This document shows, piece by piece, positions 1 through 64,000 of a DNA stretch of 64,000 nucleotides; the stretch's first letter is position 1, and every line of letters begins with the position of its first letter. The position numbers were made by a program, and so were the translations under genes. The notes below the pieces were generated by a model, which saw only the letters and a list, made by a program, of their open reading frames with translations, was not told the origin of the DNA and searched no databases. The DNA is from a virus: positions 114,077 to 178,076 of the IMG/VR virus record IMGVR_UViG_3300025098_000013. One strand, 5' to 3'.

Positions 1-126
1 ATTGGTCAGTTAGGTGACAATGAAGTTAACGAAAAGATTGCTGAGGCCGCTTCTAAATTGGGTGGCGACCCTAAGTATAACAACGTTGATAACGTAAAGA
101 CTAATAGGTCAGAGTGGTTTGATTAG
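1..126 (+). CDS. C-terminal end of an unidentified protein (5' partial)
   Basis: Frame 1 is open from the first base of the window and stops with TAG at 124-126, giving 41 residues that end in NRSEWFD. The gene starts upstream of the window. The visible tail is hydrophilic and shows no motif I recognise. The next gene starts two bases after this stop, so the two are probably co-transcribed. No function can be assigned. Confidence 0.6.
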   Translation: MGQLGDNEVNEKIAEAASKLGGDPKYNNVDNVKTNRSEWFD

Positions 127-127
127 T

Positions 128-301
128 ATGGGATTTAATAAAAAAACATTACCAAGTAAGGAAAAACTTCAGAGTATGGTTTATGACTATGGAACTGAAG
201 AGGTTGTACTTAGATATAAAAACGCAGATATGTTAATGGGTAATTCCGATGCTATGGCGTATTTACAAACTATAATAAGAGAGTATGAATTGGGAAGATA
301 A
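128..301 (+). CDS. Small hypothetical protein, 57 aa
   Basis: The ATG at 128 lies directly after the upstream stop codon, which makes it a better start than the TTG at 119 that overlaps the previous gene. The product is small and helical-looking, with mixed charge and no membrane segment. Its last 17 bases overlap the next gene, a sign of translational coupling in a packed phage operon. I do not recognise the family. Confidence 0.6.
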   Translation: MGFNKKTLPSKEKLQSMVYDYGTEEVVLRYKNADMLMGNSDAMAYLQTIIREYELGR

Positions 302-914
302 AGACGAGTTCGAAGATATGTTTTCCGAAGTTAGAAAGCAACTATATAAAGATGATTTTTTTCATTTAATGAATATTGAACACATTGAGAAGTTCCTTGA
401 GTATTTAAGAGATGACTTGTCCAATTCCAATGACGATGACTTATTGTCCGATGTTCTTATGAAAACTTTTAGGACATATGAAATGTGGGAGACTGATAAC
501 GCATTATCTGAATTATCAGACAAGGGGTTGGTACGGATGGTATTACGTGCGGATGGTAAGTTGGCTTACGAAGCAACTGACGATGGTGTAGAACTCAATG
601 ACTATATTCAATCTATGGCAAGTCATATGGATTATAGAGAAGATAATCAAACAGACTATATTATGGATTTAAAATATTCACCTGAAATATTTAGAGTAAC
701 TGGTGCTGATGATGCATTAAAATTTGTTGACCATGGAGATAACTTTGAGTTCATTGTTATCCCCGCTGGAAGACAACACGATGGTGAAGAGTTCGTTGAA
801 TTCTATCATACAATTTTCACTCATTATAATGATCCTGGCCCTAATGGTCAGTATGAGTTAGTAGACGAGGTTCAGCTCTACGATATGTTAAACAATAATT
901 ATAATCAATATTAA
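285..914 (+). CDS. Hypothetical acidic protein, 209 aa
   Basis: This is a strongly acidic soluble protein. The first half is Asp/Glu-rich and helical. The middle (about residues 70-105) contains a stretch resembling a winged-helix fold (LSDKGLVRM followed by an ADGKLAYEATDDG hairpin), which could indicate nucleic-acid or protein binding. That is only an impression from the pattern. It overlaps the previous gene by 17 bases. Function unknown. Confidence 0.65.
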   Translation: MNWEDKDEFEDMFSEVRKQLYKDDFFHLMNIEHIEKFLEYLRDDLSNSNDDDLLSDVLMKTFRTYEMWETDNALSELSDKGLVRMVLRADGKLAYEATDDGVELNDYIQSMASHMDYREDNQTDYIMDLKYSPEIFRVTGADDALKFVDHGDNFEFIVIPAGRQHDGEEFVEFYHTIFTHYNDPGPNGQYELVDEVQLYDMLNNNYNQY

Positions 915-927
915 ATAAAAGTAAATT

Positions 928-1128
928 ATGAGTTATTACATTGCAAAAGTAAAGGTTCATCATGAAGATGACAAAGGAAGAGTTAAAAAAGTAACTGAAC
1001 AATATTTAGTTCAAGCCATATCTGTAACGGATGCTGAAACTAAGGTTGTTGCTGAATTCGAAGGAAGTAATTTAGAGTTCGAGGTAACTGCTGTCGTTGA
1101 CACTAAAATTATCAGTGTTATACAATGA
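928..1128 (+). CDS. DUF4494-like small protein, 66 aa
   Basis: The sequence begins MSYYIAKVKVHHEDDKGRVK and continues with KKVTEQYLVQAISVTDAE. This matches my memory of DUF4494, a small family of unknown function largely found in Bacteroidota and their phages. It is predicted to be an all-beta or alpha/beta soluble protein. The last four bases overlap the next gene start (ATGA), which suggests translational coupling. The family is useful mainly as a hint to the host lineage. Confidence 0.6.
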   Translation: MSYYIAKVKVHHEDDKGRVKKVTEQYLVQAISVTDAETKVVAEFEGSNLEFEVTAVVDTKIISVIQ

Positions 1129-1337
1129 TATACTCAGTAGGTGATAATGTAGTAGTAAACGTGAACGGCACTAACCGAGTTGGTGCCGTCACGATTGCTA
1201 AAAAGCTTAAAAAGGGGTGGGTCTATTCAGTACATTTGGAAAATGGAAAGACGCTTGAATCATGTTCGGTTAACAAAGAGTTGACAACGTATCACATAAG
1301 TCGTACACTTACAAAGATATTTAATAATGGTAATTGA
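1125..1337 (+). CDS. Small hypothetical protein with SH3-like beta start, 70 aa
   Basis: The N-terminal 45 residues alternate hydrophobic and polar residues (YSVGDNVVVNVNGTNRVGAV), as in small SH3-like or KOW-like barrels. The C-terminus is basic. It overlaps its upstream neighbour by 4 bases and its downstream neighbour by 11, so it belongs to the same operon. No specific family is recognised. Confidence 0.55.
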   Translation: MIYSVGDNVVVNVNGTNRVGAVTIAKKLKKGWVYSVHLENGKTLESCSVNKELTTYHISRTLTKIFNNGN

Positions 1338-1623
1338 TGTTAAGAAATTTAAATCTTTAAAACGTAAGGTCTTAAAGAAGTACCCATCCGCTAAAACTGA
1401 AATGACCACTGATGGTCGTTTTACAATATCAAATGGAAATGGTGGTTCTATTGGTTTAGAGTTTATGATACCACCACAAGACAGTGTTAGTATGGCGTGG
1501 TTTTGGGCAGCAGAGTGTGTTAGGTATAAGCAAAATATTAATAGAACACACCCCATACGAAGTGCTATGAGTTTTAACGAGAAAAAGTTTAATAGAGTTT
1601 CTCGTAGAAATCGCAGAAAGTGA
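1327..1623 (+). CDS. Small basic hypothetical protein, 98 aa
   Basis: The protein is Lys/Arg-rich at both ends (KKFKSLKRKVLKKY at the start, RVSRRNRRK at the end). A central segment contains IGLEFMIPPQDSVSMAWFWA. The charge suggests nucleic-acid contact, but no known domain is visible. The start overlaps the previous gene by 11 bases. An antisense reading frame over this region has no support and was discarded. Confidence 0.6.
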   Translation: MVIDVKKFKSLKRKVLKKYPSAKTEMTTDGRFTISNGNGGSIGLEFMIPPQDSVSMAWFWAAECVRYKQNINRTHPIRSAMSFNEKKFNRVSRRNRRK

Positions 1624-1642
1624 TTTTATTAAAGTTGTGAAA

Positions 1643-1652
1643 ACTATTTATA
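1643..1652 (+). promoter_or_regulatory. Late-promoter-like motif ACTATTTATA
   Basis: This is one copy of the motif family repeated before many genes of the window. It ends 22 bases before the ATG at 1675, in a short intergenic gap. The promoter role is inferred from position and recurrence. Confidence 0.45.
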
Positions 1653-1674
1653 GTAAATAAACAATTTCTATATA

Positions 1675-1974
1675 ATGAAAAAGCACAACAATAAACAACG
1701 TGGGTTTGTAAACCAATCTTATGGAGTTACAGAAAGTGAGGTCGTTCGACAGGCCAAAGCTTATGGTAAAAATTATAGTTCAATAGACTTCGCTTTTAAT
1801 CCTGATTTAACAAAGGAAGATTTTCCTATAAAAAATCGTATGGAGCTTGGGTCGTTAATAGTGGGTAACCATGAAATTGAATTAACAAAGTCGGAAGCAA
1901 CGAAGATTATTCAAACATTGGAAACTGCTATATCTTCGACTCAACAACGATATCGGTTAGGTATTTTAAACTAA
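1675..1974 (+). CDS. Hypothetical protein, 99 aa
   Basis: Soluble small protein with a basic N-terminus (MKKHNNKQRGF) and a C-terminal amphipathic helix (ELTKSEATKIIQTLETAISS). It follows a promoter-like motif and therefore may start a transcription unit. No family is recognised. Confidence 0.6.
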   Translation: MKKHNNKQRGFVNQSYGVTESEVVRQAKAYGKNYSSIDFAFNPDLTKEDFPIKNRMELGSLIVGNHEIELTKSEATKIIQTLETAISSTQQRYRLGILN

Positions 1975-1983
1975 AATTTAAAA

Positions 1984-2352
1984 GTGGGTGATGATGTAAT
2001 TTCAAGGATACTAACTTCAACGTTGGATACCACTGACCATGGAGATGTTTCTGAATTAGCATTATTTTTAGATGATGGGGTCTCTACAATCTTAACGGAA
2101 CGTAAAGACCCTTACTTCACCATAGCTAAGCAAAAGATAAAACAACTCATTACCTTTGCGGACGAATCCCCCTCAGTAGATTACACTAACAAAATGATTA
2201 AGAGTCTACTTAGATTGGAGTCTTACATAGCGGACCAAACAATGGATTTGGTATTTGTTGAAATTTGTTTAGAGTGTGCTAGGGATAAAAATATAATAAC
2301 ACGAGAGGCTTTAATTTTATTAAATGAGATACATAACTCAATTAATAGATAG
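1984..2352 (+). CDS. Hypothetical protein, 122 aa, GTG start
   Basis: The reading frame opens with GTG at 1984. The two nearby ATG codons are out of frame, so GTG is the likely start. The product is mostly helical and acidic with several Leu/Ile heptad-like stretches, and no membrane segment. Nothing indicates a specific function. It lies 9 bases after its neighbour, in the same small-gene operon. Confidence 0.55.
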   Translation: MGDDVISRILTSTLDTTDHGDVSELALFLDDGVSTILTERKDPYFTIAKQKIKQLITFADESPSVDYTNKMIKSLLRLESYIADQTMDLVFVEICLECARDKNIITREALILLNEIHNSINR

Positions 2353-2384
2353 TTATAGTAAACGGAAGGGATATTGGTGTTATT

Positions 2385-2744
2385 ATGGAAAATTATTTTG
2401 GAGAATGGCATTGGGATGAATCTGAATATAACTTCTTTATGTCACTTGGGGTTGTAGCCAAATTAGAATACGTATACGATTACTTTAATATATCGGATGA
2501 CGTTCTTTTTGAGTTTGAGGTTGACGATGAATTTGACATTGACGATGAACATACATCAGCTACGTCTATTGATGTAGTTATTACTGATACACATTTTCTT
2601 TTAACGTGTAATGACTATGATATAGCTATGAAAACAATAAGCACGTTTCAAATGGATGGTTATATATTGACGTTTGATAAGAAAAAAGGTGACACTTATT
2701 TCTATAAATGTATAGGAATGTCACAACCACTATCGGTAAACTGA
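2385..2744 (+). CDS. Hypothetical acidic protein, 119 aa
   Basis: The protein is highly acidic in its centre (residues about 40-60, repeated D/E pairs). Flanking stretches look like alternating beta strands (SIDVVITDTHFLLTC near residue 62, then DGYILTFDKKKGDTYFYKC). The fold could be a small alpha/beta domain. No family is recognised. It precedes an 80-base gap and then the Hsp20 gene. Confidence 0.6.
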   Translation: MENYFGEWHWDESEYNFFMSLGVVAKLEYVYDYFNISDDVLFEFEVDDEFDIDDEHTSATSIDVVITDTHFLLTCNDYDIAMKTISTFQMDGYILTFDKKKGDTYFYKCIGMSQPLSVN

Positions 2745-2824
2745 CATCGTGTCATGAAATAATCAATTGGTCTACATATTGTTCTATTGTTAATGTATTA
2801 ATAAATTAATAAAAGGAATATAAT

Positions 2825-3169
2825 ATGACGTTTAATAGACTAAACACAATGGTCTCCGACTTTATGTTGGGGGAGTGGGGGAATGAAGCAGGCCTTAATT
2901 CAAATACTGCTTTTTTAAAAGATGATGTACTAACTATGGAATTCGCAGTGCCTGGATTGTCCAATGAAGACATCGATGTTATTGTTGCTGACCGAATGAT
3001 TGAAATCAAAGCTGAAAAGGAACATCGTAAATTGGAAAAGAGATACAAGATACATGATGCGTTTGATATAAATAAAACATCTGCTGTTGCTAAGGATGGG
3101 TTACTTATTGTATCAATACCTAAGTATGAGGACCGTAAGGCTAAATCGATAAAAGTAAAAGTTAAATAG
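2825..3169 (+). CDS. Small heat shock protein, Hsp20/alpha-crystallin family
   Basis: At 114 residues this is a compact Hsp20. The alpha-crystallin signature is clear: LTMEFAVPGLSNEDIDVIV near residues 37-55, a basic RY strand near 76, the AVAKDGLLIVSIPK block near 95-108, and a C-terminal IKVKV extension. Hsp20 proteins are ATP-independent holdases that keep unfolding proteins soluble. T4-like cyanophages also carry Hsp20 genes, where a role in protecting phage or host proteins is presumed. The stop overlaps the next GTG start by one base (TAGTG). Confidence 0.9.
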   Translation: MTFNRLNTMVSDFMLGEWGNEAGLNSNTAFLKDDVLTMEFAVPGLSNEDIDVIVADRMIEIKAEKEHRKLEKRYKIHDAFDINKTSAVAKDGLLIVSIPKYEDRKAKSIKVKVK

Positions 3170-3366
3170 TGTATAGATTCTTCAGGTCGCAAAAAGTTAC
3201 GTTTAATGATAAGTTGTTCATCGTGGTTAAAAAAATTAAAATTGACCGAAATCCGATAATTGATGTATGGAAGGAACACCTTAACGCTGATACTGTTTTA
3301 AAAAGAGATGGATACTATTGGTTTTGTGAGGAAATTCCTTCAATTGACTTTGAAGAATTAACATAA
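3169..3366 (+). CDS. Small hypothetical protein, 65 aa, GTG start
   Basis: The start codon is GTG, overlapping the Hsp20 stop codon by one base, so translation is probably coupled. The product is basic in its first half (RFFRSQKVTF, VVKKIKIDRN) and acidic at the end. No family is recognised. It is the last gene before a strong terminator. Confidence 0.5.
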   Translation: MYRFFRSQKVTFNDKLFIVVKKIKIDRNPIIDVWKEHLNADTVLKRDGYYWFCEEIPSIDFEELT

Positions 3367-3376
3367 ATTTAACATA

Positions 3377-3404
3377 GGGGGCTTGTATAGTCCCCTTTTT
3401 TTTT
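3377..3404 (+). terminator. Rho-independent terminator after the Hsp20 operon
   Basis: A 7-bp stem GGGGGCT / AGTCCCC (one G-T wobble) with loop TGTAT is followed by nine T residues. It closes the operon that contains Hsp20 and lies just before UvdE. Confidence 0.85.
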
Positions 3405-3416
3405 GTACATTTACAT
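3396..3416 (+). promoter_or_regulatory. Possible promoter, T-run plus GTACATT
   Basis: The T-run of the terminator continues into TTTTGTACATTTACATAG, just before the UvdE start at 3433. A similar T-run plus GTAYATT arrangement occurs near 5550 and 41043, also before gene starts. A non-late promoter is possible, but the evidence is only this resemblance. Confidence 0.3.
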
Positions 3417-3432
3417 AGTAAATAAGAAACAT

Positions 3433-4362
3433 ATGACAAACCTCGGATATTGCTGTATCAACATGACCCTTCGTAAGGACAAGATTACTACCAATCGTAG
3501 TATGATTAAAAAAACATTCCTTAAAGAAGGTATCAGTAGGTCATCAGACCTTGCATTACAAAATGCTAAAGACCTTGTAGAGATTATCAAATGGAACGAA
3601 CGTAATGGTTTCAAACTATTCCGTATGTCGTCTGACTTAGTTCCATGGGCTAGTGAGTTCAAGTTATCAGATATGCCAGACTATACTAAGTTTAGTAATG
3701 TACTCAAGGGTGCAGGTACTTTAGCTAAGTCGTATGGTCAACGTATCACTTCACATCCTGGCCCATTCAATGTATTGGTGTCACCTAATGATAGAGTTGT
3801 AGATAACACGATTAGAGACCTTTCAATACACGGAGAACACTTTGACCTTATGGGGTTAGAGAGAAGTCATCAGAACCCTATTAACATCCATTGTAATGGT
3901 GTCTATGGTGATAAGATGTCTGCTATGAATCGTTTCATCACAAACTTCAAGAGATTGCCTGAGTCAGTCCAATCACGATTGGTTGTTGAGAACGATGACA
4001 AAGCAAGTATGTACTCAGTCAAAGACCTTATGTACCTACACGAACATATTGGTATTCCGATTACGTTTGACTATCACCACCACAAATTCAATACCGGTGG
4101 GTTGTCTGAACAAGAAGCACTTGAGTTGGCTATGTCAACGTGGGGTGACTACAAACCCTTAGTCCATTACTCTGAATCACGTCTATTGGAACAAGAAGGT
4201 GTAAAAGCACAAGCACATTCTGATTTTATCTATTCTGAAATCAATACATATGGTCATTCTTTAGACATTGAGGTCGAGGCTAAGATGAAGGAGTTGACTG
4301 TGTTAGATTATCTTTCCAATTTTGGTACACATCCAAAAGGGCATAGTATGGGGAAAGCTTGA
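3433..4362 (+). CDS. uvsE: UV damage endonuclease UvdE
   Basis: This is a 309-residue protein of the UVDE family (TIM-barrel AP-endonuclease-like fold). It nicks DNA 5' of UV photoproducts and other lesions to start alternative excision repair. Family signatures are the N-terminal LGYCCINMTLR, the KLFRMSSDLVPW block near residues 55-70, SHPGPFNVL near 110, VVENDD near 185 and FDYHHHKFN near 210. His, Glu and Asp residues in these blocks would bind the metal cluster. The ATG at 3433 begins the conserved N-terminus. The upstream in-frame extension to 3403 lies in the terminator tail and is unlikely to be translated. Confidence 0.92.
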   Translation: MTNLGYCCINMTLRKDKITTNRSMIKKTFLKEGISRSSDLALQNAKDLVEIIKWNERNGFKLFRMSSDLVPWASEFKLSDMPDYTKFSNVLKGAGTLAKSYGQRITSHPGPFNVLVSPNDRVVDNTIRDLSIHGEHFDLMGLERSHQNPINIHCNGVYGDKMSAMNRFITNFKRLPESVQSRLVVENDDKASMYSVKDLMYLHEHIGIPITFDYHHHKFNTGGLSEQEALELAMSTWGDYKPLVHYSESRLLEQEGVKAQAHSDFIYSEINTYGHSLDIEVEAKMKELTVLDYLSNFGTHPKGHSMGKA

Positions 4363-4386
4363 TTTAATTAATTTATTAATTATTTT

Positions 4387-4408
4387 CCTGATATTTATAC
4401 CTATCAGG
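4387..4408 (+). promoter_or_regulatory. Inverted repeat enclosing a late-promoter-like motif
   Basis: CCTGATA and TATCAGG form a perfect 7-bp inverted repeat around TTTATACC. The motif GATATTTATA (4390-4399) falls inside it. The next gene starts 92 bases downstream, leaving a longer leader than usual. The arrangement could be an operator or an RNA hairpin. There is no T-run, so it is not a standard terminator. Confidence 0.4.
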
Positions 4409-4499
4409 TGGTTAACTTGGCTTGAGCTGCTTAGCGAAAACGTAGTTTAATAATAAGTACAACTCCTGAAGTTAGTAAAACCAATTTGTGGAAAAATAA

Positions 4500-5531
4500 A
4501 TGAAAAAACTTTTTAATAGGAAGAATATGTTCATACTTCTAATGACTATCAGTACATTAGGGTTAGCTATTTCAGCTGCATATTATTCAGTATTTGGATT
4601 GAGTTCACTGTTTGCTGGTGCTAGAACTGAGGTAATAATAATGGCGGGTTCATTAGAGTTTTCTAAACTTATAATAGCATCATACTTACATAACAATTGG
4701 AAGACTGCTGGTTGGATGAAGTGGTATCTTACCTTAGCAGTTGGTGTATTAATGGTAATCACCTCAGCAGGTATCTATGGATTCTTAACATCAGCATATC
4801 AAAAGACTGCTGACCAATTAGGTGTATTGGATAAGCAAGTTCAAGTAATTGATTTAAAGAAGGGAAGATTCCAAGAACAATTGGATTACTTTAATATAGA
4901 AAAGAATCAGTTATCGGAATCAATTACGGAACTACGTAATGGGCTATCTAATAATGTAGTACAATATCGTGATAAAGAAACTGGTCAGATTATAACAACA
5001 ACGTCATCATCTCAACGTAGAGCTTTGGAACGTCAATTAGCATCAGCAGTTGAATCACGTGATGGTATATCTATAAAAATTGAGGTATTGACCGATTCAA
5101 TTACATCACTTGATTTAAAAGTATTGGATTTGGAATCTAATAATGAAGTAGCTGCCGAAGTCGGACCATTGAGATATATGTCCGCAATAACCGGCCGACC
5201 TATGAATGTGATTGTGAATTGGTTTACATTACTTATAGTATTTGTATTTGACCCACTTGCTATTTCAATGGTAATAGCATTAAACAAGTTAACATCTAAA
5301 CCTACTGATGTAAAACTACCAATCTCTGAAGAGGAAGAGTCAGACGAAGTTATCGATGATGTTATTGTGCCAGAACTTACCAAAGTACCAGTTGTACCAA
5401 AGACTGAACCAATTGAAAAGGAAGATGTAACATTTATCCCAACGGATGATGATGCTAGAAAATTATATGGTGAGAATCGTAAATCCAATTCAAAGACTAA
5501 ACATATATACAAAAACGCATCTACTAAATAA
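4500..5531 (+). CDS. Four-helix inner-membrane protein with central coiled coil
   Basis: At 343 residues, hydrophobic segments lie at about 10-33, 42-62, 74-98 and 235-262. A charged helical, coiled-coil-like region (about 103-215) lies between the third and fourth segments. The C-terminal 80 residues are acidic and proline-rich. Similar proteins (start ISAAYYSVFGLS, then EFSKLIIASYLH) occur in marine T4-like phage genomes, as I recall, but their function is unknown. A role in remodelling the host envelope or superinfection exclusion would be speculation. The gene has an unusual 137-base leader containing an inverted repeat. Confidence 0.75.
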   Translation: MKKLFNRKNMFILLMTISTLGLAISAAYYSVFGLSSLFAGARTEVIIMAGSLEFSKLIIASYLHNNWKTAGWMKWYLTLAVGVLMVITSAGIYGFLTSAYQKTADQLGVLDKQVQVIDLKKGRFQEQLDYFNIEKNQLSESITELRNGLSNNVVQYRDKETGQIITTTSSSQRRALERQLASAVESRDGISIKIEVLTDSITSLDLKVLDLESNNEVAAEVGPLRYMSAITGRPMNVIVNWFTLLIVFVFDPLAISMVIALNKLTSKPTDVKLPISEEEESDEVIDDVIVPELTKVPVVPKTEPIEKEDVTFIPTDDDARKLYGENRKSNSKTKHIYKNASTK

Positions 5532-5565
5532 ATTTGTGTATGTCAATATTTTTTTGTATATTGTA

Positions 5566-5573
5566 TATAAATA
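5566..5573 (+). promoter_or_regulatory. TATAAATA, T4-type late promoter element
   Basis: This is an exact copy of the T4 late promoter core on the + strand, ending 16 bases before the ATG at 5590. It is preceded by TTTTTTTGTATATT. It is the only clear copy in this orientation before a gene in the window; the other candidate promoters carry the reverse-complement-like form. Confidence 0.4.
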
Positions 5574-5589
5574 AACAAGTTATAAACTA

Positions 5590-6219
5590 ATGGATGAACT
5601 ATACAACACAACACCAACCTCTGCTGGAGTTAATTTAAGTTATCATGATACGGATAACTCTAAAGATGGCCATAAAAGTTTTTATCGTGAATTCGATTAT
5701 GGTATAGACACCACGGACAATGTTATCTTAATACAAGATGAAATATCAAGTGGGTTAACATTTGACATTGTATCTAAGGTCAGATTACTTCTGAAGATAA
5801 ATGGTGATATCAATACTATTAATATATTACTCAACTCTCCTGGTGGGGATGTAATCGAAACTTTAGCTTTGATAGATTACATGAAGTCTCAAGAAGCTCA
5901 AGGTATTAAGTTTAATATCATCGTAAGAGGGTCAGCTATGTCAGCAGCAGCACTTCTACTTACTTGTGGTACTGGTCTACGGGCTGCATCTAAACACTCT
6001 AAGATTATGGTACATCAATTATCAACAGTCGCAGTAGGTAAGTTGAGTGATGTTAAATCAAACGCACGATTCTCTGAAGAGTTAGAGAATGATTGTAATC
6101 AACTTATGGCTGAAAATTCTAAAATGGACAAAGAGTATTGGGAAGGTATATCTTCTTCAGACTACTTTATGTCAGCAGAAAAAGCACTTGAGTGTGGTAT
6201 CATCGATAAAATAATTTAA
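5590..6219 (+). CDS. clpP: ClpP-like serine protease
   Basis: This is a ClpP/crotonase-fold peptidase of 209 residues. LNSPGGDV (about 81-88) forms the oxyanion glycine loop, the nucleophile is Ser118 in GSAMSAAALLL, the base is His142 in KIMVHQLS, and the Asp is expected in the following helix. Bacterial ClpP partners with Clp ATPases to degrade proteins. Phage versions may redirect host proteolysis or mature phage proteins. An N-terminal extension of about 35 residues precedes the conserved core. No Clp ATPase gene is in the window. Confidence 0.87.
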   Translation: MDELYNTTPTSAGVNLSYHDTDNSKDGHKSFYREFDYGIDTTDNVILIQDEISSGLTFDIVSKVRLLLKINGDINTINILLNSPGGDVIETLALIDYMKSQEAQGIKFNIIVRGSAMSAAALLLTCGTGLRAASKHSKIMVHQLSTVAVGKLSDVKSNARFSEELENDCNQLMAENSKMDKEYWEGISSSDYFMSAEKALECGIIDKII

Positions 6220-6225
6220 AATAAT

Positions 6226-7005
6226 ATGTTAGACTTTTTCACAGCAGAAGAACTCGTAGAGAACTACGAGAAGTTCCGTAAACTAATTAACAAAACATTT
6301 GAAGGTGACCGATTAGAGGCACTTAATAAAATGTACGACCACTTCGAAGAACGTATGATTTATACACCAGCATCTTCGGTAGAACATTACCACAATGCAT
6401 TTCCAGGTGGATACATCGACCACGTTCTTAGGGTAACACGTAATGCTTTAAAAGTATACGACCTTTATTCTGAGTTAGGTGGTGTTGGTGATTATAGTAG
6501 AGAAAGTCTAATATTCACAGCACTACACCACGACCTTGGTAAGTTGGGTACGCCTGAGTTGGATTACTATGTTAAGAATGATTCCGAATGGCACATAAAG
6601 AATCAAGGTAAGATTTACAAAACAAATTCAGACATCCATTGGATGAATCTAAACGATAGAACATTCTATCTACTAAACTACTTTGGTATTCAATGTACCC
6701 AAGAAGAATGGATTGGTATTAAACTTACTGATGGGTTGTATGACGAGAATAACAAAGAGTATTTTATCAAGTACAATAAAGATGACGCATTAAAAACATC
6801 GATGCCATACGTAATGCATACCGCTGACTTATTCGCTGCAAGATACGAGAATGAGAGATGGATGAAAGAAATGAATCCAATAAAGTCTACACGGAAGTCA
6901 ACTATTGGTAGACCTAAGAAGGGGAATTTAGGTGACGCTTTTACTAATAGTAATACTGATACTAAAAGTGTATTCGACGCGTTTAAAGGAATTATAGAGG
7001 AGTAA
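6226..7005 (+). CDS. HD-domain phosphohydrolase
   Basis: The protein has 259 residues. Metal-binding residues of the HD superfamily are visible: His66 in GGYIDHVLRV, His102-Asp103 in LHHDLGKLG, and a later MHTADLFAARYE block that provides the last Asp. HD enzymes hydrolyse phosphate esters, often of nucleotides or cyclic nucleotides. The substrate cannot be told from the sequence. The C-terminal 40 residues are polar and probably disordered. Related HD proteins occur near the late sigma gene in marine T4-like phages, as I recall. Confidence 0.8.
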   Translation: MLDFFTAEELVENYEKFRKLINKTFEGDRLEALNKMYDHFEERMIYTPASSVEHYHNAFPGGYIDHVLRVTRNALKVYDLYSELGGVGDYSRESLIFTALHHDLGKLGTPELDYYVKNDSEWHIKNQGKIYKTNSDIHWMNLNDRTFYLLNYFGIQCTQEEWIGIKLTDGLYDENNKEYFIKYNKDDALKTSMPYVMHTADLFAARYENERWMKEMNPIKSTRKSTIGRPKKGNLGDAFTNSNTDTKSVFDAFKGIIEE

Positions 7006-7006
7006 T

Positions 7007-7288
7007 ATGATTATAACAATTATTATATTATCAATAACAACAATCGTATTTTTATTTAGTACGATAAACCTTCTTCGTAAGAACGAAGCATACGAAGATG
7101 TTGTGGAAGAGCAGGAGATAGTAATATCAGACACCGCAAATAGAATTGATGATTCTATGGCTAAGATGAAAGAGATTGATAAGTTAGGTTCTTTTGAAGC
7201 AGATGATGAGACTGGATTTATCTTTAAGAATTTGTATGAAGTAATTGAGCAATTAGAAAAGTACTATGGGTCGAAAGAGGAAGAATAA
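7007..7288 (+). CDS. Small membrane-anchored protein, 93 aa
   Basis: Residues 2-23 are strongly hydrophobic (a single N-terminal membrane anchor), followed by a charged helical region with KNEAYEDVVEEQE and a C-terminal EVIEQLEKYYGS segment. A good ribosome site (GAGGAG) precedes the ATG. The end overlaps the sigma factor gene by 23 bases. Small proteins of this layout are common beside late sigma genes in marine T4-like phages; function unknown. Confidence 0.65.
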   Translation: MIITIIILSITTIVFLFSTINLLRKNEAYEDVVEEQEIVISDTANRIDDSMAKMKEIDKLGSFEADDETGFIFKNLYEVIEQLEKYYGSKEEE

Positions 7289-7982
7289 AAGATATTTTAA
7301 TAAAATAAATGAGATTGCAATCAACGCATATAACAATTGTGATGACCAGCGACTAAAGAATAAAATATACAATCGGTTTATTCATTACCCATTTGATAAA
7401 CTTGCAGAGAATGTAATACATACTTACAAGACTTATTATTTTGAAGTTCCATACGAAGATGTTAAAGCAAATGTAGTAGCATTCTTAAATGAGAAGATTC
7501 ATAAGTTCAATGGAGACAATGGTAGAGCGTTCTCATACTTTACTGTAATAGCACGTAACTATTTGTTCAATGAAAACAATGCTAATTATGCTCGTATGAA
7601 AATGAGAGATGGTGTTGAAGTCATAGACTCGTCACGTGATATTGTAAATGAGGTATTCGATAAACGACAAATGGAAGCTCTAAAAGATTTCATGGATTAC
7701 TATGTAATGTACATGGATAGTAATATTCTTACAATATTCAATAAAGAACGGGACCAAAAGATAGCAGATTCGCTTACTGAATTATTTAGAACACGTGATA
7801 ACCTATATTCTTACAATAAAAAGGCTCTCTATATACTTATTAGGGAGAGAACTGGAGTTCAGACTCAATACATCACACGTGTGGTAGGTAAGATGAAGGT
7901 TATATACAAAGAACTATATATCGATTTTATGAAAGGTGATATATTACCAGTAACACATCGAGTGGAGGAATTTAATGGATAA
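7266..7982 (+). CDS. 55: Late-transcription sigma factor, gp55-type
   Basis: This 238-residue protein resembles the T4-like late sigma factor gp55 (T4 gp55 is 185 aa). The clearest block is DKLAENVIHTYK, followed by NGRAFSYFTVIARNYLF near residues 84-102, a sigma region 2 pattern used by this family in marine phages. It would bind host core RNA polymerase and direct it to late promoters in front of structural genes. The start overlaps the previous gene by 23 bases, and its stop overlaps the next start. The recurrent CATAYTTATA motif is the natural candidate target. Confidence 0.8.
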   Translation: MGRKRKNKRYFNKINEIAINAYNNCDDQRLKNKIYNRFIHYPFDKLAENVIHTYKTYYFEVPYEDVKANVVAFLNEKIHKFNGDNGRAFSYFTVIARNYLFNENNANYARMKMRDGVEVIDSSRDIVNEVFDKRQMEALKDFMDYYVMYMDSNILTIFNKERDQKIADSLTELFRTRDNLYSYNKKALYILIRERTGVQTQYITRVVGKMKVIYKELYIDFMKGDILPVTHRVEEFNG

Positions 7983-8337
7983 GGATACTGAATTATTTAA
8001 AGGTAAGTCTTTCTCGGATATTATGTCAGACATATATTCCAATCAAAAAAAGAAAGACCGCCAAATCAAACTACTGATTGCTCAACTCGAACCAATGGTT
8101 AAGAGTTTGGGTGATGCATCAGTAGTTGTACCTTTGATAAAAGAATACTTAGATATATCAGTTCGTAATGACGATGCTTTAATTAAATTAGCAGCAATCG
8201 TCCAACGTATGATGAAGGACAACAATTCGGGCTCAGATGGTGGTATGTTATTATCACCAGAGGAGAAGAGACAATTGATGGATGCTATTGATGAGGTTGA
8301 GAAAGACCTACCTAAAGACGATGGGGGTGATGAATGA
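7975..8337 (+). CDS. Hypothetical protein following the late sigma gene, 120 aa
   Basis: This is a helical acidic protein with a good ribosome site (GGAGG) inside the end of the sigma gene and an 8-base overlap with it. The C-terminus (SPEEKRQLMDAIDEVEK then DDGGDE) is strongly acidic. The position suggests a role in late transcription or baseplate assembly, but nothing in the sequence proves either. A T4 gp33-type co-activator was considered. The size fits, but the hydrophobic clamp-binding tail is absent. Confidence 0.6.
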   Translation: MDKDTELFKGKSFSDIMSDIYSNQKKKDRQIKLLIAQLEPMVKSLGDASVVVPLIKEYLDISVRNDDALIKLAAIVQRMMKDNNSGSDGGMLLSPEEKRQLMDAIDEVEKDLPKDDGGDE

Positions 8338-9332
8338 AATATGCACAAGTATTAGAAGTATATTTAGATGATGATAACCCCAACGGACCCTACTCAATAC
8401 AAGCTTCTCTAAAAGAATCAAATACAAGTAAACGTATTTTAGCTAAGCCATTAAGTATACTTAGTAAAACTATTCCTGTTGTTGGTGAGTATGTATGTAT
8501 ACAAAAAGCACCTTCTGATTTCATATCTGCTACGGGTGGTGGTGCTACTGTATTTTATTACTCACATCCGGTTTCATTACAAGGTAATGTAAATAATAAT
8601 ATATTAGAAAACGCAACCAGACTTGAAGGAAGTACGATTGGTGGTGATTATAATATTACCTCAGCCGGAGTTCCGAACACATCAGGCCCTTCTAAATCCG
8701 ACCCTAAGAATAAAGAGTTCAAAATAGTATCAAACCTATCACAATTACAACCATACTCAGGTGATATTATACATGAGGGTAGGTTTGGCCAATCAATTCG
8801 ATTTGGGTATACTCCACAAAATTCAGATTCTAAGATTAAACCATCTTGGACCTCAACTACACCCGAATCACCAATCACTATTATTCGTAATGGCGCTGGT
8901 AACTCAAATGGGTATAATAAATTTGTTATAGAAGATATCAATGATGACGACTCATCTATATACTTAGCTTCTAAACAAAAGGTTGGAATTAAGTCGTCAA
9001 ATAACTTTACGTTAGGAGTTACACCCACATCTCTATATACTAAACCACAAATAGTATTAAACTCGGACCGACTCGTTCTAAATTCAAAAAAAGACTCAGT
9101 TCTAATCAGTGGTGCTAAATCGGTAAATGTATCAACGTCCAATTGGAAAGCTGATATGGATGTCATATTCAGTCAGTTGGAATCAATCACCGATGCACTA
9201 TTACAGTTAGCACCCCAACTAACTGCGGCTGCCAATACTGGTGGGCCAGTCCCATCACTAACGGCCGGTGGTCCTCAATTGTTATCTACGATTACTCAAG
9301 TAAAAACTCAGTTAACATTAATGAAACAATAA
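8334..9332 (+). CDS. Baseplate hub/spike-like protein (gp5-like)
   Basis: This 332-residue structural protein has an N-terminal region that looks like an OB-fold (residues about 1-80). A GDIIHEGRFGQSIRFG block (about 143-158) follows; I associate it with gp5-type baseplate proteins of marine T4-like phages. The C-terminal region is a repetitive beta-strand segment (VLNSDRLVLNSKKDSVLISG), as in spike beta-prisms. No lysozyme domain is visible, so it would be a spike without the T4 lysozyme module. It lies directly before gp25, which fits a baseplate role. Confidence 0.6.
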   Translation: MKYAQVLEVYLDDDNPNGPYSIQASLKESNTSKRILAKPLSILSKTIPVVGEYVCIQKAPSDFISATGGGATVFYYSHPVSLQGNVNNNILENATRLEGSTIGGDYNITSAGVPNTSGPSKSDPKNKEFKIVSNLSQLQPYSGDIIHEGRFGQSIRFGYTPQNSDSKIKPSWTSTTPESPITIIRNGAGNSNGYNKFVIEDINDDDSSIYLASKQKVGIKSSNNFTLGVTPTSLYTKPQIVLNSDRLVLNSKKDSVLISGAKSVNVSTSNWKADMDVIFSQLESITDALLQLAPQLTAAANTGGPVPSLTAGGPQLLSTITQVKTQLTLMKQ

Positions 9333-9356
9333 TTATATATAAACATATTTATTATC

Positions 9357-9839
9357 ATGGATACAAAGAAACTAATTAAGGCAATTCAACTCATCATTAA
9401 AGAAGAGGTAAAGAAGGAAGTCTCTAAACGTGAGAAGTCTTTACGAGCTTCTATTATAAAAGAGATAAAGCAATCACAACCAAACGTTGTTGATAAAGAC
9501 CCGCTTGATGTAGACCACGTATTTGAATCTAATACTAAAATAAATAAATCATTTACCGGCAACGCAACGTTAAATGATATGTTAAACGAAACCGCTGATA
9601 GTGGTGAGTGGAGAAGTATTAATTCAAATGGAGTTGGTGGTGGTATGTTTGATGCATCACAAGCACAGGCGTTCGCTGGTGGTATGGGTCAACAACCACA
9701 AGTGTTACAAAACGCAGATGGTAGAACAATACCAACTAATCAGCTACAACAAACTGACGCAGGTAAAGCGGTAGTTGACGCACTAACACGTGACTACTCA
9801 GGTTTAATGAAACATATAAATAATAAGAAGGGTAGCTAA
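9357..9839 (+). CDS. Hypothetical structural protein between spike and gp25, 160 aa
   Basis: The first 40 residues are a highly charged helix (IIKEEVKKEVSKREKSLRAS). The middle and end are Gly/Gln-rich and low-complexity (GGGMFDASQAQAFAGGMGQQ). The stop overlaps the gp25 start (TAATG). The composition suggests an assembly or linker protein. A motif close to the late-promoter consensus (ACATATTTATT, 9343-9353) ends only three bases before the ATG, leaving no room for a normal leader. Confidence 0.55.
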   Translation: MDTKKLIKAIQLIIKEEVKKEVSKREKSLRASIIKEIKQSQPNVVDKDPLDVDHVFESNTKINKSFTGNATLNDMLNETADSGEWRSINSNGVGGGMFDASQAQAFAGGMGQQPQVLQNADGRTIPTNQLQQTDAGKAVVDALTRDYSGLMKHINNKKGS

Positions 9840-10273
9840 TGGCATCCCGTAATGAATTTAGTATCAATCCTTTAGACTTAAAAAGGAATAAGGCAGTTGG
9901 AGTTTTGTTACCATTGGGTGGTAGTCCATTATTTAAACTATCATATACAACTGAAGAGCAGGCTATATCTAATCTTAAAAACTTGATTTTAACAAGAAAG
10001 GGTGAACGTCATCTTCAACCAACATTTGGTTCCGATGTATACTCATTGTTATTTGAACAAATGACAGAAGACTTAGCAGATGATTTGGAAAGTTCACTAC
10101 GAGATGATATTAAATTCTGGCTTCCATATATTATTATAGATAGTATACGAGTAATTACCAACGAAGATAATAATAGAGTAAACATAAATTTAGTAGTTAA
10201 GGTAACTGACCGTGGGGCAAACACAAAAATAACAATTCTTGTTTCAGAGCAAGGTAATATATCTATTGTTTAA
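9839..10273 (+). CDS. 25: Baseplate wedge subunit gp25
   Basis: This 144-residue protein of the gp25/GPW family (T4 gp25 is 132 aa) has the signature ILTRKGERHLQPTFGSDVY and LLFEQ near residues 50-75. A conserved Asn/Val-rich strand region follows (INLVVKVTDRG). gp25 is a core wedge component that links the gp6 ring to the sheath and is shared by contractile injection systems. It sits directly before gp6, the same order as in many myophages. Confidence 0.9.
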   Translation: MASRNEFSINPLDLKRNKAVGVLLPLGGSPLFKLSYTTEEQAISNLKNLILTRKGERHLQPTFGSDVYSLLFEQMTEDLADDLESSLRDDIKFWLPYIIIDSIRVITNEDNNRVNINLVVKVTDRGANTKITILVSEQGNISIV

Positions 10274-10282
10274 GGATAAGAC

Positions 10283-12193
10283 ATGGCTGATAAAATAAAA
10301 AAAGATGTAAATTTAATAGGTAGAGACTTCGGTGATATCCGTAAGAATCTAATTGACTTTACTAAAACATATTTCCCAAATACCTATAATGATTTTAATG
10401 AATCATCTCCTGGTATGATGTTTATGGAAATGGCGGCATATGTGGGTGATGTACTTTCATATTATACCGATGTTCAATTAAGAGAATCTGTTTTAGAAGA
10501 AGCTCAAGAAAAGTCTAATGTATTTACAATAGCACAATCATTTGGGTATAAGCCAAAGTTAAATGTACCAGCAACAACCGATATGACTGTGTATCAGATA
10601 TTACCTGCGATGGGTAGTGGTGATAATGTTAAGCCAAACTTTGACTACGCATTAACCTTAAAAGAAGGTATGGTCATTGGTTCAACTGAAAGTCCCAACG
10701 TTGAATTTACTACTATAAATAAAGTAAGATTTGCACAATCATCTTCATTCGACCCCACTGACGTTTCGGTTTATCAAATTGACGAAACAACAAACGAACC
10801 TATCTATTATTTATTAAAAAAATATGTTAAAGCAGTTAGTGGTAAAAGTGAAACATCTACATTTAACTTTGGTTCTCCAAAACCTTACGATAAAATAAAA
10901 ATAGAAGCGGATGGTTTGATTGATGTAATAAGCATCATGGATGATGATGGTGATGAGTGGACTAAGGTTGAGTATCTAGCACAAGACACTGTGTTTGAAG
11001 AATTACCAAACACTACCGATTACTCATTAGCCATGGCTGCTTACGCAAATGAGACACCATCATTACTTAAACTAAAAAGAGTACCCAAACGTTACATTAC
11101 ACGTATAACTGACGATGGTACACTCGACATTCAATTTGGAGCAGGGGTATCATCAAATTCAGACGAAGAGATACTTCCAAATCCGGATAACGTTGGCTCC
11201 GCACTATATCCCGCAAGTGGTGACCTTGACCAAGGGGTTGACCCATCAAACTTTATGTACGCTAAAACATATGGTGTAGCTCCAGCTAATACCGAATTAA
11301 CTGTTACATACCGAATAGGTAATGGTGTTTCTGATAACGTTCCATCTTCTGATTTAACAACGATTGTAGAACGTGTAATTGAAACTGATGGTAGTAGGTT
11401 GGTTGGTGATGTTTTTAATGTAGTTAAAAACTCAATAGCAGTAACGAACGAAGTAGCAGCAACTGGCGCCCAATTTGAAGAAGAGATTGAGCAGGTACGT
11501 AACAACGCTCTTGCATATTTTAGAGCACAAAATAGAGCCGTAACCAGAGAAGACTACTTACTTAGAGCGTACGCATTACCACCACAATTTGGTTCGGTAG
11601 CAAAAGCATATGCTGCACCTGACTTCCAAATCAATACTTTATTGGATGATGGTCCGGACCCAATTCCAAATCCATTAGCAATTAACTTCTATACATTAGG
11701 ATATGATTCTAAGAAAAAGCTTACTCAGTTAAACAATGCTACAAAGCAAAACTTACAAAACTATTTGTCTTACTATCGTATATTAACTGATGCTGTAAAT
11801 ATTAAAAATGCATACATCGTAAATATTGGTATCAACTTCGAAATAATAGTATTACCAAATTACAATTCAAATGAGGTTCTCTTAAAATGTATCAACACAT
11901 TAAAAGAATTATTCAAAATCGAACGTATGGCTATTAACAAACCGATAAATCTAACTGACTTATATGTTAGCTTGGATGGAGTTGATGGTGTTCAATCGGT
12001 AGTCAGACCTAATAAAGAAGATGAGGGTGGGTTACAAATTATAAATAAATTTGGCGGAACTTATTCTGATAATAAATATAGTACAAAAGAAGCTACCAGA
12101 AATGGTATAGTGTATCCACCAAAAGACCCAACTTGTTTTGAAATAAAATATCCTGACGTAGACATCGTAGGTAAAGTTGTATCATTATTTTAA
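10283..12193 (+). CDS. 6: Baseplate wedge subunit gp6 (baseplate J-like)
   Basis: At 636 residues it is close to T4 gp6 (660 aa). The N-terminal YVGDVLSYYTDVQLRESVLE block (about 53-72) is typical of gp6 and baseplate J proteins, as is the C-terminal AVTREDYLLRAYALPPQFGS segment (about 425-445). gp6 forms the continuous ring that holds the wedges together and controls sheath contraction. The gene sits between gp25 and further baseplate proteins, with 9-10 base gaps. Confidence 0.9.
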   Translation: MADKIKKDVNLIGRDFGDIRKNLIDFTKTYFPNTYNDFNESSPGMMFMEMAAYVGDVLSYYTDVQLRESVLEEAQEKSNVFTIAQSFGYKPKLNVPATTDMTVYQILPAMGSGDNVKPNFDYALTLKEGMVIGSTESPNVEFTTINKVRFAQSSSFDPTDVSVYQIDETTNEPIYYLLKKYVKAVSGKSETSTFNFGSPKPYDKIKIEADGLIDVISIMDDDGDEWTKVEYLAQDTVFEELPNTTDYSLAMAAYANETPSLLKLKRVPKRYITRITDDGTLDIQFGAGVSSNSDEEILPNPDNVGSALYPASGDLDQGVDPSNFMYAKTYGVAPANTELTVTYRIGNGVSDNVPSSDLTTIVERVIETDGSRLVGDVFNVVKNSIAVTNEVAATGAQFEEEIEQVRNNALAYFRAQNRAVTREDYLLRAYALPPQFGSVAKAYAAPDFQINTLLDDGPDPIPNPLAINFYTLGYDSKKKLTQLNNATKQNLQNYLSYYRILTDAVNIKNAYIVNIGINFEIIVLPNYNSNEVLLKCINTLKELFKIERMAINKPINLTDLYVSLDGVDGVQSVVRPNKEDEGGLQIINKFGGTYSDNKYSTKEATRNGIVYPPKDPTCFEIKYPDVDIVGKVVSLF

Positions 12194-12203
12194 AAGGTAG
12201 AAG

Positions 12204-14294
12204 ATGATTTATAGAATATATCCAAAAAAAGACGCAACCATATACGAAGACTCCGCTCGTAAAAATCAAAACACGGGTAAGGATGAGATTCTTGAAATCG
12301 GTAAGTTTTACGATACTGATAACACCTCTTTATTGGGTAATAGTAGAGCACTCATTGAATTTGATTTAAAAGAAATATCATCTTCAATAGCCAATGGGGA
12401 CATCACATCACCACAATATAGATTGAGAGTTGAGAATATTGAAAGTCGTGAAATTCAATCTGAATACGACTTATTTGTATATCCGTTATATGAGGGGTTT
12501 ACCGAAGGACTTGGTTCTCAAGATGACAAACCACACAATGAATCAGATGTTAGTTGGGTAACACGAAGTTTATCAGAAGGGTGGGATATATTGAATTCCA
12601 CAGTTGGTAAGCCAGTTGACCCATCATTAATTCCAGCACTTGAAACTTACTACAACTTTAATTCAAATGCAGGTAACTTTGAGTTAGTTGAACCAATACT
12701 TGGTACTGATGGTAGTTCACCATCATTACAAGCAATCGATGGGGCATTGGTGTTATCGGCATCCAACTATGGTGGTGGAACTGCCGCTCTATCCTCATCA
12801 TTGGATGAAGGTAAAGTCTACACAATATCATTTGACGCAAAGCAATTGTCGTTATCTGGAATTGATTTTAGAGTATATAAGCCAGATGGTTCATATTATG
12901 ATGATAGTGAAGTTAGTGGTTATTTTGATTCATTATTGGGTAGTAAATCATATGAGATGTCATTCACAGGCTCGGCTGCTGTAAATGGTAATAAGATACA
13001 TAAAGTCTTATTTACATTCTTTGATGATAATGGTAGTAACGGGTCGGATGGTCAGCTTGATAACTTCTTCGTATACAGTAATGTAGAGAATGATGTAATA
13101 TTTCTTGACCAATTCAATATAGATGGTGACCTACCATCTACGTATGTTGTAAATGACATTATTTTAAGTGAACACCAATCTAAACAAATCACCACTATTA
13201 AAGATGGTGTACTGATAATGTCAGCGTCAAATTTCGGTGGTGCTACATTAAATCGTAAAGCAACATTACAAGACACACTAATATACACAGCAAGTTTTAG
13301 TATAGATCCAGGAACAATACATACAAGTTCAGCTGATGGGTCTCCATCCGGTATTGTATTTAGTATTCAAGAACCTGATGGTAGGCTTTTAGACTCGTCT
13401 GAATATTTACAAAACTCATATGTATCAAACTTAACATCGTCAAACGATGTCACGGTATTTTTTAAAGCACAACAGGATGGGAATCACAACTTTAGATTTA
13501 CATTCTTTGGTAGTGGTAGTGGTGATTTTAGTGGGTCTTTAGATAATTTCTCACTCAAAACCCCAAATGTATTAACGTCTTCATATTATACTGATTTTAA
13601 ATACGATGCGCACTGGATTTCTAATCAAGGTGGTGGTACATGGTTTACTTCATCATTCAACACAGGTAAACATTACTACCAATCTTTTGATAAGTACACG
13701 TCTAATTTGGATGTCGAAGTAACTGATTATGTAAATGATTGGTTGGATGGTACACGAACCAATAATGGTTTCATTGTTAAAAAATCTAAAACGGATGAAC
13801 AATCAACAACTAAGTTTGGTTCAATCAAATTCTTCTCGTCAGATACCAACACAATCTATCCACCGGTATTAGAAGTAAGATGGGATGGTGATTCATTCGA
13901 TACGGGTGCACTATCCGCGCTGAGTGGTGATGATATCATACTATATGTTAAGAATTTGTCAACTGAGTATAAAGAAAGTTCCAAAGCCAAGATTAGAGTC
14001 TATGGTAGAGAACGTTTTCCGGCACGTACATTTTCATCAACATCAAATTACAAATTGGTTAAATACCTACCAGCTACCTCATACTACTCGGTAGTTGATG
14101 CTGAAACAGAACAGGTAATTATTCCGTTCGACACTACTTATACTAAGGTGGGTTGTGACTCCGAAGGTAACTATTTTAACTTTTGGTTTAATGGACTTCA
14201 ACCGGAACGATTCTATAAGTTTATATTTAGGGTAGACCAGAATAGTACAACAAAATATTATGATGATAACTTCTATTTTAAGGTGGTTAGATAA
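12204..14294 (+). CDS. Baseplate/tail structural protein, DNRLRE-like with two jelly-roll-like modules
   Basis: This 696-residue protein starts IYPKKDATIYEDSARKNQNTG and continues with SRALIEFDL, the pattern of DNRLRE-type beta domains found in surface proteins. Two related modules follow, about residues 150-295 and 296-452. Each contains a GALVLSASNYGGG-like strand (second copy GVLIMSASNFGGA), then YTISFD or YTASFS, and ends FTFFDDNGS or FTFFGSGSG plus LDNF. They look like carbohydrate-binding jelly rolls. The original DNRLRE-like region resumes after them (FKYDAHWIS onward). This probably adds surface-binding modules to a baseplate component. The stop overlaps the next start by one base. 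Confidence 0.65.
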   Translation: MIYRIYPKKDATIYEDSARKNQNTGKDEILEIGKFYDTDNTSLLGNSRALIEFDLKEISSSIANGDITSPQYRLRVENIESREIQSEYDLFVYPLYEGFTEGLGSQDDKPHNESDVSWVTRSLSEGWDILNSTVGKPVDPSLIPALETYYNFNSNAGNFELVEPILGTDGSSPSLQAIDGALVLSASNYGGGTAALSSSLDEGKVYTISFDAKQLSLSGIDFRVYKPDGSYYDDSEVSGYFDSLLGSKSYEMSFTGSAAVNGNKIHKVLFTFFDDNGSNGSDGQLDNFFVYSNVENDVIFLDQFNIDGDLPSTYVVNDIILSEHQSKQITTIKDGVLIMSASNFGGATLNRKATLQDTLIYTASFSIDPGTIHTSSADGSPSGIVFSIQEPDGRLLDSSEYLQNSYVSNLTSSNDVTVFFKAQQDGNHNFRFTFFGSGSGDFSGSLDNFSLKTPNVLTSSYYTDFKYDAHWISNQGGGTWFTSSFNTGKHYYQSFDKYTSNLDVEVTDYVNDWLDGTRTNNGFIVKKSKTDEQSTTKFGSIKFFSSDTNTIYPPVLEVRWDGDSFDTGALSALSGDDIILYVKNLSTEYKESSKAKIRVYGRERFPARTFSSTSNYKLVKYLPATSYYSVVDAETEQVIIPFDTTYTKVGCDSEGNYFNFWFNGLQPERFYKFIFRVDQNSTTKYYDDNFYFKVVR

Positions 14295-14800
14295 TGAATA
14301 AACGTGGCGTAAGACGTAATGGTAGAGGTCAGATAATCTCATACGAGATTGATGGCGCATCCGATTCTAATGTAGATTCACAAATATATGGTGATGTTAC
14401 ACTTACATCGGATGATAATAATTATAGTAGTACTATAAAGCATGACTTGATACAAAGGTCAAGTCGGCCATTTTTTAATTCAGACCAGCAGCCAATATCT
14501 GTTTCGTATGAAACGTATACTGATGTTGAATTTTCTGATGAGTTTATAAATGAAGTAGATATTAAGGAACCACGTGATGTGTTTGCTGTATTTACGTTCC
14601 AATCTTTAGTAAGAAATATAAATGAAGGTGTGGTAGGCCCAACGGCAGGTCCAACCGGCCCACAAGGTACGACAGGTCCAACAACAGGTTTTGGTTCAAC
14701 AACTCCAACGACAGGTTTTGGCTCAACCGGTCCAGGCCGACCATCCCCAACACCGTCACCAAGCGGACCTTCGGGTGGTGGATTTAAAGGCGGACTATAA
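14294..14800 (+). CDS. Structural protein with short collagen-like tail, 168 aa
   Basis: The first 115 residues form a polar domain with no recognised family. From about residue 117 there are Gly-X-Y-like runs (GPTAGPTGPQGTTGPTTG), then a Pro/Ser/Gly-rich tail ending in GGGFKGGL. Short collagen-like segments often trimerise phage fibres. It lies between two large baseplate genes, so it may be a small trimeric attachment. Confidence 0.6.
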   Translation: MNKRGVRRNGRGQIISYEIDGASDSNVDSQIYGDVTLTSDDNNYSSTIKHDLIQRSSRPFFNSDQQPISVSYETYTDVEFSDEFINEVDIKEPRDVFAVFTFQSLVRNINEGVVGPTAGPTGPQGTTGPTTGFGSTTPTTGFGSTGPGRPSPTPSPSGPSGGGFKGGL

Positions 14801-14803
14801 TAT

Positions 14804-17800
14804 ATGTCATTGGATAGATTTAAAAATAAAGAAGAAGTTGTTGGGTTCGTTCCAACCTATGGAAACACATTTAACGATGGTGTCGATGGTACTCTTAGAC
14901 CATTAACTGTAAATGATGTTGATGGTACACTTGCGCCCGGAGTTTTATCAAAACTCAGACCCAACATGGAACGTCATGTATATTCTGGTGAAAACTTATT
15001 AAAGTCAACATACAAACTACCAATACCATATTCTGAAAATGGTAACACGTATCCACTAATAACATTACAGCCTGAGAAAGATATCCGTGATGATGGATAC
15101 TTACAAGGAGTTTATAGTATAGTTTACAACTTCATGCATAAATTAAATGATGGTGTAAAAGTTAAAGCTATTGGTGGTGATAGGACTGAAGTATTACTTA
15201 CTGTAAAAGACCCATACCAAATTTCGGAAGCGTCTATCATTAATGGGAACGTGGGTTCAAGTATTAACAAGCCAGTTATCACTTCTAATGGAAATCCGGT
15301 GGTTGCCAATGCATTGTCAGCGAAATCACTCATGACCGCGTTTCAGTTACCATCCGGACCTATTAATATCAACCCCAATCCACTTCCTCGTGATTTTGAA
15401 ACACTAAAAGACTTATACTTCCAGCGAGCAAACACTGATTCTACCTTTACACAAAATAGACCTGACTTTGTATTGAACTTAGGTGATAACAATATAATTG
15501 ATATTGCAAGTGTGTATTTTGACCAAACACGTGTAGGGTTAGAGTTGACTGAGAAATCATATCCAAATCGTGGTGGTAGATATAACCACGATGGTGGTGG
15601 TTTGATTTCAACCACGTATGTACCATTCGATAGACTATCAGAAAAGTTAGGTGTATTTACTGAATTTTTAGAAATATACACACCAGCTATCGGTGAACCA
15701 ACCAAGGTGACTGATGAAAACGGAAATACATTCAATGCTGCTGGGCGCATGACAGGTCGATGGAGAAGATTTTCACTATACTATGATGACAATAACCAAC
15801 TTCAATGGAATGGGGCTAGAACATTTGACATCAATCAAGGTGACTCTAATTTACCAGCAGTAACCCAAGCCCGAAGTGTAAGGGTTATTGAAACTGGCAA
15901 AAAAACTAATACTGATTTAAGTAAACTATACTTAACATACAAAAAATATAATACTGATTTTGCATTTGATGTGAAGGATATTGTTGTTAAGTTAGCATCA
16001 CCATTACCCGATAATATAGTTGTTAATAATTTAGTAGAATTAGATGCACGTATTAAAGAAAGTTGGGTAGAGAAGTTAGTTATATTTCCAAGTATAGCTA
16101 ATGTAAGTAGACCTAACTTTTCACAACCCAACTTTGAGTTAGATATGTCTGATGTTAAAAGTGCGGGTGGTACAGAATGGCAGAATTGGAACTCGTTGTT
16201 AGACGTAAACGCAACAACGTCACAACAATTAATAAATAAATATTTTAGTGGGTCGTTGGGTTCTATTGACTTAAACATAGACTATTCTGATTTTAAAAAT
16301 TATGTACATTTTTCATCCGCAACTGAACGTGTAGATAATTTCTTATACAAATTACAGCAAATCGAAGCTTACGATTCACGAATAAACACATTACTTAACG
16401 TTAGTGGTTCTGAAGCTATAACCAATATATCTCAATCAATGGTCCGAAGAGATACGTTGATTGGTGGTTTCGATGGATTTGAAAACCACTTGTATTATTC
16501 TGAACAACAAAGTAACTATACCCACTGGTCGTCATCAATATATACTATTAAACCATACCCTAAACAATCAACATTTCCTCATGTGTTAAAACCAACTACA
16601 TCTGTTGAAGGTACAACTTGGTATCAAAACACATACGCTAGCGCATCGTTGTTTGATGAATTTAATGATGCTTCTCTTAGAAATTCGATACCAATTTACC
16701 TAAAAGCAGACCCTCGTAATACAGAGTATATCACATTCGTAGATATGATTGGCCAACACTTTGATATTCAGTGGACATATATCAACGCATTAACGAGTAT
16801 AAATGAACGAGAAGAACACTTCAATGATGGTATGCCTGATGAGGTACTAAAGTCGGTAGCAGACTCTCTTGGGTGGAAATTGTCAACAGGATATTCAGAC
16901 GTATCTCTTTGGAAATATGCATTGGGTGTTAATGCGGATGGAACTAAATCACAAACCGGTACGTTGGAATCTAAGCCACGTGAGCAAATAACACATGAGA
17001 TTTGGAGACGTATTGTAAATACAATTCCCATGTTGTACAAGACGAAGGGGACTGCTCGTTCAATTAAAGCACTACTATCCACATACGGAATCCCACAGGC
17101 ATTCTTGAAGATTCGTGAGTGGGGTGGTCCTACGATATCCACTCGTAAAAGTGTTTATGAGCAAGAACGATTTGTAAACAAACTACAAGCGTCACCATCT
17201 AAATATATTTCAAATCCATGGGATGATATACAGTCTGATAGACCAAACTCAATTGAGGTTATTGGTAAAATGCCTAAAGGTAATTATCATATCTTACGAT
17301 TGAGTGATACATCTGATAATGTAGATTTATTTTGGGACTACTTAAATGAAACCGCAAGGCTTAGGTTACGTGTAAATAGTACTGATATCATATCATCATC
17401 ATATGTTCCTTATAAAGAACGTAGAGAAGTTGCGATATCTTTGAATTCAAGTTCAATTGACATCAACGCTGCGTGGGTTGATGATTGGGGTGAACTACTC
17501 GCAAACCCAACAGCAACATTAAGTGGTGGTAACTCAACATTCAATAGTGTATGGACCTCAACGGGAACAGTTCAAGTACCTGGTCCTACAACGGATACAA
17601 ATGTAAACTCATATGAGACCGCAAGTATTCAAGAGATTAGATATTTCAGAGATACTATCTCAAATGAAATCATAACCGAACACGCTAAGAATAGAGAAGC
17701 ATATTTTAGTGATGACAACACAACTGATTTAGATATTGATACTTCATTCGATAAGTTGATGTATCGAATATTTCCAGATAGTGGATTCAAAACCAATAGT

Positions 17801-19144
17801 GGTTCTATAAGCTCCATACACCCAAATCAAAGATTTACATCATCTGATACTGGATTAGTGTTGTCAGCATCATTAGTAAATATGAAGCCATCTGATTTAG
17901 TTGGTGAAGTTGATACTCAGTATGTTACCATACCATCAATGGGTGCATTAAATCTGATGAACAACAAAATTAGAATTGAATCATCTTCATTAAAAGGTCC
18001 ATTGAGTATAGATAAATCAAATGAGGTATCTCAGTTCGATTATGCTCCAGTTGATTCTAATTTATTAGGTACTTACTTCTCAACAACCGACACTGTAAAC
18101 TCGGACATATATAATTCTGAGGGATATTTCGAAGCTGATGATTGGGTGGGTGATACTGATAAGAGATATAATGAGGATTACCCATTACTAAAGTATAGAG
18201 CTAAGAATTATTTCCAAAAATACACTACGGGTACTTCATTGGATTTGATTATGGATATGTTATCTCGTTATGATATGTCTGTATTCGACCAAATAAAACA
18301 ACTAATTCCAGCACGTGTGGATTGGCATAAGGGTATATTGATAGAACCTCATGTGTTTGAACGTAATAAGTTTCAGAGAGAACGTGGTGTGTCTATATCT
18401 AGCCATTATTATGAAGGTACTATATCAGTAGGTGATGGTATAATTACAGCAAGTAGAAACGATTATGGTTTAAGTAGTGGGTCATCTCGTCCAGATGGGG
18501 TTGTGAGTCTATATGATTACGAACCATCTACTTATAAATTTGACATTGCTACTTTGAGTGGGGATACCTACGTAACACGATATAATGGTTATTGGGAGTA
18601 CTCCCCAACCGGTTCCACTATTTTAGAGGCTCGACCTTCTAAAATATATTTAGAACCAAAATACTTCTTCGCTACTAATGAAGATGCTGTGACAATGACA
18701 CCGAATTCAACTTCGTTTCATTATACGGATGTACAAGACACTAGACTACCACTTTCATTTCAAAACCTATTTTATAATGGTTGTAAGGTAAGTAGTGATT
18801 CGTTAACCACGGATTCACAAGACACACCCGATGGTGGGCCGGTAGTTGAAATAACAAAAGTAGACCCGAACGTTATAGTATTCTCTGGTCAAACTGGAGA
18901 TGTGTTAGCTAACGAACAAAAAACAAAACCAAAATTAGTTAGTATCATGCCGGCTGACGCATTGATTTCGGTTAAAAAAGAAAACGATAAACTAAAACGA
19001 CAATTACCATCCGCTGACCTTGAAAGGCAATCGTTAAAACCACTACCATTTGTAGTGAAATTGCCAAAACCTAAGTTTAGATTTAAAGAAAATACAGAAA
19101 ATAAATTACTAAAAGGTATACTAAAAAGGTTTAATCGGAGATGA
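14804..19144 (+). CDS. Giant baseplate-region structural protein, 1446 aa (gp7-like position)
   Basis: This very large protein lies directly after gp25-gp6 and the DNRLRE protein. A conserved segment around residues 720-790 (IWRRIVNTIPMLYKTKGTAR then LLSTYGIPQAFLKIREWGG) resembles tail proteins that attach fibres to the baseplate, such as the gpI and gp7 classes. Much of the rest is beta-rich with Asn, Thr and Ser. The C-terminus is basic and helical (ENKLLKGILKRFNRR). A gp7-like wedge role is inferred from gene order and this block; overall similarity cannot be tested here. Confidence 0.65.
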   Translation: MSLDRFKNKEEVVGFVPTYGNTFNDGVDGTLRPLTVNDVDGTLAPGVLSKLRPNMERHVYSGENLLKSTYKLPIPYSENGNTYPLITLQPEKDIRDDGYLQGVYSIVYNFMHKLNDGVKVKAIGGDRTEVLLTVKDPYQISEASIINGNVGSSINKPVITSNGNPVVANALSAKSLMTAFQLPSGPININPNPLPRDFETLKDLYFQRANTDSTFTQNRPDFVLNLGDNNIIDIASVYFDQTRVGLELTEKSYPNRGGRYNHDGGGLISTTYVPFDRLSEKLGVFTEFLEIYTPAIGEPTKVTDENGNTFNAAGRMTGRWRRFSLYYDDNNQLQWNGARTFDINQGDSNLPAVTQARSVRVIETGKKTNTDLSKLYLTYKKYNTDFAFDVKDIVVKLASPLPDNIVVNNLVELDARIKESWVEKLVIFPSIANVSRPNFSQPNFELDMSDVKSAGGTEWQNWNSLLDVNATTSQQLINKYFSGSLGSIDLNIDYSDFKNYVHFSSATERVDNFLYKLQQIEAYDSRINTLLNVSGSEAITNISQSMVRRDTLIGGFDGFENHLYYSEQQSNYTHWSSSIYTIKPYPKQSTFPHVLKPTTSVEGTTWYQNTYASASLFDEFNDASLRNSIPIYLKADPRNTEYITFVDMIGQHFDIQWTYINALTSINEREEHFNDGMPDEVLKSVADSLGWKLSTGYSDVSLWKYALGVNADGTKSQTGTLESKPREQITHEIWRRIVNTIPMLYKTKGTARSIKALLSTYGIPQAFLKIREWGGPTISTRKSVYEQERFVNKLQASPSKYISNPWDDIQSDRPNSIEVIGKMPKGNYHILRLSDTSDNVDLFWDYLNETARLRLRVNSTDIISSSYVPYKERREVAISLNSSSIDINAAWVDDWGELLANPTATLSGGNSTFNSVWTSTGTVQVPGPTTDTNVNSYETASIQEIRYFRDTISNEIITEHAKNREAYFSDDNTTDLDIDTSFDKLMYRIFPDSGFKTNSGSISSIHPNQRFTSSDTGLVLSASLVNMKPSDLVGEVDTQYVTIPSMGALNLMNNKIRIESSSLKGPLSIDKSNEVSQFDYAPVDSNLLGTYFSTTDTVNSDIYNSEGYFEADDWVGDTDKRYNEDYPLLKYRAKNYFQKYTTGTSLDLIMDMLSRYDMSVFDQIKQLIPARVDWHKGILIEPHVFERNKFQRERGVSISSHYYEGTISVGDGIITASRNDYGLSSGSSRPDGVVSLYDYEPSTYKFDIATLSGDTYVTRYNGYWEYSPTGSTILEARPSKIYLEPKYFFATNEDAVTMTPNSTSFHYTDVQDTRLPLSFQNLFYNGCKVSSDSLTTDSQDTPDGGPVVEITKVDPNVIVFSGQTGDVLANEQKTKPKLVSIMPADALISVKKENDKLKRQLPSADLERQSLKPLPFVVKLPKPKFRFKENTENKLLKGILKRFNRR

Positions 19145-19177
19145 TATGGTTAAATAAAATAAAAAACCATATTTATA
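19144..19177 (+). promoter_or_regulatory. Inverted repeat and late-promoter-like motif CATATTTATA
   Basis: ATATGGTT (19144-19151) and AACCATAT (19165-19172) form an 8-bp inverted repeat. The motif CATATTTATA occupies 19168-19177 and ends 22 bases before the ATG at 19200. It sits after the giant baseplate gene and probably starts a new transcript. Confidence 0.5.
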
Positions 19178-19199
19178 TACAAATAATAGGAAAGAGAAC

Positions 19200-19877
19200 A
19201 TGGGATTTTTAGACAATTCATCAGTAACAGTAGACGCTATTCTGACCAAAAAGGGTAGAGAGTTATTAGCAGAGGGACGTGACAAGTTCCAAATCACCCA
19301 ATTCGCATTAGCGGATGATGAGGTTGATTACGAACTATGGAATCCAGCACACTCGTTGGGTTCTGACTACTATGGTATCATCATTGAGAATATGCCTGTA
19401 ATAGAGGCAATCACTGATGAAAACTATGCAATGAAATACAAATTACTTTCATTACCAAAAACGACCACAAGGTTACCATTTATATCAGTGTCACCATCAA
19501 CTATCACTTTAGATGAAGGTGTAAACAATACTATCATGTCGGTGGTAACTAAAAATGGTGGTAACGAAAACTTAGGTTATACAGCAATTCTACTTAACAA
19601 AGATGCTGGTAGTATTAGTGGTAATGCTGGTGTTCCTGGAAACATAACTCCAATCATAAATGTTGGTACATACAATACCAATCAATCACAAACTGTTGTG
19701 GGTAAAAATCAATTTACATTCCAATCGGCGGCTAATCTACCAAACGATACCGCAATTTCAACTCGTGTAGTTATCATAGGTAATGAAACTGGTGGTAGAA
19801 CTGAGATTGACATAACTGTTAATCCGGTGACTGACGCACAAACAGCAGTAGTGGTTGTAAATAATAATTTAGCTTAA
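19200..19877 (+). CDS. Tail/baseplate structural protein, 225 aa
   Basis: The N-terminus MGFLDNSSVTVDAILTKKGR, then LLAEGRDKFQITQFALADDE, is a very conserved start of a structural protein family in marine T4-like phages. Residues about 95-225 form a beta-rich Ig-like region (ISVSPSTITLDEGVNNTIMS). The protein is presumably part of the virion, but the exact location is unknown. A ribosome site (AGGAAAGAG) precedes the ATG. Confidence 0.65.
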   Translation: MGFLDNSSVTVDAILTKKGRELLAEGRDKFQITQFALADDEVDYELWNPAHSLGSDYYGIIIENMPVIEAITDENYAMKYKLLSLPKTTTRLPFISVSPSTITLDEGVNNTIMSVVTKNGGNENLGYTAILLNKDAGSISGNAGVPGNITPIINVGTYNTNQSQTVVGKNQFTFQSAANLPNDTAISTRVVIIGNETGGRTEIDITVNPVTDAQTAVVVVNNNLA

Positions 19878-19893
19878 AAAATAGGATAATAAA

Positions 19894-21132
19894 ATGGCAG
19901 TACAATCGATAGGTAATACAGGTGGTGGAGGTGGTGGCAACCGCGGAAACCAAGGACCATCTGCTGGCCCAAGCGGTACATCAGGTGGTAATAGGGGTGG
20001 TTCTCAAAGACCTTCTATTAGTAGGGGAAATCTTCCTGGTCTTGCTCAAGCAGAAACTCTTGCTCAAATTCAAGCAATAGATACAGTAGAAAACCAAACT
20101 CCGGTAATCCCTGCAGGTGCATATGATTATGGTAGTGGTAAAGTATATACTGCTTTTACTGTCGAAGACATTGTAGAGGGAAATACACAAAGAATCACAC
20201 GTGGTTTATGGAGTGGTAAGGTCGGTGAACTAATAACATTCGCTACCTCATCGTTTCAATCGGATACTCAAAAACAATACTACCATGAGATATATAATGG
20301 AGACCCAACGGATTCAACGAAAGAATCTCAGTTCTCAGTTGCATATGGGCACTACGCTGGTAGTGGTTCATCTAATGATGGTTCTAATGAAGATTCACCA
20401 TCAAACGCAATGTACTCACAATTTCAACAAGTATTGTTACCATCTAACCAAACACGATTTACATTTAACGATGTAACTCAAGATGACGTTTACATCCTAA
20501 CAATTAATAGAGCCAGAATTAAAGATAAATTAGATCCTGGAAATTGGGAACTTGTATTATCGGGTTCTAATGGTGAGACCCTTAGACTTATTGATAATAG
20601 TGGTGACACTAATCAATTAGGAAACTCAAACAAAAATAAATACAACATCGTATCGGGTTCTTTAACTGATGGTGTACTTACCGAGGATGAGGTCTTTGGA
20701 GAAGTATATCCTCAATTTGGTGTAATTGTATTATCAGCCGCAGCATTAGACGCTTCAGCATCATTTGGTACTATCAGAACAACTAACACTGATGCACAAA
20801 ACCATAATAAATTGTTTACAGCAATTAGTGGAGCTGCATTTGAGAATCCAGCAAACGGATTCCAAGCTAGAAGTGAAGAAGAAGTTAAATCAACATTCTT
20901 CTTTGTTAGAGCTAAAAATGGTGAATATAATTACTCAAACAACCCATCGTATGTTACGGGTTCAGTTGGTAAGTTAAGACAACAAACATTTGTAGGTGAC
21001 CCTAAGTCATACATTACTTCAGTTGGGTTGTATAACAATGACAATGAACTTTTAGCAATTGCAAAGTTATCTAAACCTTTATTGAAATCATTCTCTAATG
21101 AAATTCTGATTAAGGTTAAGCTAGACTTTTAA
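19894..21132 (+). CDS. Tail structural protein with Gly-rich N-terminus, 412 aa
   Basis: Residues 1-45 are Gly/Ser/Pro-rich and flexible. The body is beta-rich. The C-terminal about 90 residues (FVRAKNGEYNYSNNPSYVTG, later ITSVGLYNNDNELLAIAKLS and IKVKLDF) clearly resemble the C-terminus of the protein encoded at 21711-23174. This suggests a shared assembly or attachment module. The role in the tail is inferred from context. Confidence 0.6.
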   Translation: MAVQSIGNTGGGGGGNRGNQGPSAGPSGTSGGNRGGSQRPSISRGNLPGLAQAETLAQIQAIDTVENQTPVIPAGAYDYGSGKVYTAFTVEDIVEGNTQRITRGLWSGKVGELITFATSSFQSDTQKQYYHEIYNGDPTDSTKESQFSVAYGHYAGSGSSNDGSNEDSPSNAMYSQFQQVLLPSNQTRFTFNDVTQDDVYILTINRARIKDKLDPGNWELVLSGSNGETLRLIDNSGDTNQLGNSNKNKYNIVSGSLTDGVLTEDEVFGEVYPQFGVIVLSAAALDASASFGTIRTTNTDAQNHNKLFTAISGAAFENPANGFQARSEEEVKSTFFFVRAKNGEYNYSNNPSYVTGSVGKLRQQTFVGDPKSYITSVGLYNNDNELLAIAKLSKPLLKSFSNEILIKVKLDF

Positions 21133-21144
21133 CGATGGTCACTC

Positions 21145-21711
21145 ATGGGAATAGCATTAAAAAAAATATTCAATGGTGGTATTCAGAGAAGACCATTTAA
21201 AGCTCATAAAAGATATGAAGTTACGAATGTAAACCACTCATCATCTTTTGAGATTTCTGTACTTAGGGGTATTTCGGATAATGGTACATTAACCGAAGTA
21301 TCAACGTCAGTGTCGGGTGAAATTGGTGTAGATACATTTTTGACATCATCTCATGGTGTAACTGATGAATTAAATTCTATACCACAATATATTGTATGGA
21401 ATTCAATAAACTCCACATTCTTTAAAAGAAGAACTGATATTAAACTATACGATACAGCTTCAATAGTATCGATTCCACAAAATAAATTTGGTGATGGTAT
21501 AAAGCCGGGTTCTATTTCTATTATTGACAACTCAAATTACCCAGCATCGGCTATACGACTTTATGACCAAAAAGTTGATGATGAATATGGATTACTAATC
21601 GCAAGTGAACAAACTGGATCGTCATATATTAAGTCAACCGATACTTTAGTTTATTTGGATTTTGAATCAGACACAAGTGATAAATCTAACTTTGTAAATA
21701 GAATTGTGTAA
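21145..21711 (+). CDS. Tail structural protein, 188 aa
   Basis: The N-terminus is basic (IALKKIFNGGIQRRPFKAHK), followed by a beta-rich body. It ends at the same base where the next gene begins (TAATG overlap). It lies between two proteins that share a C-terminal module, so it is probably part of the same tail substructure. No family is recognised. Confidence 0.55.
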   Translation: MGIALKKIFNGGIQRRPFKAHKRYEVTNVNHSSSFEISVLRGISDNGTLTEVSTSVSGEIGVDTFLTSSHGVTDELNSIPQYIVWNSINSTFFKRRTDIKLYDTASIVSIPQNKFGDGIKPGSISIIDNSNYPASAIRLYDQKVDDEYGLLIASEQTGSSYIKSTDTLVYLDFESDTSDKSNFVNRIV

Positions 21712-23174
21712 TGGGTGTATTTAAAATAAACATAACAAATGATTCAGCTAATACCAAAGTTACAAGTGGAGCAAGCCCTTTTACATCTGCGATAGTAACC
21801 AAAGAGGTATCAAATGGTATCAATGGTACTATATTATATCTGACATTTTACGTTCACCCAAATTCAGATTACTACTTTGACAACTTCACCGACTTAACCT
21901 ATACAATTGGTGGTACTGGTTATACAGCCGCAAGTAATGGTTCTGTATATAGTTCTGGCAATACATCATTGTCAGTATCTATGGTAAATGGGTCTATACG
22001 AGTTGATGGTATTCACCAAATTGAGCCTGGAGTAACATTAAACCTAACTTTAGGTGGTGGTGCAATATCATTATCATCAGACCCACCATCCGATGGAGAT
22101 TCTATTGCAGCTGGCAGTGATTCGGCTATCTCGTCAAATCCGGTATCTGGTATTGGTAACACATATAACTTTGAACAAACACGTAGTATTCAAATCAAAC
22201 ATCAAAGTCATTTTAATATATTAAATAAAAATGATGATTGGGCAGTTTCATTTGGAGCAACCATCCCACCATCACAATCAATTGCAGGTAGACGAGAGTT
22301 TAGCTTAGTTCAAAAACGAAATACACTATCCACCATAGGTGATGATGGATTGGAGACCACAAAAGCCGATGGGTCTGGTCAGTACCCATTTGACATATCA
22401 TTCTACTCAGAAAACCACCCAACAAGTCCTGGTCATATATTTGTAAAAGCCTCAGATGGTAATATTACAATGAACTTTTCCTCATCCACAGCATACGCTG
22501 ATGGAACACATCACAAATATGTACTCAATAAAAAAGACGACCTCATCTACTTATACGTTGATGGTATTGTTGACACATCAGCATCTTATTCGTTTAAGAC
22601 AAATGTAAACAATGATAGGGATATACTTATAGGCAGTCGTGATGTTGAAAATACTGAAGCAAACTTTAGTGGTTCTATATCACAATTTAGAATATCAAAA
22701 ACCGCATTAACTGATGATAATATAATATCGCTAGCAGATACTTCTCCAAGTGGGTCTGCTCTACAAAGAAAAGAAGTGGGTTATGTATTTTATAAACAAG
22801 GTATGATTATTACGTCAGACCCAAGGTATAGATATCAGAATATATTTTTAGGAAATAACAATGGTGATTATACAAATCGTGATTATGAATTAAAGTATAG
22901 GTCTACTAAAACAATCGAAGAAGTTTCTGTATTATGTGAGATAAATAGAAACGAATACAATGTGTCATCAAACCCATCGCTTCGAGTTGGCGGCACCGCT
23001 GATGATAACCGATTAATAAATATGGTCACAGGTTCAGACTTTAGACCATACATTACTCAGCTTGGATTATATAACGACACTGGTGACTTATTAGCAATAG
23101 CAAAGTTAGGTTCACCATTGAAAAAGAGACAAGACGTTGACGTGACAATCAACGTTAAATTTGATATAGACTAA
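21711..23174 (+). CDS. LamG/concanavalin-like tail protein, 487 aa
   Basis: Residues about 160-340 form a LamG-like jelly roll: DWAVSFGATI, then HHKYVLNKKDDLIYLYVDGI and a SGSISQFRISKTALTDDNI strand that closes the fold. Such domains bind sugars or proteins. The C-terminal part (EINRNEYNVSSNPSL, later ITQLGLYNDTGDLLAIAKLG) is shared with the protein at 19894-21132. The combination suggests a host-binding tail component fixed by a common C-terminal module. Confidence 0.68.
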   Translation: MGVFKINITNDSANTKVTSGASPFTSAIVTKEVSNGINGTILYLTFYVHPNSDYYFDNFTDLTYTIGGTGYTAASNGSVYSSGNTSLSVSMVNGSIRVDGIHQIEPGVTLNLTLGGGAISLSSDPPSDGDSIAAGSDSAISSNPVSGIGNTYNFEQTRSIQIKHQSHFNILNKNDDWAVSFGATIPPSQSIAGRREFSLVQKRNTLSTIGDDGLETTKADGSGQYPFDISFYSENHPTSPGHIFVKASDGNITMNFSSSTAYADGTHHKYVLNKKDDLIYLYVDGIVDTSASYSFKTNVNNDRDILIGSRDVENTEANFSGSISQFRISKTALTDDNIISLADTSPSGSALQRKEVGYVFYKQGMIITSDPRYRYQNIFLGNNNGDYTNRDYELKYRSTKTIEEVSVLCEINRNEYNVSSNPSLRVGGTADDNRLINMVTGSDFRPYITQLGLYNDTGDLLAIAKLGSPLKKRQDVDVTINVKFDID

Positions 23175-23180
23175 AAAGTT

Positions 23181-23612
23181 ATGGCAAAAGGAAATTGGTC
23201 CCACATCCAAAAGATGAAGGGTCATAAAAGTGGTTTGGAGACTCGTATAGATGAGCAACTTAAATTACAAGGTATTGATGGTGAGTACGAGAAGCATGAA
23301 TTCGGATATACAATTCCAGCAACTAATCATACTTACAAACCAGACTTTAGATTACCTAATGGTATATTCATAGAGTCGAAGGGGTGGTTCTTGCCCGATG
23401 ATAGGAAGAAACATCTTTTAATCAAAGAGCAAAATCCTAACGTTGATTTACGATTCGTTTTACAATCTCCCAATGGTAAAATTTACAAAGGTTCAAAGAC
23501 CACTTACGCACAATGGTGTGAGAAGAATGGATTCAAATGGGCCAAGAAAGAAATACCCCAAGAGTGGATTGATGAAAAACCTTCCGCTGATTTCTTTGAT
23601 TATTCAAAATAA
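23181..23612 (+). CDS. Endonuclease I, Holliday-junction resolvase (T7 gp3-like)
   Basis: The 143-residue protein matches phage T7 endonuclease I (149 aa) in layout. The catalytic residues fall at the T7 numbers: Glu20, Glu35, Asp55 (in YKPDFRLPNG), Glu65 and Lys67 (in IFIESKGWF). The C-terminal TTYAQWCEKNGFKWAKKEIP also fits the family. The enzyme cuts branched DNA, which resolves recombination and replication intermediates before packaging. T4 uses endonuclease VII for this job, so the presence of the T7 type in a T4-like genome is of note. Primase and SbcDC follow directly. Confidence 0.9.
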   Translation: MAKGNWSHIQKMKGHKSGLETRIDEQLKLQGIDGEYEKHEFGYTIPATNHTYKPDFRLPNGIFIESKGWFLPDDRKKHLLIKEQNPNVDLRFVLQSPNGKIYKGSKTTYAQWCEKNGFKWAKKEIPQEWIDEKPSADFFDYSK

Positions 23613-23630
23613 TTTCGTATATTAGTAGTT

Positions 23631-24566
23631 ATGGAAGAAAGACTACTTGAATTATTAGAGTCCGTACTTGGGTCATCCAAGAAAACGAGTGGGGATAATT
23701 ATGCATTCTATTCACCATTTGTTGACCATTACAAACCAAAGTTAGAGATTAATATACGAATTAATTCTAAAGGAAACAACCCGTGGCATTGTTGGATTTC
23801 TGATGAGAAGGGTAGAAGTATCAAGACACTCTTCAAGAAACTTCGCGTATCCAAGTCAACTTGGGATGAGTACAACTCGATATTCAGTAAGGTAAATCGT
23901 TATAGAAGTGAATACGATAATGTAGACGTTGTAGAGCAAGTAGAGCTTCCCAAAGAATTCCAACCACTTTATAACCCATCAAACTCTTACAAACGGAAAC
24001 ACGCACTAAACTATTTGTTAGGTCGTGGTGTTAGGCCTGAAGACATTGTAAAGTATAATATTGGGTTTTGTGATGAGGGTGAATATAGAGATAAGATTAT
24101 AATTCCATCGTATGATGAACGTGGTAAATTAAACTTCTTTGTTGGTAGGTCATTCTATCAGACTCAATACAAACATAAAAACCCAAAGGTATCTAAGGAC
24201 ATTGTGGGTTTTGAATTACTTATCAATTGGGATACACCACTGGTGTTATGTGAAGGTGCATTTGATGCATTATCAATACGAAGAAACGCAATACCATTAT
24301 TTGGTAAAGCTATACAATCTGAATTAGAGAAGAAAATAATTGGAAATAAAGTAAAAAAGTTGTATATTGTATTAGATTCAGATGCTATAAAGAATGCTCT
24401 GCGTCTTACAAAGAAGTTTATGTCGTATGGAATTGAGACTCACCTTGTAGACTTAGGTGACCAAGACCCATCAGATATGGGCTATGAAAATGTTAATGAA
24501 TTAATTTATAATACTCCACCAATGGACCTTAGAAAGTTGGTTGAGTATGAACTATATAGAGTATGA
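23631..24566 (+). CDS. 61: DNA primase, gp61-like with Toprim domain
   Basis: At 311 residues it is similar in size to T4 gp61 (342 aa). The Toprim motifs are LVLCEGAFDALS (catalytic Glu near 205) and LYIVLDSDA (Asp-x-Asp near 244-246). KIIIPSYDERGKLNFFVGRS precedes them as in DnaG-type primases. A canonical Cys zinc ribbon is not obvious; the N-terminus has one Cys-His pair (NPWHCW). It would make RNA primers for lagging-strand synthesis. The stop overlaps the next gene by 4 bases. The AT-rich gap before it contains TTTCGTATATTAGTAG, a possible promoter. Confidence 0.85.
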   Translation: MEERLLELLESVLGSSKKTSGDNYAFYSPFVDHYKPKLEINIRINSKGNNPWHCWISDEKGRSIKTLFKKLRVSKSTWDEYNSIFSKVNRYRSEYDNVDVVEQVELPKEFQPLYNPSNSYKRKHALNYLLGRGVRPEDIVKYNIGFCDEGEYRDKIIIPSYDERGKLNFFVGRSFYQTQYKHKNPKVSKDIVGFELLINWDTPLVLCEGAFDALSIRRNAIPLFGKAIQSELEKKIIGNKVKKLYIVLDSDAIKNALRLTKKFMSYGIETHLVDLGDQDPSDMGYENVNELIYNTPPMDLRKLVEYELYRV

Positions 24567-27500
24567 AACGACTCAAAAAAATTAAAGTCGGTATAGAAAA
24601 GGTAAACAAAGTTTATCATATCGCAGATGTACATATAAGAAACCTCAAGCGACACAAAGAGTATCGTGATGTATTTTCCCAACTTTATGGATATATTCTA
24701 TCCACAATGGATGAAAATGACATCATATACATTGCAGGTGATATTGTTCATGCTAAGACTGATATGTCACCCGAAGTGGTAGACTTGACTCAAGAGTTCT
24801 TTACTCGATTAGCAGACTTACTACCAACAATTGTCATTCCTGGTAATCACGATGCTAATCTAAACAACACGTCAAGGTTGGATGCATTGTCACCAATTAT
24901 TAACGCATTGAAACACCCAAACCTATTCTACCTAAAAGATACAGGTGCTTGGTCATTGGGTGACCTCACAATAGTACACCAATCAGTTTGGGATAAGTCT
25001 CCAGGATTTCCACCATCGGTTGATTACAAAGGTGATACTAAGATTGCAGTATTTCATGGACCGGTTGATAAGATTGAGACTGAACATGGATTTGCTATCG
25101 AGAATAAGAACATCAATGTAGGAAACTTTGATGGGTATGATATGGTGATGTTGGGTGATATCCATAAACCAAATAATGCAGTTCAAGGTGTTGATACAAT
25201 AAAGTACGCAGGTTCACTTATAGTTCAGAATCATGGTGAGGCAAAATATCCAGACCATGGTATTTTAGTTTGGGATGTTCTAACTCGTACAAGTGAGTTT
25301 GTAAGAATTCCAAATGACTATGGTTATGTAACCGTTGATATTGAAGAGGGTAAGATTGTATCAAGTATGCCAATTCCTCAAAAACCACGAATGAGAGTTC
25401 GTGTAAAAGATACTAAGGCATCTGAACTAAACAAGATTATAGCAGACTTAAAGAAGGGTAGGCAGGTTCAAGAATTAACGATACAAAAAGTAATTACTCG
25501 TAAAAGTGGTAGTGATAGTGAAAAGATTGTTCTTCAGAATGTACGTGATACTGCTTTCCAAAATAAATTGATTGAAGATTTCTTAAATGAAAACGAACAC
25601 CTCACCGAACAGCAACTTGAAGTTGTTAAAGGTATTAATAACGACATCAACTCAAAGTTGGGAATCCACCGAGCAATTACCAACACCACTTGGATACCAA
25701 AGAAGTTTGAATTCTCGAATATGTTCTCGTATGGTCCTAACAATGTTGTAGACTTTAGTCAAATGAAAGGAGCATATGGTATCTTTGCTCCAAACGCAAG
25801 TGGTAAATCAACCTTATGGGATGCTCTTTCATTTTGTATATTCGATAAATGTTCTCGTACTTCTAAAGCAGAAGACGTTATGAACTATTCTAAGATGTCA
25901 TTTAATTGTTCATTTACTTTTGAATTAAATGGTGTTGATTATACAATTGAACGTACCGCAAAAAAATCACCAAAGCGTGGTACTGTGAAGGTTAATACTG
26001 ACTTTTATAGAATTATAGATGGTCAGAAAGAATCTTTAAATGGTGAACAGCGTAGAGATACAAATGTAAATATAAGAGAATATGTTGGAACATACGAGGA
26101 TTTCATCCTTACAGCCATGTCAACCCAATCGAACAATAGTGGGTTCATCGAAAAGTCTCAGAAGGAACGAAAAGAACTCCTCGCCCAATTCTTGGACATG
26201 GATGTCTTTGAAGGGTTATACCAAATCGCAAGTGAGGAGATTAAAGAATTATCAGCTCTTTTAAAAGATTACAAAAACCAAGACCTACCAACACAACTTG
26301 CAGAGGCAGAAGATACATTGACATCAATTACTGGCTCATTGACCGACCTACAAGATAGACGTTCGGAGTTGGAGACAAAATGTGATAACACAAACATTAA
26401 AATAGAATTTGAAATGGGCGCACTCAAGCCTGTTGAAGATTTAGGTGATGTTTCTGATTTAGAAGATAAGCTCGAACTACAACAAGAGTACATTAACAAA
26501 CAACAAATGTCATGTGATGGGGTATCGGTATCTATTAAAAAAACAAATACTGATATAAAGAATATTCAGTCTAAACTATCTAAGTTTAACGAGAGTGAAT
26601 TAATTGAGTCAGATAAACAATACAAGATACTCGATAATAAATTTAATCAGATGGGTGTTGAGTTAACCAAATTAGAATCAGAAATGGTTCATTCAAAAAA
26701 ACACTTAGATGGTATTGGGTCATTGACCTTTGATGAAACTTGTGAACATTGTGTAAAAAATCAAAACACTCCGTTTGCTAAACAAGCACAAACACTTGAG
26801 GTTGGGTTAGAACGATTAGGTAAAGAATACTCAACGTTAGTTTCAAGTAGGTTAGATGTAATGACTGAACGAGATACCCATGATGTATCAGCTAAACTAA
26901 AAGTATATAATGAGTTAGTATTAGATTCTAAAGAGTTACATAGTGAGTTAAGTAAGTATGAATCTGAGTATGATGGGTGTATTCTTCGTGTTGATAATAT
27001 GACCTTAGAGATGGAATCTTTAAAAGAAAAGGTAACTCGTGCTAAAAATCAACAAGAAGCTGTAACCCATAATGCTCAAATACAAGAAAAGGTAAAATCT
27101 TTTAAAATCACACGAGATAAACTTAAAGATGAGATTCGTGATATTACCACCGAGATTATGGATGTTAATTCGGATATTAAGTTAGCCGAAAAAACAATAG
27201 ATATGGTAAATACGTCAATCGATAAACTTCGTGATATGGAAGTTCGTTTTGATGGTTATGAATATTATCTTAAATGTGTAAAGAGAGATGGTATACCATA
27301 TAATCTTATTTCAGATGTCTTACCTAAGTTAGAGGTTGAGATTAACAACATACTACAACCAATAGTAGACTTTCAAGTACTACTAAATACTGATGGTAAG
27401 AATATCAACTCATACATTGCATATGGTACTGAGGAATATTGGCCATTAGAACTTACAAGTGGTATGGAAAAGTTCATATCGTCAATTGCAATTAGAACCG

Positions 27501-27730
27501 CATTGATTAATGTATCGAATCTACCAAGACCAAACTTCATTGCTATTGATGAGGGATTTGGTTCATTAGACACGGATAACTTTAATTCTTTATATTTATT
27601 ATTTGACTACCTAAAGACACAATTTGATTTTATCATAACAATATCACACATTGATAAGACTAGAGATATGGTTGACCAAATAATTGATATAAATAAAGTT
27701 AGGGGATTCTCTAAGGTGTCATATTTATAA
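24563..27730 (+). CDS. Fused recombination nuclease-ATPase, SbcD-SbcC (gp47-gp46)
   Basis: One 1055-residue protein joins two proteins that are separate in T4. Residues 1-345 are an Mre11/SbcD phosphoesterase with VYHIADVHIRNL, IIYIAGDIVH, VIPGNHDANL, AVFHGP and MVMLGDIHKP motifs. From about 385 an SbcC/Rad50 ATPase begins: Walker A APNASGKSTL near 409, long coiled coils, a zinc-hook CEHC near 726, signature LTSGMEKF near 963, and Walker B FIAIDEGFGS near 993. The complex processes DNA ends for recombination-dependent replication. The sequence shows no frameshift or stop between the halves. Confidence 0.93.
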   Translation: MKRLKKIKVGIEKVNKVYHIADVHIRNLKRHKEYRDVFSQLYGYILSTMDENDIIYIAGDIVHAKTDMSPEVVDLTQEFFTRLADLLPTIVIPGNHDANLNNTSRLDALSPIINALKHPNLFYLKDTGAWSLGDLTIVHQSVWDKSPGFPPSVDYKGDTKIAVFHGPVDKIETEHGFAIENKNINVGNFDGYDMVMLGDIHKPNNAVQGVDTIKYAGSLIVQNHGEAKYPDHGILVWDVLTRTSEFVRIPNDYGYVTVDIEEGKIVSSMPIPQKPRMRVRVKDTKASELNKIIADLKKGRQVQELTIQKVITRKSGSDSEKIVLQNVRDTAFQNKLIEDFLNENEHLTEQQLEVVKGINNDINSKLGIHRAITNTTWIPKKFEFSNMFSYGPNNVVDFSQMKGAYGIFAPNASGKSTLWDALSFCIFDKCSRTSKAEDVMNYSKMSFNCSFTFELNGVDYTIERTAKKSPKRGTVKVNTDFYRIIDGQKESLNGEQRRDTNVNIREYVGTYEDFILTAMSTQSNNSGFIEKSQKERKELLAQFLDMDVFEGLYQIASEEIKELSALLKDYKNQDLPTQLAEAEDTLTSITGSLTDLQDRRSELETKCDNTNIKIEFEMGALKPVEDLGDVSDLEDKLELQQEYINKQQMSCDGVSVSIKKTNTDIKNIQSKLSKFNESELIESDKQYKILDNKFNQMGVELTKLESEMVHSKKHLDGIGSLTFDETCEHCVKNQNTPFAKQAQTLEVGLERLGKEYSTLVSSRLDVMTERDTHDVSAKLKVYNELVLDSKELHSELSKYESEYDGCILRVDNMTLEMESLKEKVTRAKNQQEAVTHNAQIQEKVKSFKITRDKLKDEIRDITTEIMDVNSDIKLAEKTIDMVNTSIDKLRDMEVRFDGYEYYLKCVKRDGIPYNLISDVLPKLEVEINNILQPIVDFQVLLNTDGKNINSYIAYGTEEYWPLELTSGMEKFISSIAIRTALINVSNLPRPNFIAIDEGFGSLDTDNFNSLYLLFDYLKTQFDFIITISHIDKTRDMVDQIIDINKVRGFSKVSYL

Positions 27731-27750
27731 GAAAGTAATGGAGTCCGTTA

Positions 27751-30700
27751 ATGGGATTAGAACTAAAACGAAGGTCTAAGCAATTTTTAAGTAAAATATC
27801 AAACGCTCTTGATTTAGATGATAAAGAGGCAGTTAGGGTATTTGGTATCAGAAACTTTCCAGAATTTTTTGGAGAGGGTAAGAACTCGTTTAGAATAAAA
27901 CCACAACCACGCTCGATTGTTACTAATACTCAAATTGACGTTGAGGTATTGGATAGTAATGGCAATACGATATATTGGGAAGCTCCCAAGTATAAGGATG
28001 ACGATAAATCTCAACTGATTACTGTTTGGGTTTACTCTGACGATAACGATAGGTATCATACTCCTGATGGAATATGTACGGTAACAATCGTAGCAAATAC
28101 CACGGAAGGTCCTATCAGATACACTCGTGAAGTAAATGTTGTAAAAAATCAAAAATCAATATCTGATATTGTTTTCGTAGATACTCCGAATGGAGAGGTG
28201 TCAGCCTCAGTTGATTCATTTACAGAACTACCCCAAACAAATGGTGTACTATCAAAGGTTTCAGTAAATGGTGAGTTTACTTACAAGAAGTCTATATATG
28301 GTGACGATGTTTCGTTTGAGGTATCTACACCCATAATAAATGGTGAAATGCTGGGTGGTACTCTTGAATTAGATTTATCATCTACCACTTTATTTCCACG
28401 ATTGACTGGCGGCCAACCACAACCGACACACGTTACTTCAAGTATTACTGAAGTTATAACAAACAATATATTTAGAGTTGGGTTACCAATTACATCAAGC
28501 GATAATCGTAGTGATGGTTCAATTCATACATATGAATATTCCAACGACACTATAACCGGTACAATACGATATCAGTCAACTGGTTCGTTAAATACAACTC
28601 AAAATCAAGTAGCAGTTGCAAATATTACATTATCAAATGTAAATCCGGTATCGGGTAGAATTAGCTCTGTAAATACCTTGATTAAATCACAAGGGTTACC
28701 AAACTCTGATTTTGAGATAATATCAAATACTGACGTTCCAAACGAACCTGATATTTCATATAAAGTTGTAATACCAACCGAACAATTAAACGACCCTAAA
28801 ACTTTAAAGATTCAATTCTTAAATAAGAATGGTAATGTATCTAATACTGAAATATTAATTGAAGGTATTATATTTGAGGGTGGTAACGTTTATATAGGTG
28901 GGTCAGAATCCATAATTACTGGTTCTATATTCGTATCAAATGCTATTGGTAGTGGTTTAGAAATAGGCGGTCATTCAAGTGGTTTTCTAAAATCAGTAGG
29001 ATATGATGGCCAAATTTCGGCATCGGAAGGTAAAGGACCTGGTGGATTCATACTATATAGTGGTAGTAACGCATTACAAATGGGTAGTGATGTACTACGT
29101 GGTGTTGGTATGCAGTTTGTTGGTGACAATGACGATAGACACTTAATATTTACAACAGCCGATGGTGGGTTGTTGGATGTCAAAACTGATAAGTTTTTTA
29201 TTGGTACAACCAACACTCAATTTATAAGTGGGTCTGATTCTAATATAGAAATCAGTTCTTCACTATTTCACTTAGACCCCAAGAATGACCGATTAGTAAT
29301 TGGTGCTGACGCTATTATAGAAGCAGACTTATCAGCAAACAATATTCGTACTCCTGCAACAATTGGTGGTAATCAATCCACCGACTTAAATGCAAGTTCA
29401 TCTATAACACAAGATGGGTTCGCTCGATTTGTATCCGCAAGTATTGGTGGTTGGAACGTAGACACTGGTTCAATCTTTAGTGATAATTTAGAGATAAATT
29501 CAACAGGTAAGATAAAAACGAGAGATTACATATCAGATACTAAAGGGTGGTTAATTGATGAGACTGGTATAGCTGAATTCGCTAATGTTAAGATTCGTGG
29601 TACTCTTGCAACTACAACCTTTGAGAAGGAAAGTGTAAACGCAGTAGGTGGTCAACTATATGTTGCTAATTCTACTACTTTGAGTGGGTCATATAGTTCA
29701 AGTATAACGCCAGTACCTTCGAGTGGGGTAACATCGTCTACATCACTACCAACTGAGTTTGGTGATAATAGTACGGATAAGATTGAATTTCCACAATTTA
29801 CTCCATATCAATTAGTATCTGTTGAAGATTCCACAAAGTTTACTATTGATACACCAATCTTCGCAAATGGTGGTACTGCATTTTTGTATTATAGTTCAAG
29901 TAACGCATTTGGTTCACAAGTCTCGGCAAGTGAAGAAGTTACAGTAAGTACAACAATACCATATTCAGCATCGTTCTTAAATCGGACTGGTGTTATTAAT
30001 GGTCAGAGTACCTTTGAATACACTGACTTTGTTGTACAAACGCCATTACCACCCACGGGCCAAGAAGACCATTTTGTAGATGAAGTATGTACTATTACGG
30101 AAATGAATGGGGCAATCGTATTTAGTAATAGTAGTGATACAGCCACCGCTACGTTGACCTCTTTAGGCCCTCCAACTGAAATTACACTTGAACCTGGAGT
30201 TACATTTAACGGAGCTTATAGTGGTCAAACTTTAGAATTCGCATTATCATTTACAAACTCTACGAGTGTAACTGAACACCAAGCAACTAATATTGTTTAT
30301 AAGAAAGTTGGAATTTGGCCAGCTTCAATTGTAGATGATGGTGAGATTACATTTGACGATGGTGGTGGTAGTCATACGTTCGATATCCTCGAACGTGTTA
30401 GTGATACACAACTAAAAATAGACACATCATCACATAAACCAAATACCAGCGCGTCGTTTGTAGGCGCATCTGGTAACTATTCACAATCATTATCCGACAC
30501 ACGAACTATAAGCGCTGGTACAACTACAACAACACAATTTATTTACGATAACATATCACCATCTTCAAGTAGATTTATAGTAGAAAATGTAACAGGCTTC
30601 GCAGAAGGTGAAATACTAACTTTAAAAAAAGTAAATAATACTGGATTTACAACTGAGTACGTTAGAGTACATAGTTCAACACGATTGGATGGTAGTAGTG

Positions 30701-32148
30701 ATACCGACCTAACAGGTATATTAGACGTTACACGTTCATATGGTAGTGGTACGACCGGAGATACTGCCTCACTTGGGGATATTGCATCGGTAGCACAAGA
30801 ATACGATACTGGTCAGGTGGTGGTATCTACTGGTAAAATCGGAAGTGGTTACATTAGAATTAACGCGAATCCAAATGACCCATCTACACCATATATTGAT
30901 ATTGTAGAAAGAACGGGTAGTGGTTTATATGATGTAGACCTTAAAGCACGTTTGGGTGACCTTAGTGGGTTAGCCGGTAGTAATATGGTATTGGGTAATA
31001 ATACTCCTGGTTTTGGTTTAGCTACTGATAATGTATTCCTTCAAGGTGGTATCATTGCAACCTTTGGTGAAATCGGTGGGTTTGGTATAAACGCCACTAC
31101 AATATCATCATCAAACAATAATCTTATTTTAAGAAGTAATGGTCAGATAACCGGTTCAGCTGCATTATTAAGTGGTAGTGATGTTGTGATTGACGTAGAA
31201 GACTTTACTTTAAACTCAACAAACTTCAAAGTAAATTCTGCTGGTGATATTACTGGCTCTAATGTGTTATTCGATGGTGGCACTATTGGTGGATTTGAAT
31301 TAGGGTCTAATATTATATCATCATCAAATGGCGATTTAGTTTTAAAATCGAATGGTGAAATTACCGGCTCTAATGTATTATTTAACAACGGAATAGTCGG
31401 TGGTTTTGAAATAGGAAGTAATCAGATATCATCATCTAATTCAGCATTAATTCTAAAGAATAATGGGCATATTACAGGATCAGCAGTACGTTTAACCACA
31501 ACAGTTGGTAGTCAGTTGTACGAAGTCCTTGACACCACTAAGGGTATAATTGATGCTAAGAATGTTGGTAGACAACTATACATGAGTTCCGATGAGCATA
31601 TACTCCAAAACTCAAATAGTAATTCAGGAAAAACAGTATCATCTGATAAAATTACAATTATATGGCAGGGGTTTAGACACGAAACGCGTGTTAATATTTC
31701 ATTTCAGGGGTTATTCGAAAAACATGGCACTGGAAAAGCGATAGGTGGATTTCAAGGTTCGTTATACACTGCAATATCAGGCTCTGATAATTCTGCTGAC
31801 ACTTATTATGATAATTGGCAATCGTTACGTACTAATCAAGGTATGGCTGTATTTGGAACTACTGGCACAAATACACCCTATTCTGCATCGGAATCGAATA
31901 TTGGTCCTGACGCTTTTACGTTTGAAATTGATAATTACACCGATGGGTTAAGTACATATAATCACGAAAAATATCAAACACAATTATTTAAACTTGAACT
32001 ACAACCATATGTTCAGAACCTCATAACAACAACAGGAACTTCAAGAGTTAAAATAAAAAATATATCAGTTTGGACATCACGTGGATTAGCTAGTACATTT
32101 GAGGCACTTCCAGTTCAACCGAACAATGGTGGGTTTGGTCTTCCATAA
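27751..32148 (+). CDS. Giant tail-tip/fibre-like structural protein, 1465 aa
   Basis: The N-terminus (about 1-130) has beta-domain patterns (IDVEVLDSNGNTIYWEAPKY). The middle carries a GWLIDETGIAEFANVKIRGT block near residue 590, resembling tail-tip (J-like) proteins. Near residues 1105-1250 three copies of a short repeat follow: IGGFGINATTISSSNNNLIL, IGGFELGSNIISSSNGDLVL and VGGFEIGSNQISSSNSALIL, each ending with NG-ITGS. Ser/Gly/Thr-rich beta-helix content dominates. It probably forms an elongated beta-helical fibre or tip that contacts the cell. A gene-order role as central tail protein is possible. Confidence 0.65.
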   Translation: MGLELKRRSKQFLSKISNALDLDDKEAVRVFGIRNFPEFFGEGKNSFRIKPQPRSIVTNTQIDVEVLDSNGNTIYWEAPKYKDDDKSQLITVWVYSDDNDRYHTPDGICTVTIVANTTEGPIRYTREVNVVKNQKSISDIVFVDTPNGEVSASVDSFTELPQTNGVLSKVSVNGEFTYKKSIYGDDVSFEVSTPIINGEMLGGTLELDLSSTTLFPRLTGGQPQPTHVTSSITEVITNNIFRVGLPITSSDNRSDGSIHTYEYSNDTITGTIRYQSTGSLNTTQNQVAVANITLSNVNPVSGRISSVNTLIKSQGLPNSDFEIISNTDVPNEPDISYKVVIPTEQLNDPKTLKIQFLNKNGNVSNTEILIEGIIFEGGNVYIGGSESIITGSIFVSNAIGSGLEIGGHSSGFLKSVGYDGQISASEGKGPGGFILYSGSNALQMGSDVLRGVGMQFVGDNDDRHLIFTTADGGLLDVKTDKFFIGTTNTQFISGSDSNIEISSSLFHLDPKNDRLVIGADAIIEADLSANNIRTPATIGGNQSTDLNASSSITQDGFARFVSASIGGWNVDTGSIFSDNLEINSTGKIKTRDYISDTKGWLIDETGIAEFANVKIRGTLATTTFEKESVNAVGGQLYVANSTTLSGSYSSSITPVPSSGVTSSTSLPTEFGDNSTDKIEFPQFTPYQLVSVEDSTKFTIDTPIFANGGTAFLYYSSSNAFGSQVSASEEVTVSTTIPYSASFLNRTGVINGQSTFEYTDFVVQTPLPPTGQEDHFVDEVCTITEMNGAIVFSNSSDTATATLTSLGPPTEITLEPGVTFNGAYSGQTLEFALSFTNSTSVTEHQATNIVYKKVGIWPASIVDDGEITFDDGGGSHTFDILERVSDTQLKIDTSSHKPNTSASFVGASGNYSQSLSDTRTISAGTTTTTQFIYDNISPSSSRFIVENVTGFAEGEILTLKKVNNTGFTTEYVRVHSSTRLDGSSDTDLTGILDVTRSYGSGTTGDTASLGDIASVAQEYDTGQVVVSTGKIGSGYIRINANPNDPSTPYIDIVERTGSGLYDVDLKARLGDLSGLAGSNMVLGNNTPGFGLATDNVFLQGGIIATFGEIGGFGINATTISSSNNNLILRSNGQITGSAALLSGSDVVIDVEDFTLNSTNFKVNSAGDITGSNVLFDGGTIGGFELGSNIISSSNGDLVLKSNGEITGSNVLFNNGIVGGFEIGSNQISSSNSALILKNNGHITGSAVRLTTTVGSQLYEVLDTTKGIIDAKNVGRQLYMSSDEHILQNSNSNSGKTVSSDKITIIWQGFRHETRVNISFQGLFEKHGTGKAIGGFQGSLYTAISGSDNSADTYYDNWQSLRTNQGMAVFGTTGTNTPYSASESNIGPDAFTFEIDNYTDGLSTYNHEKYQTQLFKLELQPYVQNLITTTGTSRVKIKNISVWTSRGLASTFEALPVQPNNGGFGLP

Positions 32149-32183
32149 TTGGAATTTAAAAATAATTTAGGATACTTATTAGT

Positions 32184-34472
32184 ATGGGAAAATTAATAAA
32201 CGAATGGGTAACGGAATCAATCCTTACCGAAGACATTAAAAAAACAGTGGTAACTTACGTAGGTAGGTTTCATCCATTCCATTCTGGCCATAACGCAACA
32301 TACCAACACTTAGTTAAAAAGTTTGGTAAAGATAATGTGTATATAGGTACGTCTGATAAGGTACAATTACCAAAGTCACCATTCACTTTCAAAGAGAAAG
32401 TTAAGATAATGACTACTATGTTTGGTATTCCCAAAAATAAAATAGTAAAGGTAAAAAACCCATATTCACCAAAAGAGATTCTACAATCATTTTCAGAAGA
32501 GACTACTGCATTTATCACAGTAGTTGGTGAGAAGGACAAGAGTAGATTGGGTGGTAAATACTTTGAACCATATAAGGGTAAGGTAGAAAAGGGTTATGCT
32601 GATGTCGGTTACGTTTATGTAGCACCATCACAAGGAAACGGAATATCTGGTACTCAAGTACGTAAGGGTATGTCTGATTCGGATGAGAAATCTCGTATTA
32701 AGTTTTTCAAGTCAGTATACCCAAAGTTCAACCAAAAGATTTATGATTTAGTTTCAGGTCGTTTAATAAAAGTAGAATCCGTAATGGAATCGTTCTTACA
32801 AACATTTGATATTAATGAAATGTTATCCGAAGCTTCATCATTACCACCAAGTGGTAAGGGTATAGTAGATGATGGTCCTGGCGCTTTCTATGGTAATATG
32901 AAAACTTTTAAGAAAGAGATGAATGATGTAACTTCTACATTAGGCTGGCAAATTATATCATACCTAATGGATGATGATTCCATGGAGTCATTTGATACAT
33001 CATACCCTAATGGGTCTGGTAGATATCCGGTATCATTTTTTCCAAGTGGTGATACCATGGATGGTCAGAAAATGAGATATGGAACGGATGTAACCGGCAG
33101 ACCGGGATATAAAAAGTGGGCTAAACATATTAAGAAAGTTGCCCTTCGTTTGGGTATGGAATTCGTTAAGTTTGCTGAACCAAAGGATATTGAAAATCTT
33201 ACTTCTAAAATTGATAATGAAAAAACTAAAGATAAAAAAAATAATCTAAAAGAAGGTATTCTTAATGAAGGTGGTGCATATGGTCATATGAATCACCCAT
33301 TTGATATTGAGTTAGGCCTTACATTTGGTGATTTAAAAATAATAATAGATAACGCTCTAAATGGTAAGTTAGAATTTACACGAGAAAAAACCGATGGACA
33401 AGCACTTGCTATATCATATAGAAGTGACAAAGGTATCATCGCTGCAAGAAATAAATCACATCTAAAAGATAAAGGACTTAATGCATTAGACATTAAGGGT
33501 GTTTCAGATAAATTTGCTAATAGAGGTGGTTTGACCGATGCGTATAATTTCGCTATGAGAGATTTGGAATCTGCGATTTCAAAACTATCAAAAGCACAAA
33601 AAGAAAAAGTCTTCAAGAATGGTTCAAAGTTTATGAACATCGAAGTCATCTGGCCGGAGTCAGTAAACGTAGTACCATATGGTCAACCCCTATTAGTATT
33701 TCATGGAACTATGGAATACAACGAAAAAGGTGAAGCTATTGGAGCAGACACCTCTGATGCAAGAATCTTAGCCGGTATGATTAAACAAGTAAATGCGGAT
33801 GTACAAGATGCATATACAATACAAGGCCCTCCGGTTGTAACTCTCCCAAAGAATCAAGAACTATCAAAAATGAAATCAAAGTTCTTTAGTCAATTATCTA
33901 AAGTTCAAAAAGAATTTAAACTTAAAGATAGTGATGGTGTAGCTGAATACCATCAACGTTGGTGGGAACAGTATGTTGATAAAAACTCACCATCTTCATT
34001 AGACAACAAAACCAAAATGGGTCTTGTTAAACGTTGGGCATTTTATGATAAGGGATTCCGTTTGGATAAGAAAAACATTTCTGATTCTAAAACATTAGAT
34101 TGGGCAAAGAAGACTGATAAAATAGACCAAATTAAAATATCCAAACAAAACATACGTAAGTTTGAAGATATATTCTTAGGTGTAGGTGCCGAGGTATTAT
34201 CCTTTATGTCATCAGCTTTAACTGTAAATCCAGACAAAGCTCTTCGTGCAATGCAAAAACGACTCGACCAAACCATCAAAGACGTTAGGAAATCGGGCGA
34301 CCCAAAAAAGATTGAAAAATTAAAATTAGAATTAGAAAGACTAAAAGCCGTAGGTGGTAGAGATAAGATTGTTCCAAATGAGGGATTGGTATTCGCATAT
34401 AAAGGATACACCATGAAACTTACAGGTACATTTGCATCACTCAACCAAATCCTTGGTTTAATGTATTTTTAA
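32184..34472 (+). CDS. Nucleotidyltransferase (NadM-like) fused to ligase-like domain
   Basis: This 762-residue fusion has an N-terminal cytidylyltransferase-type Rossmann domain (about 20-185) with GRFHPFHSGH (HxGH at 33-36) and ISGTQVRKG near 154, as in nicotinamide-mononucleotide adenylyltransferases. From about 370 a second domain has TREKTDGQALAI (Lys near 402, motif I KxDG of covalent nucleotidyltransferases/ligases), AARNKSHLK and FMNIEVIW near 483 (motif III/IV-like). Both enzyme types use ATP and adenylates. The N-terminus and linkers contain sites resembling prohead-protease cut sites (ILTE at 13-16, MLSE near 215, ILNE near 360). Position among head proteins suggests it may be packaged. 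The substrate is unknown. Confidence 0.72.
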   Translation: MGKLINEWVTESILTEDIKKTVVTYVGRFHPFHSGHNATYQHLVKKFGKDNVYIGTSDKVQLPKSPFTFKEKVKIMTTMFGIPKNKIVKVKNPYSPKEILQSFSEETTAFITVVGEKDKSRLGGKYFEPYKGKVEKGYADVGYVYVAPSQGNGISGTQVRKGMSDSDEKSRIKFFKSVYPKFNQKIYDLVSGRLIKVESVMESFLQTFDINEMLSEASSLPPSGKGIVDDGPGAFYGNMKTFKKEMNDVTSTLGWQIISYLMDDDSMESFDTSYPNGSGRYPVSFFPSGDTMDGQKMRYGTDVTGRPGYKKWAKHIKKVALRLGMEFVKFAEPKDIENLTSKIDNEKTKDKKNNLKEGILNEGGAYGHMNHPFDIELGLTFGDLKIIIDNALNGKLEFTREKTDGQALAISYRSDKGIIAARNKSHLKDKGLNALDIKGVSDKFANRGGLTDAYNFAMRDLESAISKLSKAQKEKVFKNGSKFMNIEVIWPESVNVVPYGQPLLVFHGTMEYNEKGEAIGADTSDARILAGMIKQVNADVQDAYTIQGPPVVTLPKNQELSKMKSKFFSQLSKVQKEFKLKDSDGVAEYHQRWWEQYVDKNSPSSLDNKTKMGLVKRWAFYDKGFRLDKKNISDSKTLDWAKKTDKIDQIKISKQNIRKFEDIFLGVGAEVLSFMSSALTVNPDKALRAMQKRLDQTIKDVRKSGDPKKIEKLKLELERLKAVGGRDKIVPNEGLVFAYKGYTMKLTGTFASLNQILGLMYF

Positions 34473-34482
34473 CATACTTATA
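34473..34482 (+). promoter_or_regulatory. Late-promoter-like motif CATACTTATA
   Basis: The motif lies directly after the upstream stop codon and ends 26 bases before the ATG at 34509. It probably starts a transcript covering the accessory head proteins. Confidence 0.5.
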
Positions 34483-34508
34483 GTAATAAAAGTTATATAT
34501 AAAAAGTT

Positions 34509-35087
34509 ATGTCAAAATTAAACAACATCAAGGCAGTCAAAGAAATGATTGCTGGAAACCACCGAACACAAACAAAGAACACGGTGGCATTTGATGCACA
34601 TAAAGAGTTCGTCAAACGAGAAGTTGGTGACCAGTGGATTGATGATGATGGAAATACATGGGAGCAGAAGAAAGGATACAAAGTAAAACTTGGTAAACTT
34701 TCGGAATTGAGAAACACACTCAAGGACTTTCCTAATTGTAAAAAAGATACGTGTACATCGCATACGAATCCAACTCGTAACGATATTAAGATGCAGGCCA
34801 TTCATGGTATGTGTCTAAATTGTGTTATTAGTATGGAACATCAAATGAAAATTGATGGTACGTATAGTGAGTATGAACGTAAAAAGAAGCTAGAAAACGC
34901 AAAAGCTTGGTTAGCCCAAGCTGAGTTGGAAAAGGATACTATAAAGTTAGCTATGAAAGCTAGGTTTGTGAATGAAGATGGGTCACTTGAAGATTGGGAT
35001 GGTGGTTCATGGGAAGAGATTGAAGAAAAGATAGAAACTGAGTTTCAAAATTTTAAAGAAACCTTTATCCAAAAATTGGAGAAATAA
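34509..35087 (+). CDS. Hypothetical protein with possible Cys4 metal site, 192 aa
   Basis: Two Cys pairs are visible (CKKDTC near 78-83 and CLNC near 101-104), which could bind zinc. The C-terminal half is a long charged helix (KLENAKAWLAQAELEKDTIK). It lies immediately before a DUF5872-like protein and downstream of a late-promoter-like motif. I recall similar proteins in marine T4-like phages but no function. Confidence 0.6.
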   Translation: MSKLNNIKAVKEMIAGNHRTQTKNTVAFDAHKEFVKREVGDQWIDDDGNTWEQKKGYKVKLGKLSELRNTLKDFPNCKKDTCTSHTNPTRNDIKMQAIHGMCLNCVISMEHQMKIDGTYSEYERKKKLENAKAWLAQAELEKDTIKLAMKARFVNEDGSLEDWDGGSWEEIEEKIETEFQNFKETFIQKLEK

Positions 35088-35088
35088 A

Positions 35089-35499
35089 TTGAAAACATTT
35101 ATTAAAGAAACATATAAATTCTACACCGAAGATGGTATACCTCATACATTAGCTATGGAGTATACCATTTCCGATGTTTACGAACGACTATGTACTGAAG
35201 GTGTAATGACTGAAGATTTACGTAAGTGGTTTGGTAAAGGTAAGACTGGTTCATCAGATGGTGGTGGATGGGATAGATATAGTTCTGATGGTAAGAAGTT
35301 AGGTAAATGTGGTGATGGTAAAGAGGGTGGTGCATACGCTGCATGTTTATCAAAAGAAAAGGCTGCAAAACTTGGACCAAAGGGTAGAGCAACTTTCGTG
35401 AATAGAAAGAGACGTGCTCAAAAGAAGAGTGGCGATTCAAAAAAAGGTGGAAATCGGACTAAAGGAAAAAAACCAACAAACTCAAAGACTGGGGCATAA
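35089..35499 (+). CDS. DUF5872-like basic virion-type protein, 136 aa, TTG start
   Basis: The start is TTG one base after the upstream stop. Residues about 59-110 carry GGGWDRYSSDGKKLGKCGDG, EGGAYAACLSKEKAAKLG and KGRATFVNRKRRAQ, the pattern I associate with DUF5872. The C-terminus is very basic. The N-terminal leader has LCTE and VMTE, which match a hydrophobic-x-Glu prohead-protease site, so the basic domain may be released inside the head to bind DNA. That role is inference. Confidence 0.62.
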   Translation: MKTFIKETYKFYTEDGIPHTLAMEYTISDVYERLCTEGVMTEDLRKWFGKGKTGSSDGGGWDRYSSDGKKLGKCGDGKEGGAYAACLSKEKAAKLGPKGRATFVNRKRRAQKKSGDSKKGGNRTKGKKPTNSKTGA

Positions 35500-35502
35500 G
35501 AT

Positions 35503-35802
35503 ATGATTAAGTTAAAACAATTACTAAACGAGAGTGATTACAAGATATATCACAAATCATTTACTGCAGCATCTGAAGAAGCAAGGAAGCTTGCTGAAAA
35601 ACGTGGATTCGAAATCGATGAAGACGATTGGCAGTCTCAGATTGTAATGGGTGGTCGTAACAAACGCTCAAGACCAAGTGAAGGTAAAACTACTGAGTTC
35701 ACAATTAGATTACTTAAAGGTGGTAAACCACAACGTAAGTCTCTTCAAATCCAAGTATATGGTATGAAGAAGGGTTATGAACTAAACGCATACATCAACT
35801 AA
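35503..35802 (+). CDS. Small head-type protein with LLNE leader, 99 aa
   Basis: The start MIKLKQLLNESDYK resembles the capsid-targeting leaders of T4-like internal head proteins, with a hydrophobic-x-Glu protease site at LLNE. The capsid protein (47859) and another head protein (45148) begin with the same motif. The remaining domain is basic with beta strands at the end (SLQIQVYGMKKGYELNAYIN). The exact role is unknown. Confidence 0.6.
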   Translation: MIKLKQLLNESDYKIYHKSFTAASEEARKLAEKRGFEIDEDDWQSQIVMGGRNKRSRPSEGKTTEFTIRLLKGGKPQRKSLQIQVYGMKKGYELNAYIN

Positions 35803-35810
35803 GGGGTATT

Positions 35811-37607
35811 ATGAATACTAAACTAAATAAATCGGTTAAGAAGTTTTTAGATGATTATCTAAAAGATGAAAAAAAGAATTCGCCAGAACATCAAGAATCG
35901 GTTATGCTGATTATGAGAGGCGCCTTAACTGACGCTAACTTTCATAGTGAAGCAAAACAATTAGGTAAATACTTTCCAAAAGCAGGTAAGAAATACATTG
36001 GTACACCAATGGAAGATGTGATTGAAAGTAAGGGTATTGCTATTGCTAAAGCTGCAAAGTGGGATGGTCATGATATCATTGACGCATTTGCATTTTACCT
36101 AAGTATGTCAATTGGTGGTTCATTCGGAAATAGATTGATGTCACTAAAAGAATCAATTGAAGAGTCATTAGTTGAAGAGGGTGAAAAGTTAGACGAGAAG
36201 AATGTACCAACTAACCCATCTAAATGGGCTTACTATAAAGCACAAGCAAAGAAGAAGTTTGACGTATACCCATCAGCATATGCAAATGGTTGGGCTTCAA
36301 AACAATACAAAAAAGCTGGTGGTGGTTGGAAGACTGAATCAGTAAACGAAGGTATGGTAAGTCCAAGTAAAGGGCATGCTTACTATAAGTTGAGTAAAGA
36401 CACCCCAATCAAATATGTATCAGGTCATTATGGAGTCGGATTAAAAGTTCCTGGTGTATTACTTCATAACGAATATGATACAATCAAAGGTCAGAAGGGT
36501 GCTTACATTATCAATTACTTCAATCAACATTTCTATGTGGATATTAAAAACAAATTTGCATCAAGAATTGCCCATCCAGATAATAAAGAGCAAAATAAAG
36601 ATTTGAAAAAAAATATGCAGTTCTCGGCAGTTGCACCTGACCACAAAGATTGGAAGAAATATGTGAAGGAATCAGTAAACGAAGGTTATGGTAAATTCAT
36701 TAAAGCTAAAAACCTTACTGATATCATTAAATTATCAAAGCAAAAGAAAAACGCAACATTCTATGTAACTGATGATAACAATTCTCGTATTGGTGCATTT
36801 TATTTAAAGAATGGTAAGTTTGCTAAAGCAACTACTGCAAACCCTAGCTATGATTTACAAAATAACAAAACTAAGTTAAGAGATAGAAGTGATGTAATCT
36901 ACAAGTATAAAGTAGACGAATCAGTAAACGAAGCTAAGGATAAAGTATTTGTAGTGATGTTTAAGGTCAAAAAAGATTTACCCAATAGAAGTGTAAAACC
37001 ATCTTCAGCTGTATATGCAAAAGAAGCTGATGCTAAGAAATTCTTAAAATCGGTTGAGAAAGATGGTGGTAAGGGAATGATTGTAAAGTCTAATAAACCC
37101 GTTGGTGTAAAGGTAAATGAAGCTGCAACAAGAACTGCTGTGGAAATTGGTGGTTTGACCGGTGTGAATAAAGATGCTATCCAAAAGTTTGTTGATGATA
37201 ACAAATTAGACATTGAGAAAGTATACCAATTCGTTAAGAAAGGTAAACTTGCTGATAGAATGAAGTTAGTATCTGCAATCGCAGGTAAACCTAATAACCC
37301 AGTTCAAAAGAAGATGGTTAAACAATTCGGTGAAGGTATCATCAAAGAAGCAAAAGTAAGATTGGGTAAAGACTCAGTAAACTTCAAAGTGATGGGTGAC
37401 TCAAAGGGATTGACCCTAATCGCTGCAAGTGGTAATGACTTAGATGGTCTTCAAGATGCAATTGAAAATAATGTTGATGTGAAAGAAGAATTGAGAAAGA
37501 CACTTGAGAAACAACTTAAAGTTCCAGTTGAAGTGGATAGAGATTACGATGGTGCTGGTTTTAGATTCAACATTGACTTTTACTCATTGGCTAAAAAGGT
37601 AAAGTAA
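35811..37607 (+). CDS. Modular head polyprotein with repeated ESVNE sites, 598 aa
   Basis: Several unrelated basic modules are separated by short acidic linkers: ESVNE ending at residues 180, 291 and 374, KVNE at 437 and IIKE at 513. Each ends in hydrophobic-x-Glu, the T4 prohead-protease rule. One module has PSKWAYYKAQAKKKF, then YPSAYANGWASKQYKKAGGGW, a phage domain of unknown function that I recall from other T4-like genomes. Cleavage by the gp21 homologue (44510) would release about six small basic proteins. It is preceded by a GGGG ribosome site. The polyprotein interpretation is inference from the repeated sites. Confidence 0.62.
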   Translation: MNTKLNKSVKKFLDDYLKDEKKNSPEHQESVMLIMRGALTDANFHSEAKQLGKYFPKAGKKYIGTPMEDVIESKGIAIAKAAKWDGHDIIDAFAFYLSMSIGGSFGNRLMSLKESIEESLVEEGEKLDEKNVPTNPSKWAYYKAQAKKKFDVYPSAYANGWASKQYKKAGGGWKTESVNEGMVSPSKGHAYYKLSKDTPIKYVSGHYGVGLKVPGVLLHNEYDTIKGQKGAYIINYFNQHFYVDIKNKFASRIAHPDNKEQNKDLKKNMQFSAVAPDHKDWKKYVKESVNEGYGKFIKAKNLTDIIKLSKQKKNATFYVTDDNNSRIGAFYLKNGKFAKATTANPSYDLQNNKTKLRDRSDVIYKYKVDESVNEAKDKVFVVMFKVKKDLPNRSVKPSSAVYAKEADAKKFLKSVEKDGGKGMIVKSNKPVGVKVNEAATRTAVEIGGLTGVNKDAIQKFVDDNKLDIEKVYQFVKKGKLADRMKLVSAIAGKPNNPVQKKMVKQFGEGIIKEAKVRLGKDSVNFKVMGDSKGLTLIAASGNDLDGLQDAIENNVDVKEELRKTLEKQLKVPVEVDRDYDGAGFRFNIDFYSLAKKVK

Positions 37608-37608
37608 G

Positions 37609-38478
37609 ATGACTAAAACACAACTCAAGGAATTAATCAGAGAAGAATACCATAACGTAAAAGACTTTATGGAAGATAAGTATGGTTTTACTCCTGAGCT
37701 GGGTAAGGTCATTGACAACCCATATGTATCATCATTTAAAAATGAAGCTACATATTCAAGTGGATTATATATGATACTTGACAAAGATGGTAAAGTCGTT
37801 GATAAGGGTCTTGAAAGTAATATGTGGTATTCCTTTGAAAAATATAGAGGTAAAGGAACACACTATATCGTATCAAAGAAAAACCTAAGTAAAGCACAAT
37901 CACTTATCAAAAAATATCAGTCAGACCTTAGTAATACTAAGTTCAGAGATTCGATGTTTAAATTGTACAAGGAATCAGTATCAACTGAAGCGTTATCAGA
38001 TTATGAAAAAGATGGTGCTGACTACGAACAATTATACAAAGATTACTTATACTCTAAGAAGAGAAAAACCGAAGGTGATGAAGTAATCGATGAGTATGAT
38101 GTTGATACTATTGAAGAGACGACTGATTTCATAAACTTTATGAAAGAATACTCTCAGATGTTAAATTTACATAAAGAGCAGAATAGTGATATCTACGCAC
38201 TAAACCCAACACTTGATGAAGCAGAGTATCAAGGTCGTGACGTAAAACTTGGTAAACCAATGCAAGGTGATGTTAAGAAGTTTAAAGTATACGTAAAGAA
38301 TCCAAAGGGAAATGTTGTAAAGGTAAACTTCGGACATGGTGGAACATCTGCAAAGGGTAAAACAATGTCTATCAAAAAGAATGACCCTGCGAGACGTAAG
38401 GCATTTAGAGCAAGACATAATTGTGATAATCCTGGACCACGACATAAAGCTAGATATTGGTCTTGTCGTAAGTGGTAA
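37609..38478 (+). CDS. Head-type protein with basic Cys-rich C-terminal domain, 289 aa
   Basis: The leader LKELIREEYHNVKDFM resembles other leaders in this block. Residues about 48-125 (YMILDKDGKVVDKG, HYIVSKKNLSKAQSLIKKYQ, FRDSMFKLYKESV) resemble a module in the protein at 45148. The C-terminal 80 residues (FGHGGTSAKGKTMSIKKNDP, FRARHNCDNPG, ARYWSCRKW) match a conserved virion-protein domain of T4-like marine phages, as I recall. It also contains an ESVSTE site. The function is unknown; DNA contact inside the head is plausible from charge. Confidence 0.6.
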   Translation: MTKTQLKELIREEYHNVKDFMEDKYGFTPELGKVIDNPYVSSFKNEATYSSGLYMILDKDGKVVDKGLESNMWYSFEKYRGKGTHYIVSKKNLSKAQSLIKKYQSDLSNTKFRDSMFKLYKESVSTEALSDYEKDGADYEQLYKDYLYSKKRKTEGDEVIDEYDVDTIEETTDFINFMKEYSQMLNLHKEQNSDIYALNPTLDEAEYQGRDVKLGKPMQGDVKKFKVYVKNPKGNVVKVNFGHGGTSAKGKTMSIKKNDPARRKAFRARHNCDNPGPRHKARYWSCRKW

Positions 38479-38497
38479 CTTAATTAACTCCGAGTTA

Positions 38498-38507
38498 CAT
38501 ACTTATA
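38498..38507 (+). promoter_or_regulatory. Late-promoter-like motif CATACTTATA
   Basis: The motif ends 31 bases before the ATG at 38539, in the only gap between two closely packed blocks. Confidence 0.5.
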
Positions 38508-38538
38508 TAAACAAGTAAGTTTAACAAAAGAGAGAATT

Positions 38539-38856
38539 ATGACAAAACTTAAAAATTGGTTCATCGGTCTATGGAATAGATTATTGAACAAAACTACCAT
38601 TGATGAACAAATCATGGAAACAGTAGCAGATGCAAAGGAAAAGCTAGAATCAGTTAAAGAAGAGTTTGCTGATGTAGCAGAAGAACTTAAAGACGTAATG
38701 TCGGCCATTAAGGGAAAGGTTACTAAAAGTAAACTTCGTTCGATGACAAAAGTACAAATGCTTGAAGCTGCTAAAAAAGACCACAATGTTGATTTGGATT
38801 CTAAACTAAACAAGACGAATCTAATTAATAAAGTTTACGAACTTTACAACAAGTAA
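38539..38856 (+). CDS. Helical protein, 105 aa
   Basis: The N-terminus (LKNWFIGLWNRLLNKTTIDE) is amphipathic and Trp-rich, the middle is a charged coiled helix, and the C-terminus (SKLRSMTKVQMLEAAKK, LNKTNLINKVYELY) resembles SAP-like helical motifs. A GAGAGAA site precedes the ATG. Similar small proteins occur upstream of terminase in marine T4-like phages, as I recall. A small-terminase role is possible but not supported by any motif. Confidence 0.58.
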   Translation: MTKLKNWFIGLWNRLLNKTTIDEQIMETVADAKEKLESVKEEFADVAEELKDVMSAIKGKVTKSKLRSMTKVQMLEAAKKDHNVDLDSKLNKTNLINKVYELYNK

Positions 38857-38859
38857 TTT

Positions 38860-39441
38860 GTGAGAAATTATTTCGGAGATATCAAGACCCTTCTGATAGT
38901 AGTATTAGGAGTTATTATATTTTTGACACGTGGTTGTCAGAACGGGTCTGATATTACCGAACCACAAGTTATTACTGAAGTAGTCACAAAATGGGATACT
39001 GTACAAATTGAAAAAACCAAGTACATCCCAAAGGTAGTGGAGAAGGTAGTAGTTAATATTGATACATTTACTACACCAATTGATACATTATCAGTATTAA
39101 AAGATTATTACGCAAAATACTTTTATACTGACACTATTATTATAGATTCGCTAGGTTATGTTACTATTAACGATACGATAACACGTAACCTAATTTCATT
39201 TAGAGATGTTCAATCCGAAATACTCATCCCAACAACTACAATTACTAATACTGTTTACATCAACAAACGTGAACTCTATGTGGGTACTACGTTAAATGGT
39301 GACCGAACTCAATTATATAACTTGAGCGGTAATCTTTTATACAAAACAAAAAAACGTAATGTATATAATATTGGGGTAGGTGTAGATAGTGACTTCAAGC
39401 CCGTTTACACAATTGGTATGTATTGGAAGTTTGGTAAATAA
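38860..39441 (+). CDS. Membrane-anchored protein of possible envelope role, 193 aa, GTG start
   Basis: Residues 9-24 form a hydrophobic anchor (LLIVVLGVIIFLT) followed by RGC, a weak lipoprotein-like site. The rest is rich in Val, Thr and Asp and probably faces the periplasm. The C-terminus has beta strands (YNIGVGVDSDF, YTIGMYWKFGK) like a small barrel-type edge. It could be a spanin-like lysis component or an envelope protein, but no family is recognised. It precedes the terminase gene by 8 bases. Confidence 0.52.
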   Translation: MRNYFGDIKTLLIVVLGVIIFLTRGCQNGSDITEPQVITEVVTKWDTVQIEKTKYIPKVVEKVVVNIDTFTTPIDTLSVLKDYYAKYFYTDTIIIDSLGYVTINDTITRNLISFRDVQSEILIPTTTITNTVYINKRELYVGTTLNGDRTQLYNLSGNLLYKTKKRNVYNIGVGVDSDFKPVYTIGMYWKFGK

Positions 39442-39449
39442 TAGGTGAT

Positions 39450-41024
39450 ATGCCAAAAGATATAAAAACACTAATCAGGGAAGAGTGGGTTAAGTGTGCT
39501 AAGGATCCAGTATATTTCTTCAAGAAGTATTGTTATATCCAACACCCCCACCGAGGTAAGATTTTATTTAATCTTTACCCATTTCAAGAAGACTTAATGA
39601 CAAGTGTAAATGAGGAACGATTCAACGTAATCCTCAAGTCACGTCAGTTGGGTATCTCAACACTATCAGCCGGGTATTCACTATGGTTGATGTTGTTTCA
39701 TGAAGATAAAAACATTCTTGTAATTGCTACCAAACAAGAGGTAGCTAAGAATCTTGTTACTAAGGTAAGATTCATGCATGATAATTTACCAACGTGGCTA
39801 AAGGGTCAGACTGAAGAAGATAACAAACTATCCTTACGATTACGAAATGGTTCTCAAATTAAAGCAACATCTGCCGCAGGTGATGCTGGTCGTTCTGAAG
39901 CATTATCAATGTTGATTATCGATGAGGCTGCATTCATTAACAATGTAGAAGAGATTTGGACTTCGGCACAATCTACACTTTCTACCGGTGGTGGTGCTAT
40001 TGTATTATCTACTCCAAATGGTGTGGGTAATTGGTTTCACAAGATTTGGGTTCAAGGTCAACAAGGAGACCAGTGGAATCCAACCGAATTACATTGGACG
40101 GTACATCCTGAGAGAAATCAATTGTGGAGAGATGAACAAGAGAAATTATTAGGAGCTAAGGGCGCAGCACAAGAGTGTGATTGTGACTTTATCAGTTCTG
40201 GCCATACGGTAGTTGAAGGTGCTACATTACAATGGTACGAAGAAACGTATGTAAAAGACCCAATTGAAAAACGTGGGTTTGATGGTAACTATTGGTTATG
40301 GGACTATCCAAATTATTCTCGTGATTATGTAGTAGTTGCCGATGTCGCAAGAGGTGACTCATCCGATTATTCAGCATTCCATGTATTCGATGTAGAGACT
40401 GTTGAACAAGTAGCAGAATACAAAGGTAAGATTGATACTAAACAATATGGTGCAATGTTAACTTCGGTAGCGGCGGAATGGAACAACGCAATGTTGGTGA
40501 TTGAAAACGCAAATATTGGTTGGGCAGTGATACAAGAAGTAATTGATAGAAACTATGATAATCTATATTATTCATATAGAGATGTAGGTTACATAGATGA
40601 TGATATACATCTCAGAAAAGGTTTTGACTTAAAACGTAAAGAGGATATGGTTCCTGGATTTTCTATGACAAGTAGAACTCGACCATTAGTAATATCTAAG
40701 TTAGATATGTATATGAGAGAGAGGACCCCTATAATCCATTCTAAGAGACTTATAGACGAATTGTTTGTATTCATATGGAATGGTAGTAGAGCTGAAGCAC
40801 AACGTGGTTATAATGATGACTTGGTGATATCATTCTCCACCGGTCTTTGGGTACGTGATACGGCATTAAAATTAAGACAACAGGGTATGGATTTAACGAG
40901 AACTACATTAGGGCATATGGGTAAGTCAAGTACCGGTGTTTATTCTAACCGTAACCTCGGCCAAGACCCATGGAAACAAAAAGACCAACATGGAAAGGAC
41001 CAAGATTTAACTTGGTTACTTTAA
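39450..41024 (+). CDS. 17: Terminase large subunit gp17
   Basis: At 524 residues it is somewhat shorter than T4 gp17 (610 aa). The ATPase has a Walker A-like SRQLGIST at 64-71, Walker B MLIIDEAAF near 153-161 and a TPNG coupling motif shortly after. The C-terminal RNase H-like nuclease begins with VVVADVARGDSSDY (first catalytic Asp near 298). The protein packages DNA through the portal and cuts the concatemer. It is directly upstream of the portal gene. Confidence 0.95.
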   Translation: MPKDIKTLIREEWVKCAKDPVYFFKKYCYIQHPHRGKILFNLYPFQEDLMTSVNEERFNVILKSRQLGISTLSAGYSLWLMLFHEDKNILVIATKQEVAKNLVTKVRFMHDNLPTWLKGQTEEDNKLSLRLRNGSQIKATSAAGDAGRSEALSMLIIDEAAFINNVEEIWTSAQSTLSTGGGAIVLSTPNGVGNWFHKIWVQGQQGDQWNPTELHWTVHPERNQLWRDEQEKLLGAKGAAQECDCDFISSGHTVVEGATLQWYEETYVKDPIEKRGFDGNYWLWDYPNYSRDYVVVADVARGDSSDYSAFHVFDVETVEQVAEYKGKIDTKQYGAMLTSVAAEWNNAMLVIENANIGWAVIQEVIDRNYDNLYYSYRDVGYIDDDIHLRKGFDLKRKEDMVPGFSMTSRTRPLVISKLDMYMRERTPIIHSKRLIDELFVFIWNGSRAEAQRGYNDDLVISFSTGLWVRDTALKLRQQGMDLTRTTLGHMGKSSTGVYSNRNLGQDPWKQKDQHGKDQDLTWLL

Positions 41025-41049
41025 ATTTGGTACTTTAATTTATTTTTTG

Positions 41050-41059
41050 TATATTTATA
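41050..41059 (+). promoter_or_regulatory. Late-promoter-like motif TATATTTATA
   Basis: The motif follows TTTTTTGTA and ends 38 bases before the portal ATG at 41098. It combines the T-run/GTATATT pattern seen near 5550 with the late motif. Confidence 0.5.
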
Positions 41060-41097
41060 ACTTGTAGAAGTATATACTTTTAGTTAGAGACGAAATT

Positions 41098-42948
41098 ATG
41101 GCAGATAAATCACTATTTAATAGGTTAGGAAAATTATTCAACACTCAAGTTGTTGTCCGTAGGATTGGTAAGGGTCGTACCCAAACTATCGATACTCAAA
41201 GACTACAATCTCAGGGTAACCTCCGTGGTTCATCTTATTACGATAGGTTTGGTAGAATGCATACCTCTCGTAGAAATTGGGAAACGTATAACAATCAATT
41301 TAATTATCATTCAAATAAATTAGAACTATATACTGATTACGAAGCAATGGATAAAGATTCCATTCTAAACTCAGTATTAGATATATACGCCGATGAGTGT
41401 ACTCTAAAAAATGACATGGGTGATGTTCTTAGAATTAAAACTAATGACGAGAACGTAAAAAAGATTCTTCACAACCTATTTTACGATGTAATGAATATTG
41501 AGTTCAATCTTTGGGCTTGGATTCGTGGTATGAATAAATATGGTGACTACTTCCTACATCTTGATATTGAAGAAGGTGTTGGTATTGTAAACGTATCACC
41601 AATGTCAGCATACGAAGTAGAAAGAGAAGAAGGGTTTAATCCCGAAAACCCATACGAAGTAAGATTTAAATTAGGTTCAATGGGTGCTGCTCATGGTGCA
41701 AGTGTAAACAAGAACGCTGATTACTTTGAGTTCTATCAAATCGCACATTTCCGTTTATTAGCAGATACAAACTTCCTTCCATATGGTCGTTCGTTGCTAG
41801 AAGGTGCAAGAAAGACTTGGAAGCAGTTGACTCTTATGGAAGATGCTATGATGATTCATAGAATTATGAGAGCACCTGAAAGACGTACATTTAAAATTGA
41901 TGTAGGTAACATTCCACCTGGTGAAGTTGATAACCACATGAGAGGTATCATTGACCAAATGAAGAAAGTACCATATCTTGACCAAAATACTGGTGACTAC
42001 AATCTCAAGTTTAATCTAATGAATATGTTAGATGATTACTACCTACCAGTTCGTGGTGGTCAAAGTGGTACTGAGATAGATACACTAAGTGGTATGGAAT
42101 TCGGTGGTATTGATGATATAGAATACCTAAGAAATAGAATGATGGCTGCACTAAAAGTACCAAAAGCATTTATTGGGTACGATGAGTCAGTTGAAGGTAA
42201 GGCAACTCTTGCACAAGAGGACATCAGATTCGCACGTTCAGTTGAGAGAATCCAAAAGATTGTTCTTTCTGAATTAACTAAGATTGCAATTGTTCACTTA
42301 TATTCACAAGGTTACGAAAACGAAGACCTTGTTAACTTTGAGTTGGAACTTACAAACCCATCTATCATATACGAACAAGAGAAAGCTGCATTGTGGTCTG
42401 AGAAGGTATCATTGGTATCTGATATGAAAGACCTCAAAATGGTTTCTCAAGAATGGATGTATAAGAACATATTCAATATGAGTGATGATGAGTGGGCTCT
42501 TGAACAAGGTAAAGTTATTGGAGATTTAAAACTCGGATTTAGACAAGCTCAAATTGAAGATGAAGGTAATGATCCAGTTAAAACTGGCGAGTCATTTGGC
42601 ACACCACACGATTTGGCACAAATGCATCAAACACCTAACGATGATGGTGGTTCTCCTGAAGGTGGGTTTGATGGCGCTGGTAGACCATCAACATCAGGTA
42701 ACTATAAAACGGATGATAGTGCATTTGGCAGAGACCCACTTGGTCAAAAGACCGATATTAAACCAGCCGCAACATATCATAAGTATAAAAATTCACCACT
42801 TGCTTACGAGCAAACACAAGCTTTGAAATCATCTTTGAAAAACGTTAAACGCAAAACAACTAAGATTCTAAATGAATCTTTATTAGAAGATGAAAAGGCT
42901 GAATCGGGTTTATTAGATGAGAGAAATCTTATCGATGACACGATTTGA
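41098..42948 (+). CDS. 20: Portal vertex protein gp20
   Basis: This 616-residue protein (T4 gp20 524 aa) has the family core: LELYTDYEAMDKDSILNSVL near 80-100, FRLLADTNFLPYGRSLLEGA near 218-237, and MIHRIMRAPERRTFKIDVGN near 252-271. The C-terminal extension is polar with Gly/Asp stretches and ends with LNESLLEDEKAESG. Twelve copies would form the portal through which DNA enters, and it nucleates head assembly. It lies between terminase and the prohead core genes, as in T4. Confidence 0.95.
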   Translation: MADKSLFNRLGKLFNTQVVVRRIGKGRTQTIDTQRLQSQGNLRGSSYYDRFGRMHTSRRNWETYNNQFNYHSNKLELYTDYEAMDKDSILNSVLDIYADECTLKNDMGDVLRIKTNDENVKKILHNLFYDVMNIEFNLWAWIRGMNKYGDYFLHLDIEEGVGIVNVSPMSAYEVEREEGFNPENPYEVRFKLGSMGAAHGASVNKNADYFEFYQIAHFRLLADTNFLPYGRSLLEGARKTWKQLTLMEDAMMIHRIMRAPERRTFKIDVGNIPPGEVDNHMRGIIDQMKKVPYLDQNTGDYNLKFNLMNMLDDYYLPVRGGQSGTEIDTLSGMEFGGIDDIEYLRNRMMAALKVPKAFIGYDESVEGKATLAQEDIRFARSVERIQKIVLSELTKIAIVHLYSQGYENEDLVNFELELTNPSIIYEQEKAALWSEKVSLVSDMKDLKMVSQEWMYKNIFNMSDDEWALEQGKVIGDLKLGFRQAQIEDEGNDPVKTGESFGTPHDLAQMHQTPNDDGGSPEGGFDGAGRPSTSGNYKTDDSAFGRDPLGQKTDIKPAATYHKYKNSPLAYEQTQALKSSLKNVKRKTTKILNESLLEDEKAESGLLDERNLIDDTI

Positions 42949-42958
42949 TGAGTTTTTA

Positions 42959-42968
42959 CATATTTATA
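42959..42968 (+). promoter_or_regulatory. Late-promoter-like motif CATATTTATA
   Basis: The motif ends 29 bases before the ATG at 42998 in a 49-base gap after the portal gene. Confidence 0.5.
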
Positions 42969-42997
42969 AATTGGAATAGTAATAGATAAGGTTTACA

Positions 42998-43843
42998 ATG
43001 GCCAAATTAAAACACAGCAAGTTTAAAAATACGGGTATTCTATTTGAATTACTCGTAAAGCAAATCGCATCCGATACACTTGCGAACAAAGATTCTCTTG
43101 CCTTGGAAATAATAAAGAAACATTTCAAAAGAGGTACTGAATTAAACAAAGAGTTAAAATTGTATCAATCTTTAACTAAAGAAAACTTCGATAACCAATA
43201 TCAGGCTCAGGAGTTTTTAAATATTGTATTGGAAGAACGTGGTAGTTTAAATGAGGGTATTCTTCGTAGACAAAAGTATAATTTGATTAAATCAATCAAA
43301 GAGTCATTTGTTATGGAGGACTTCTTTAAATATCGTGTTACTAATTATCGTGAAATGGCATCGGTTTACAAAATGTTTGAAAATACAAGTTTGACATCTC
43401 CAAAAGAGTACGTTACTTGTAAAAATACAATACTCGAAGTAATCACTAAATCAAATGTTGAGATTGTAACTGAATCTGATAATACTGAGTATAACAACCA
43501 ATCTAAAGAAGTTAGGTTGTTGGCTTATAAGTTCTTGGTTGAATCATTTAACTCAAAGTACACAACTTTATCAGAAGAACAAAAGATGATTTTAAAGAAT
43601 TATATCAACAACGTTGATAATTCAACTAAATTAAAGTCATTTGTTATAACTGAAGTTAAGAAACTAAAGAAAAGTTTCAAAGCAGTAGATGTATCGGATA
43701 AAGTAGCACAAATAAAACTAAATGAAACTGTAAATCTTATTGATAACATTACAAATTCTAAAATAATCAATGAGAATCAGATTTTATCTCTTCTAAGATA
43801 TCATGAACTTTTACAAGAGTTACGGAGGGTTTCAAATGTCTAA
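42998..43843 (+). CDS. Conserved head-region protein, 281 aa
   Basis: The start MAKLKHSKFKNTGILFELLV is a conserved opening in proteins located between portal and protease in marine T4-like phages, from memory. The product is helical, with mixed charge and no membrane or catalytic motif. Its last 8 bases overlap the next gene. A role in head assembly is inferred from context only. Confidence 0.68.
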   Translation: MAKLKHSKFKNTGILFELLVKQIASDTLANKDSLALEIIKKHFKRGTELNKELKLYQSLTKENFDNQYQAQEFLNIVLEERGSLNEGILRRQKYNLIKSIKESFVMEDFFKYRVTNYREMASVYKMFENTSLTSPKEYVTCKNTILEVITKSNVEIVTESDNTEYNNQSKEVRLLAYKFLVESFNSKYTTLSEEQKMILKNYINNVDNSTKLKSFVITEVKKLKKSFKAVDVSDKVAQIKLNETVNLIDNITNSKIINENQILSLLRYHELLQELRRVSNV

Positions 43844-44366
43844 ATTCTTACTAGAACAATTGGAAGGTAAGTTTGAAGAGCTGGAGTCAATCGAAACTCT
43901 TAAAGAGGAAGAGGTAGATGAGGCTAATGTAACATCTAATATGGATGGGGGAGCAGGCCCACCTAAAACTCCTAACGCATTTGCAAAGAGTGAAGATGAA
44001 GATGATTTGGATACTGACCACATAGAGGTACTTGGTTATAAAAAACCAAAGAAAACAAAAAAGATAAATACGGAGTCTAAAACTATGAAGAAATTAGAAG
44101 ATAAGCTAGAACGTATAATCGAAGCTACTTATAGAGATTACAAAAAAGATGACTCTATGAAGGCACATCAAAAAGTAAATAAATCTATCAAAGAGATTAA
44201 TCGAATGATGTACGAAGTTGAAAAGATTGTAAATCAGAACACTAAGTTAAAAAATGAAATGGGTGTATCTAATGAACAATATTGGAAGTCTACACAAAAA
44301 AGATTCGGTAAGATTTCAGAAAGAATGTTAAAAGTTGCTCGTAACTTAAAAGAATTGAGCGCATAG
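43836..44366 (+). CDS. Prohead core-like acidic/helical protein, 176 aa
   Basis: The ATG at 43836 has a strong ribosome site (GGAGGG at 43824-43829), which decides against the in-frame extension at 43803. The N-terminus SKFLLEQLEGKFEELE is helical and acidic, a Gly/Pro linker follows near residues 35-48, and the C-terminal half is a basic coiled helix. The layout fits an internal core or scaffold accessory protein, but no family is certain. Confidence 0.6.
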   Translation: MSKFLLEQLEGKFEELESIETLKEEEVDEANVTSNMDGGAGPPKTPNAFAKSEDEDDLDTDHIEVLGYKKPKKTKKINTESKTMKKLEDKLERIIEATYRDYKKDDSMKAHQKVNKSIKEINRMMYEVEKIVNQNTKLKNEMGVSNEQYWKSTQKRFGKISERMLKVARNLKELSA

Positions 44367-44367
44367 T

Positions 44368-44508
44368 ATGTCGTGTGGGTGTAATAAAAATAAATTAAAC
44401 GAAGACCTCGAAGTACAAGACCTCGAAGATATCAGACTATTGATACGTAGAGAACTTGCAAGAGTGTTCTTTGATTTATATCGTAAGAAAAAGGTGTGGG
44501 AAAACTAA
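44368..44508 (+). CDS. Small protein MSCGC, 46 aa
   Basis: An ATG two bases after the upstream stop opens 46 codons ending in TAA at 44506-44508. It starts MSCGCNKNKLNEDLEVQDLE and ends with a basic helix (FFDLYRKKKVWEN). It fills the gap exactly between two head genes, so it is probably a real gene. A CxC pair and an LNE site are notable. T4 has small core proteins (gp67, gp68) in the same region, but similarity cannot be claimed. Confidence 0.6.
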   Translation: MSCGCNKNKLNEDLEVQDLEDIRLLIRRELARVFFDLYRKKKVWEN

Positions 44509-44509
44509 G

Positions 44510-45148
44510 ATGAAACAACTACTTGTAGATACAATGATATTTGAAGTAACACCTACTATGTTACAAGAAGCAAAGGACCAGACTGGTCGTTTCTTAGTAA
44601 ATGGTGTGTTACAACGTGCTGATGCTAAAAACCAAAATGGTAGAGTGTATCCACGTAACATCTTAGAACGTGAAGTAAAGAAATACCAAGGACGTGAAAT
44701 CAAAGAGAATCGTGCTTATGGTGAATTGGACCATCCTGAAAGTGGTGTAGTCGAATTAAAGAACACATCACACATTATCCGTGAAGTATCATGGAATGGT
44801 GATGATGTTGTTGGAACAGTTGAAATACTAAATACACCAGCTGGAAAGATTTTACAAGAATTAGTAAAAGCTGGGTGTACTGTTGGTATCTCGTCAAGAG
44901 GTATGGGTTCCGTAAAACAAATTGGTGAAGACACCGTCGCAGTAGAACAAGACTTTGATTTGATATGTTGGGACTTTGTTTCTAACCCATCAACTCATGG
45001 AGCATTTCTCTCACCAACAAACGAGGGTACGATAAACGAATCGGTTACTGTTAAAAAGAATACTTATAAATACAATAAAGCTAACAATATGATGAGAGAC
45101 ATCATGTGTGAGGTTGGTGGATATTGTGAATGTGATTTTGGAGTATAA
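44510..45148 (+). CDS. 21: Prohead protease gp21
   Basis: With the ATG at 44510 the protein has 212 residues, the same length as T4 gp21. The upstream in-frame start at 44456 would overlap the small gene at 44368 and is less likely. Catalytic motifs are GELDHPES (His75) and VGISSRGMGS (Ser128 or 129), with FDLICWDFVSNPSTHGAF after them. The enzyme cleaves scaffold and head proteins after hydrophobic-x-Glu. Many such sites occur in neighbouring genes, which supports its role. Confidence 0.93.
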   Translation: MKQLLVDTMIFEVTPTMLQEAKDQTGRFLVNGVLQRADAKNQNGRVYPRNILEREVKKYQGREIKENRAYGELDHPESGVVELKNTSHIIREVSWNGDDVVGTVEILNTPAGKILQELVKAGCTVGISSRGMGSVKQIGEDTVAVEQDFDLICWDFVSNPSTHGAFLSPTNEGTINESVTVKKNTYKYNKANNMMRDIMCEVGGYCECDFGV

Positions 45149-46125
45149 TGAAAAATTTAAAAGAACTACTAAACGAATCTACATACAAACGTATGAAGAT
45201 AAACGATGAAGAAACCCAAAAGGGAATGACTAACGAAGAAAAGCGTGAATTCCTTAAAGCTGTTTCTGAATACAAGAAATTCGGTGAGTCAATCTATCGT
45301 TCAGGTAATTTGGGAGAAGTATACGAATCTATTAAAGGTATCGTAGAGACTGCACACAAGGTAACTCTTGAGGAAACTGGAGATTGGTTTGACAAGGTAA
45401 CTGTTGGTAGACACATGAAGTCTATGAATGAGTCATTCAAAGTATTTACTAATACAATCAAAGAAGTAAATACCCTACAACAAAGACTTGAGTCTTGTTA
45501 CGATGAGATGGGTGAAGTTCTTGGTAAGTATTACGAAATCAAAGAAGGTAACGAATTCGGCGCTGCAAGAGCGAAAGCAATTGCTAATGGTGATGATGAG
45601 TTCGAAGTAGATGGTAAAGAATTTCCAGTAAAAGACGTTGATAAGGACGACAAGGAAAACGCTAAAGAATTCGCTAAAGAATCTGTAAATGAAGAATCGT
45701 CAATGAAGCTAACTGATATACTAAGTGAAAACAAATACTCAATCATAGACCCAAAGGGAAACCAAAAGGGTATTGGTACCAAAGACCAAGCAAATAAACT
45801 ACAAAAGAAATTAGGTGGTTCTAAAAAAGGATACTTTGTAGTTGCTGCTAAATCGGCATTGAAAGCCAGAAGAGCAATGGAAAAGTATCAGTTTGATTTT
45901 AAAAACCCTAAACTTCAAGATAAGATGTCTGACCTTTACTTTGAATCAGTAACCGAAGATATTATTGGAGAAGGTGCTTCTAGCGAAGAAAAAAGAATTG
46001 TGATGTTGGCAGTTCGTAAAATATCAAAATATCGTCAAGTACCAATTAATATATCAGTTGTAGATGTATTAAGAGCTGCAGAAGAACTTGAAAGAGATAT
46101 CAAAAAAGGTAAGGTTAAGAAATAA
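45148..46125 (+). CDS. Head-type protein with multiple prohead-protease-like sites, 325 aa
   Basis: It starts MKNLKELLNESTYK, a leader like that of the capsid protein. Candidate cleavage sites are LLNE10, SVNE182, ILSE194 and SVTE270. The region about 196-268 resembles a module in the protein at 37609 (shared GYFVVAAKSALKARRAMEKYQ against HYIVSKKNLSKAQSLIKKYQ, both ending ESV). The C-terminal helix is basic. The start overlaps the protease stop (TAATG). It is probably an internal head protein matured by the adjacent protease. Confidence 0.62.
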   Translation: MKNLKELLNESTYKRMKINDEETQKGMTNEEKREFLKAVSEYKKFGESIYRSGNLGEVYESIKGIVETAHKVTLEETGDWFDKVTVGRHMKSMNESFKVFTNTIKEVNTLQQRLESCYDEMGEVLGKYYEIKEGNEFGAARAKAIANGDDEFEVDGKEFPVKDVDKDDKENAKEFAKESVNEESSMKLTDILSENKYSIIDPKGNQKGIGTKDQANKLQKKLGGSKKGYFVVAAKSALKARRAMEKYQFDFKNPKLQDKMSDLYFESVTEDIIGEGASSEEKRIVMLAVRKISKYRQVPINISVVDVLRAAEELERDIKKGKVKK

Positions 46126-46283
46126 TGAATCGTGATTTAGAACGACTTCAAGAAATAAGTGTTGATTTTTCATCATTTATCAAAAAGAACCTTAAAAAGA
46201 TTAAGAGGTTACCAGCCGATAAACAAAAAGAATTTGGAAATCTTATATCTGATTTTAAAGATGGTTTAGATAAAATGTCTTAA
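46125..46283 (+). CDS. Small helical protein, 52 aa
   Basis: The ATG overlaps the previous stop codon by one base (TAATG), giving 52 residues: MNRDLERLQEISVDFSSFIK, then a basic stretch and FGNLISDFKDGLDKMS. The tight coupling and a following terminator support a real gene. No family is recognised. Confidence 0.6.
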   Translation: MNRDLERLQEISVDFSSFIKKNLKKIKRLPADKQKEFGNLISDFKDGLDKMS

Positions 46284-46297
46284 TTAACTTTACAAAC

Positions 46298-46307
46298 ACT
46301 ATTTATA
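46298..46307 (+). promoter_or_regulatory. Late-promoter-like motif ACTATTTATA beside a terminator
   Basis: The motif ends one base before the 5' arm of a terminator hairpin. A transcript starting 6-8 bases downstream would begin inside that arm and could escape termination. The next gene (bS21) begins at 46358. Confidence 0.45.
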
Positions 46308-46308
46308 G

Positions 46309-46340
46309 ACACCTATCGTTAGTTCGATGGGTGTTTTTTG
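46309..46340 (+). terminator. Rho-independent terminator before bS21
   Basis: A 10-bp stem ACACCTATCG / CGATGGGTGT (one T-G wobble) with loop TTAGTT is followed by TTTTTT. It ends the protease operon. Confidence 0.88.
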
Positions 46341-46357
46341 TTTATTAAATAAAATAT

Positions 46358-46615
46358 ATGTCATACAAACGAGAAAAAAAAGTAAGAAAAGAACGTGAGG
46401 AGTTATTCCTATATGGTCATGCTAATGGTGTAAGGGTTATTAATAATAACATTGAAGCAGCACTTAGAAAGTGGAAACGTATTATGAAAGATAATGGTGT
46501 AATTGACCTTATCAAGCAAAATAGGGAATACACTAAACCGACTACACGTAAACGTAAACAAATGAATGATGCTAGACGAGCTGATTGGGTCCGTAGACAA
46601 CAAGAAGCAAGATAA
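46358..46615 (+). CDS. rpsU: Phage-encoded ribosomal protein bS21
   Basis: At 85 residues its core matches bS21: NNIEAALRKWKRIMKDNGVI near 29-48, then REYTKPTTRKRKQMNDARR near 56-74. bS21 sits beside the 3' end of 16S rRNA near the anti-Shine-Dalgarno sequence. In Bacteroidota, bS21 has been reported to help sequester the anti-SD. A phage copy could replace host bS21 on ribosomes and shift initiation towards phage mRNAs. It lies directly before the scaffold gene, which has an exceptionally strong SD. The N-terminal 20 residues are basic and phage-specific. Confidence 0.82.
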   Translation: MSYKREKKVRKEREELFLYGHANGVRVINNNIEAALRKWKRIMKDNGVIDLIKQNREYTKPTTRKRKQMNDARRADWVRRQQEAR

Positions 46616-46643
46616 TAGTAAACACTTTATCGTTTATTGTAAA

Positions 46644-46735
46644 ATTTACATACTTATTGTAAATTAATATCACTCCAATCTAATGAGTGATTCATATTAT
46701 ATTATTATATTCTATTAAGATTTAAAATAATCTTA
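46644..46735 (+). promoter_or_regulatory. Leader with three inverted repeats and a late-promoter-like motif
   Basis: The 151-base gap before scaffold contains ATTTACA/TGTAAAT (46644-46650 with 46658-46664) around CATACTTATT, ATCACTC/GAGTGAT (46669-46675 with 46685-46691) and TAAGATT/AATCTTA (46716-46722 with 46729-46735). The first may be a promoter-linked operator. The others would be RNA hairpins in the scaffold-capsid leader. None has a T-run. Confidence 0.45.
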
Positions 46736-46753
46736 TTATCCAAAAGTTTAATT

Positions 46754-46763
46754 TAGGAGGTAA
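46754..46763 (+). promoter_or_regulatory. Perfect Shine-Dalgarno site for scaffold gene
   Basis: TAGGAGGTAA is complementary to the 16S anti-SD, with AGGAGG ending 6 bases before the ATG at 46767. It is the strongest ribosome site seen in the window. Confidence 0.8.
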
Positions 46764-46766
46764 CAA

Positions 46767-47828
46767 ATGAAATCAGATTTGTTAAAAGAAGCAATCGCCG
46801 ATGCTAAAGCCGTAAAAGAAACTGCATTAGCAAACGCAAAAATGGCTCTCGAAGAGGCATTTACTCCAAAACTCCAATCTATGCTTTCTCATAAACTAGC
46901 TGAAGAGTTAGATGAAGAAGAAATCGAAGAAGACGAAATGGAAGAAATGATGAAATCCGAAACGGATGACGAAGTTTCTGAAATGGAAGATGAAATGAAA
47001 TCTGAAGAGGAAGAAATGGAAGAAGAGTTAGAATCAGATGAAGAAGAAGAGGTAGCTGATATCGCTTCTGACGAAATCGATTCTCACGAAGAGGAAATGC
47101 ATTCTGAAGAAGAAGCTGACGAAGAAGCTGACGAAGAAGCTGAAGACGAAGCTCAAGTAGAAGATGAAGTAGAAGAGATGATGGATGAAGAGGAAGAAGA
47201 TGAACTCGACCTTGAATCAGTAATCGCTGAACTTGAAGCTGCTATGGAAGGTGAAGATTTAGACGAAGAAGAAGTTGAAGAAACTGAAGAAGTTGAAGAA
47301 ACTGAAAAAGTTGAAGAAGTAATGGAATCAGAAGAAGAAGTTGAAGAGTCGGAAGAACTTGACGAAGAACTTTCTTTGGAAGAAATCATTTCTACTTTGA
47401 AAGAAATGTCTGAAGAAGAAGAAGTTGAAGAAACTTACGAATCGGAAGAAGTTGAAGAAGTAGAAGAATCAACGGAATTGGAAGAAGCATACGCTACTAT
47501 CGAGTCGTTGAGAGGTACTATCAATGAGGTAAACTTATTGAATGCTAAACTTCTTTACACTAACAAGTTGTTCAGAACATTCGACTTGAACGAAGGTCAG
47601 AAGATGAAAGTCATCGAAAACTTCGATAGAGCTGAATCTTTGAGAGAAGTAAAATTGGTATTCGCTACATTGGGTGAAAACTTGAATGTTGCAAGAAAAC
47701 CAAAAACAGTTGTAAAAGAATCACTAGCGTCTAAGCCTATGGCATCGACTGCACCTAAGAAAGAAATCATTTCTGAAGGTAATGCTGTTGCTGATAGATT
47801 TAAGAAGCTTGCTGGTTTAATTAAATAA
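46767..47828 (+). CDS. 22: Prohead scaffolding core protein gp22-like
   Basis: This 353-residue protein has an exceptionally acidic centre (about residues 45-245, mostly Glu and Asp). The N-terminal helix (LLKEAIADAKAVKETALANA) and the C-terminal block INEVNLLNAKLLYTNKLF, DLNEGQKMKVIENFDRAESL match gp22-type scaffold proteins (T4 gp22 269 aa). Scaffold forms the prohead core and is degraded by gp21. The gene is followed by gp23 after 30 bases. The larger size comes from the expanded acidic region. Confidence 0.85.
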   Translation: MKSDLLKEAIADAKAVKETALANAKMALEEAFTPKLQSMLSHKLAEELDEEEIEEDEMEEMMKSETDDEVSEMEDEMKSEEEEMEEELESDEEEEVADIASDEIDSHEEEMHSEEEADEEADEEAEDEAQVEDEVEEMMDEEEEDELDLESVIAELEAAMEGEDLDEEEVEETEEVEETEKVEEVMESEEEVEESEELDEELSLEEIISTLKEMSEEEEVEETYESEEVEEVEESTELEEAYATIESLRGTINEVNLLNAKLLYTNKLFRTFDLNEGQKMKVIENFDRAESLREVKLVFATLGENLNVARKPKTVVKESLASKPMASTAPKKEIISEGNAVADRFKKLAGLIK

Positions 47829-47858
47829 TTAAAAAACTAAAAGAAAAGGATTAATAAG

Positions 47859-49457
47859 ATGAACACAAATTCTCTATTAAACGAATCTGCTGGTTTCAAC
47901 AAAAAAATGAGCGAAGAGGCTAAAGGCCTTGTAGCCAAGTGGGAAAAAACTGGTCTTTTGGAAGGCGTTGACGCTGACTTCGAAAGAGCAAGTATTGCTA
48001 CATTGTTGGAAAACCAAGCAAAGCAATTAGTATCTGAAGCATCAAGCACAGGTACTGCTGCAAACTCTGAAGAGTGGGCCGGTGTCGCTCTTCCATTAGT
48101 AAGACGTATCTTCAGCGAAATCGCTGCAAAAGAATTCGTCTCAGTACAACCAATGAACCTACCTTCAGGTCTTGTATTCTATCTTGACTTCAAGTATGGT
48201 ACTCCTCAGCCGGGTTTCGAAACTGGTGCTGGTAAGAATTCACAAACTGATTCAGTATTCGGTGTTACCGAAGTTGCTGGTGACGTTTCTGAAGGTCTTT
48301 ATGGTGCAGGTCGTTTCGGATACTCTATCAATGAAGATGAGTCTGCTGCACAAGAGTTGGAAGCTGCTGTTGGAACAAACGATTACGCTACTGCATCGTT
48401 GGCAATGTCTGACATCAACTACGATTCAGCATTCTCTCAATCAGTATGGGCTGTTCACGATACTGACCTCGTAACTGTTGCTATTCAAACTGCGTCTATC
48501 GCAAACTTCGATAGTGAAGGTGTACGTGCATTCTCACTCGAAGGTGTTGACGAGTACTACGCTGAGTACACTCGTTTAGCTGGTGAAAACATCGTATTCG
48601 TTGCTCGTGATACTGCATTTGGTAATGTAACTGTTAAATATCAGAAACAACCAACTGACATCACTCGTGGTGACTTCGAAGACAAAACTGGTGCTGACAT
48701 AGGTATTCCAGAATTGAACGTAGAGCTACGCTCTGTACCAATCGTTGCTAAGACTCGTAAGTTGAAAGCACAATGGACGCCGGAATTCGCTCAAGATTTG
48801 AACGCATACCACTCAATCGATGCTGAAGCTGAATTGACTTCAATGTTGTCTGAATACGTATCTCAAGAAATCGACCTCGAAATCTTAGATATGTTGATGG
48901 AAAACGCATTGACTGAAGGTCACTGGTCTGCTAAAGTAGGTTCTTCATGGAATGGTTCAGCATTTACTGCACCTGCAGCAAATGACGTACAACGTTACAC
49001 TCAACAACAATGGTTCCAAACTCTTGGTACTGTTCTTCAGAGAGTATCTAACCAAATTCATGCTAAGACCATGAGAGGTGGAGCTAACTTTATGGTAGTT
49101 TCTCCTGACGTTGCAACTATCTTGGAATCAATCCCAGGATTTGCTGCTAATGGTACTGGTGCTGATATGCAATTCGCAATGGGTGTATCTCAAGTAGGTT
49201 CATTCGCGAATCGTTACCAAGTATACAAAAACCCATATTTGACATCTAATGTCGTATTGATGGGCTTCAAGGGTGCTCAATTCTTGGAAACTGGCGCAGT
49301 TTACGCTCCATACATTCCATTAATCATGACTCCGTTGGTATATGACCCAACAAACTTCACTCCAAGAAAAGGTGTAATGACACGTTACGCTAAGCAAATG
49401 GTAAGAGGTGAGTTCTACGGTAAGGTATACGTTAATGGTTTAGAAACACTCGCATAG
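47859..49457 (+). CDS. 23: Major capsid protein gp23
   Basis: At 532 residues (T4 gp23 521 aa), gene order and segments such as EWAGVALPLVRRIFSEIAAK, ELNVELRSVPIVAKTRKLKA and APYIPLIMTPLVYDP fit gp23. The N-terminal leader begins NSLLNESAGFNKKM, and a likely mature N-terminus follows LVSE at residue 60, comparable to the T4 cleavage at residue 65. The gene is followed by a strong terminator. Confidence 0.95.
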   Translation: MNTNSLLNESAGFNKKMSEEAKGLVAKWEKTGLLEGVDADFERASIATLLENQAKQLVSEASSTGTAANSEEWAGVALPLVRRIFSEIAAKEFVSVQPMNLPSGLVFYLDFKYGTPQPGFETGAGKNSQTDSVFGVTEVAGDVSEGLYGAGRFGYSINEDESAAQELEAAVGTNDYATASLAMSDINYDSAFSQSVWAVHDTDLVTVAIQTASIANFDSEGVRAFSLEGVDEYYAEYTRLAGENIVFVARDTAFGNVTVKYQKQPTDITRGDFEDKTGADIGIPELNVELRSVPIVAKTRKLKAQWTPEFAQDLNAYHSIDAEAELTSMLSEYVSQEIDLEILDMLMENALTEGHWSAKVGSSWNGSAFTAPAANDVQRYTQQQWFQTLGTVLQRVSNQIHAKTMRGGANFMVVSPDVATILESIPGFAANGTGADMQFAMGVSQVGSFANRYQVYKNPYLTSNVVLMGFKGAQFLETGAVYAPYIPLIMTPLVYDPTNFTPRKGVMTRYAKQMVRGEFYGKVYVNGLETLA

Positions 49458-49485
49458 TAGTACGTTTTTAAATTAAAACCAAATT

Positions 49486-49512
49486 AAGGGGGACTTCGGT
49501 CCCCCTTTTTTA
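49486..49512 (+). terminator. Rho-independent terminator after capsid gene
   Basis: A perfect 7-bp stem GGGGGAC / GTCCCCC closed by a TTCG tetraloop is followed by TTTTTT. It is the strongest terminator in the window, as expected after a highly expressed capsid gene. Confidence 0.95.
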
Positions 49513-49522
49513 TTGCCCAAGT

Positions 49523-49532
49523 CATACTTATA
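49523..49532 (+). promoter_or_regulatory. Late-promoter-like motif CATACTTATA
   Basis: The motif follows the capsid terminator by about 10 bases and ends 36 bases before the PhoH ATG at 49569, a position expected for a new promoter. Confidence 0.55.
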
Positions 49533-49568
49533 CTAAAGTAATTGTTATATTAGTAAAGGACATCGAGT

Positions 49569-50231
49569 ATGCCAGAGAATACAGAAAAGAGAGTTCCGAA
49601 GGGGAATATAAAATTTTCAATAACGTTATCAGACGAGCAAAAGTTAACAAAGTCTGAGATTAGAAAACACCCATTTAGTTTTGTTTTAGGAAAGGCTGGT
49701 AGTGGTAAAACATTAGTGGCAGTCCAAATAGCTTTAGATTCGTTCTTTAAACGGGAAGTAAATAAGATAGTAATAACACGACCAACTGTTTCCAATGAGG
49801 ATAATGGATTTCTACCAGGTTCACTCGAAGAAAAGATGGAACCTTGGTTAGTACCAATTCGTTCCAATATGAGAAAGGTTTATAACAAACCAGCCATTTT
49901 AGAAAAGATGGAAAAGGATGAGAGTATTGAGTTGGTATCACTATCACACTTTAGAGGTAGAACATTTGACAACGCAATTGTTATAGTAGATGAGTTTCAA
50001 AACTTAACCAAACAACAACTTGGTATGGTATTAGGTAGATTGGGTAAAAACTCTCGAATGATATTATGTGGAGATGGTCAGCAAATTGATTTAAAATTCA
50101 ATAACGACTCTGCTATTCATGATGTACCAAAACTAAAAGAATCTACATTTGTACACACTGTTACCTTGAAAGATAATCATAGACACGAATCGTTAGATGA
50201 AGTTTTAAGATTATTATACTCTATTCAATAG
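49569..50231 (+). CDS. phoH: PhoH-like P-loop ATPase
   Basis: This 220-residue ATPase has Walker A GKAGSGKT at 41-48 and Walker B AIVIVDEFQNL near 136-146. The ITRPTVSNEDNGFLPGSLEE block and LCGDGQQID are typical of PhoH. PhoH-like genes are very common in marine phages; proposed roles include phosphate stress or RNA metabolism, none proven. It stands between its own promoter-like motif and another before the fibre gene, so it may be a single-gene unit. Confidence 0.9.
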   Translation: MPENTEKRVPKGNIKFSITLSDEQKLTKSEIRKHPFSFVLGKAGSGKTLVAVQIALDSFFKREVNKIVITRPTVSNEDNGFLPGSLEEKMEPWLVPIRSNMRKVYNKPAILEKMEKDESIELVSLSHFRGRTFDNAIVIVDEFQNLTKQQLGMVLGRLGKNSRMILCGDGQQIDLKFNNDSAIHDVPKLKESTFVHTVTLKDNHRHESLDEVLRLLYSIQ

Positions 50232-50247
50232 TTCTAATCAATTTGTT

Positions 50248-50257
50248 ACTATTTATA
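50248..50257 (+). promoter_or_regulatory. Late-promoter-like motif ACTATTTATA
   Basis: The motif ends 33 bases before the ATG of the giant adhesin gene at 50291. Confidence 0.5.
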
Positions 50258-50290
50258 TATTGAGGAAACGGATAATTATCGGAGATTTAT

Positions 50291-53200
50291 ATGTCATTTG
50301 ACTACACAGGTTCATTTAGTGGTTCATTTTATGGAGTTATTTCAGCATCCAGCCAGGTTAGCTATACACAAATAACTAATAAACCTACTACTATTTCAGC
50401 ATTTCAAAAAAATGCTATAACCGCTAATAATAGGTTTAGAGAAGTAACATATCCAAATGATTCGGCATCATTCGATAGCAGAATTAATACATTGGAAAAT
50501 TTAACCGATGATACTGGTTCTGATTCTCAAACTCTTTCGTTTAATCAAGCAAGTAATGAGTTAACAATCACCGAAGGTAATACAGTTGACTTATCCTCAC
50601 TTTCTGGTGGAGGTGGAGGTGGTGGTTCATCCATATGGACCACTGTGGATGGTAAATACAAAGTAAGTGCAAATTTAGATGTAACTGGCTCTATTATCGC
50701 AACTTCATTTACAGGTTCGATTGATACATCAAGTATCACAAACTTTGATACCGAAGTATCTCGTTCTGCTGCTGCAAGTGGGTTTGGTACTGGTGGTGGT
50801 ACATCTGATTTTACACAACTTACTAATGTTCCAAGTGGGTTAATTAGTAGTTCAACCCAAATCACATCAGCTGATTTAGACATGGGTGGTAATAAAGTCC
50901 TCTTTGGGAATGTTTATTCTCAATTATCTGACTTACCAAACGCTGCAAGTTACCATGGTATGTTTGCTCACGTTCACGCAACTGGTAAAGCATATTTTGC
51001 TCATGGTGGTAATTGGGTTGAATTAGCAAACGCAAGTGGTAATATATCATCATCTACACAAGTAGAAGCAATCATAGACAATGTATACATTTCAGCATCT
51101 GCTGCCGCAAGTGGATTCGGTGCAGGTGGTGGTGAGACTTATGCCGAAGGTTTGGGCATAGACATTGTATCTGAAGTAATATCAATTGATACAGCATCCG
51201 CACATTTTAGAATAGCAGTATCTCAATCAGCAGCCAGCTACGGATTTGGTTCCGGTGGAGGTGGTGGAGGTGGTTCATTCGGTGACCCTCCTGTAATTAT
51301 ATCTCATGGATTTACTATACCTGAATTCACAGGCAGTAACGCATTTATTGGTCAACTCATAGCAACAGATGTCACTCCTGGTGATACACAAACTTGGGCA
51401 GTTCAAGATTCGTATAGTGATAACTTCTTTGAGGTATCTACTACTGGTGTAGTTAGAGCTACGGCTTCTTCGAGTAGAGCTATGAATACTGATAATACTC
51501 CAGGATCAGGTTCACATCCATTCTTAATTAAAGTAACCGATGGCCAAAATAATGTAGTTGAAAAAACTATATACATTCGTGTAACCCCAAACTCAGCACC
51601 ATCTTTTAGAATTGATGGTGTAAGTGGAAATACAATTACGGCATTTACCGCATCTTTGGATGAATCATCATCTGCTGAAACTAAAACTCAATATAGAGTC
51701 TATGTTACGGATGCTGATAGTGATGCACTAACAATTAGAACAGGTAGTTTAGGAACTGACCACTTCTCATTTACAATTGGTACGACTGGAGTATCAAAAT
51801 ATATAGACCTTGTTCAAGTAACAAGTTCTTTAGATTACGAGAGTTTAACGTCATACTCATTTATAATCACCGCATCAGATGCAAATTATGAATTAGGTTA
51901 CGATGTCGCAAATATAACACACCTACCATTCAGAGTAGAGGTAGTTGATAACTTAGGTCCAGGAATACAAAATCAATCGTTATCAGGTTTAAACGAAAAC
52001 TCATCGGATGGTACTTCTGTTGGTAGTATTACTGCTACTGATAATAGTAATCCTGCTAATACAATATTGTATAAGGACTTTACATTGGTATCGGCCCATT
52101 CTGGAAGTGACATTTCAAATCCAAATATCACTTCATCACTTGGGGGTACTACATTAACCGACCCTACCGCAGACCCATTCCAAATGAATATTGCAGGGGC
52201 TGTTACTCGTAAGTCTTCAGTATTCTTAAACTCAGATATCGCAAATAGGTATGTGTATAGAGTAAATGTCGGAGATGCTTATAACATAGATTCTGCAAGT
52301 GCATTGATTACAATTCCAATCGCAGACGATGCTGCTTCAAGTATTGGTGTAAATGGTGGTACTTACTATGTCCACGAAGGTGCATTGACTGGAAAAAATT
52401 TAACAACCAATTCAAATGGATACGCTTCAGGTGATATAACATTTACTTCAGCTGTATCTCAAATGTGGGAAGTTAATAGTGTACCAAGTGGATATGTTAG
52501 ATTCCAACAAAATAGCGCAACAAGTTATACGGGTTCAAGTGTAACTCTTGAAGTGGATACTGCTATTAGTGGTAACTTACACTTCGCAGATAGTGACACT
52601 GTGGCTATACAAATCACTGCATCTGAAACTTCATTTGAAACTACAAAACAATATAGAGACCATACTCTAACGATTACCGATAATAAACCATACGCAATTG
52701 TATTTACTGATACATCTGCTAATCTAAACACAAATGGTGCTAGACCATCAAATATATTAAGTGTAATTTCATTCACGGAACCTCAATTTGGTATTGGTGA
52801 TACTATTGACCATAGTCAATTCTCATTTACTGACCCAAGTGGTCAATTAACTGCATCACGAAATAGTGATGCTTATGAAGTAAGTGCTTTAACCAATTTG
52901 AGTGGGTCTACTACTTACGAGTTTACTGCAAGTATCGCTGATAGTTATGGTAATATCTCAACATCGGGTTCTTCATTTACAATCGTTGAAGCGGGACTTG
53001 GTACTCCTGGTGCAAATGGTGTATTTTATGTAATCGAATCGGCTGAAACTGGCGATAGTGTTGTTACTAACTCAAATGGTAGAACTGGAACTCAGGCTAA
53101 GTTGTCAGTAACATACTCACCACAATATAATTCAGCAGCAGTTGCATCATTCACATCATCGAATGCACAACTTAGTGTCGCGAGTAATGGTAATGTGAGT

Positions 53201-55465
53201 GTTGGGACTAACATTAGTGGTAGTGGTGATGACTATCCAGGAACAATTAGTTCAAATATTACTTATAGAGACCAATTTGATAACATAGGTAGTGGTTCAG
53301 TTAGTATTACTCTAACAATCAATAACGCCCCTACAGCCGCAGAACTTACTTCTACAAATAGAAATACCAATCAGGCAACTAATGGTAATCTATTATCCAC
53401 TATAAAGTGGACTGATACTGAAGGTGATGCATTGAATGTATCTTCATTCACTTTAACAGGCACTGGCGCTTCTAACTTATCAAGTTCATATGATGGGTCT
53501 AATAACTTTGGATTATATGCAAATGGTGACCAATCAGCAGGAACTATCTCGTTTACGGCGAGCATAGAGGATGTACACGGATTCAGAACGGGTGTTTATA
53601 AAGATGATATTACAATCGCACAAGCTGACAATGGTACTCTAACATCTCCTGGTAATTTGTTTATTATTGAATCTGCTACAAATGGTGATGGTATTACAAA
53701 TACCACAACTGGTATTGGTACTGCTAAAACTTTGAGTGTAACGTATTCACCAAGTTATGGGTCGCCGGTTGCACAAAACTTTACTTCAGACAACCCATTT
53801 ATCTCAGTTGGTTCATCGACTGGTGTACTGACAGTTGGAAATAATATTAGTGGTAGTAGTAATGTAGATGGTTCCACTATTACATCGACCATCGGATGGT
53901 CAGACCAATATGGTAATCCAAATTCACAACCAATCACAATAAGCGTTACTCCGAATAACGCACCAAGTGTAACAAGTGATACACAAACCACTGCTAATTT
54001 AAATACAAACTTAGCGATTGATGATGCATTATTAACCACATTAACATGGGGTGATGTTGAGAGTGATTCTTTAAATATCAACACATTTAATTTAAGTGGT
54101 ACTAACGCATCGAGTCTTTCGTCATCTTATATTGGTGGTAACTCATTTGAGATTCGTGCAAACGGAGCATTAGCAGCAGGAACATACAATTATAACGCAA
54201 ATGTTAAAGATGTACATGGATTTAACCAAGGAGTATACTCTGACGCAATTACCATATCACAAGCAGGTGGTGGTAGTTTAAGTGTAAGTTCATTTAACAT
54301 AATAGAATCCGCACTAAGTGGTTCTAATATCACAACTGATACTGATGGAATAGGTTCAGCCGCACAACTATCTGTAAATTATTCTCCAGATTATGGAAGT
54401 CAATCCGAGCAAAATTTTGCAACTGTTAGTTCGCTTGTACACGTAACTTCAACTGGTATATTAACTATTGAAGATAATGTAAGTGGTTCATACGCAAATG
54501 GAGCAAACTTCACGGCACCTATAACATGGACTGACCAATATGGAAACGCAGGAGCAGAGACTATAACAATTGAAGTTAGAAATAATGTAAACCCAAGTGT
54601 AACATTTGCTAGTAATGAAACTGTAAACGCACCTCTTTCGGCCGGTACTAAGTTGGGGTCATTTACTATAAGTGATACTGAAAACGATACACCATTTAGC
54701 GCGTCTATTAGTGGTAGAGACGCATCTAAGGTAGCATTGGACTCACAAAATGTAAACTCATCTTCATACTTTATTAACGCCGCTGACAATTCAGTTACAA
54801 GTCAAGCTGATTTACATTACATGGTCTCAGTTAACGATGCATATGGTGAGGATTTTGTCCACACCCCAAGAACATCATCAATTGGAGCAGTTCCAGCAGC
54901 AGCCCCAATTGTTTATATTTATGATATTGGGTTGTCTTCTACAAACTACAATAATACTCTTGGATATTCAGCCGCAACAAACGTAGTTCCTTCAACATTA
55001 TCAACCGCTACTGTATATAGTGGATTCGGATTTGCTGATATAATACAATCAAGTTTGGGTGGAACAAGTCTATCTTATAGTTTTGGTAGTTCTTATACAG
55101 CAACTTTGTTGAATTCCAAATCAATGACTGACTTATATGATATTAGCGAATCCTTTGGTAGAATGAATAAGAATTCAGGACACCGTGTCGCTATAATTAT
55201 CCCAAGTGGGTCTTCGATGAGTAATGTACCTACAATTATGGGCGATGGTTACAATTCAAATGGTTATTCTAACTTAGAGGTAGCTGTTGACAACGCAAAT
55301 ATAGGTAGTGGATTAGGTACTACTGAACAAAGTTATATACACAAGATAACCTTAGATTCAGCAGTAAATGGATTTGATGATTATATTATAATATCAACAG
55401 TAAATCCAGTAGCCGGTTCATCAAATATATTATTAGACATTAGACCTGATAATTCTACACCATAA
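50291..55465 (+). CDS. Giant fibre/adhesin with cadherin/Ig-like repeats, 1724 aa
   Basis: The N-terminal about 320 residues are Ser/Gly-rich fibre-type with ASAAASGFG repeats. A cadherin-like domain follows (SHGFTIPEFTGSNAFIGQLI, then FEVSTTGVV). From about residue 690 to 1440 a unit of about 214 residues is repeated: NGGTYYVHEGALTG, NGVFYVIESAETG, GNLFIIESATNG and SSFNIIESALSG mark successive starts near nucleotides 52351, 53009, 53651 and 54290. Each of the last three includes a YSP strand, an ISGS or VSGS turn and a DQFDN or DQYGN block. Such repeats build long stalks in surface adhesins. It probably forms a long tail or head fibre. The tip domain would be the C-terminal 200 residues. Confidence 0.72.
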   Translation: MSFDYTGSFSGSFYGVISASSQVSYTQITNKPTTISAFQKNAITANNRFREVTYPNDSASFDSRINTLENLTDDTGSDSQTLSFNQASNELTITEGNTVDLSSLSGGGGGGGSSIWTTVDGKYKVSANLDVTGSIIATSFTGSIDTSSITNFDTEVSRSAAASGFGTGGGTSDFTQLTNVPSGLISSSTQITSADLDMGGNKVLFGNVYSQLSDLPNAASYHGMFAHVHATGKAYFAHGGNWVELANASGNISSSTQVEAIIDNVYISASAAASGFGAGGGETYAEGLGIDIVSEVISIDTASAHFRIAVSQSAASYGFGSGGGGGGGSFGDPPVIISHGFTIPEFTGSNAFIGQLIATDVTPGDTQTWAVQDSYSDNFFEVSTTGVVRATASSSRAMNTDNTPGSGSHPFLIKVTDGQNNVVEKTIYIRVTPNSAPSFRIDGVSGNTITAFTASLDESSSAETKTQYRVYVTDADSDALTIRTGSLGTDHFSFTIGTTGVSKYIDLVQVTSSLDYESLTSYSFIITASDANYELGYDVANITHLPFRVEVVDNLGPGIQNQSLSGLNENSSDGTSVGSITATDNSNPANTILYKDFTLVSAHSGSDISNPNITSSLGGTTLTDPTADPFQMNIAGAVTRKSSVFLNSDIANRYVYRVNVGDAYNIDSASALITIPIADDAASSIGVNGGTYYVHEGALTGKNLTTNSNGYASGDITFTSAVSQMWEVNSVPSGYVRFQQNSATSYTGSSVTLEVDTAISGNLHFADSDTVAIQITASETSFETTKQYRDHTLTITDNKPYAIVFTDTSANLNTNGARPSNILSVISFTEPQFGIGDTIDHSQFSFTDPSGQLTASRNSDAYEVSALTNLSGSTTYEFTASIADSYGNISTSGSSFTIVEAGLGTPGANGVFYVIESAETGDSVVTNSNGRTGTQAKLSVTYSPQYNSAAVASFTSSNAQLSVASNGNVSVGTNISGSGDDYPGTISSNITYRDQFDNIGSGSVSITLTINNAPTAAELTSTNRNTNQATNGNLLSTIKWTDTEGDALNVSSFTLTGTGASNLSSSYDGSNNFGLYANGDQSAGTISFTASIEDVHGFRTGVYKDDITIAQADNGTLTSPGNLFIIESATNGDGITNTTTGIGTAKTLSVTYSPSYGSPVAQNFTSDNPFISVGSSTGVLTVGNNISGSSNVDGSTITSTIGWSDQYGNPNSQPITISVTPNNAPSVTSDTQTTANLNTNLAIDDALLTTLTWGDVESDSLNINTFNLSGTNASSLSSSYIGGNSFEIRANGALAAGTYNYNANVKDVHGFNQGVYSDAITISQAGGGSLSVSSFNIIESALSGSNITTDTDGIGSAAQLSVNYSPDYGSQSEQNFATVSSLVHVTSTGILTIEDNVSGSYANGANFTAPITWTDQYGNAGAETITIEVRNNVNPSVTFASNETVNAPLSAGTKLGSFTISDTENDTPFSASISGRDASKVALDSQNVNSSSYFINAADNSVTSQADLHYMVSVNDAYGEDFVHTPRTSSIGAVPAAAPIVYIYDIGLSSTNYNNTLGYSAATNVVPSTLSTATVYSGFGFADIIQSSLGGTSLSYSFGSSYTATLLNSKSMTDLYDISESFGRMNKNSGHRVAIIIPSGSSMSNVPTIMGDGYNSNGYSNLEVAVDNANIGSGLGTTEQSYIHKITLDSAVNGFDDYIIISTVNPVAGSSNILLDIRPDNSTP

Positions 55466-55479
55466 TAGGAGATAATTAA

Positions 55480-56133
55480 ATGCCAGCAATTACAAGTAAA
55501 TTAGTCTTATCATCAGCCGCCCAATCAGCAAATACTGTATTAGCTGATATTGGTTTAATAAAAGGTGCGTTATATGGTGTAAGTACTTTTAGCGATTTGG
55601 GAAACATTCACTCTAACTATGTTGAAGATGGGCAGTTGATGTTTGTCCAAGATGTATCAAAATTTTATTCGTTAACAATCACTGCGGCAAATCCACCAGT
55701 TACATTTACTGATACCTTTACTTGGAATGAAGTAACACTCGGAGCAAGTGGAGCACTTACCGCAGATGATACGGGTTCGTTTATTCTAGCATCACAAACT
55801 GGCTCATTCTTAACTTCCGCAGATACGGGATCGTTTATTCTAGCATCACAAACCTCATCAATGTCGGTTGCTACATCATCATTTATTTCAGATTCATTCA
55901 TATCAGCATCTGCTGCAAGAAGTGGGTTTGGTTCTGGTGGTAGTGGTGGTAGTGGAATATTCACACAAGTAGGTTCCGATTATACAACAACTAATAATCT
56001 TCAAATTACTGGATCTGTAACTGTAAATAATGGGTTATTTAAATTAACGGAGTTCACAACACTACCAAATGTAGAAGAAGGTGCAATGGCATATTCAGCA
56101 TCTAATTTTTACTTTGGTATTGGTGATGTTTAA
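55480..56133 (+). CDS. Fibre-related protein, 217 aa
   Basis: The N-terminus (SKLVLSSAAQSANTVLADIG, then FSDLGNIHSNYVEDGQLMFV) is a conserved opening in marine phage fibre cassettes, as I recall. The middle has a tandem repeat (DTGSFILASQT twice) and a Gly-rich hinge (GFGSGGSGGSG). It has an AGGAGA ribosome site. It may be an adaptor or short fibre. Confidence 0.6.
   Translation: MPAITSKLVLSSAAQSANTVLADIGLIKGALYGVSTFSDLGNIHSNYVEDGQLMFVQDVSKFYSLTITAANPPVTFTDTFTWNEVTLGASGALTADDTGSFILASQTGSFLTSADTGSFILASQTSSMSVATSSFISDSFISASAARSGFGSGGSGGSGIFTQVGSDYTTTNNLQITGSVTVNNGLFKLTEFTTLPNVEEGAMAYSASNFYFGIGDV
55770..55851 (+). repeat. Direct repeat within the fibre gene
   Basis: Two near-identical copies (start GATACGGG, core TCGTTTATTCTAGCATCACA) lie about 54 bases apart. 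They encode the same DTGSFILASQT stretch and differ at one position in the 26 bases I compared, which suggests a recent in-frame duplication. Confidence 0.75.
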
Positions 56134-56144
56134 AATAATAAAAA

Positions 56145-56154
56145 CATACTTATA
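56145..56154 (+). promoter_or_regulatory. Late-promoter-like motif CATACTTATA
   Basis: The motif is in the 99-base gap between fibre genes, ending 78 bases before the ATG at 56233. The leader between them is almost pure AT and shows no clear hairpin. Confidence 0.45.
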
Positions 56155-56232
56155 ATAAGAAAATAAATTTTAAAAAAGTTACATCGATATATCAATTAAT
56201 TGTATTAATACAAAAACAAAGGAAAATTAATT

Positions 56233-57327
56233 ATGGCAACATGGAAAAAGGTCATTGTATCCGGTAGTAATATCTCGGATTTAAAAAATGACTCAAATTA
56301 TTTATCAAGCGCAGGTGATGGAATTATATCAGCATCATCTGTAAGTTCTACCGCTCAAGGTGAGTTTACCTCATCATTCAATGGTGTACTAACTGAACTT
56401 AACTTAGGATTAACATCAACTGATGATGTTCAATTCAACTCTGTAACTGCATCAATTCAAGGTAATGTTGTTGGTGATGTAGTTGGTAATCTAACTGGTA
56501 CTGCATCTTATGTAGATGGTGATGATGTTAACTTCGATGCGACTGGTAATGGTCAAACTGCAACTGAGTTCTCTGCATCTATCTCAGGTCGTATCTTAGG
56601 TCTTGAACAAGGACAATATGACTTAGAGTTCTCTGGTTCGACTGGAGATGGTACAATTACTGATGCTGAACACCTTAGTATCTTAGGTGGTACAAACGTA
56701 GATACAGTAGCAGCCGGTAACAGCCTTACTATTAACTTGGATGATACTATTAGTCTAAGTCAAGTAACTGCATCTATCGTATCTGCAAGTAATGGGTTTA
56801 TTGGTGACTTAACAGGTGATGTAACGGGTAATGCTGACACTGCGACTACCTCATCTTATGTAGCTGCATCTTCACCATCACAAGGTACAGTAACAATTAC
56901 TGGTAACGACATTGACTTGGGTCTTCAAGTAGCTGATTCGCCTGTATTCGCCGATTTAAGACTTACGGGTAATCTTACAGTTGAAGGTACAAGAACTGAA
57001 TTGAACGTAGCAAACTTGAACGTAGAAGACGCATTCATTTTATTGAATTCTGGTTCAGCTAGTGGTGATACCGGTATCATTTTCGGTGGTGCTAACACTA
57101 CTAATATCAATACTGGTTCAGCTATATTCTATGATGATAGTGATTCAGTATTTTCTTACGCTGCAGATGTTGAAGCGGGTGACGTTACAGCAACAGCTGC
57201 ATCTAAATTAGGTAACATCCAAGTAATGGCTGGTGCTGGTTCTCATAATATGGCCGCAGCAACATTCCAAGGTGTGGGTACTATCGCTGTAGATAATGGT
57301 GAGTGTATTTGGATTCAAACAGCGTAA
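56233..57327 (+). CDS. Tail fibre-type protein, WKKVI family, 364 aa
   Basis: The start MATWKKVIVSGSNISDLKND is the same N-terminal family as the gene at 57937 (PNWKKVITSGS). The body consists of Ser/Thr/Gly beta-repeat sequence. The segment LTVEGTRTELNVANLNVEDA, then FILLNSGSASGDTGIIF, corresponds to LTVLGSKVDLQVAELNVQDK in the 57937 protein. A common base-attachment domain with different distal ends is likely. The C-terminus (GVGTIAVDNGECIWIQTA) is unique. Confidence 0.68.
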   Translation: MATWKKVIVSGSNISDLKNDSNYLSSAGDGIISASSVSSTAQGEFTSSFNGVLTELNLGLTSTDDVQFNSVTASIQGNVVGDVVGNLTGTASYVDGDDVNFDATGNGQTATEFSASISGRILGLEQGQYDLEFSGSTGDGTITDAEHLSILGGTNVDTVAAGNSLTINLDDTISLSQVTASIVSASNGFIGDLTGDVTGNADTATTSSYVAASSPSQGTVTITGNDIDLGLQVADSPVFADLRLTGNLTVEGTRTELNVANLNVEDAFILLNSGSASGDTGIIFGGANTTNINTGSAIFYDDSDSVFSYAADVEAGDVTATAASKLGNIQVMAGAGSHNMAAATFQGVGTIAVDNGECIWIQTA

Positions 57328-57352
57328 TTTATTAATGTTGAAAAGGTTATAT

Positions 57353-57547
57353 ATGAGTTTACATAAAAAGTTGGGATTGTCCAACAATAAAACTCAAAAT
57401 GATAAAGAGGGAACCCTCAAGCTCACTAAGGGTGAGCTTGAGTCCCTTCTTATCGGATTGGGTGAAGCTTCATTTAAAGGTAAGCAAGTTGAGTCAGTAT
57501 TCAAACTAGCTATGAAGATTCAAAACGAAATTAAAAAATTAAGTTAA
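57353..57547 (+). CDS. Small hypothetical protein, 64 aa
   Basis: The ATG at 57353 is preferred over an in-frame upstream start that would overlap the fibre gene. The product is basic at the N-terminus and helical (LTKGELESLLIGLGEASFKG, VESVFKLAMKIQNEIKKLS). Small helical proteins of this size often accompany marine phage fibre genes. No family is recognised. Confidence 0.6.
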   Translation: MSLHKKLGLSNNKTQNDKEGTLKLTKGELESLLIGLGEASFKGKQVESVFKLAMKIQNEIKKLS

Positions 57548-57554
57548 TTTAATT

Positions 57555-57746
57555 ATGAAAAGTTACGAAGGATTAAATGCAAGTGATTGGAAGATAGTCC
57601 AAATTGCATTAAACAAAATGGAAATTCGTGGTAAGGAAGCGCCTATAATCACAGGTATAATGGCAAAAGTTCAAATGGAACTTGAATTATTAGAATTACC
57701 CGTAAGTGAACGCCCTAAAAAGGGTGACATCATTACAAAGGAATAA
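57555..57746 (+). CDS. Small hypothetical protein, 63 aa
   Basis: This small helical protein follows its neighbour after 7 bases and precedes a terminator. Its content (LNASDWKIVQIALNKMEI, AKVQMELELLELPVSE) shows no known motif. Together with the previous gene it forms a two-gene insert between fibres. Confidence 0.6.
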   Translation: MKSYEGLNASDWKIVQIALNKMEIRGKEAPIITGIMAKVQMELELLELPVSERPKKGDIITKE

Positions 57747-57752
57747 TTTAAG

Positions 57753-57781
57753 AATCCTCTACAAAAGTAGGGGATTTTTTT
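57753..57781 (+). terminator. Rho-independent terminator between fibre genes
   Basis: A 10-bp stem AATCCTCTAC / GTAGGGGATT (one T-G wobble) with an AAAA loop is followed by a T-run (TTTTTTT). Confidence 0.88.
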
Positions 57782-57840
57782 ATTATAAACCAATCTACTA
57801 CCAAATCTGAATTATCTATGTGGTTTTTATTTTATAGTAA

Positions 57841-57850
57841 ACTATTTATA
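57841..57850 (+). promoter_or_regulatory. Late-promoter-like motif ACTATTTATA
   Basis: The motif lies after the terminator and ends 86 bases before the ATG at 57937, leaving a longer leader that contains a structured RNA candidate. Confidence 0.5.
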
Positions 57851-57871
57851 AGAGATTAATCAAACATAAAC

Positions 57872-57920
57872 CTGGTTGTTGGCTCGAAAGAGAAGTGGGC
57901 ATGAAAATGTTACCAACCGC
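57872..57920 (+). ncRNA. Candidate structured leader RNA (three-way junction)
   Basis: GGTTG (57874-57878) pairs with CAACC (57914-57918) and encloses two small hairpins with GAAA loops: CTC-GAAA-GAG (57883-57892) and CAT-GAAA-ATG (57900-57909). The linker between them reads AAGTGGG. The layout loosely resembles the glutamine (glnA) / Downstream-peptide RNA topology, but the conserved residues do not match fully. It would be in the 5' leader of the fibre gene at 57937. Confidence 0.35.
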
Positions 57921-57936
57921 AAATTAGGAAAAGGAT

Positions 57937-59844
57937 ATGCCGAATTGGAAAAAAGTCATCACTTCCGGTAGTGATGCAATTTTAAATCAAATTACATCAT
58001 CAGGTGGAATAAACTCCACCGATATTACAATCAATGATTGGGGAAGTGTATCAGCTTCATTAGCATCATTGGATACATTAACCTATGGTGATTCTGATGT
58101 CAAACTCAAATTAAATACTGAAGGTGTACTTAGTGGGTCTACATTCTCATCACCATCTCAAGGTACTGTTAGAGCTACCATAAATGGTGTTAATTCTGAT
58201 GTAGATACTGGCTTACAATCCGCAGATTCACCTACATTTGATAGTTTAACATTAACAGGTGACCTTACAGTATTAGGTAGTAAAGTAGACCTACAAGTAG
58301 CTGAACTTAATGTTCAAGATAAATTTATAAAAATAGCAAGTGGGTCAGCTAATCCTACGGCCGCTAACGGTGCAGGTATTTATATTGATGGGGCTGATGT
58401 GTCTTTACATTGGTCTAGTACCAATAGTAGATTTCAATTTGACGATGACCTACATACAGCAGCAACTCTTAACATTGGTAACGTAAACCACGCAACAACT
58501 GATACTGACAAGTTTTTGGTATTAGACTCTAATGGTGACGTAGACTATCGTACCGGCACTGAGGTCCTTTCAGATATTGGTGGTACTGGTGCTTCTAACC
58601 TTAGTGGTGCAGCAACTGAGATTCCATTCTTTAGTTCAACAAGTGCTATAACGAGTTCAGTTCGGTTAAAGTTAAATAAAAATATAACTACCGGTGATGT
58701 GTTAGTACACCATGGTCAGTTTAATGTAATCAATGACCCAAGTGTTTCGGGAACATCTGCAATGCAGATTATTGTGGGTTCTGGTTCAAGTGGTGATGTT
58801 TCAAATCCACAATATGATTCGTTCCTATCAATGGAACAAGAAAGTGCTACCATAGTAGGTCTTAGAGCACATGGTACAACACCAACATCAGCTCAAATTA
58901 AAATGAGAACTGATGTTAGTGATGCTTATTCGATTGGTAGACTAACAAACCCATATGGTGCAAATACTCTTAGAATAAAACCAGCTATTATTGCTGAAGG
59001 TGGTCTTTCTATAACTGGATCATTAACTATATCGGGTTCTAATACATTAAAAAATATCGGACCAGCACAATTTAGTGGTTCGGTTAATATTAAAACAGAT
59101 AAGCAAGTACAAGCAACAACTGATACTGACAAGTTTGTTGTATTGGATGGTGACCAACTTAAATATAGAAGTGGTACGCAATTATATGATGATATAGGTG
59201 TTACTTCACTATCATCATCAATTGCAAGTGATATTGCTGGGCTTGATGCTGCTAGTGGTAATTACGTTATAAATGATACTGGAGCATCATCTAATAGATT
59301 AGCTATTTGGTCTAATACTGCCCGAATTAAAGGTGATTCTGCTTTTAAAATCCTCGAAAATAAATATGGTCAAGGTTTTCAATTTGACCAATGGGGTGGT
59401 AACCAAGTTGATACACTTAAATCACCGGCCTTCAAAGGGAATGGTTTGGAACTTGGAGATAATATCCCTGGAACCCCAGCACCATTCACAGCGTCTCTCA
59501 CAATTCATACAAATCACGGAAACACTAGCAACTCAGTAGAAAAAACAGCTGAAGGTCATCAGTATGGAGTAGGCACTCATGTAATTTATCAAAAAGTGGG
59601 TTCGTCTTTCCATATACATTACAATATTTCAGAGGGTAGTGCAATGCGTTCTGGACAATTAACTATTGTTGTTAGTGGTAACGAGGTAGCGATGACCGAA
59701 TATAGTACAACTGATATTGGAACTGGAAGTTCAAGTCCAGCTCAATTCTCAGCAACAGCATCTAACGGTGTGTTAACATTATCGATAACATCCGCCGGTG
59801 GTGGAACTATTTTGTTTAACGTAGAACGTATGTATAGTATATAA
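57937..59844 (+). CDS. Tail fibre protein, WKKVI family, 635 aa
   Basis: The N-terminus MPNWKKVITSGSDAILNQIT matches the fibre gene at 56233. It contains two copies of a TDTDKFLVLDSNGD-like segment (second TDTDKFVVLDGDQLKYRSGT), which also occurs in the next gene. The distal part (about 470-635) has a different composition (HTNHGNTSNSVEK, HVIYQKVGSSFHIHYNISEG) and is probably the receptor-binding tip. It is preceded by a GGAAAAGG ribosome site. Confidence 0.68.
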   Translation: MPNWKKVITSGSDAILNQITSSGGINSTDITINDWGSVSASLASLDTLTYGDSDVKLKLNTEGVLSGSTFSSPSQGTVRATINGVNSDVDTGLQSADSPTFDSLTLTGDLTVLGSKVDLQVAELNVQDKFIKIASGSANPTAANGAGIYIDGADVSLHWSSTNSRFQFDDDLHTAATLNIGNVNHATTDTDKFLVLDSNGDVDYRTGTEVLSDIGGTGASNLSGAATEIPFFSSTSAITSSVRLKLNKNITTGDVLVHHGQFNVINDPSVSGTSAMQIIVGSGSSGDVSNPQYDSFLSMEQESATIVGLRAHGTTPTSAQIKMRTDVSDAYSIGRLTNPYGANTLRIKPAIIAEGGLSITGSLTISGSNTLKNIGPAQFSGSVNIKTDKQVQATTDTDKFVVLDGDQLKYRSGTQLYDDIGVTSLSSSIASDIAGLDAASGNYVINDTGASSNRLAIWSNTARIKGDSAFKILENKYGQGFQFDQWGGNQVDTLKSPAFKGNGLELGDNIPGTPAPFTASLTIHTNHGNTSNSVEKTAEGHQYGVGTHVIYQKVGSSFHIHYNISEGSAMRSGQLTIVVSGNEVAMTEYSTTDIGTGSSSPAQFSATASNGVLTLSITSAGGGTILFNVERMYSI

Positions 59845-59892
59845 AATAAATTAAATCCTAAGTTTGGAAAGTGAAAAACACGAGGAAATAAA

Positions 59893-60672
59893 ATGTCAAA
59901 TAAATTTGTAATAAAGAATGGACTTAAAGTACAATCAGGTGGTATAAACACCACTGGTGATTTATCTATTACAGGTTCATTAGTAGTAACTGGAACACTA
60001 ACGGCTGAGTCTTATATAGTAAGTTCCTCTGTAACACATAAGACTACCACATTTAGTAGTGGGTCAACCCAATTTGGTGATACTTCTAATGATACCCATG
60101 GATTTACCGGGTCAATGGATGTAACTCAACAAATTACTACACCGGATATAAAATTAACTGGATTAAGTAATGCAGGTGTTGATACTGATAAGTTCTTAGT
60201 ATTAGACTCAAATAGTAATGTAGATTTTAGAACTGGTACTCAAGTACGTTCTGATATAGGTGCTGTAGCTATTGGTAATGAAATCCACCCAATACAATTG
60301 ACAATAGATACGAAAAATTCACCTTTTGGTTATGTCGCATTTTCAGGATTATCTGATATACAATCACTCCCTAATAGAGCATTCACTACCTTTATAGCAC
60401 CATGTACTGGTTACATCGAAGATATAATTGTATCACCCGAACAAACTAATTCAGTTCAGGACGATTGTGATATTTCACTATATAATGGTGGTTCGCAACA
60501 ATCCTCTACAAATACGGAAACGTTACAAAGTGCAGGTACTAATGTAACCTTTAACTTTGGGGCTTCAAATTACTCATTTAGTAACGGAGATAGATTGAGT
60601 CTTGAATTTGATAAAAAAACTAATACTTCTGAATTGTACAATATGATGATTGTACTTAGGTTAACAAGTTAA
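59893..60672 (+). CDS. Tail fibre-type protein, 259 aa
   Basis: The start MSNKFVIKNGLKVQSGGINT, then LSITGSLVVTGTLTAESYIV, is a common fibre opening in marine phages. It carries TDKFLVLDSNSNVDFRTGTQ, shared with the gene at 57937. The C-terminal about 120 residues (FGYVAFSGLSDIQSLPNRAF, SFSNGDRLSLEFDKK) form a separate beta domain, probably the tip. A GAGGAAA ribosome site precedes the ATG. Confidence 0.65.
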   Translation: MSNKFVIKNGLKVQSGGINTTGDLSITGSLVVTGTLTAESYIVSSSVTHKTTTFSSGSTQFGDTSNDTHGFTGSMDVTQQITTPDIKLTGLSNAGVDTDKFLVLDSNSNVDFRTGTQVRSDIGAVAIGNEIHPIQLTIDTKNSPFGYVAFSGLSDIQSLPNRAFTTFIAPCTGYIEDIIVSPEQTNSVQDDCDISLYNGGSQQSSTNTETLQSAGTNVTFNFGASNYSFSNGDRLSLEFDKKTNTSELYNMMIVLRLTS

Positions 60673-60685
60673 GGGATAAAGTAAT

Positions 60686-63600
60686 ATGGAATTAATACAC
60701 GGTTTACATAAAGATACCTTAATAGACATCAATGGGAGTCTCCAAAATATTGGTGACATACAACCGGGTGACGTAGTAAAAGGTTTTGAAATAAAAAGTG
60801 GTGTCGTAAGAGACAATAAAGTTGTTTGGGTAAAAACATCAACAATCGGCTCTTACATTGAATTCACCCTTTCAGATGGTTCTAACGTAAAATCATCAGT
60901 TGATGCTAAAATCTTAACCCTAATGGGTGAGTGGGTTTCACCAATAAATGCATTCAACAAACAAAAAGAATTACACAACGACCTACACATTACCTCATTA
61001 AGGTATGTAGAAGAATCGTTAGATATTATAAGTATAGAGGTAGAGCCTGACCACAATTACTATGTAGGTAAATTACTATTCCACAATACGGGTCCAACTG
61101 GTCCAGCTGGTCTAAAGGGTCAAAAAGGAGAAGCTGGTAATAAAGGTGTTACTGGAGCTCAAGGACCTCAAGGTGCACAGGGTCAAAAGGGAGCTACTGG
61201 TTCACAAGGACCTGGTGGTTCTACCGGCCCAACCGGACCTCAAGGCCCAACTGGTAACAATGGTGTAACTGGTCCTAAAGGTGCAACTGGCCCAACCGGC
61301 CCCAAAGGTTCAACAGGCCCTCAAGGTGGAACAGGCCCTCAAGGTGCTAAAGGTGTAAACGGACCTACTGGTTTAACTGGCCCTCAAGGTGCTCAAGGGA
61401 ATGCCGGTCCTAAAGGTCAAAAAGGAGCTACTGGCTCACAAGGTGGAACTGGTGCTACAGGTGGAAAGGGTTCCACTGGTTCAAAAGGACCACAAGGTGC
61501 TGATGGCCCTCAAGGTGCTAAAGGCCCACAAGGTGCTACTGGCCCACAAGGTGATAAAGGTCAAAAAGGTGCAACTGGCTCAACCGGTCCTCAAGGTGGA
61601 GTAGGTCCACAGGGTGGAGCAGGCCCACAAGGTGCTACTGGCCCACAAGGTGGAACTGGTCCAACAGGCCCTAAAGGTCAAAAAGGAGCTACCGGCTCAC
61701 AAGGTGGAACTGGCGCAACAGGTCCTCAAGGTGCTGATGGTCCTCAAGGTGCAACTGGCCCTAAAGGTGCTACTGGCCCACAAGGTGCTACTGGCCCACA
61801 AGGTGGAAAAGGTCAAAAAGGAGCTACCGGCTCACAAGGTGGAAAAGGTTCACAAGGTGCTAAAGGTGTAAACGGACCTACTGGTTTAACTGGCCCTCAA
61901 GGTGCTCAAGGAAATCCCGGCCCTAAAGGTGCAACAGGAGCTACTGGCTCACAAGGTGGAACTGGTGCTCAAGGTGGAAAAGGTTCTACTGGCTCAACTG
62001 GCCCACAAGGTGCTGCTGGCCCACAAGGTGCTAAAGGCCCACAAGGTGCTACTGGCCCACAAGGTGGAAAAGGTCAAAAAGGTGCAACTGGTTCAACCGG
62101 TCCTCAAGGTGGGGTAGGTCCTCAAGGTGGAGCAGGCCCACAAGGTGCTACTGGCCCACAAGGTGATACTGGCCCAACAGGCCCTAAAGGTCAAAAAGGA
62201 GCTACCGGCTCACAAGGTGCAACTGGCCCAACAGGACCTCAAGGTGCTGATGGTCCTCAAGGTGTAACTGGCCCTCAAGGTGCTACTGGCCCTCAAGGTG
62301 CTACTGGCCCACAAGGTGGAAAGGGTCAAAAAGGAGCTACCGGCTCACAAGGTGGAAAAGGTTCACAAGGTGCTAAAGGTATAAACGGACCTACTGGTTT
62401 AACTGGCCCTCAAGGTGCTCAAGGAAATCCTGGCCCTAAAGGTCAAAAAGGAGCTACTGGCTCACAAGGTGGAACTGGTGCTCAAGGTGGAAAAGGTTCT
62501 ACTGGCTCAACTGGCCCACAAGGTGCTGCTGGCCCACAAGGTGATAAAGGTCCACAAGGTGCTACTGGCCCACAAGGTGATAAAGGTCAAAAAGGTGGAA
62601 CTGGCTCAACAGGCCCTCAAGGTGGAGTGGGTCCTCAGGGTGGAGCAGGCCCACAAGGTGCTACTGGCCCACAAGGTGATACTGGCCCAACCGGTCCTAA
62701 AGGTCAAAAAGGAGCTACTGGCTCACAAGGTGCAACTGGTCCAACAGGACCTCAAGGTGCTGATGGTCCTCAAGGTGCAACTGGCCCTCAAGGTGCTACT
62801 GGCCCTCAAGGTGCTACTGGCCCACAAGGTGGAAAGGGTCAAAAAGGAGCTACCGGCTCACAAGGTGGAAAAGGTTCACAAGGTGCTAAAGGTGTAAACG
62901 GACCTACTGGTTTAACTGGCCCTCAAGGTGCTCAAGGAAATCCCGGCCCTAAAGGTGCAACAGGAGCTACTGGCTCACAAGGTGGGACTGGTGCTCAAGG
63001 TGGAAAAGGTTCTACTGGCTCAACTGGCCCACAAGGTGCTGCTGGCCCACAAGGTGCTAAAGGTCCACAAGGTGCTACTGGCCCACAAGGTGATAAAGGT
63101 CAAAAAGGTGGAACTGGCTCAACAGGCCCTCAAGGTGTAGTAGGTCCTCAAGGTCAAACAGGCCCTCAAGGTGGGACAGGCCCACAAGGTGATACTGGCC
63201 CAACAGGCCCTAAAGGTCAAAAAGGAGCTACTGGCTCACAAGGTGCAACTGGCGCAACCGGTCCTCAAGGTGATACCGGCCCACAAGGTGCGGTAGGTCC
63301 AACCGGTCCAACTCAACCAAAAGGTCAAAAGGGAGCTACTGGCTCACAAGGTGCAACTGGTCCAACAGGACCTCAAGGTGCTGATGGCCCTCAAGGTGCA
63401 ACTGGCCCACAAGGTGATAAAGGCCCACAAGGTGCTACTGGCCCACAAGGTGATAAAGGTCAAAAAGGTGGAACAGGCGCAGATGGTGGTAAAGGTCAAC
63501 AAGGTGACCAAGGTGCTCAAGGTTTAACAGGTGGAACAGGCCCACAAGGTGACCAAGGTGCTCAAGGTGATACCGGCCCTCAAGGTGATAAAGGTCAAAA

Positions 63601-64000
63601 AGGTCAAACTGGCCCTCAAGGTGCTGATGGCCCTCAAGGTGCTGATGGCCCTCAAGGTGCTACTGGCCCACAAGGTGATAAAGGTCCTCAAGGTGTAACT
63701 GGCCCACAAGGTGATAAAGGTCAAAAAGGTCAAACCGGCCCAGATGGTGAAAAGGGTCAACAAGGTGACCAAGGTGCAACTGGTCCAACTGGTGGAACAG
63801 GCCCACAAGGTGACCAAGGTGCTCAAGGTGATACCGGCCCTCAAGGTGATAAAGGTCAAAAAGGTCAAACTGGCCCTCAAGGTGCTGATGGCCCTCAAGG
63901 TGCTGATGGCCCTCAAGGTGCTACTGGCCCACAAGGTGATAAAGGTCCTCAAGGTGTAACTGGCCCACAAGGTGATAAAGGTCAAAAAGGTCAAACCGGC
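60686..64000 (+). CDS. Hint domain fused to collagen-like fibre (3' partial)
   Basis: The frame opens with ATG at 60686 and stays open for 1105 codons to the window edge. Residues 1-134 form a Hint (intein/hedgehog-type) domain: [55 protein letters not shown] and C-terminal His133-Asn134 followed by Thr135. The usual first Cys is replaced (Gly6 at the equivalent place) and the TxxH motif reads SVDA. From Thr135 the rest is Gly-X-Y collagen repeat, rich in GPQ, GAT, GPT and GQK. Asn cyclisation could release the Hint domain and free a collagen fibre. One Gly is missing (GPT-QPK-GQK near 63313). Confidence 0.85.
61088..64000 (+). repeat. Collagen-coding repeat region with 513-bp and 261-bp higher-order periods
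   Basis: The 9-base Gly-X-Y code is organised into longer units. GGACCTACTGGTTTAACTGG recurs at 61361, 61874, 62387 and 62900, exactly 513 bases apart (57 triplets). A second unit recurs at 63541 and 63802, 261 bases apart (29 triplets). All lengths are multiples of nine, which keeps frame and triplet register. The region is prone to expansion and to assembly errors. Confidence 0.9.

Follow-up and report, generated by a model that had tools for sequence, protein, structure and literature searches.

Autoprocessing by Hint domains is known, as are BIL domains, the pretoxin Hint domains and the collagens of phages. In inteins, Cys1, the Thr and His of block B and the Asp of block F (F:4) serve the N-terminal step of the reaction, and His F:13, His G:6 and Asn G:7 serve the C-terminal step (PMC4031507). 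Asp F:4 is thought to delay the cyclisation of Asn until splicing has begun (PMC9033041, PMC12245125, PMC4031507). Its exchange to Gly yielded the C-cleaving Mtu RecA delta-I-CM intein (D422G), whose C-terminal cleavage is uncoupled and faster (PMC9033041), and the same exchange (D107G) speeds C-terminal cleavage of gp41-1 C1A (PMC12245125). Both mini-inteins are laboratory products which act as N-terminal leaders and cut themselves off by Asn cyclisation. In the class 2 KlbA intein, mutations of His B:10 and Asp F:4 were found to lower C-terminal cleavage as well (PMC4031507). Type A BILs are characterized by an N-terminal thioester, two flanking protein parts and a non-nucleophilic +1 residue (PMC4031507). 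These domains cleave more than they splice. The PT-HINT domain (PF07591) of polymorphic toxins is located just before the part which is to be released.

Procollagen possesses a removable N-terminal propeptide, and procollagen propeptides are cut off by separate proteases. Lysyl hydroxylase and glycosyltransferase are encoded alongside collagen both in animals and in mimivirus, the latter precedent being that of Luther 2011 as cited in PMC12220804 and PMC8968730, and most prokaryotic collagens reportedly lack hydroxylation and glycosylation (PMC8968730). Within the open-access literature searched, no account was found of a phage collagen fibre with a Hint leader, or of any fibre carrying an N-terminal Hint domain that lacks Cys1 and the F:4 Asp.

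A Hint domain at the N-terminus of a phage collagen fibre

The window, i.e., the whole stretch of 64,000 nucleotides which was analysed, comprises bases 114077-178076 of a 178-kb record from a T4-like phage, the major capsid protein of which most resembles its counterparts in Microcystis phage Mel-JY01 and Flavobacterium phage immuto. Its last gene encodes a collagen fibre protein with an N-terminal Hint leader (Table 1). An RBS-like stretch is located just 5' of the ATG, and 13 bases separate the gene from the preceding fibre gene, relatives of which reside directly 5' of the Hint-collagen gene in related, divergent loci. The gene is truncated by the end of the window, as the contig ends within its repeats. 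A near-identical record (L003), the DNA of which equals the window at 3315/3315 bases of the Hint-collagen gene, encodes the complete protein of 1244 aa: 134 Hint-like residues are followed by approximately 1070 residues of Gly-X-Y, which are interrupted once, and by a short C-terminal domain, the last residues of which are ...TYVLHMYVSGSY.

Table 1. Features of the Hint-collagen locus (window positions; for the genes outside the window, positions in record L100, G000:C1).
Feature	Position	Strand	Basis or remark
Upstream fibre gene	59893..60672	+	blastp synteny
Collagen fibre gene with Hint leader	60686-64000+	+	ATG start at 60686
Degenerate Hint domain, residues 1-134, N-terminal leader	60686..61087	+	AlphaFold, Foldseek, profile against PDB
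Gly6, at the intein Cys1 nucleophile position	60701..60703	+	alignment of 20 homologues
Block B TxxH, reading SVDA (Ser71-Val-Asp-Ala74)	60896..60907	+	alignment and profile
Ser116, at the block-F Asp (F:4) position	61031..61033	+	HMMER alignment to DnaE inteins and homologue alignment
Asp122-His123, with block-F His (F:13), invariant	61049..61054	+	homologue alignment
His133-Asn134/Thr135, predicted C-terminal cleavage site (His133 61082-61084, Asn134 61085-61087, Thr135 61088-61090)	61082..61090	+	invariant 20/20, synonymous codon variation
Collagen-like Gly-X-Y region	61088..64000	+	runs on past window end
Second collagen gene	L100 910-4146 (G000:C1 910-4146)		same phage, outside window
PKHD-type 2OG-Fe(II) oxygenase, 199 aa (PKHD/PiuC-like)	L100 4182-4781 (G000:C1)		by similarity
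Glycosyltransferase-lysyl hydroxylase-like fusion, 564 aa	L100 4789-6483 (G000:C1)		by similarity

A preliminary description of this DNA had claimed a Hint fold for the leader, and structure prediction corroborated the claim for residues 1-134. The AlphaFold model reached a pLDDT of 89 and a pTM of 0.82, and its best Foldseek match in the PDB was the T. thermophila BIL2 domain (6y75, E 7.6e-10), followed by the Ssp DnaB and the Npu DnaE inteins, with the TM-scores of the PDB matches lying mostly at 0.7-0.8. A profile built from 20 relatives likewise retrieved 6y75 (E 1.8e-9), gp41-1 (E 1.5e-7) and the C. thermocellum BIL domain (2lwy, E 1.9e-7) from the PDB, whereby the alignment reaches the terminal His-Asn. 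The leader hence shows the all-beta fold of the Hint superfamily with blocks A, B, F and G in order. Single-sequence matches are weak (Pfam Intein_splicing, E 0.06; DnaE intein 7qil, E 0.0025), and no singly scanned member of the family reached the Pfam thresholds of the Hint and intein domains, for which reason routine annotation would probably overlook the leader and describe the product simply as collagen-like.

Scans of 2.9 million viral contigs, carried out with patterns spread over the domain and one junction pattern, identified 20 distinct Hint-collagen homologues with pairwise identities down to 35%. As most of these patterns were sited away from the junction motif, the invariance of the junction is not merely a consequence of how the family was searched for. 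One further candidate, L023, turned out to be a chance pattern match and not a member. Close relatives of the leader were not found in the searched collection of isolated phages, which gave weak matches only (NCTB and mycobacteriophage proteins), and two scans of bacterial genome contigs did not find the leader. All 20 homologues share the same losses and the same kept junction, and their profile finds inteins and BIL domains in the PDB, which rules out that the resemblance to Hint arose by chance. Most members have five residues in front of the Cys1 position, and L055 and L073 have seven; L009 carries ATA where the others have their start codon, which may be another start or stem from an error in sequencing. 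In nine of the 20 leaders (L007, L010, L011, L012, L013, L015, L016, L055 and L073) the loop which connects blocks B and F contains a cluster of Cys residues (such as CxCxxCxC) that may be a metal or redox site; the leader encoded in the window has no such cluster.

Lost N-terminal and kept C-terminal chemistry

The loss of Cys1 (Gly in the window) and of TxxH (SVDA in the window), as read earlier from the window alone, extends to all 20 homologues. The Cys1 position is occupied by Gly (13 homologues), Ala (3) or Ser (4) and never by Cys, and the TxxH histidine (B:10) is replaced by Ala, Ser, Ile, Val or Leu (His in 0/20), the block-B Thr surviving as Ser. As an addition to the preliminary description, the block-F Asp (F:4) was identified to be Ser in 20/20. 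Since Cys1 and the TxxH histidine are gone, neither an N-terminal acyl shift nor splicing would be anticipated. Efficient C-terminal cleavage does not follow automatically from the losses at B:10 and F:4, as mutations at these positions reduced that very step in KlbA.

The C-terminal block, in contrast, was rightly described as intact and as running straight into Gly-X-Y: His123, His133, Asn134, Thr135, Gly136 and Pro137 are each found in 20/20, and in all homologues the predicted scissile bond marks precisely the beginning of the collagen. The junction codons vary synonymously (CAC/CAT, AAT/AAC, ACG/ACC/ACT/ACA) and encode invariant residues, which points to selection acting on the protein. 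The statement that the gene opens directly with the Hint domain and has no N-extein requires amendment: the domain is indeed N-terminal, but the Cys1 position comes only after five conserved residues (M-x-L-I-H). His5 (60698-60700; 20/20) and His8 (60707-60709; 19/20), which flank the lost Cys1 position, are conserved like catalytic residues.

Comparison with the described systems assigns the leader to none of them. With class 1 inteins it shares the His-Asn followed by Thr (HNT in 20/20), but it departs from these in possessing Gly or Ala (16/20) or Ser (4/20) at position 1 and no TxxH histidine (0/20), and in that the reading frame starts 5-7 residues before the Cys1 position, so that no N-extein and C-extein surround an insertion. 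The Hint fold and the C-terminal His-Asn (20/20) are in common with type A BILs, from which the leader differs by an N-terminal flank of only a few residues, by lacking Cys1, and with it the N-terminal thioester, as well as the TxxH histidine, and by a +1 residue which is always Thr and thus not non-nucleophilic. PT-HINT was weakly matched by 16/20 members, the best at E 1.4e-7; among the singly scanned members, to which that one does not belong, the best scored 27.2 bits against a cut-off of 27.7. The position just before the part to be released is common to PT-HINT and the phage leader; in the phage, however, this part is a collagen fibre and not a toxin, and the Hint domain is located at the very N-terminus. 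Phage NCTB tail proteins also possess Hint domains ending in His-Asn, yet in two of these proteins the domain is C-terminal, has kept Cys1 and is not directly followed by collagen. The engineered C-cleaving mini-inteins resemble the leader in the residues that were removed: the F:4 Asp is absent from both of them and from the phage leader, and Cys1 is absent from gp41-1 C1A and from the phage leader, whereby the phage family has both losses fixed naturally and carries Ser instead of Gly at F:4. The leader is classed as a variant of Hint autoprocessing.

A second Hint-collagen gene and distant relatives

In 12/12 representative loci the gene following the Hint-collagen gene encodes a second collagen with an N-terminal domain of its own, which comprises 155-209 residues, ends in VHN and is followed by a Cys-containing linker and then by Gly-X-Y. 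Next to the locus listed in Table 1 these are L003 (9754 onward), L006, L007, L009, L010, L011, L013, L019, L020, L029 and L053. The model of the second leader shows a Hint fold (five models, of which the best has a pLDDT of 85 and the others 64-78) and matches BIL2 with E 1.9e-7, and when profiles are compared, the two leaders prove to be weakly related (E 2e-5). The second leader keeps His-Asn in 11/11 but has Asp in place of the block-F His in 11/11, and its +1 residue is Pro, Phe, Ala, Val or Asn, with Pro in 4/11. Conservation drops sharply just behind Asn, where some of the most variable residues of the domain are located, and this looks like the pattern of a cut site. The absent block-F His and a +1 Pro, on the other hand, argue against cleavage being efficient; of the +1 residues, gp41-1 tolerates various ones except Pro, Asp and Glu (PMC12245125). 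As His-Asn persists in the second leader without the block-F His and often with Pro at +1, its invariance alone does not prove cleavage, and His-Asn may have a structural role.

Five distant phage proteins of about 1490 aa (L127-L130 and L134) carry an N-terminal domain of the second-gene type ending in HN (hhalign E 3e-12 for L127 against the profile of the second leader), which is followed by Cys-rich sequence and, in the part examined, by no collagen. Given these Cys-rich proteins, N-terminal Hint leaders on virion-type proteins may extend beyond collagen.

Suggested processing of the leader

Uncoupled cleavage by Asn cyclisation at the Asn134-Thr135 bond is considered the best reading of the leader, with a probability of roughly 0.6, because the losses of Cys1 and of the F:4 Asp are the very changes which engineers use for obtaining C-cleaving inteins. 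The suggested mechanism assumes that a Hint domain which has retained only the C-terminal half of the reaction folds as a leader before the collagen chain. Next, Asn134 would cyclise, aided by His133 and His123, whereby Ser at F:4 would have removed the brake which Asp imposes on cyclisation, and the Asn134-Thr135 bond would be cut. The thus freed collagen chain would start with Thr-Gly-Pro and contain no foreign residue. A self-cleaving leader had been proposed in the preliminary description, and the fold, the lost N-terminal and kept C-terminal chemistry, the coincidence of the bond with the collagen boundary and the presence of His-Asn in 20/20 homologues, a test which that description had called for, support it; the exchange of the F:4 Asp to Ser and the hydroxylase-like and glycosyltransferase genes located downstream strengthen it further. 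Cleavage itself, perhaps following trimer nucleation or taking place on the virion, is what we infer from these features, and the second gene weakens the step from a conserved His-Asn to a cleaving one.

Against cleavage, removal of the leader would leave the mature fibre without an N-terminal attachment domain, and against pure C-terminal cleavage, the Thr at +1 is invariant though it is not needed for this reaction. The main rival is a Hint domain exapted as an uncleaved structural module for fibre attachment or trimer capping, His-Asn-Thr serving the folding of the last strand or the triple-helix junction, which we consider unlikely, if the most serious of the alternatives. T4-like fibres normally attach by their N-termini, which would suit such a module, as would the near-complete conservation of His5 and His8 outside the C-terminal chemistry and the persistence of His-Asn in the second leader, where the Asp in place of the block-F His and the frequent Pro at +1 make cleavage least likely. 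It is difficult to reconcile, however, with a first gene that keeps the C-cleavage set (H123, H133, N134) and loses the N-cleavage set, with the F:4 Asp being lost as in engineered C-cleaving inteins, and with the poor conservation right after Asn in the second gene.

Cleavage might instead be conditional, the leader staying in place as attachment point and cutting upon a trigger such as a pH drop, a metal or redox change or receptor binding, so as to shed the fibre or let the tail move. Low pH strongly accelerates C-terminal cleavage of the F:4-mutated delta-I-CM intein (PMC9033041), and the Cys cluster of the B-F loop could be a metal or redox switch; as the window's own protein lacks this cluster and nothing seen ties cleavage to a trigger, this appears quite improbable. 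Splicing or ligation is regarded as very improbable: Thr+1, the F:4 Ser or Ser1 would have to attack the His5-Gly6 bond, joining MxLIH to the collagen, or the Thr135 amine would be ligated to another protein. The largely conserved MxLIH, the invariant Thr+1 as an allowed intein nucleophile and Ser1 in four members would fit, but the TxxH histidine is lost in 20/20, Gly1 or Ala1 is present in 16/20, and searches of the phage yielded no further Hint domain except that of the second gene. The alternative splicing classes were rejected likewise: class 2 is defined by Ala1 together with His B:10, Asp F:4 and Cys+1 and class 3 by a Trp-Cys-Thr motif, whereas the leader has no His B:10, Ser at F:4, no Cys+1 and no Trp or Cys at the motif positions.

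If uncoupled Asn cyclisation holds true, the leader would be a natural, fixed counterpart of the C-cleaving inteins used for purification, serving as the propeptide of a virus fibre; collagen would be matured without a protease, and Hint autoprocessing would be linked to phage particle assembly. The family represents candidate traceless self-cleaving leaders, of which the +1 residue and the trigger are open to study.

Putative collagen-modifying enzymes and a procollagen-like locus

The second collagen gene is followed by an oxygenase gene (also in L006, 12002 onward) and this in turn by the glycosyltransferase-lysyl hydroxylase-like fusion, which, or a diverged form of it, is located near the collagen genes in 13/17 related records. 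Over 203 residues, the C-terminal half of the fusion matches human lysyl hydroxylase LH3 (E 6.3e-29); its other half belongs to GT4/GT1-type glycosyltransferase Pfam families, unlike in the animal and mimivirus systems. Lysyl hydroxylases use X-Lys-Gly as their site, and Lys occupies 21-28% of the Y positions in the two collagens of the phage, in which Pro at Y is rare. The phage collagen is predicted to be hydroxylated and glycosylated, and the adjacent enzymes suggest that such collagen may exist in bacterial viruses.

The locus resembles a phage procollagen-processing locus. By analogy, and speculatively, the leader would act like the N-propeptide of procollagen, keeping chains apart or tethered while hydroxylase and glycosyltransferase act, before or during fibre assembly, and holding them until modification and trimerisation; procollagen needs separate proteases for propeptide removal, whereas the phage leader would remove itself. 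The complete pathway, i.e., two tandem collagens with self-removing Hint propeptides, modification by lysyl hydroxylase-glycosyltransferase and a PKHD-type enzyme and autocatalytic maturation without a protease, is put forward tentatively, as we hold it for somewhat less than an even chance.

A related arrangement was observed in an isolate, Synechococcus phage S-CAM9 (L136/L137). Its collagen-bearing tail fibre, which was checked for a Hint leader and has none, is followed by two 2OG oxygenases, and a further S-CAM9 protein, annotated as hypothetical, possesses a related PLOD-like C-terminal domain.
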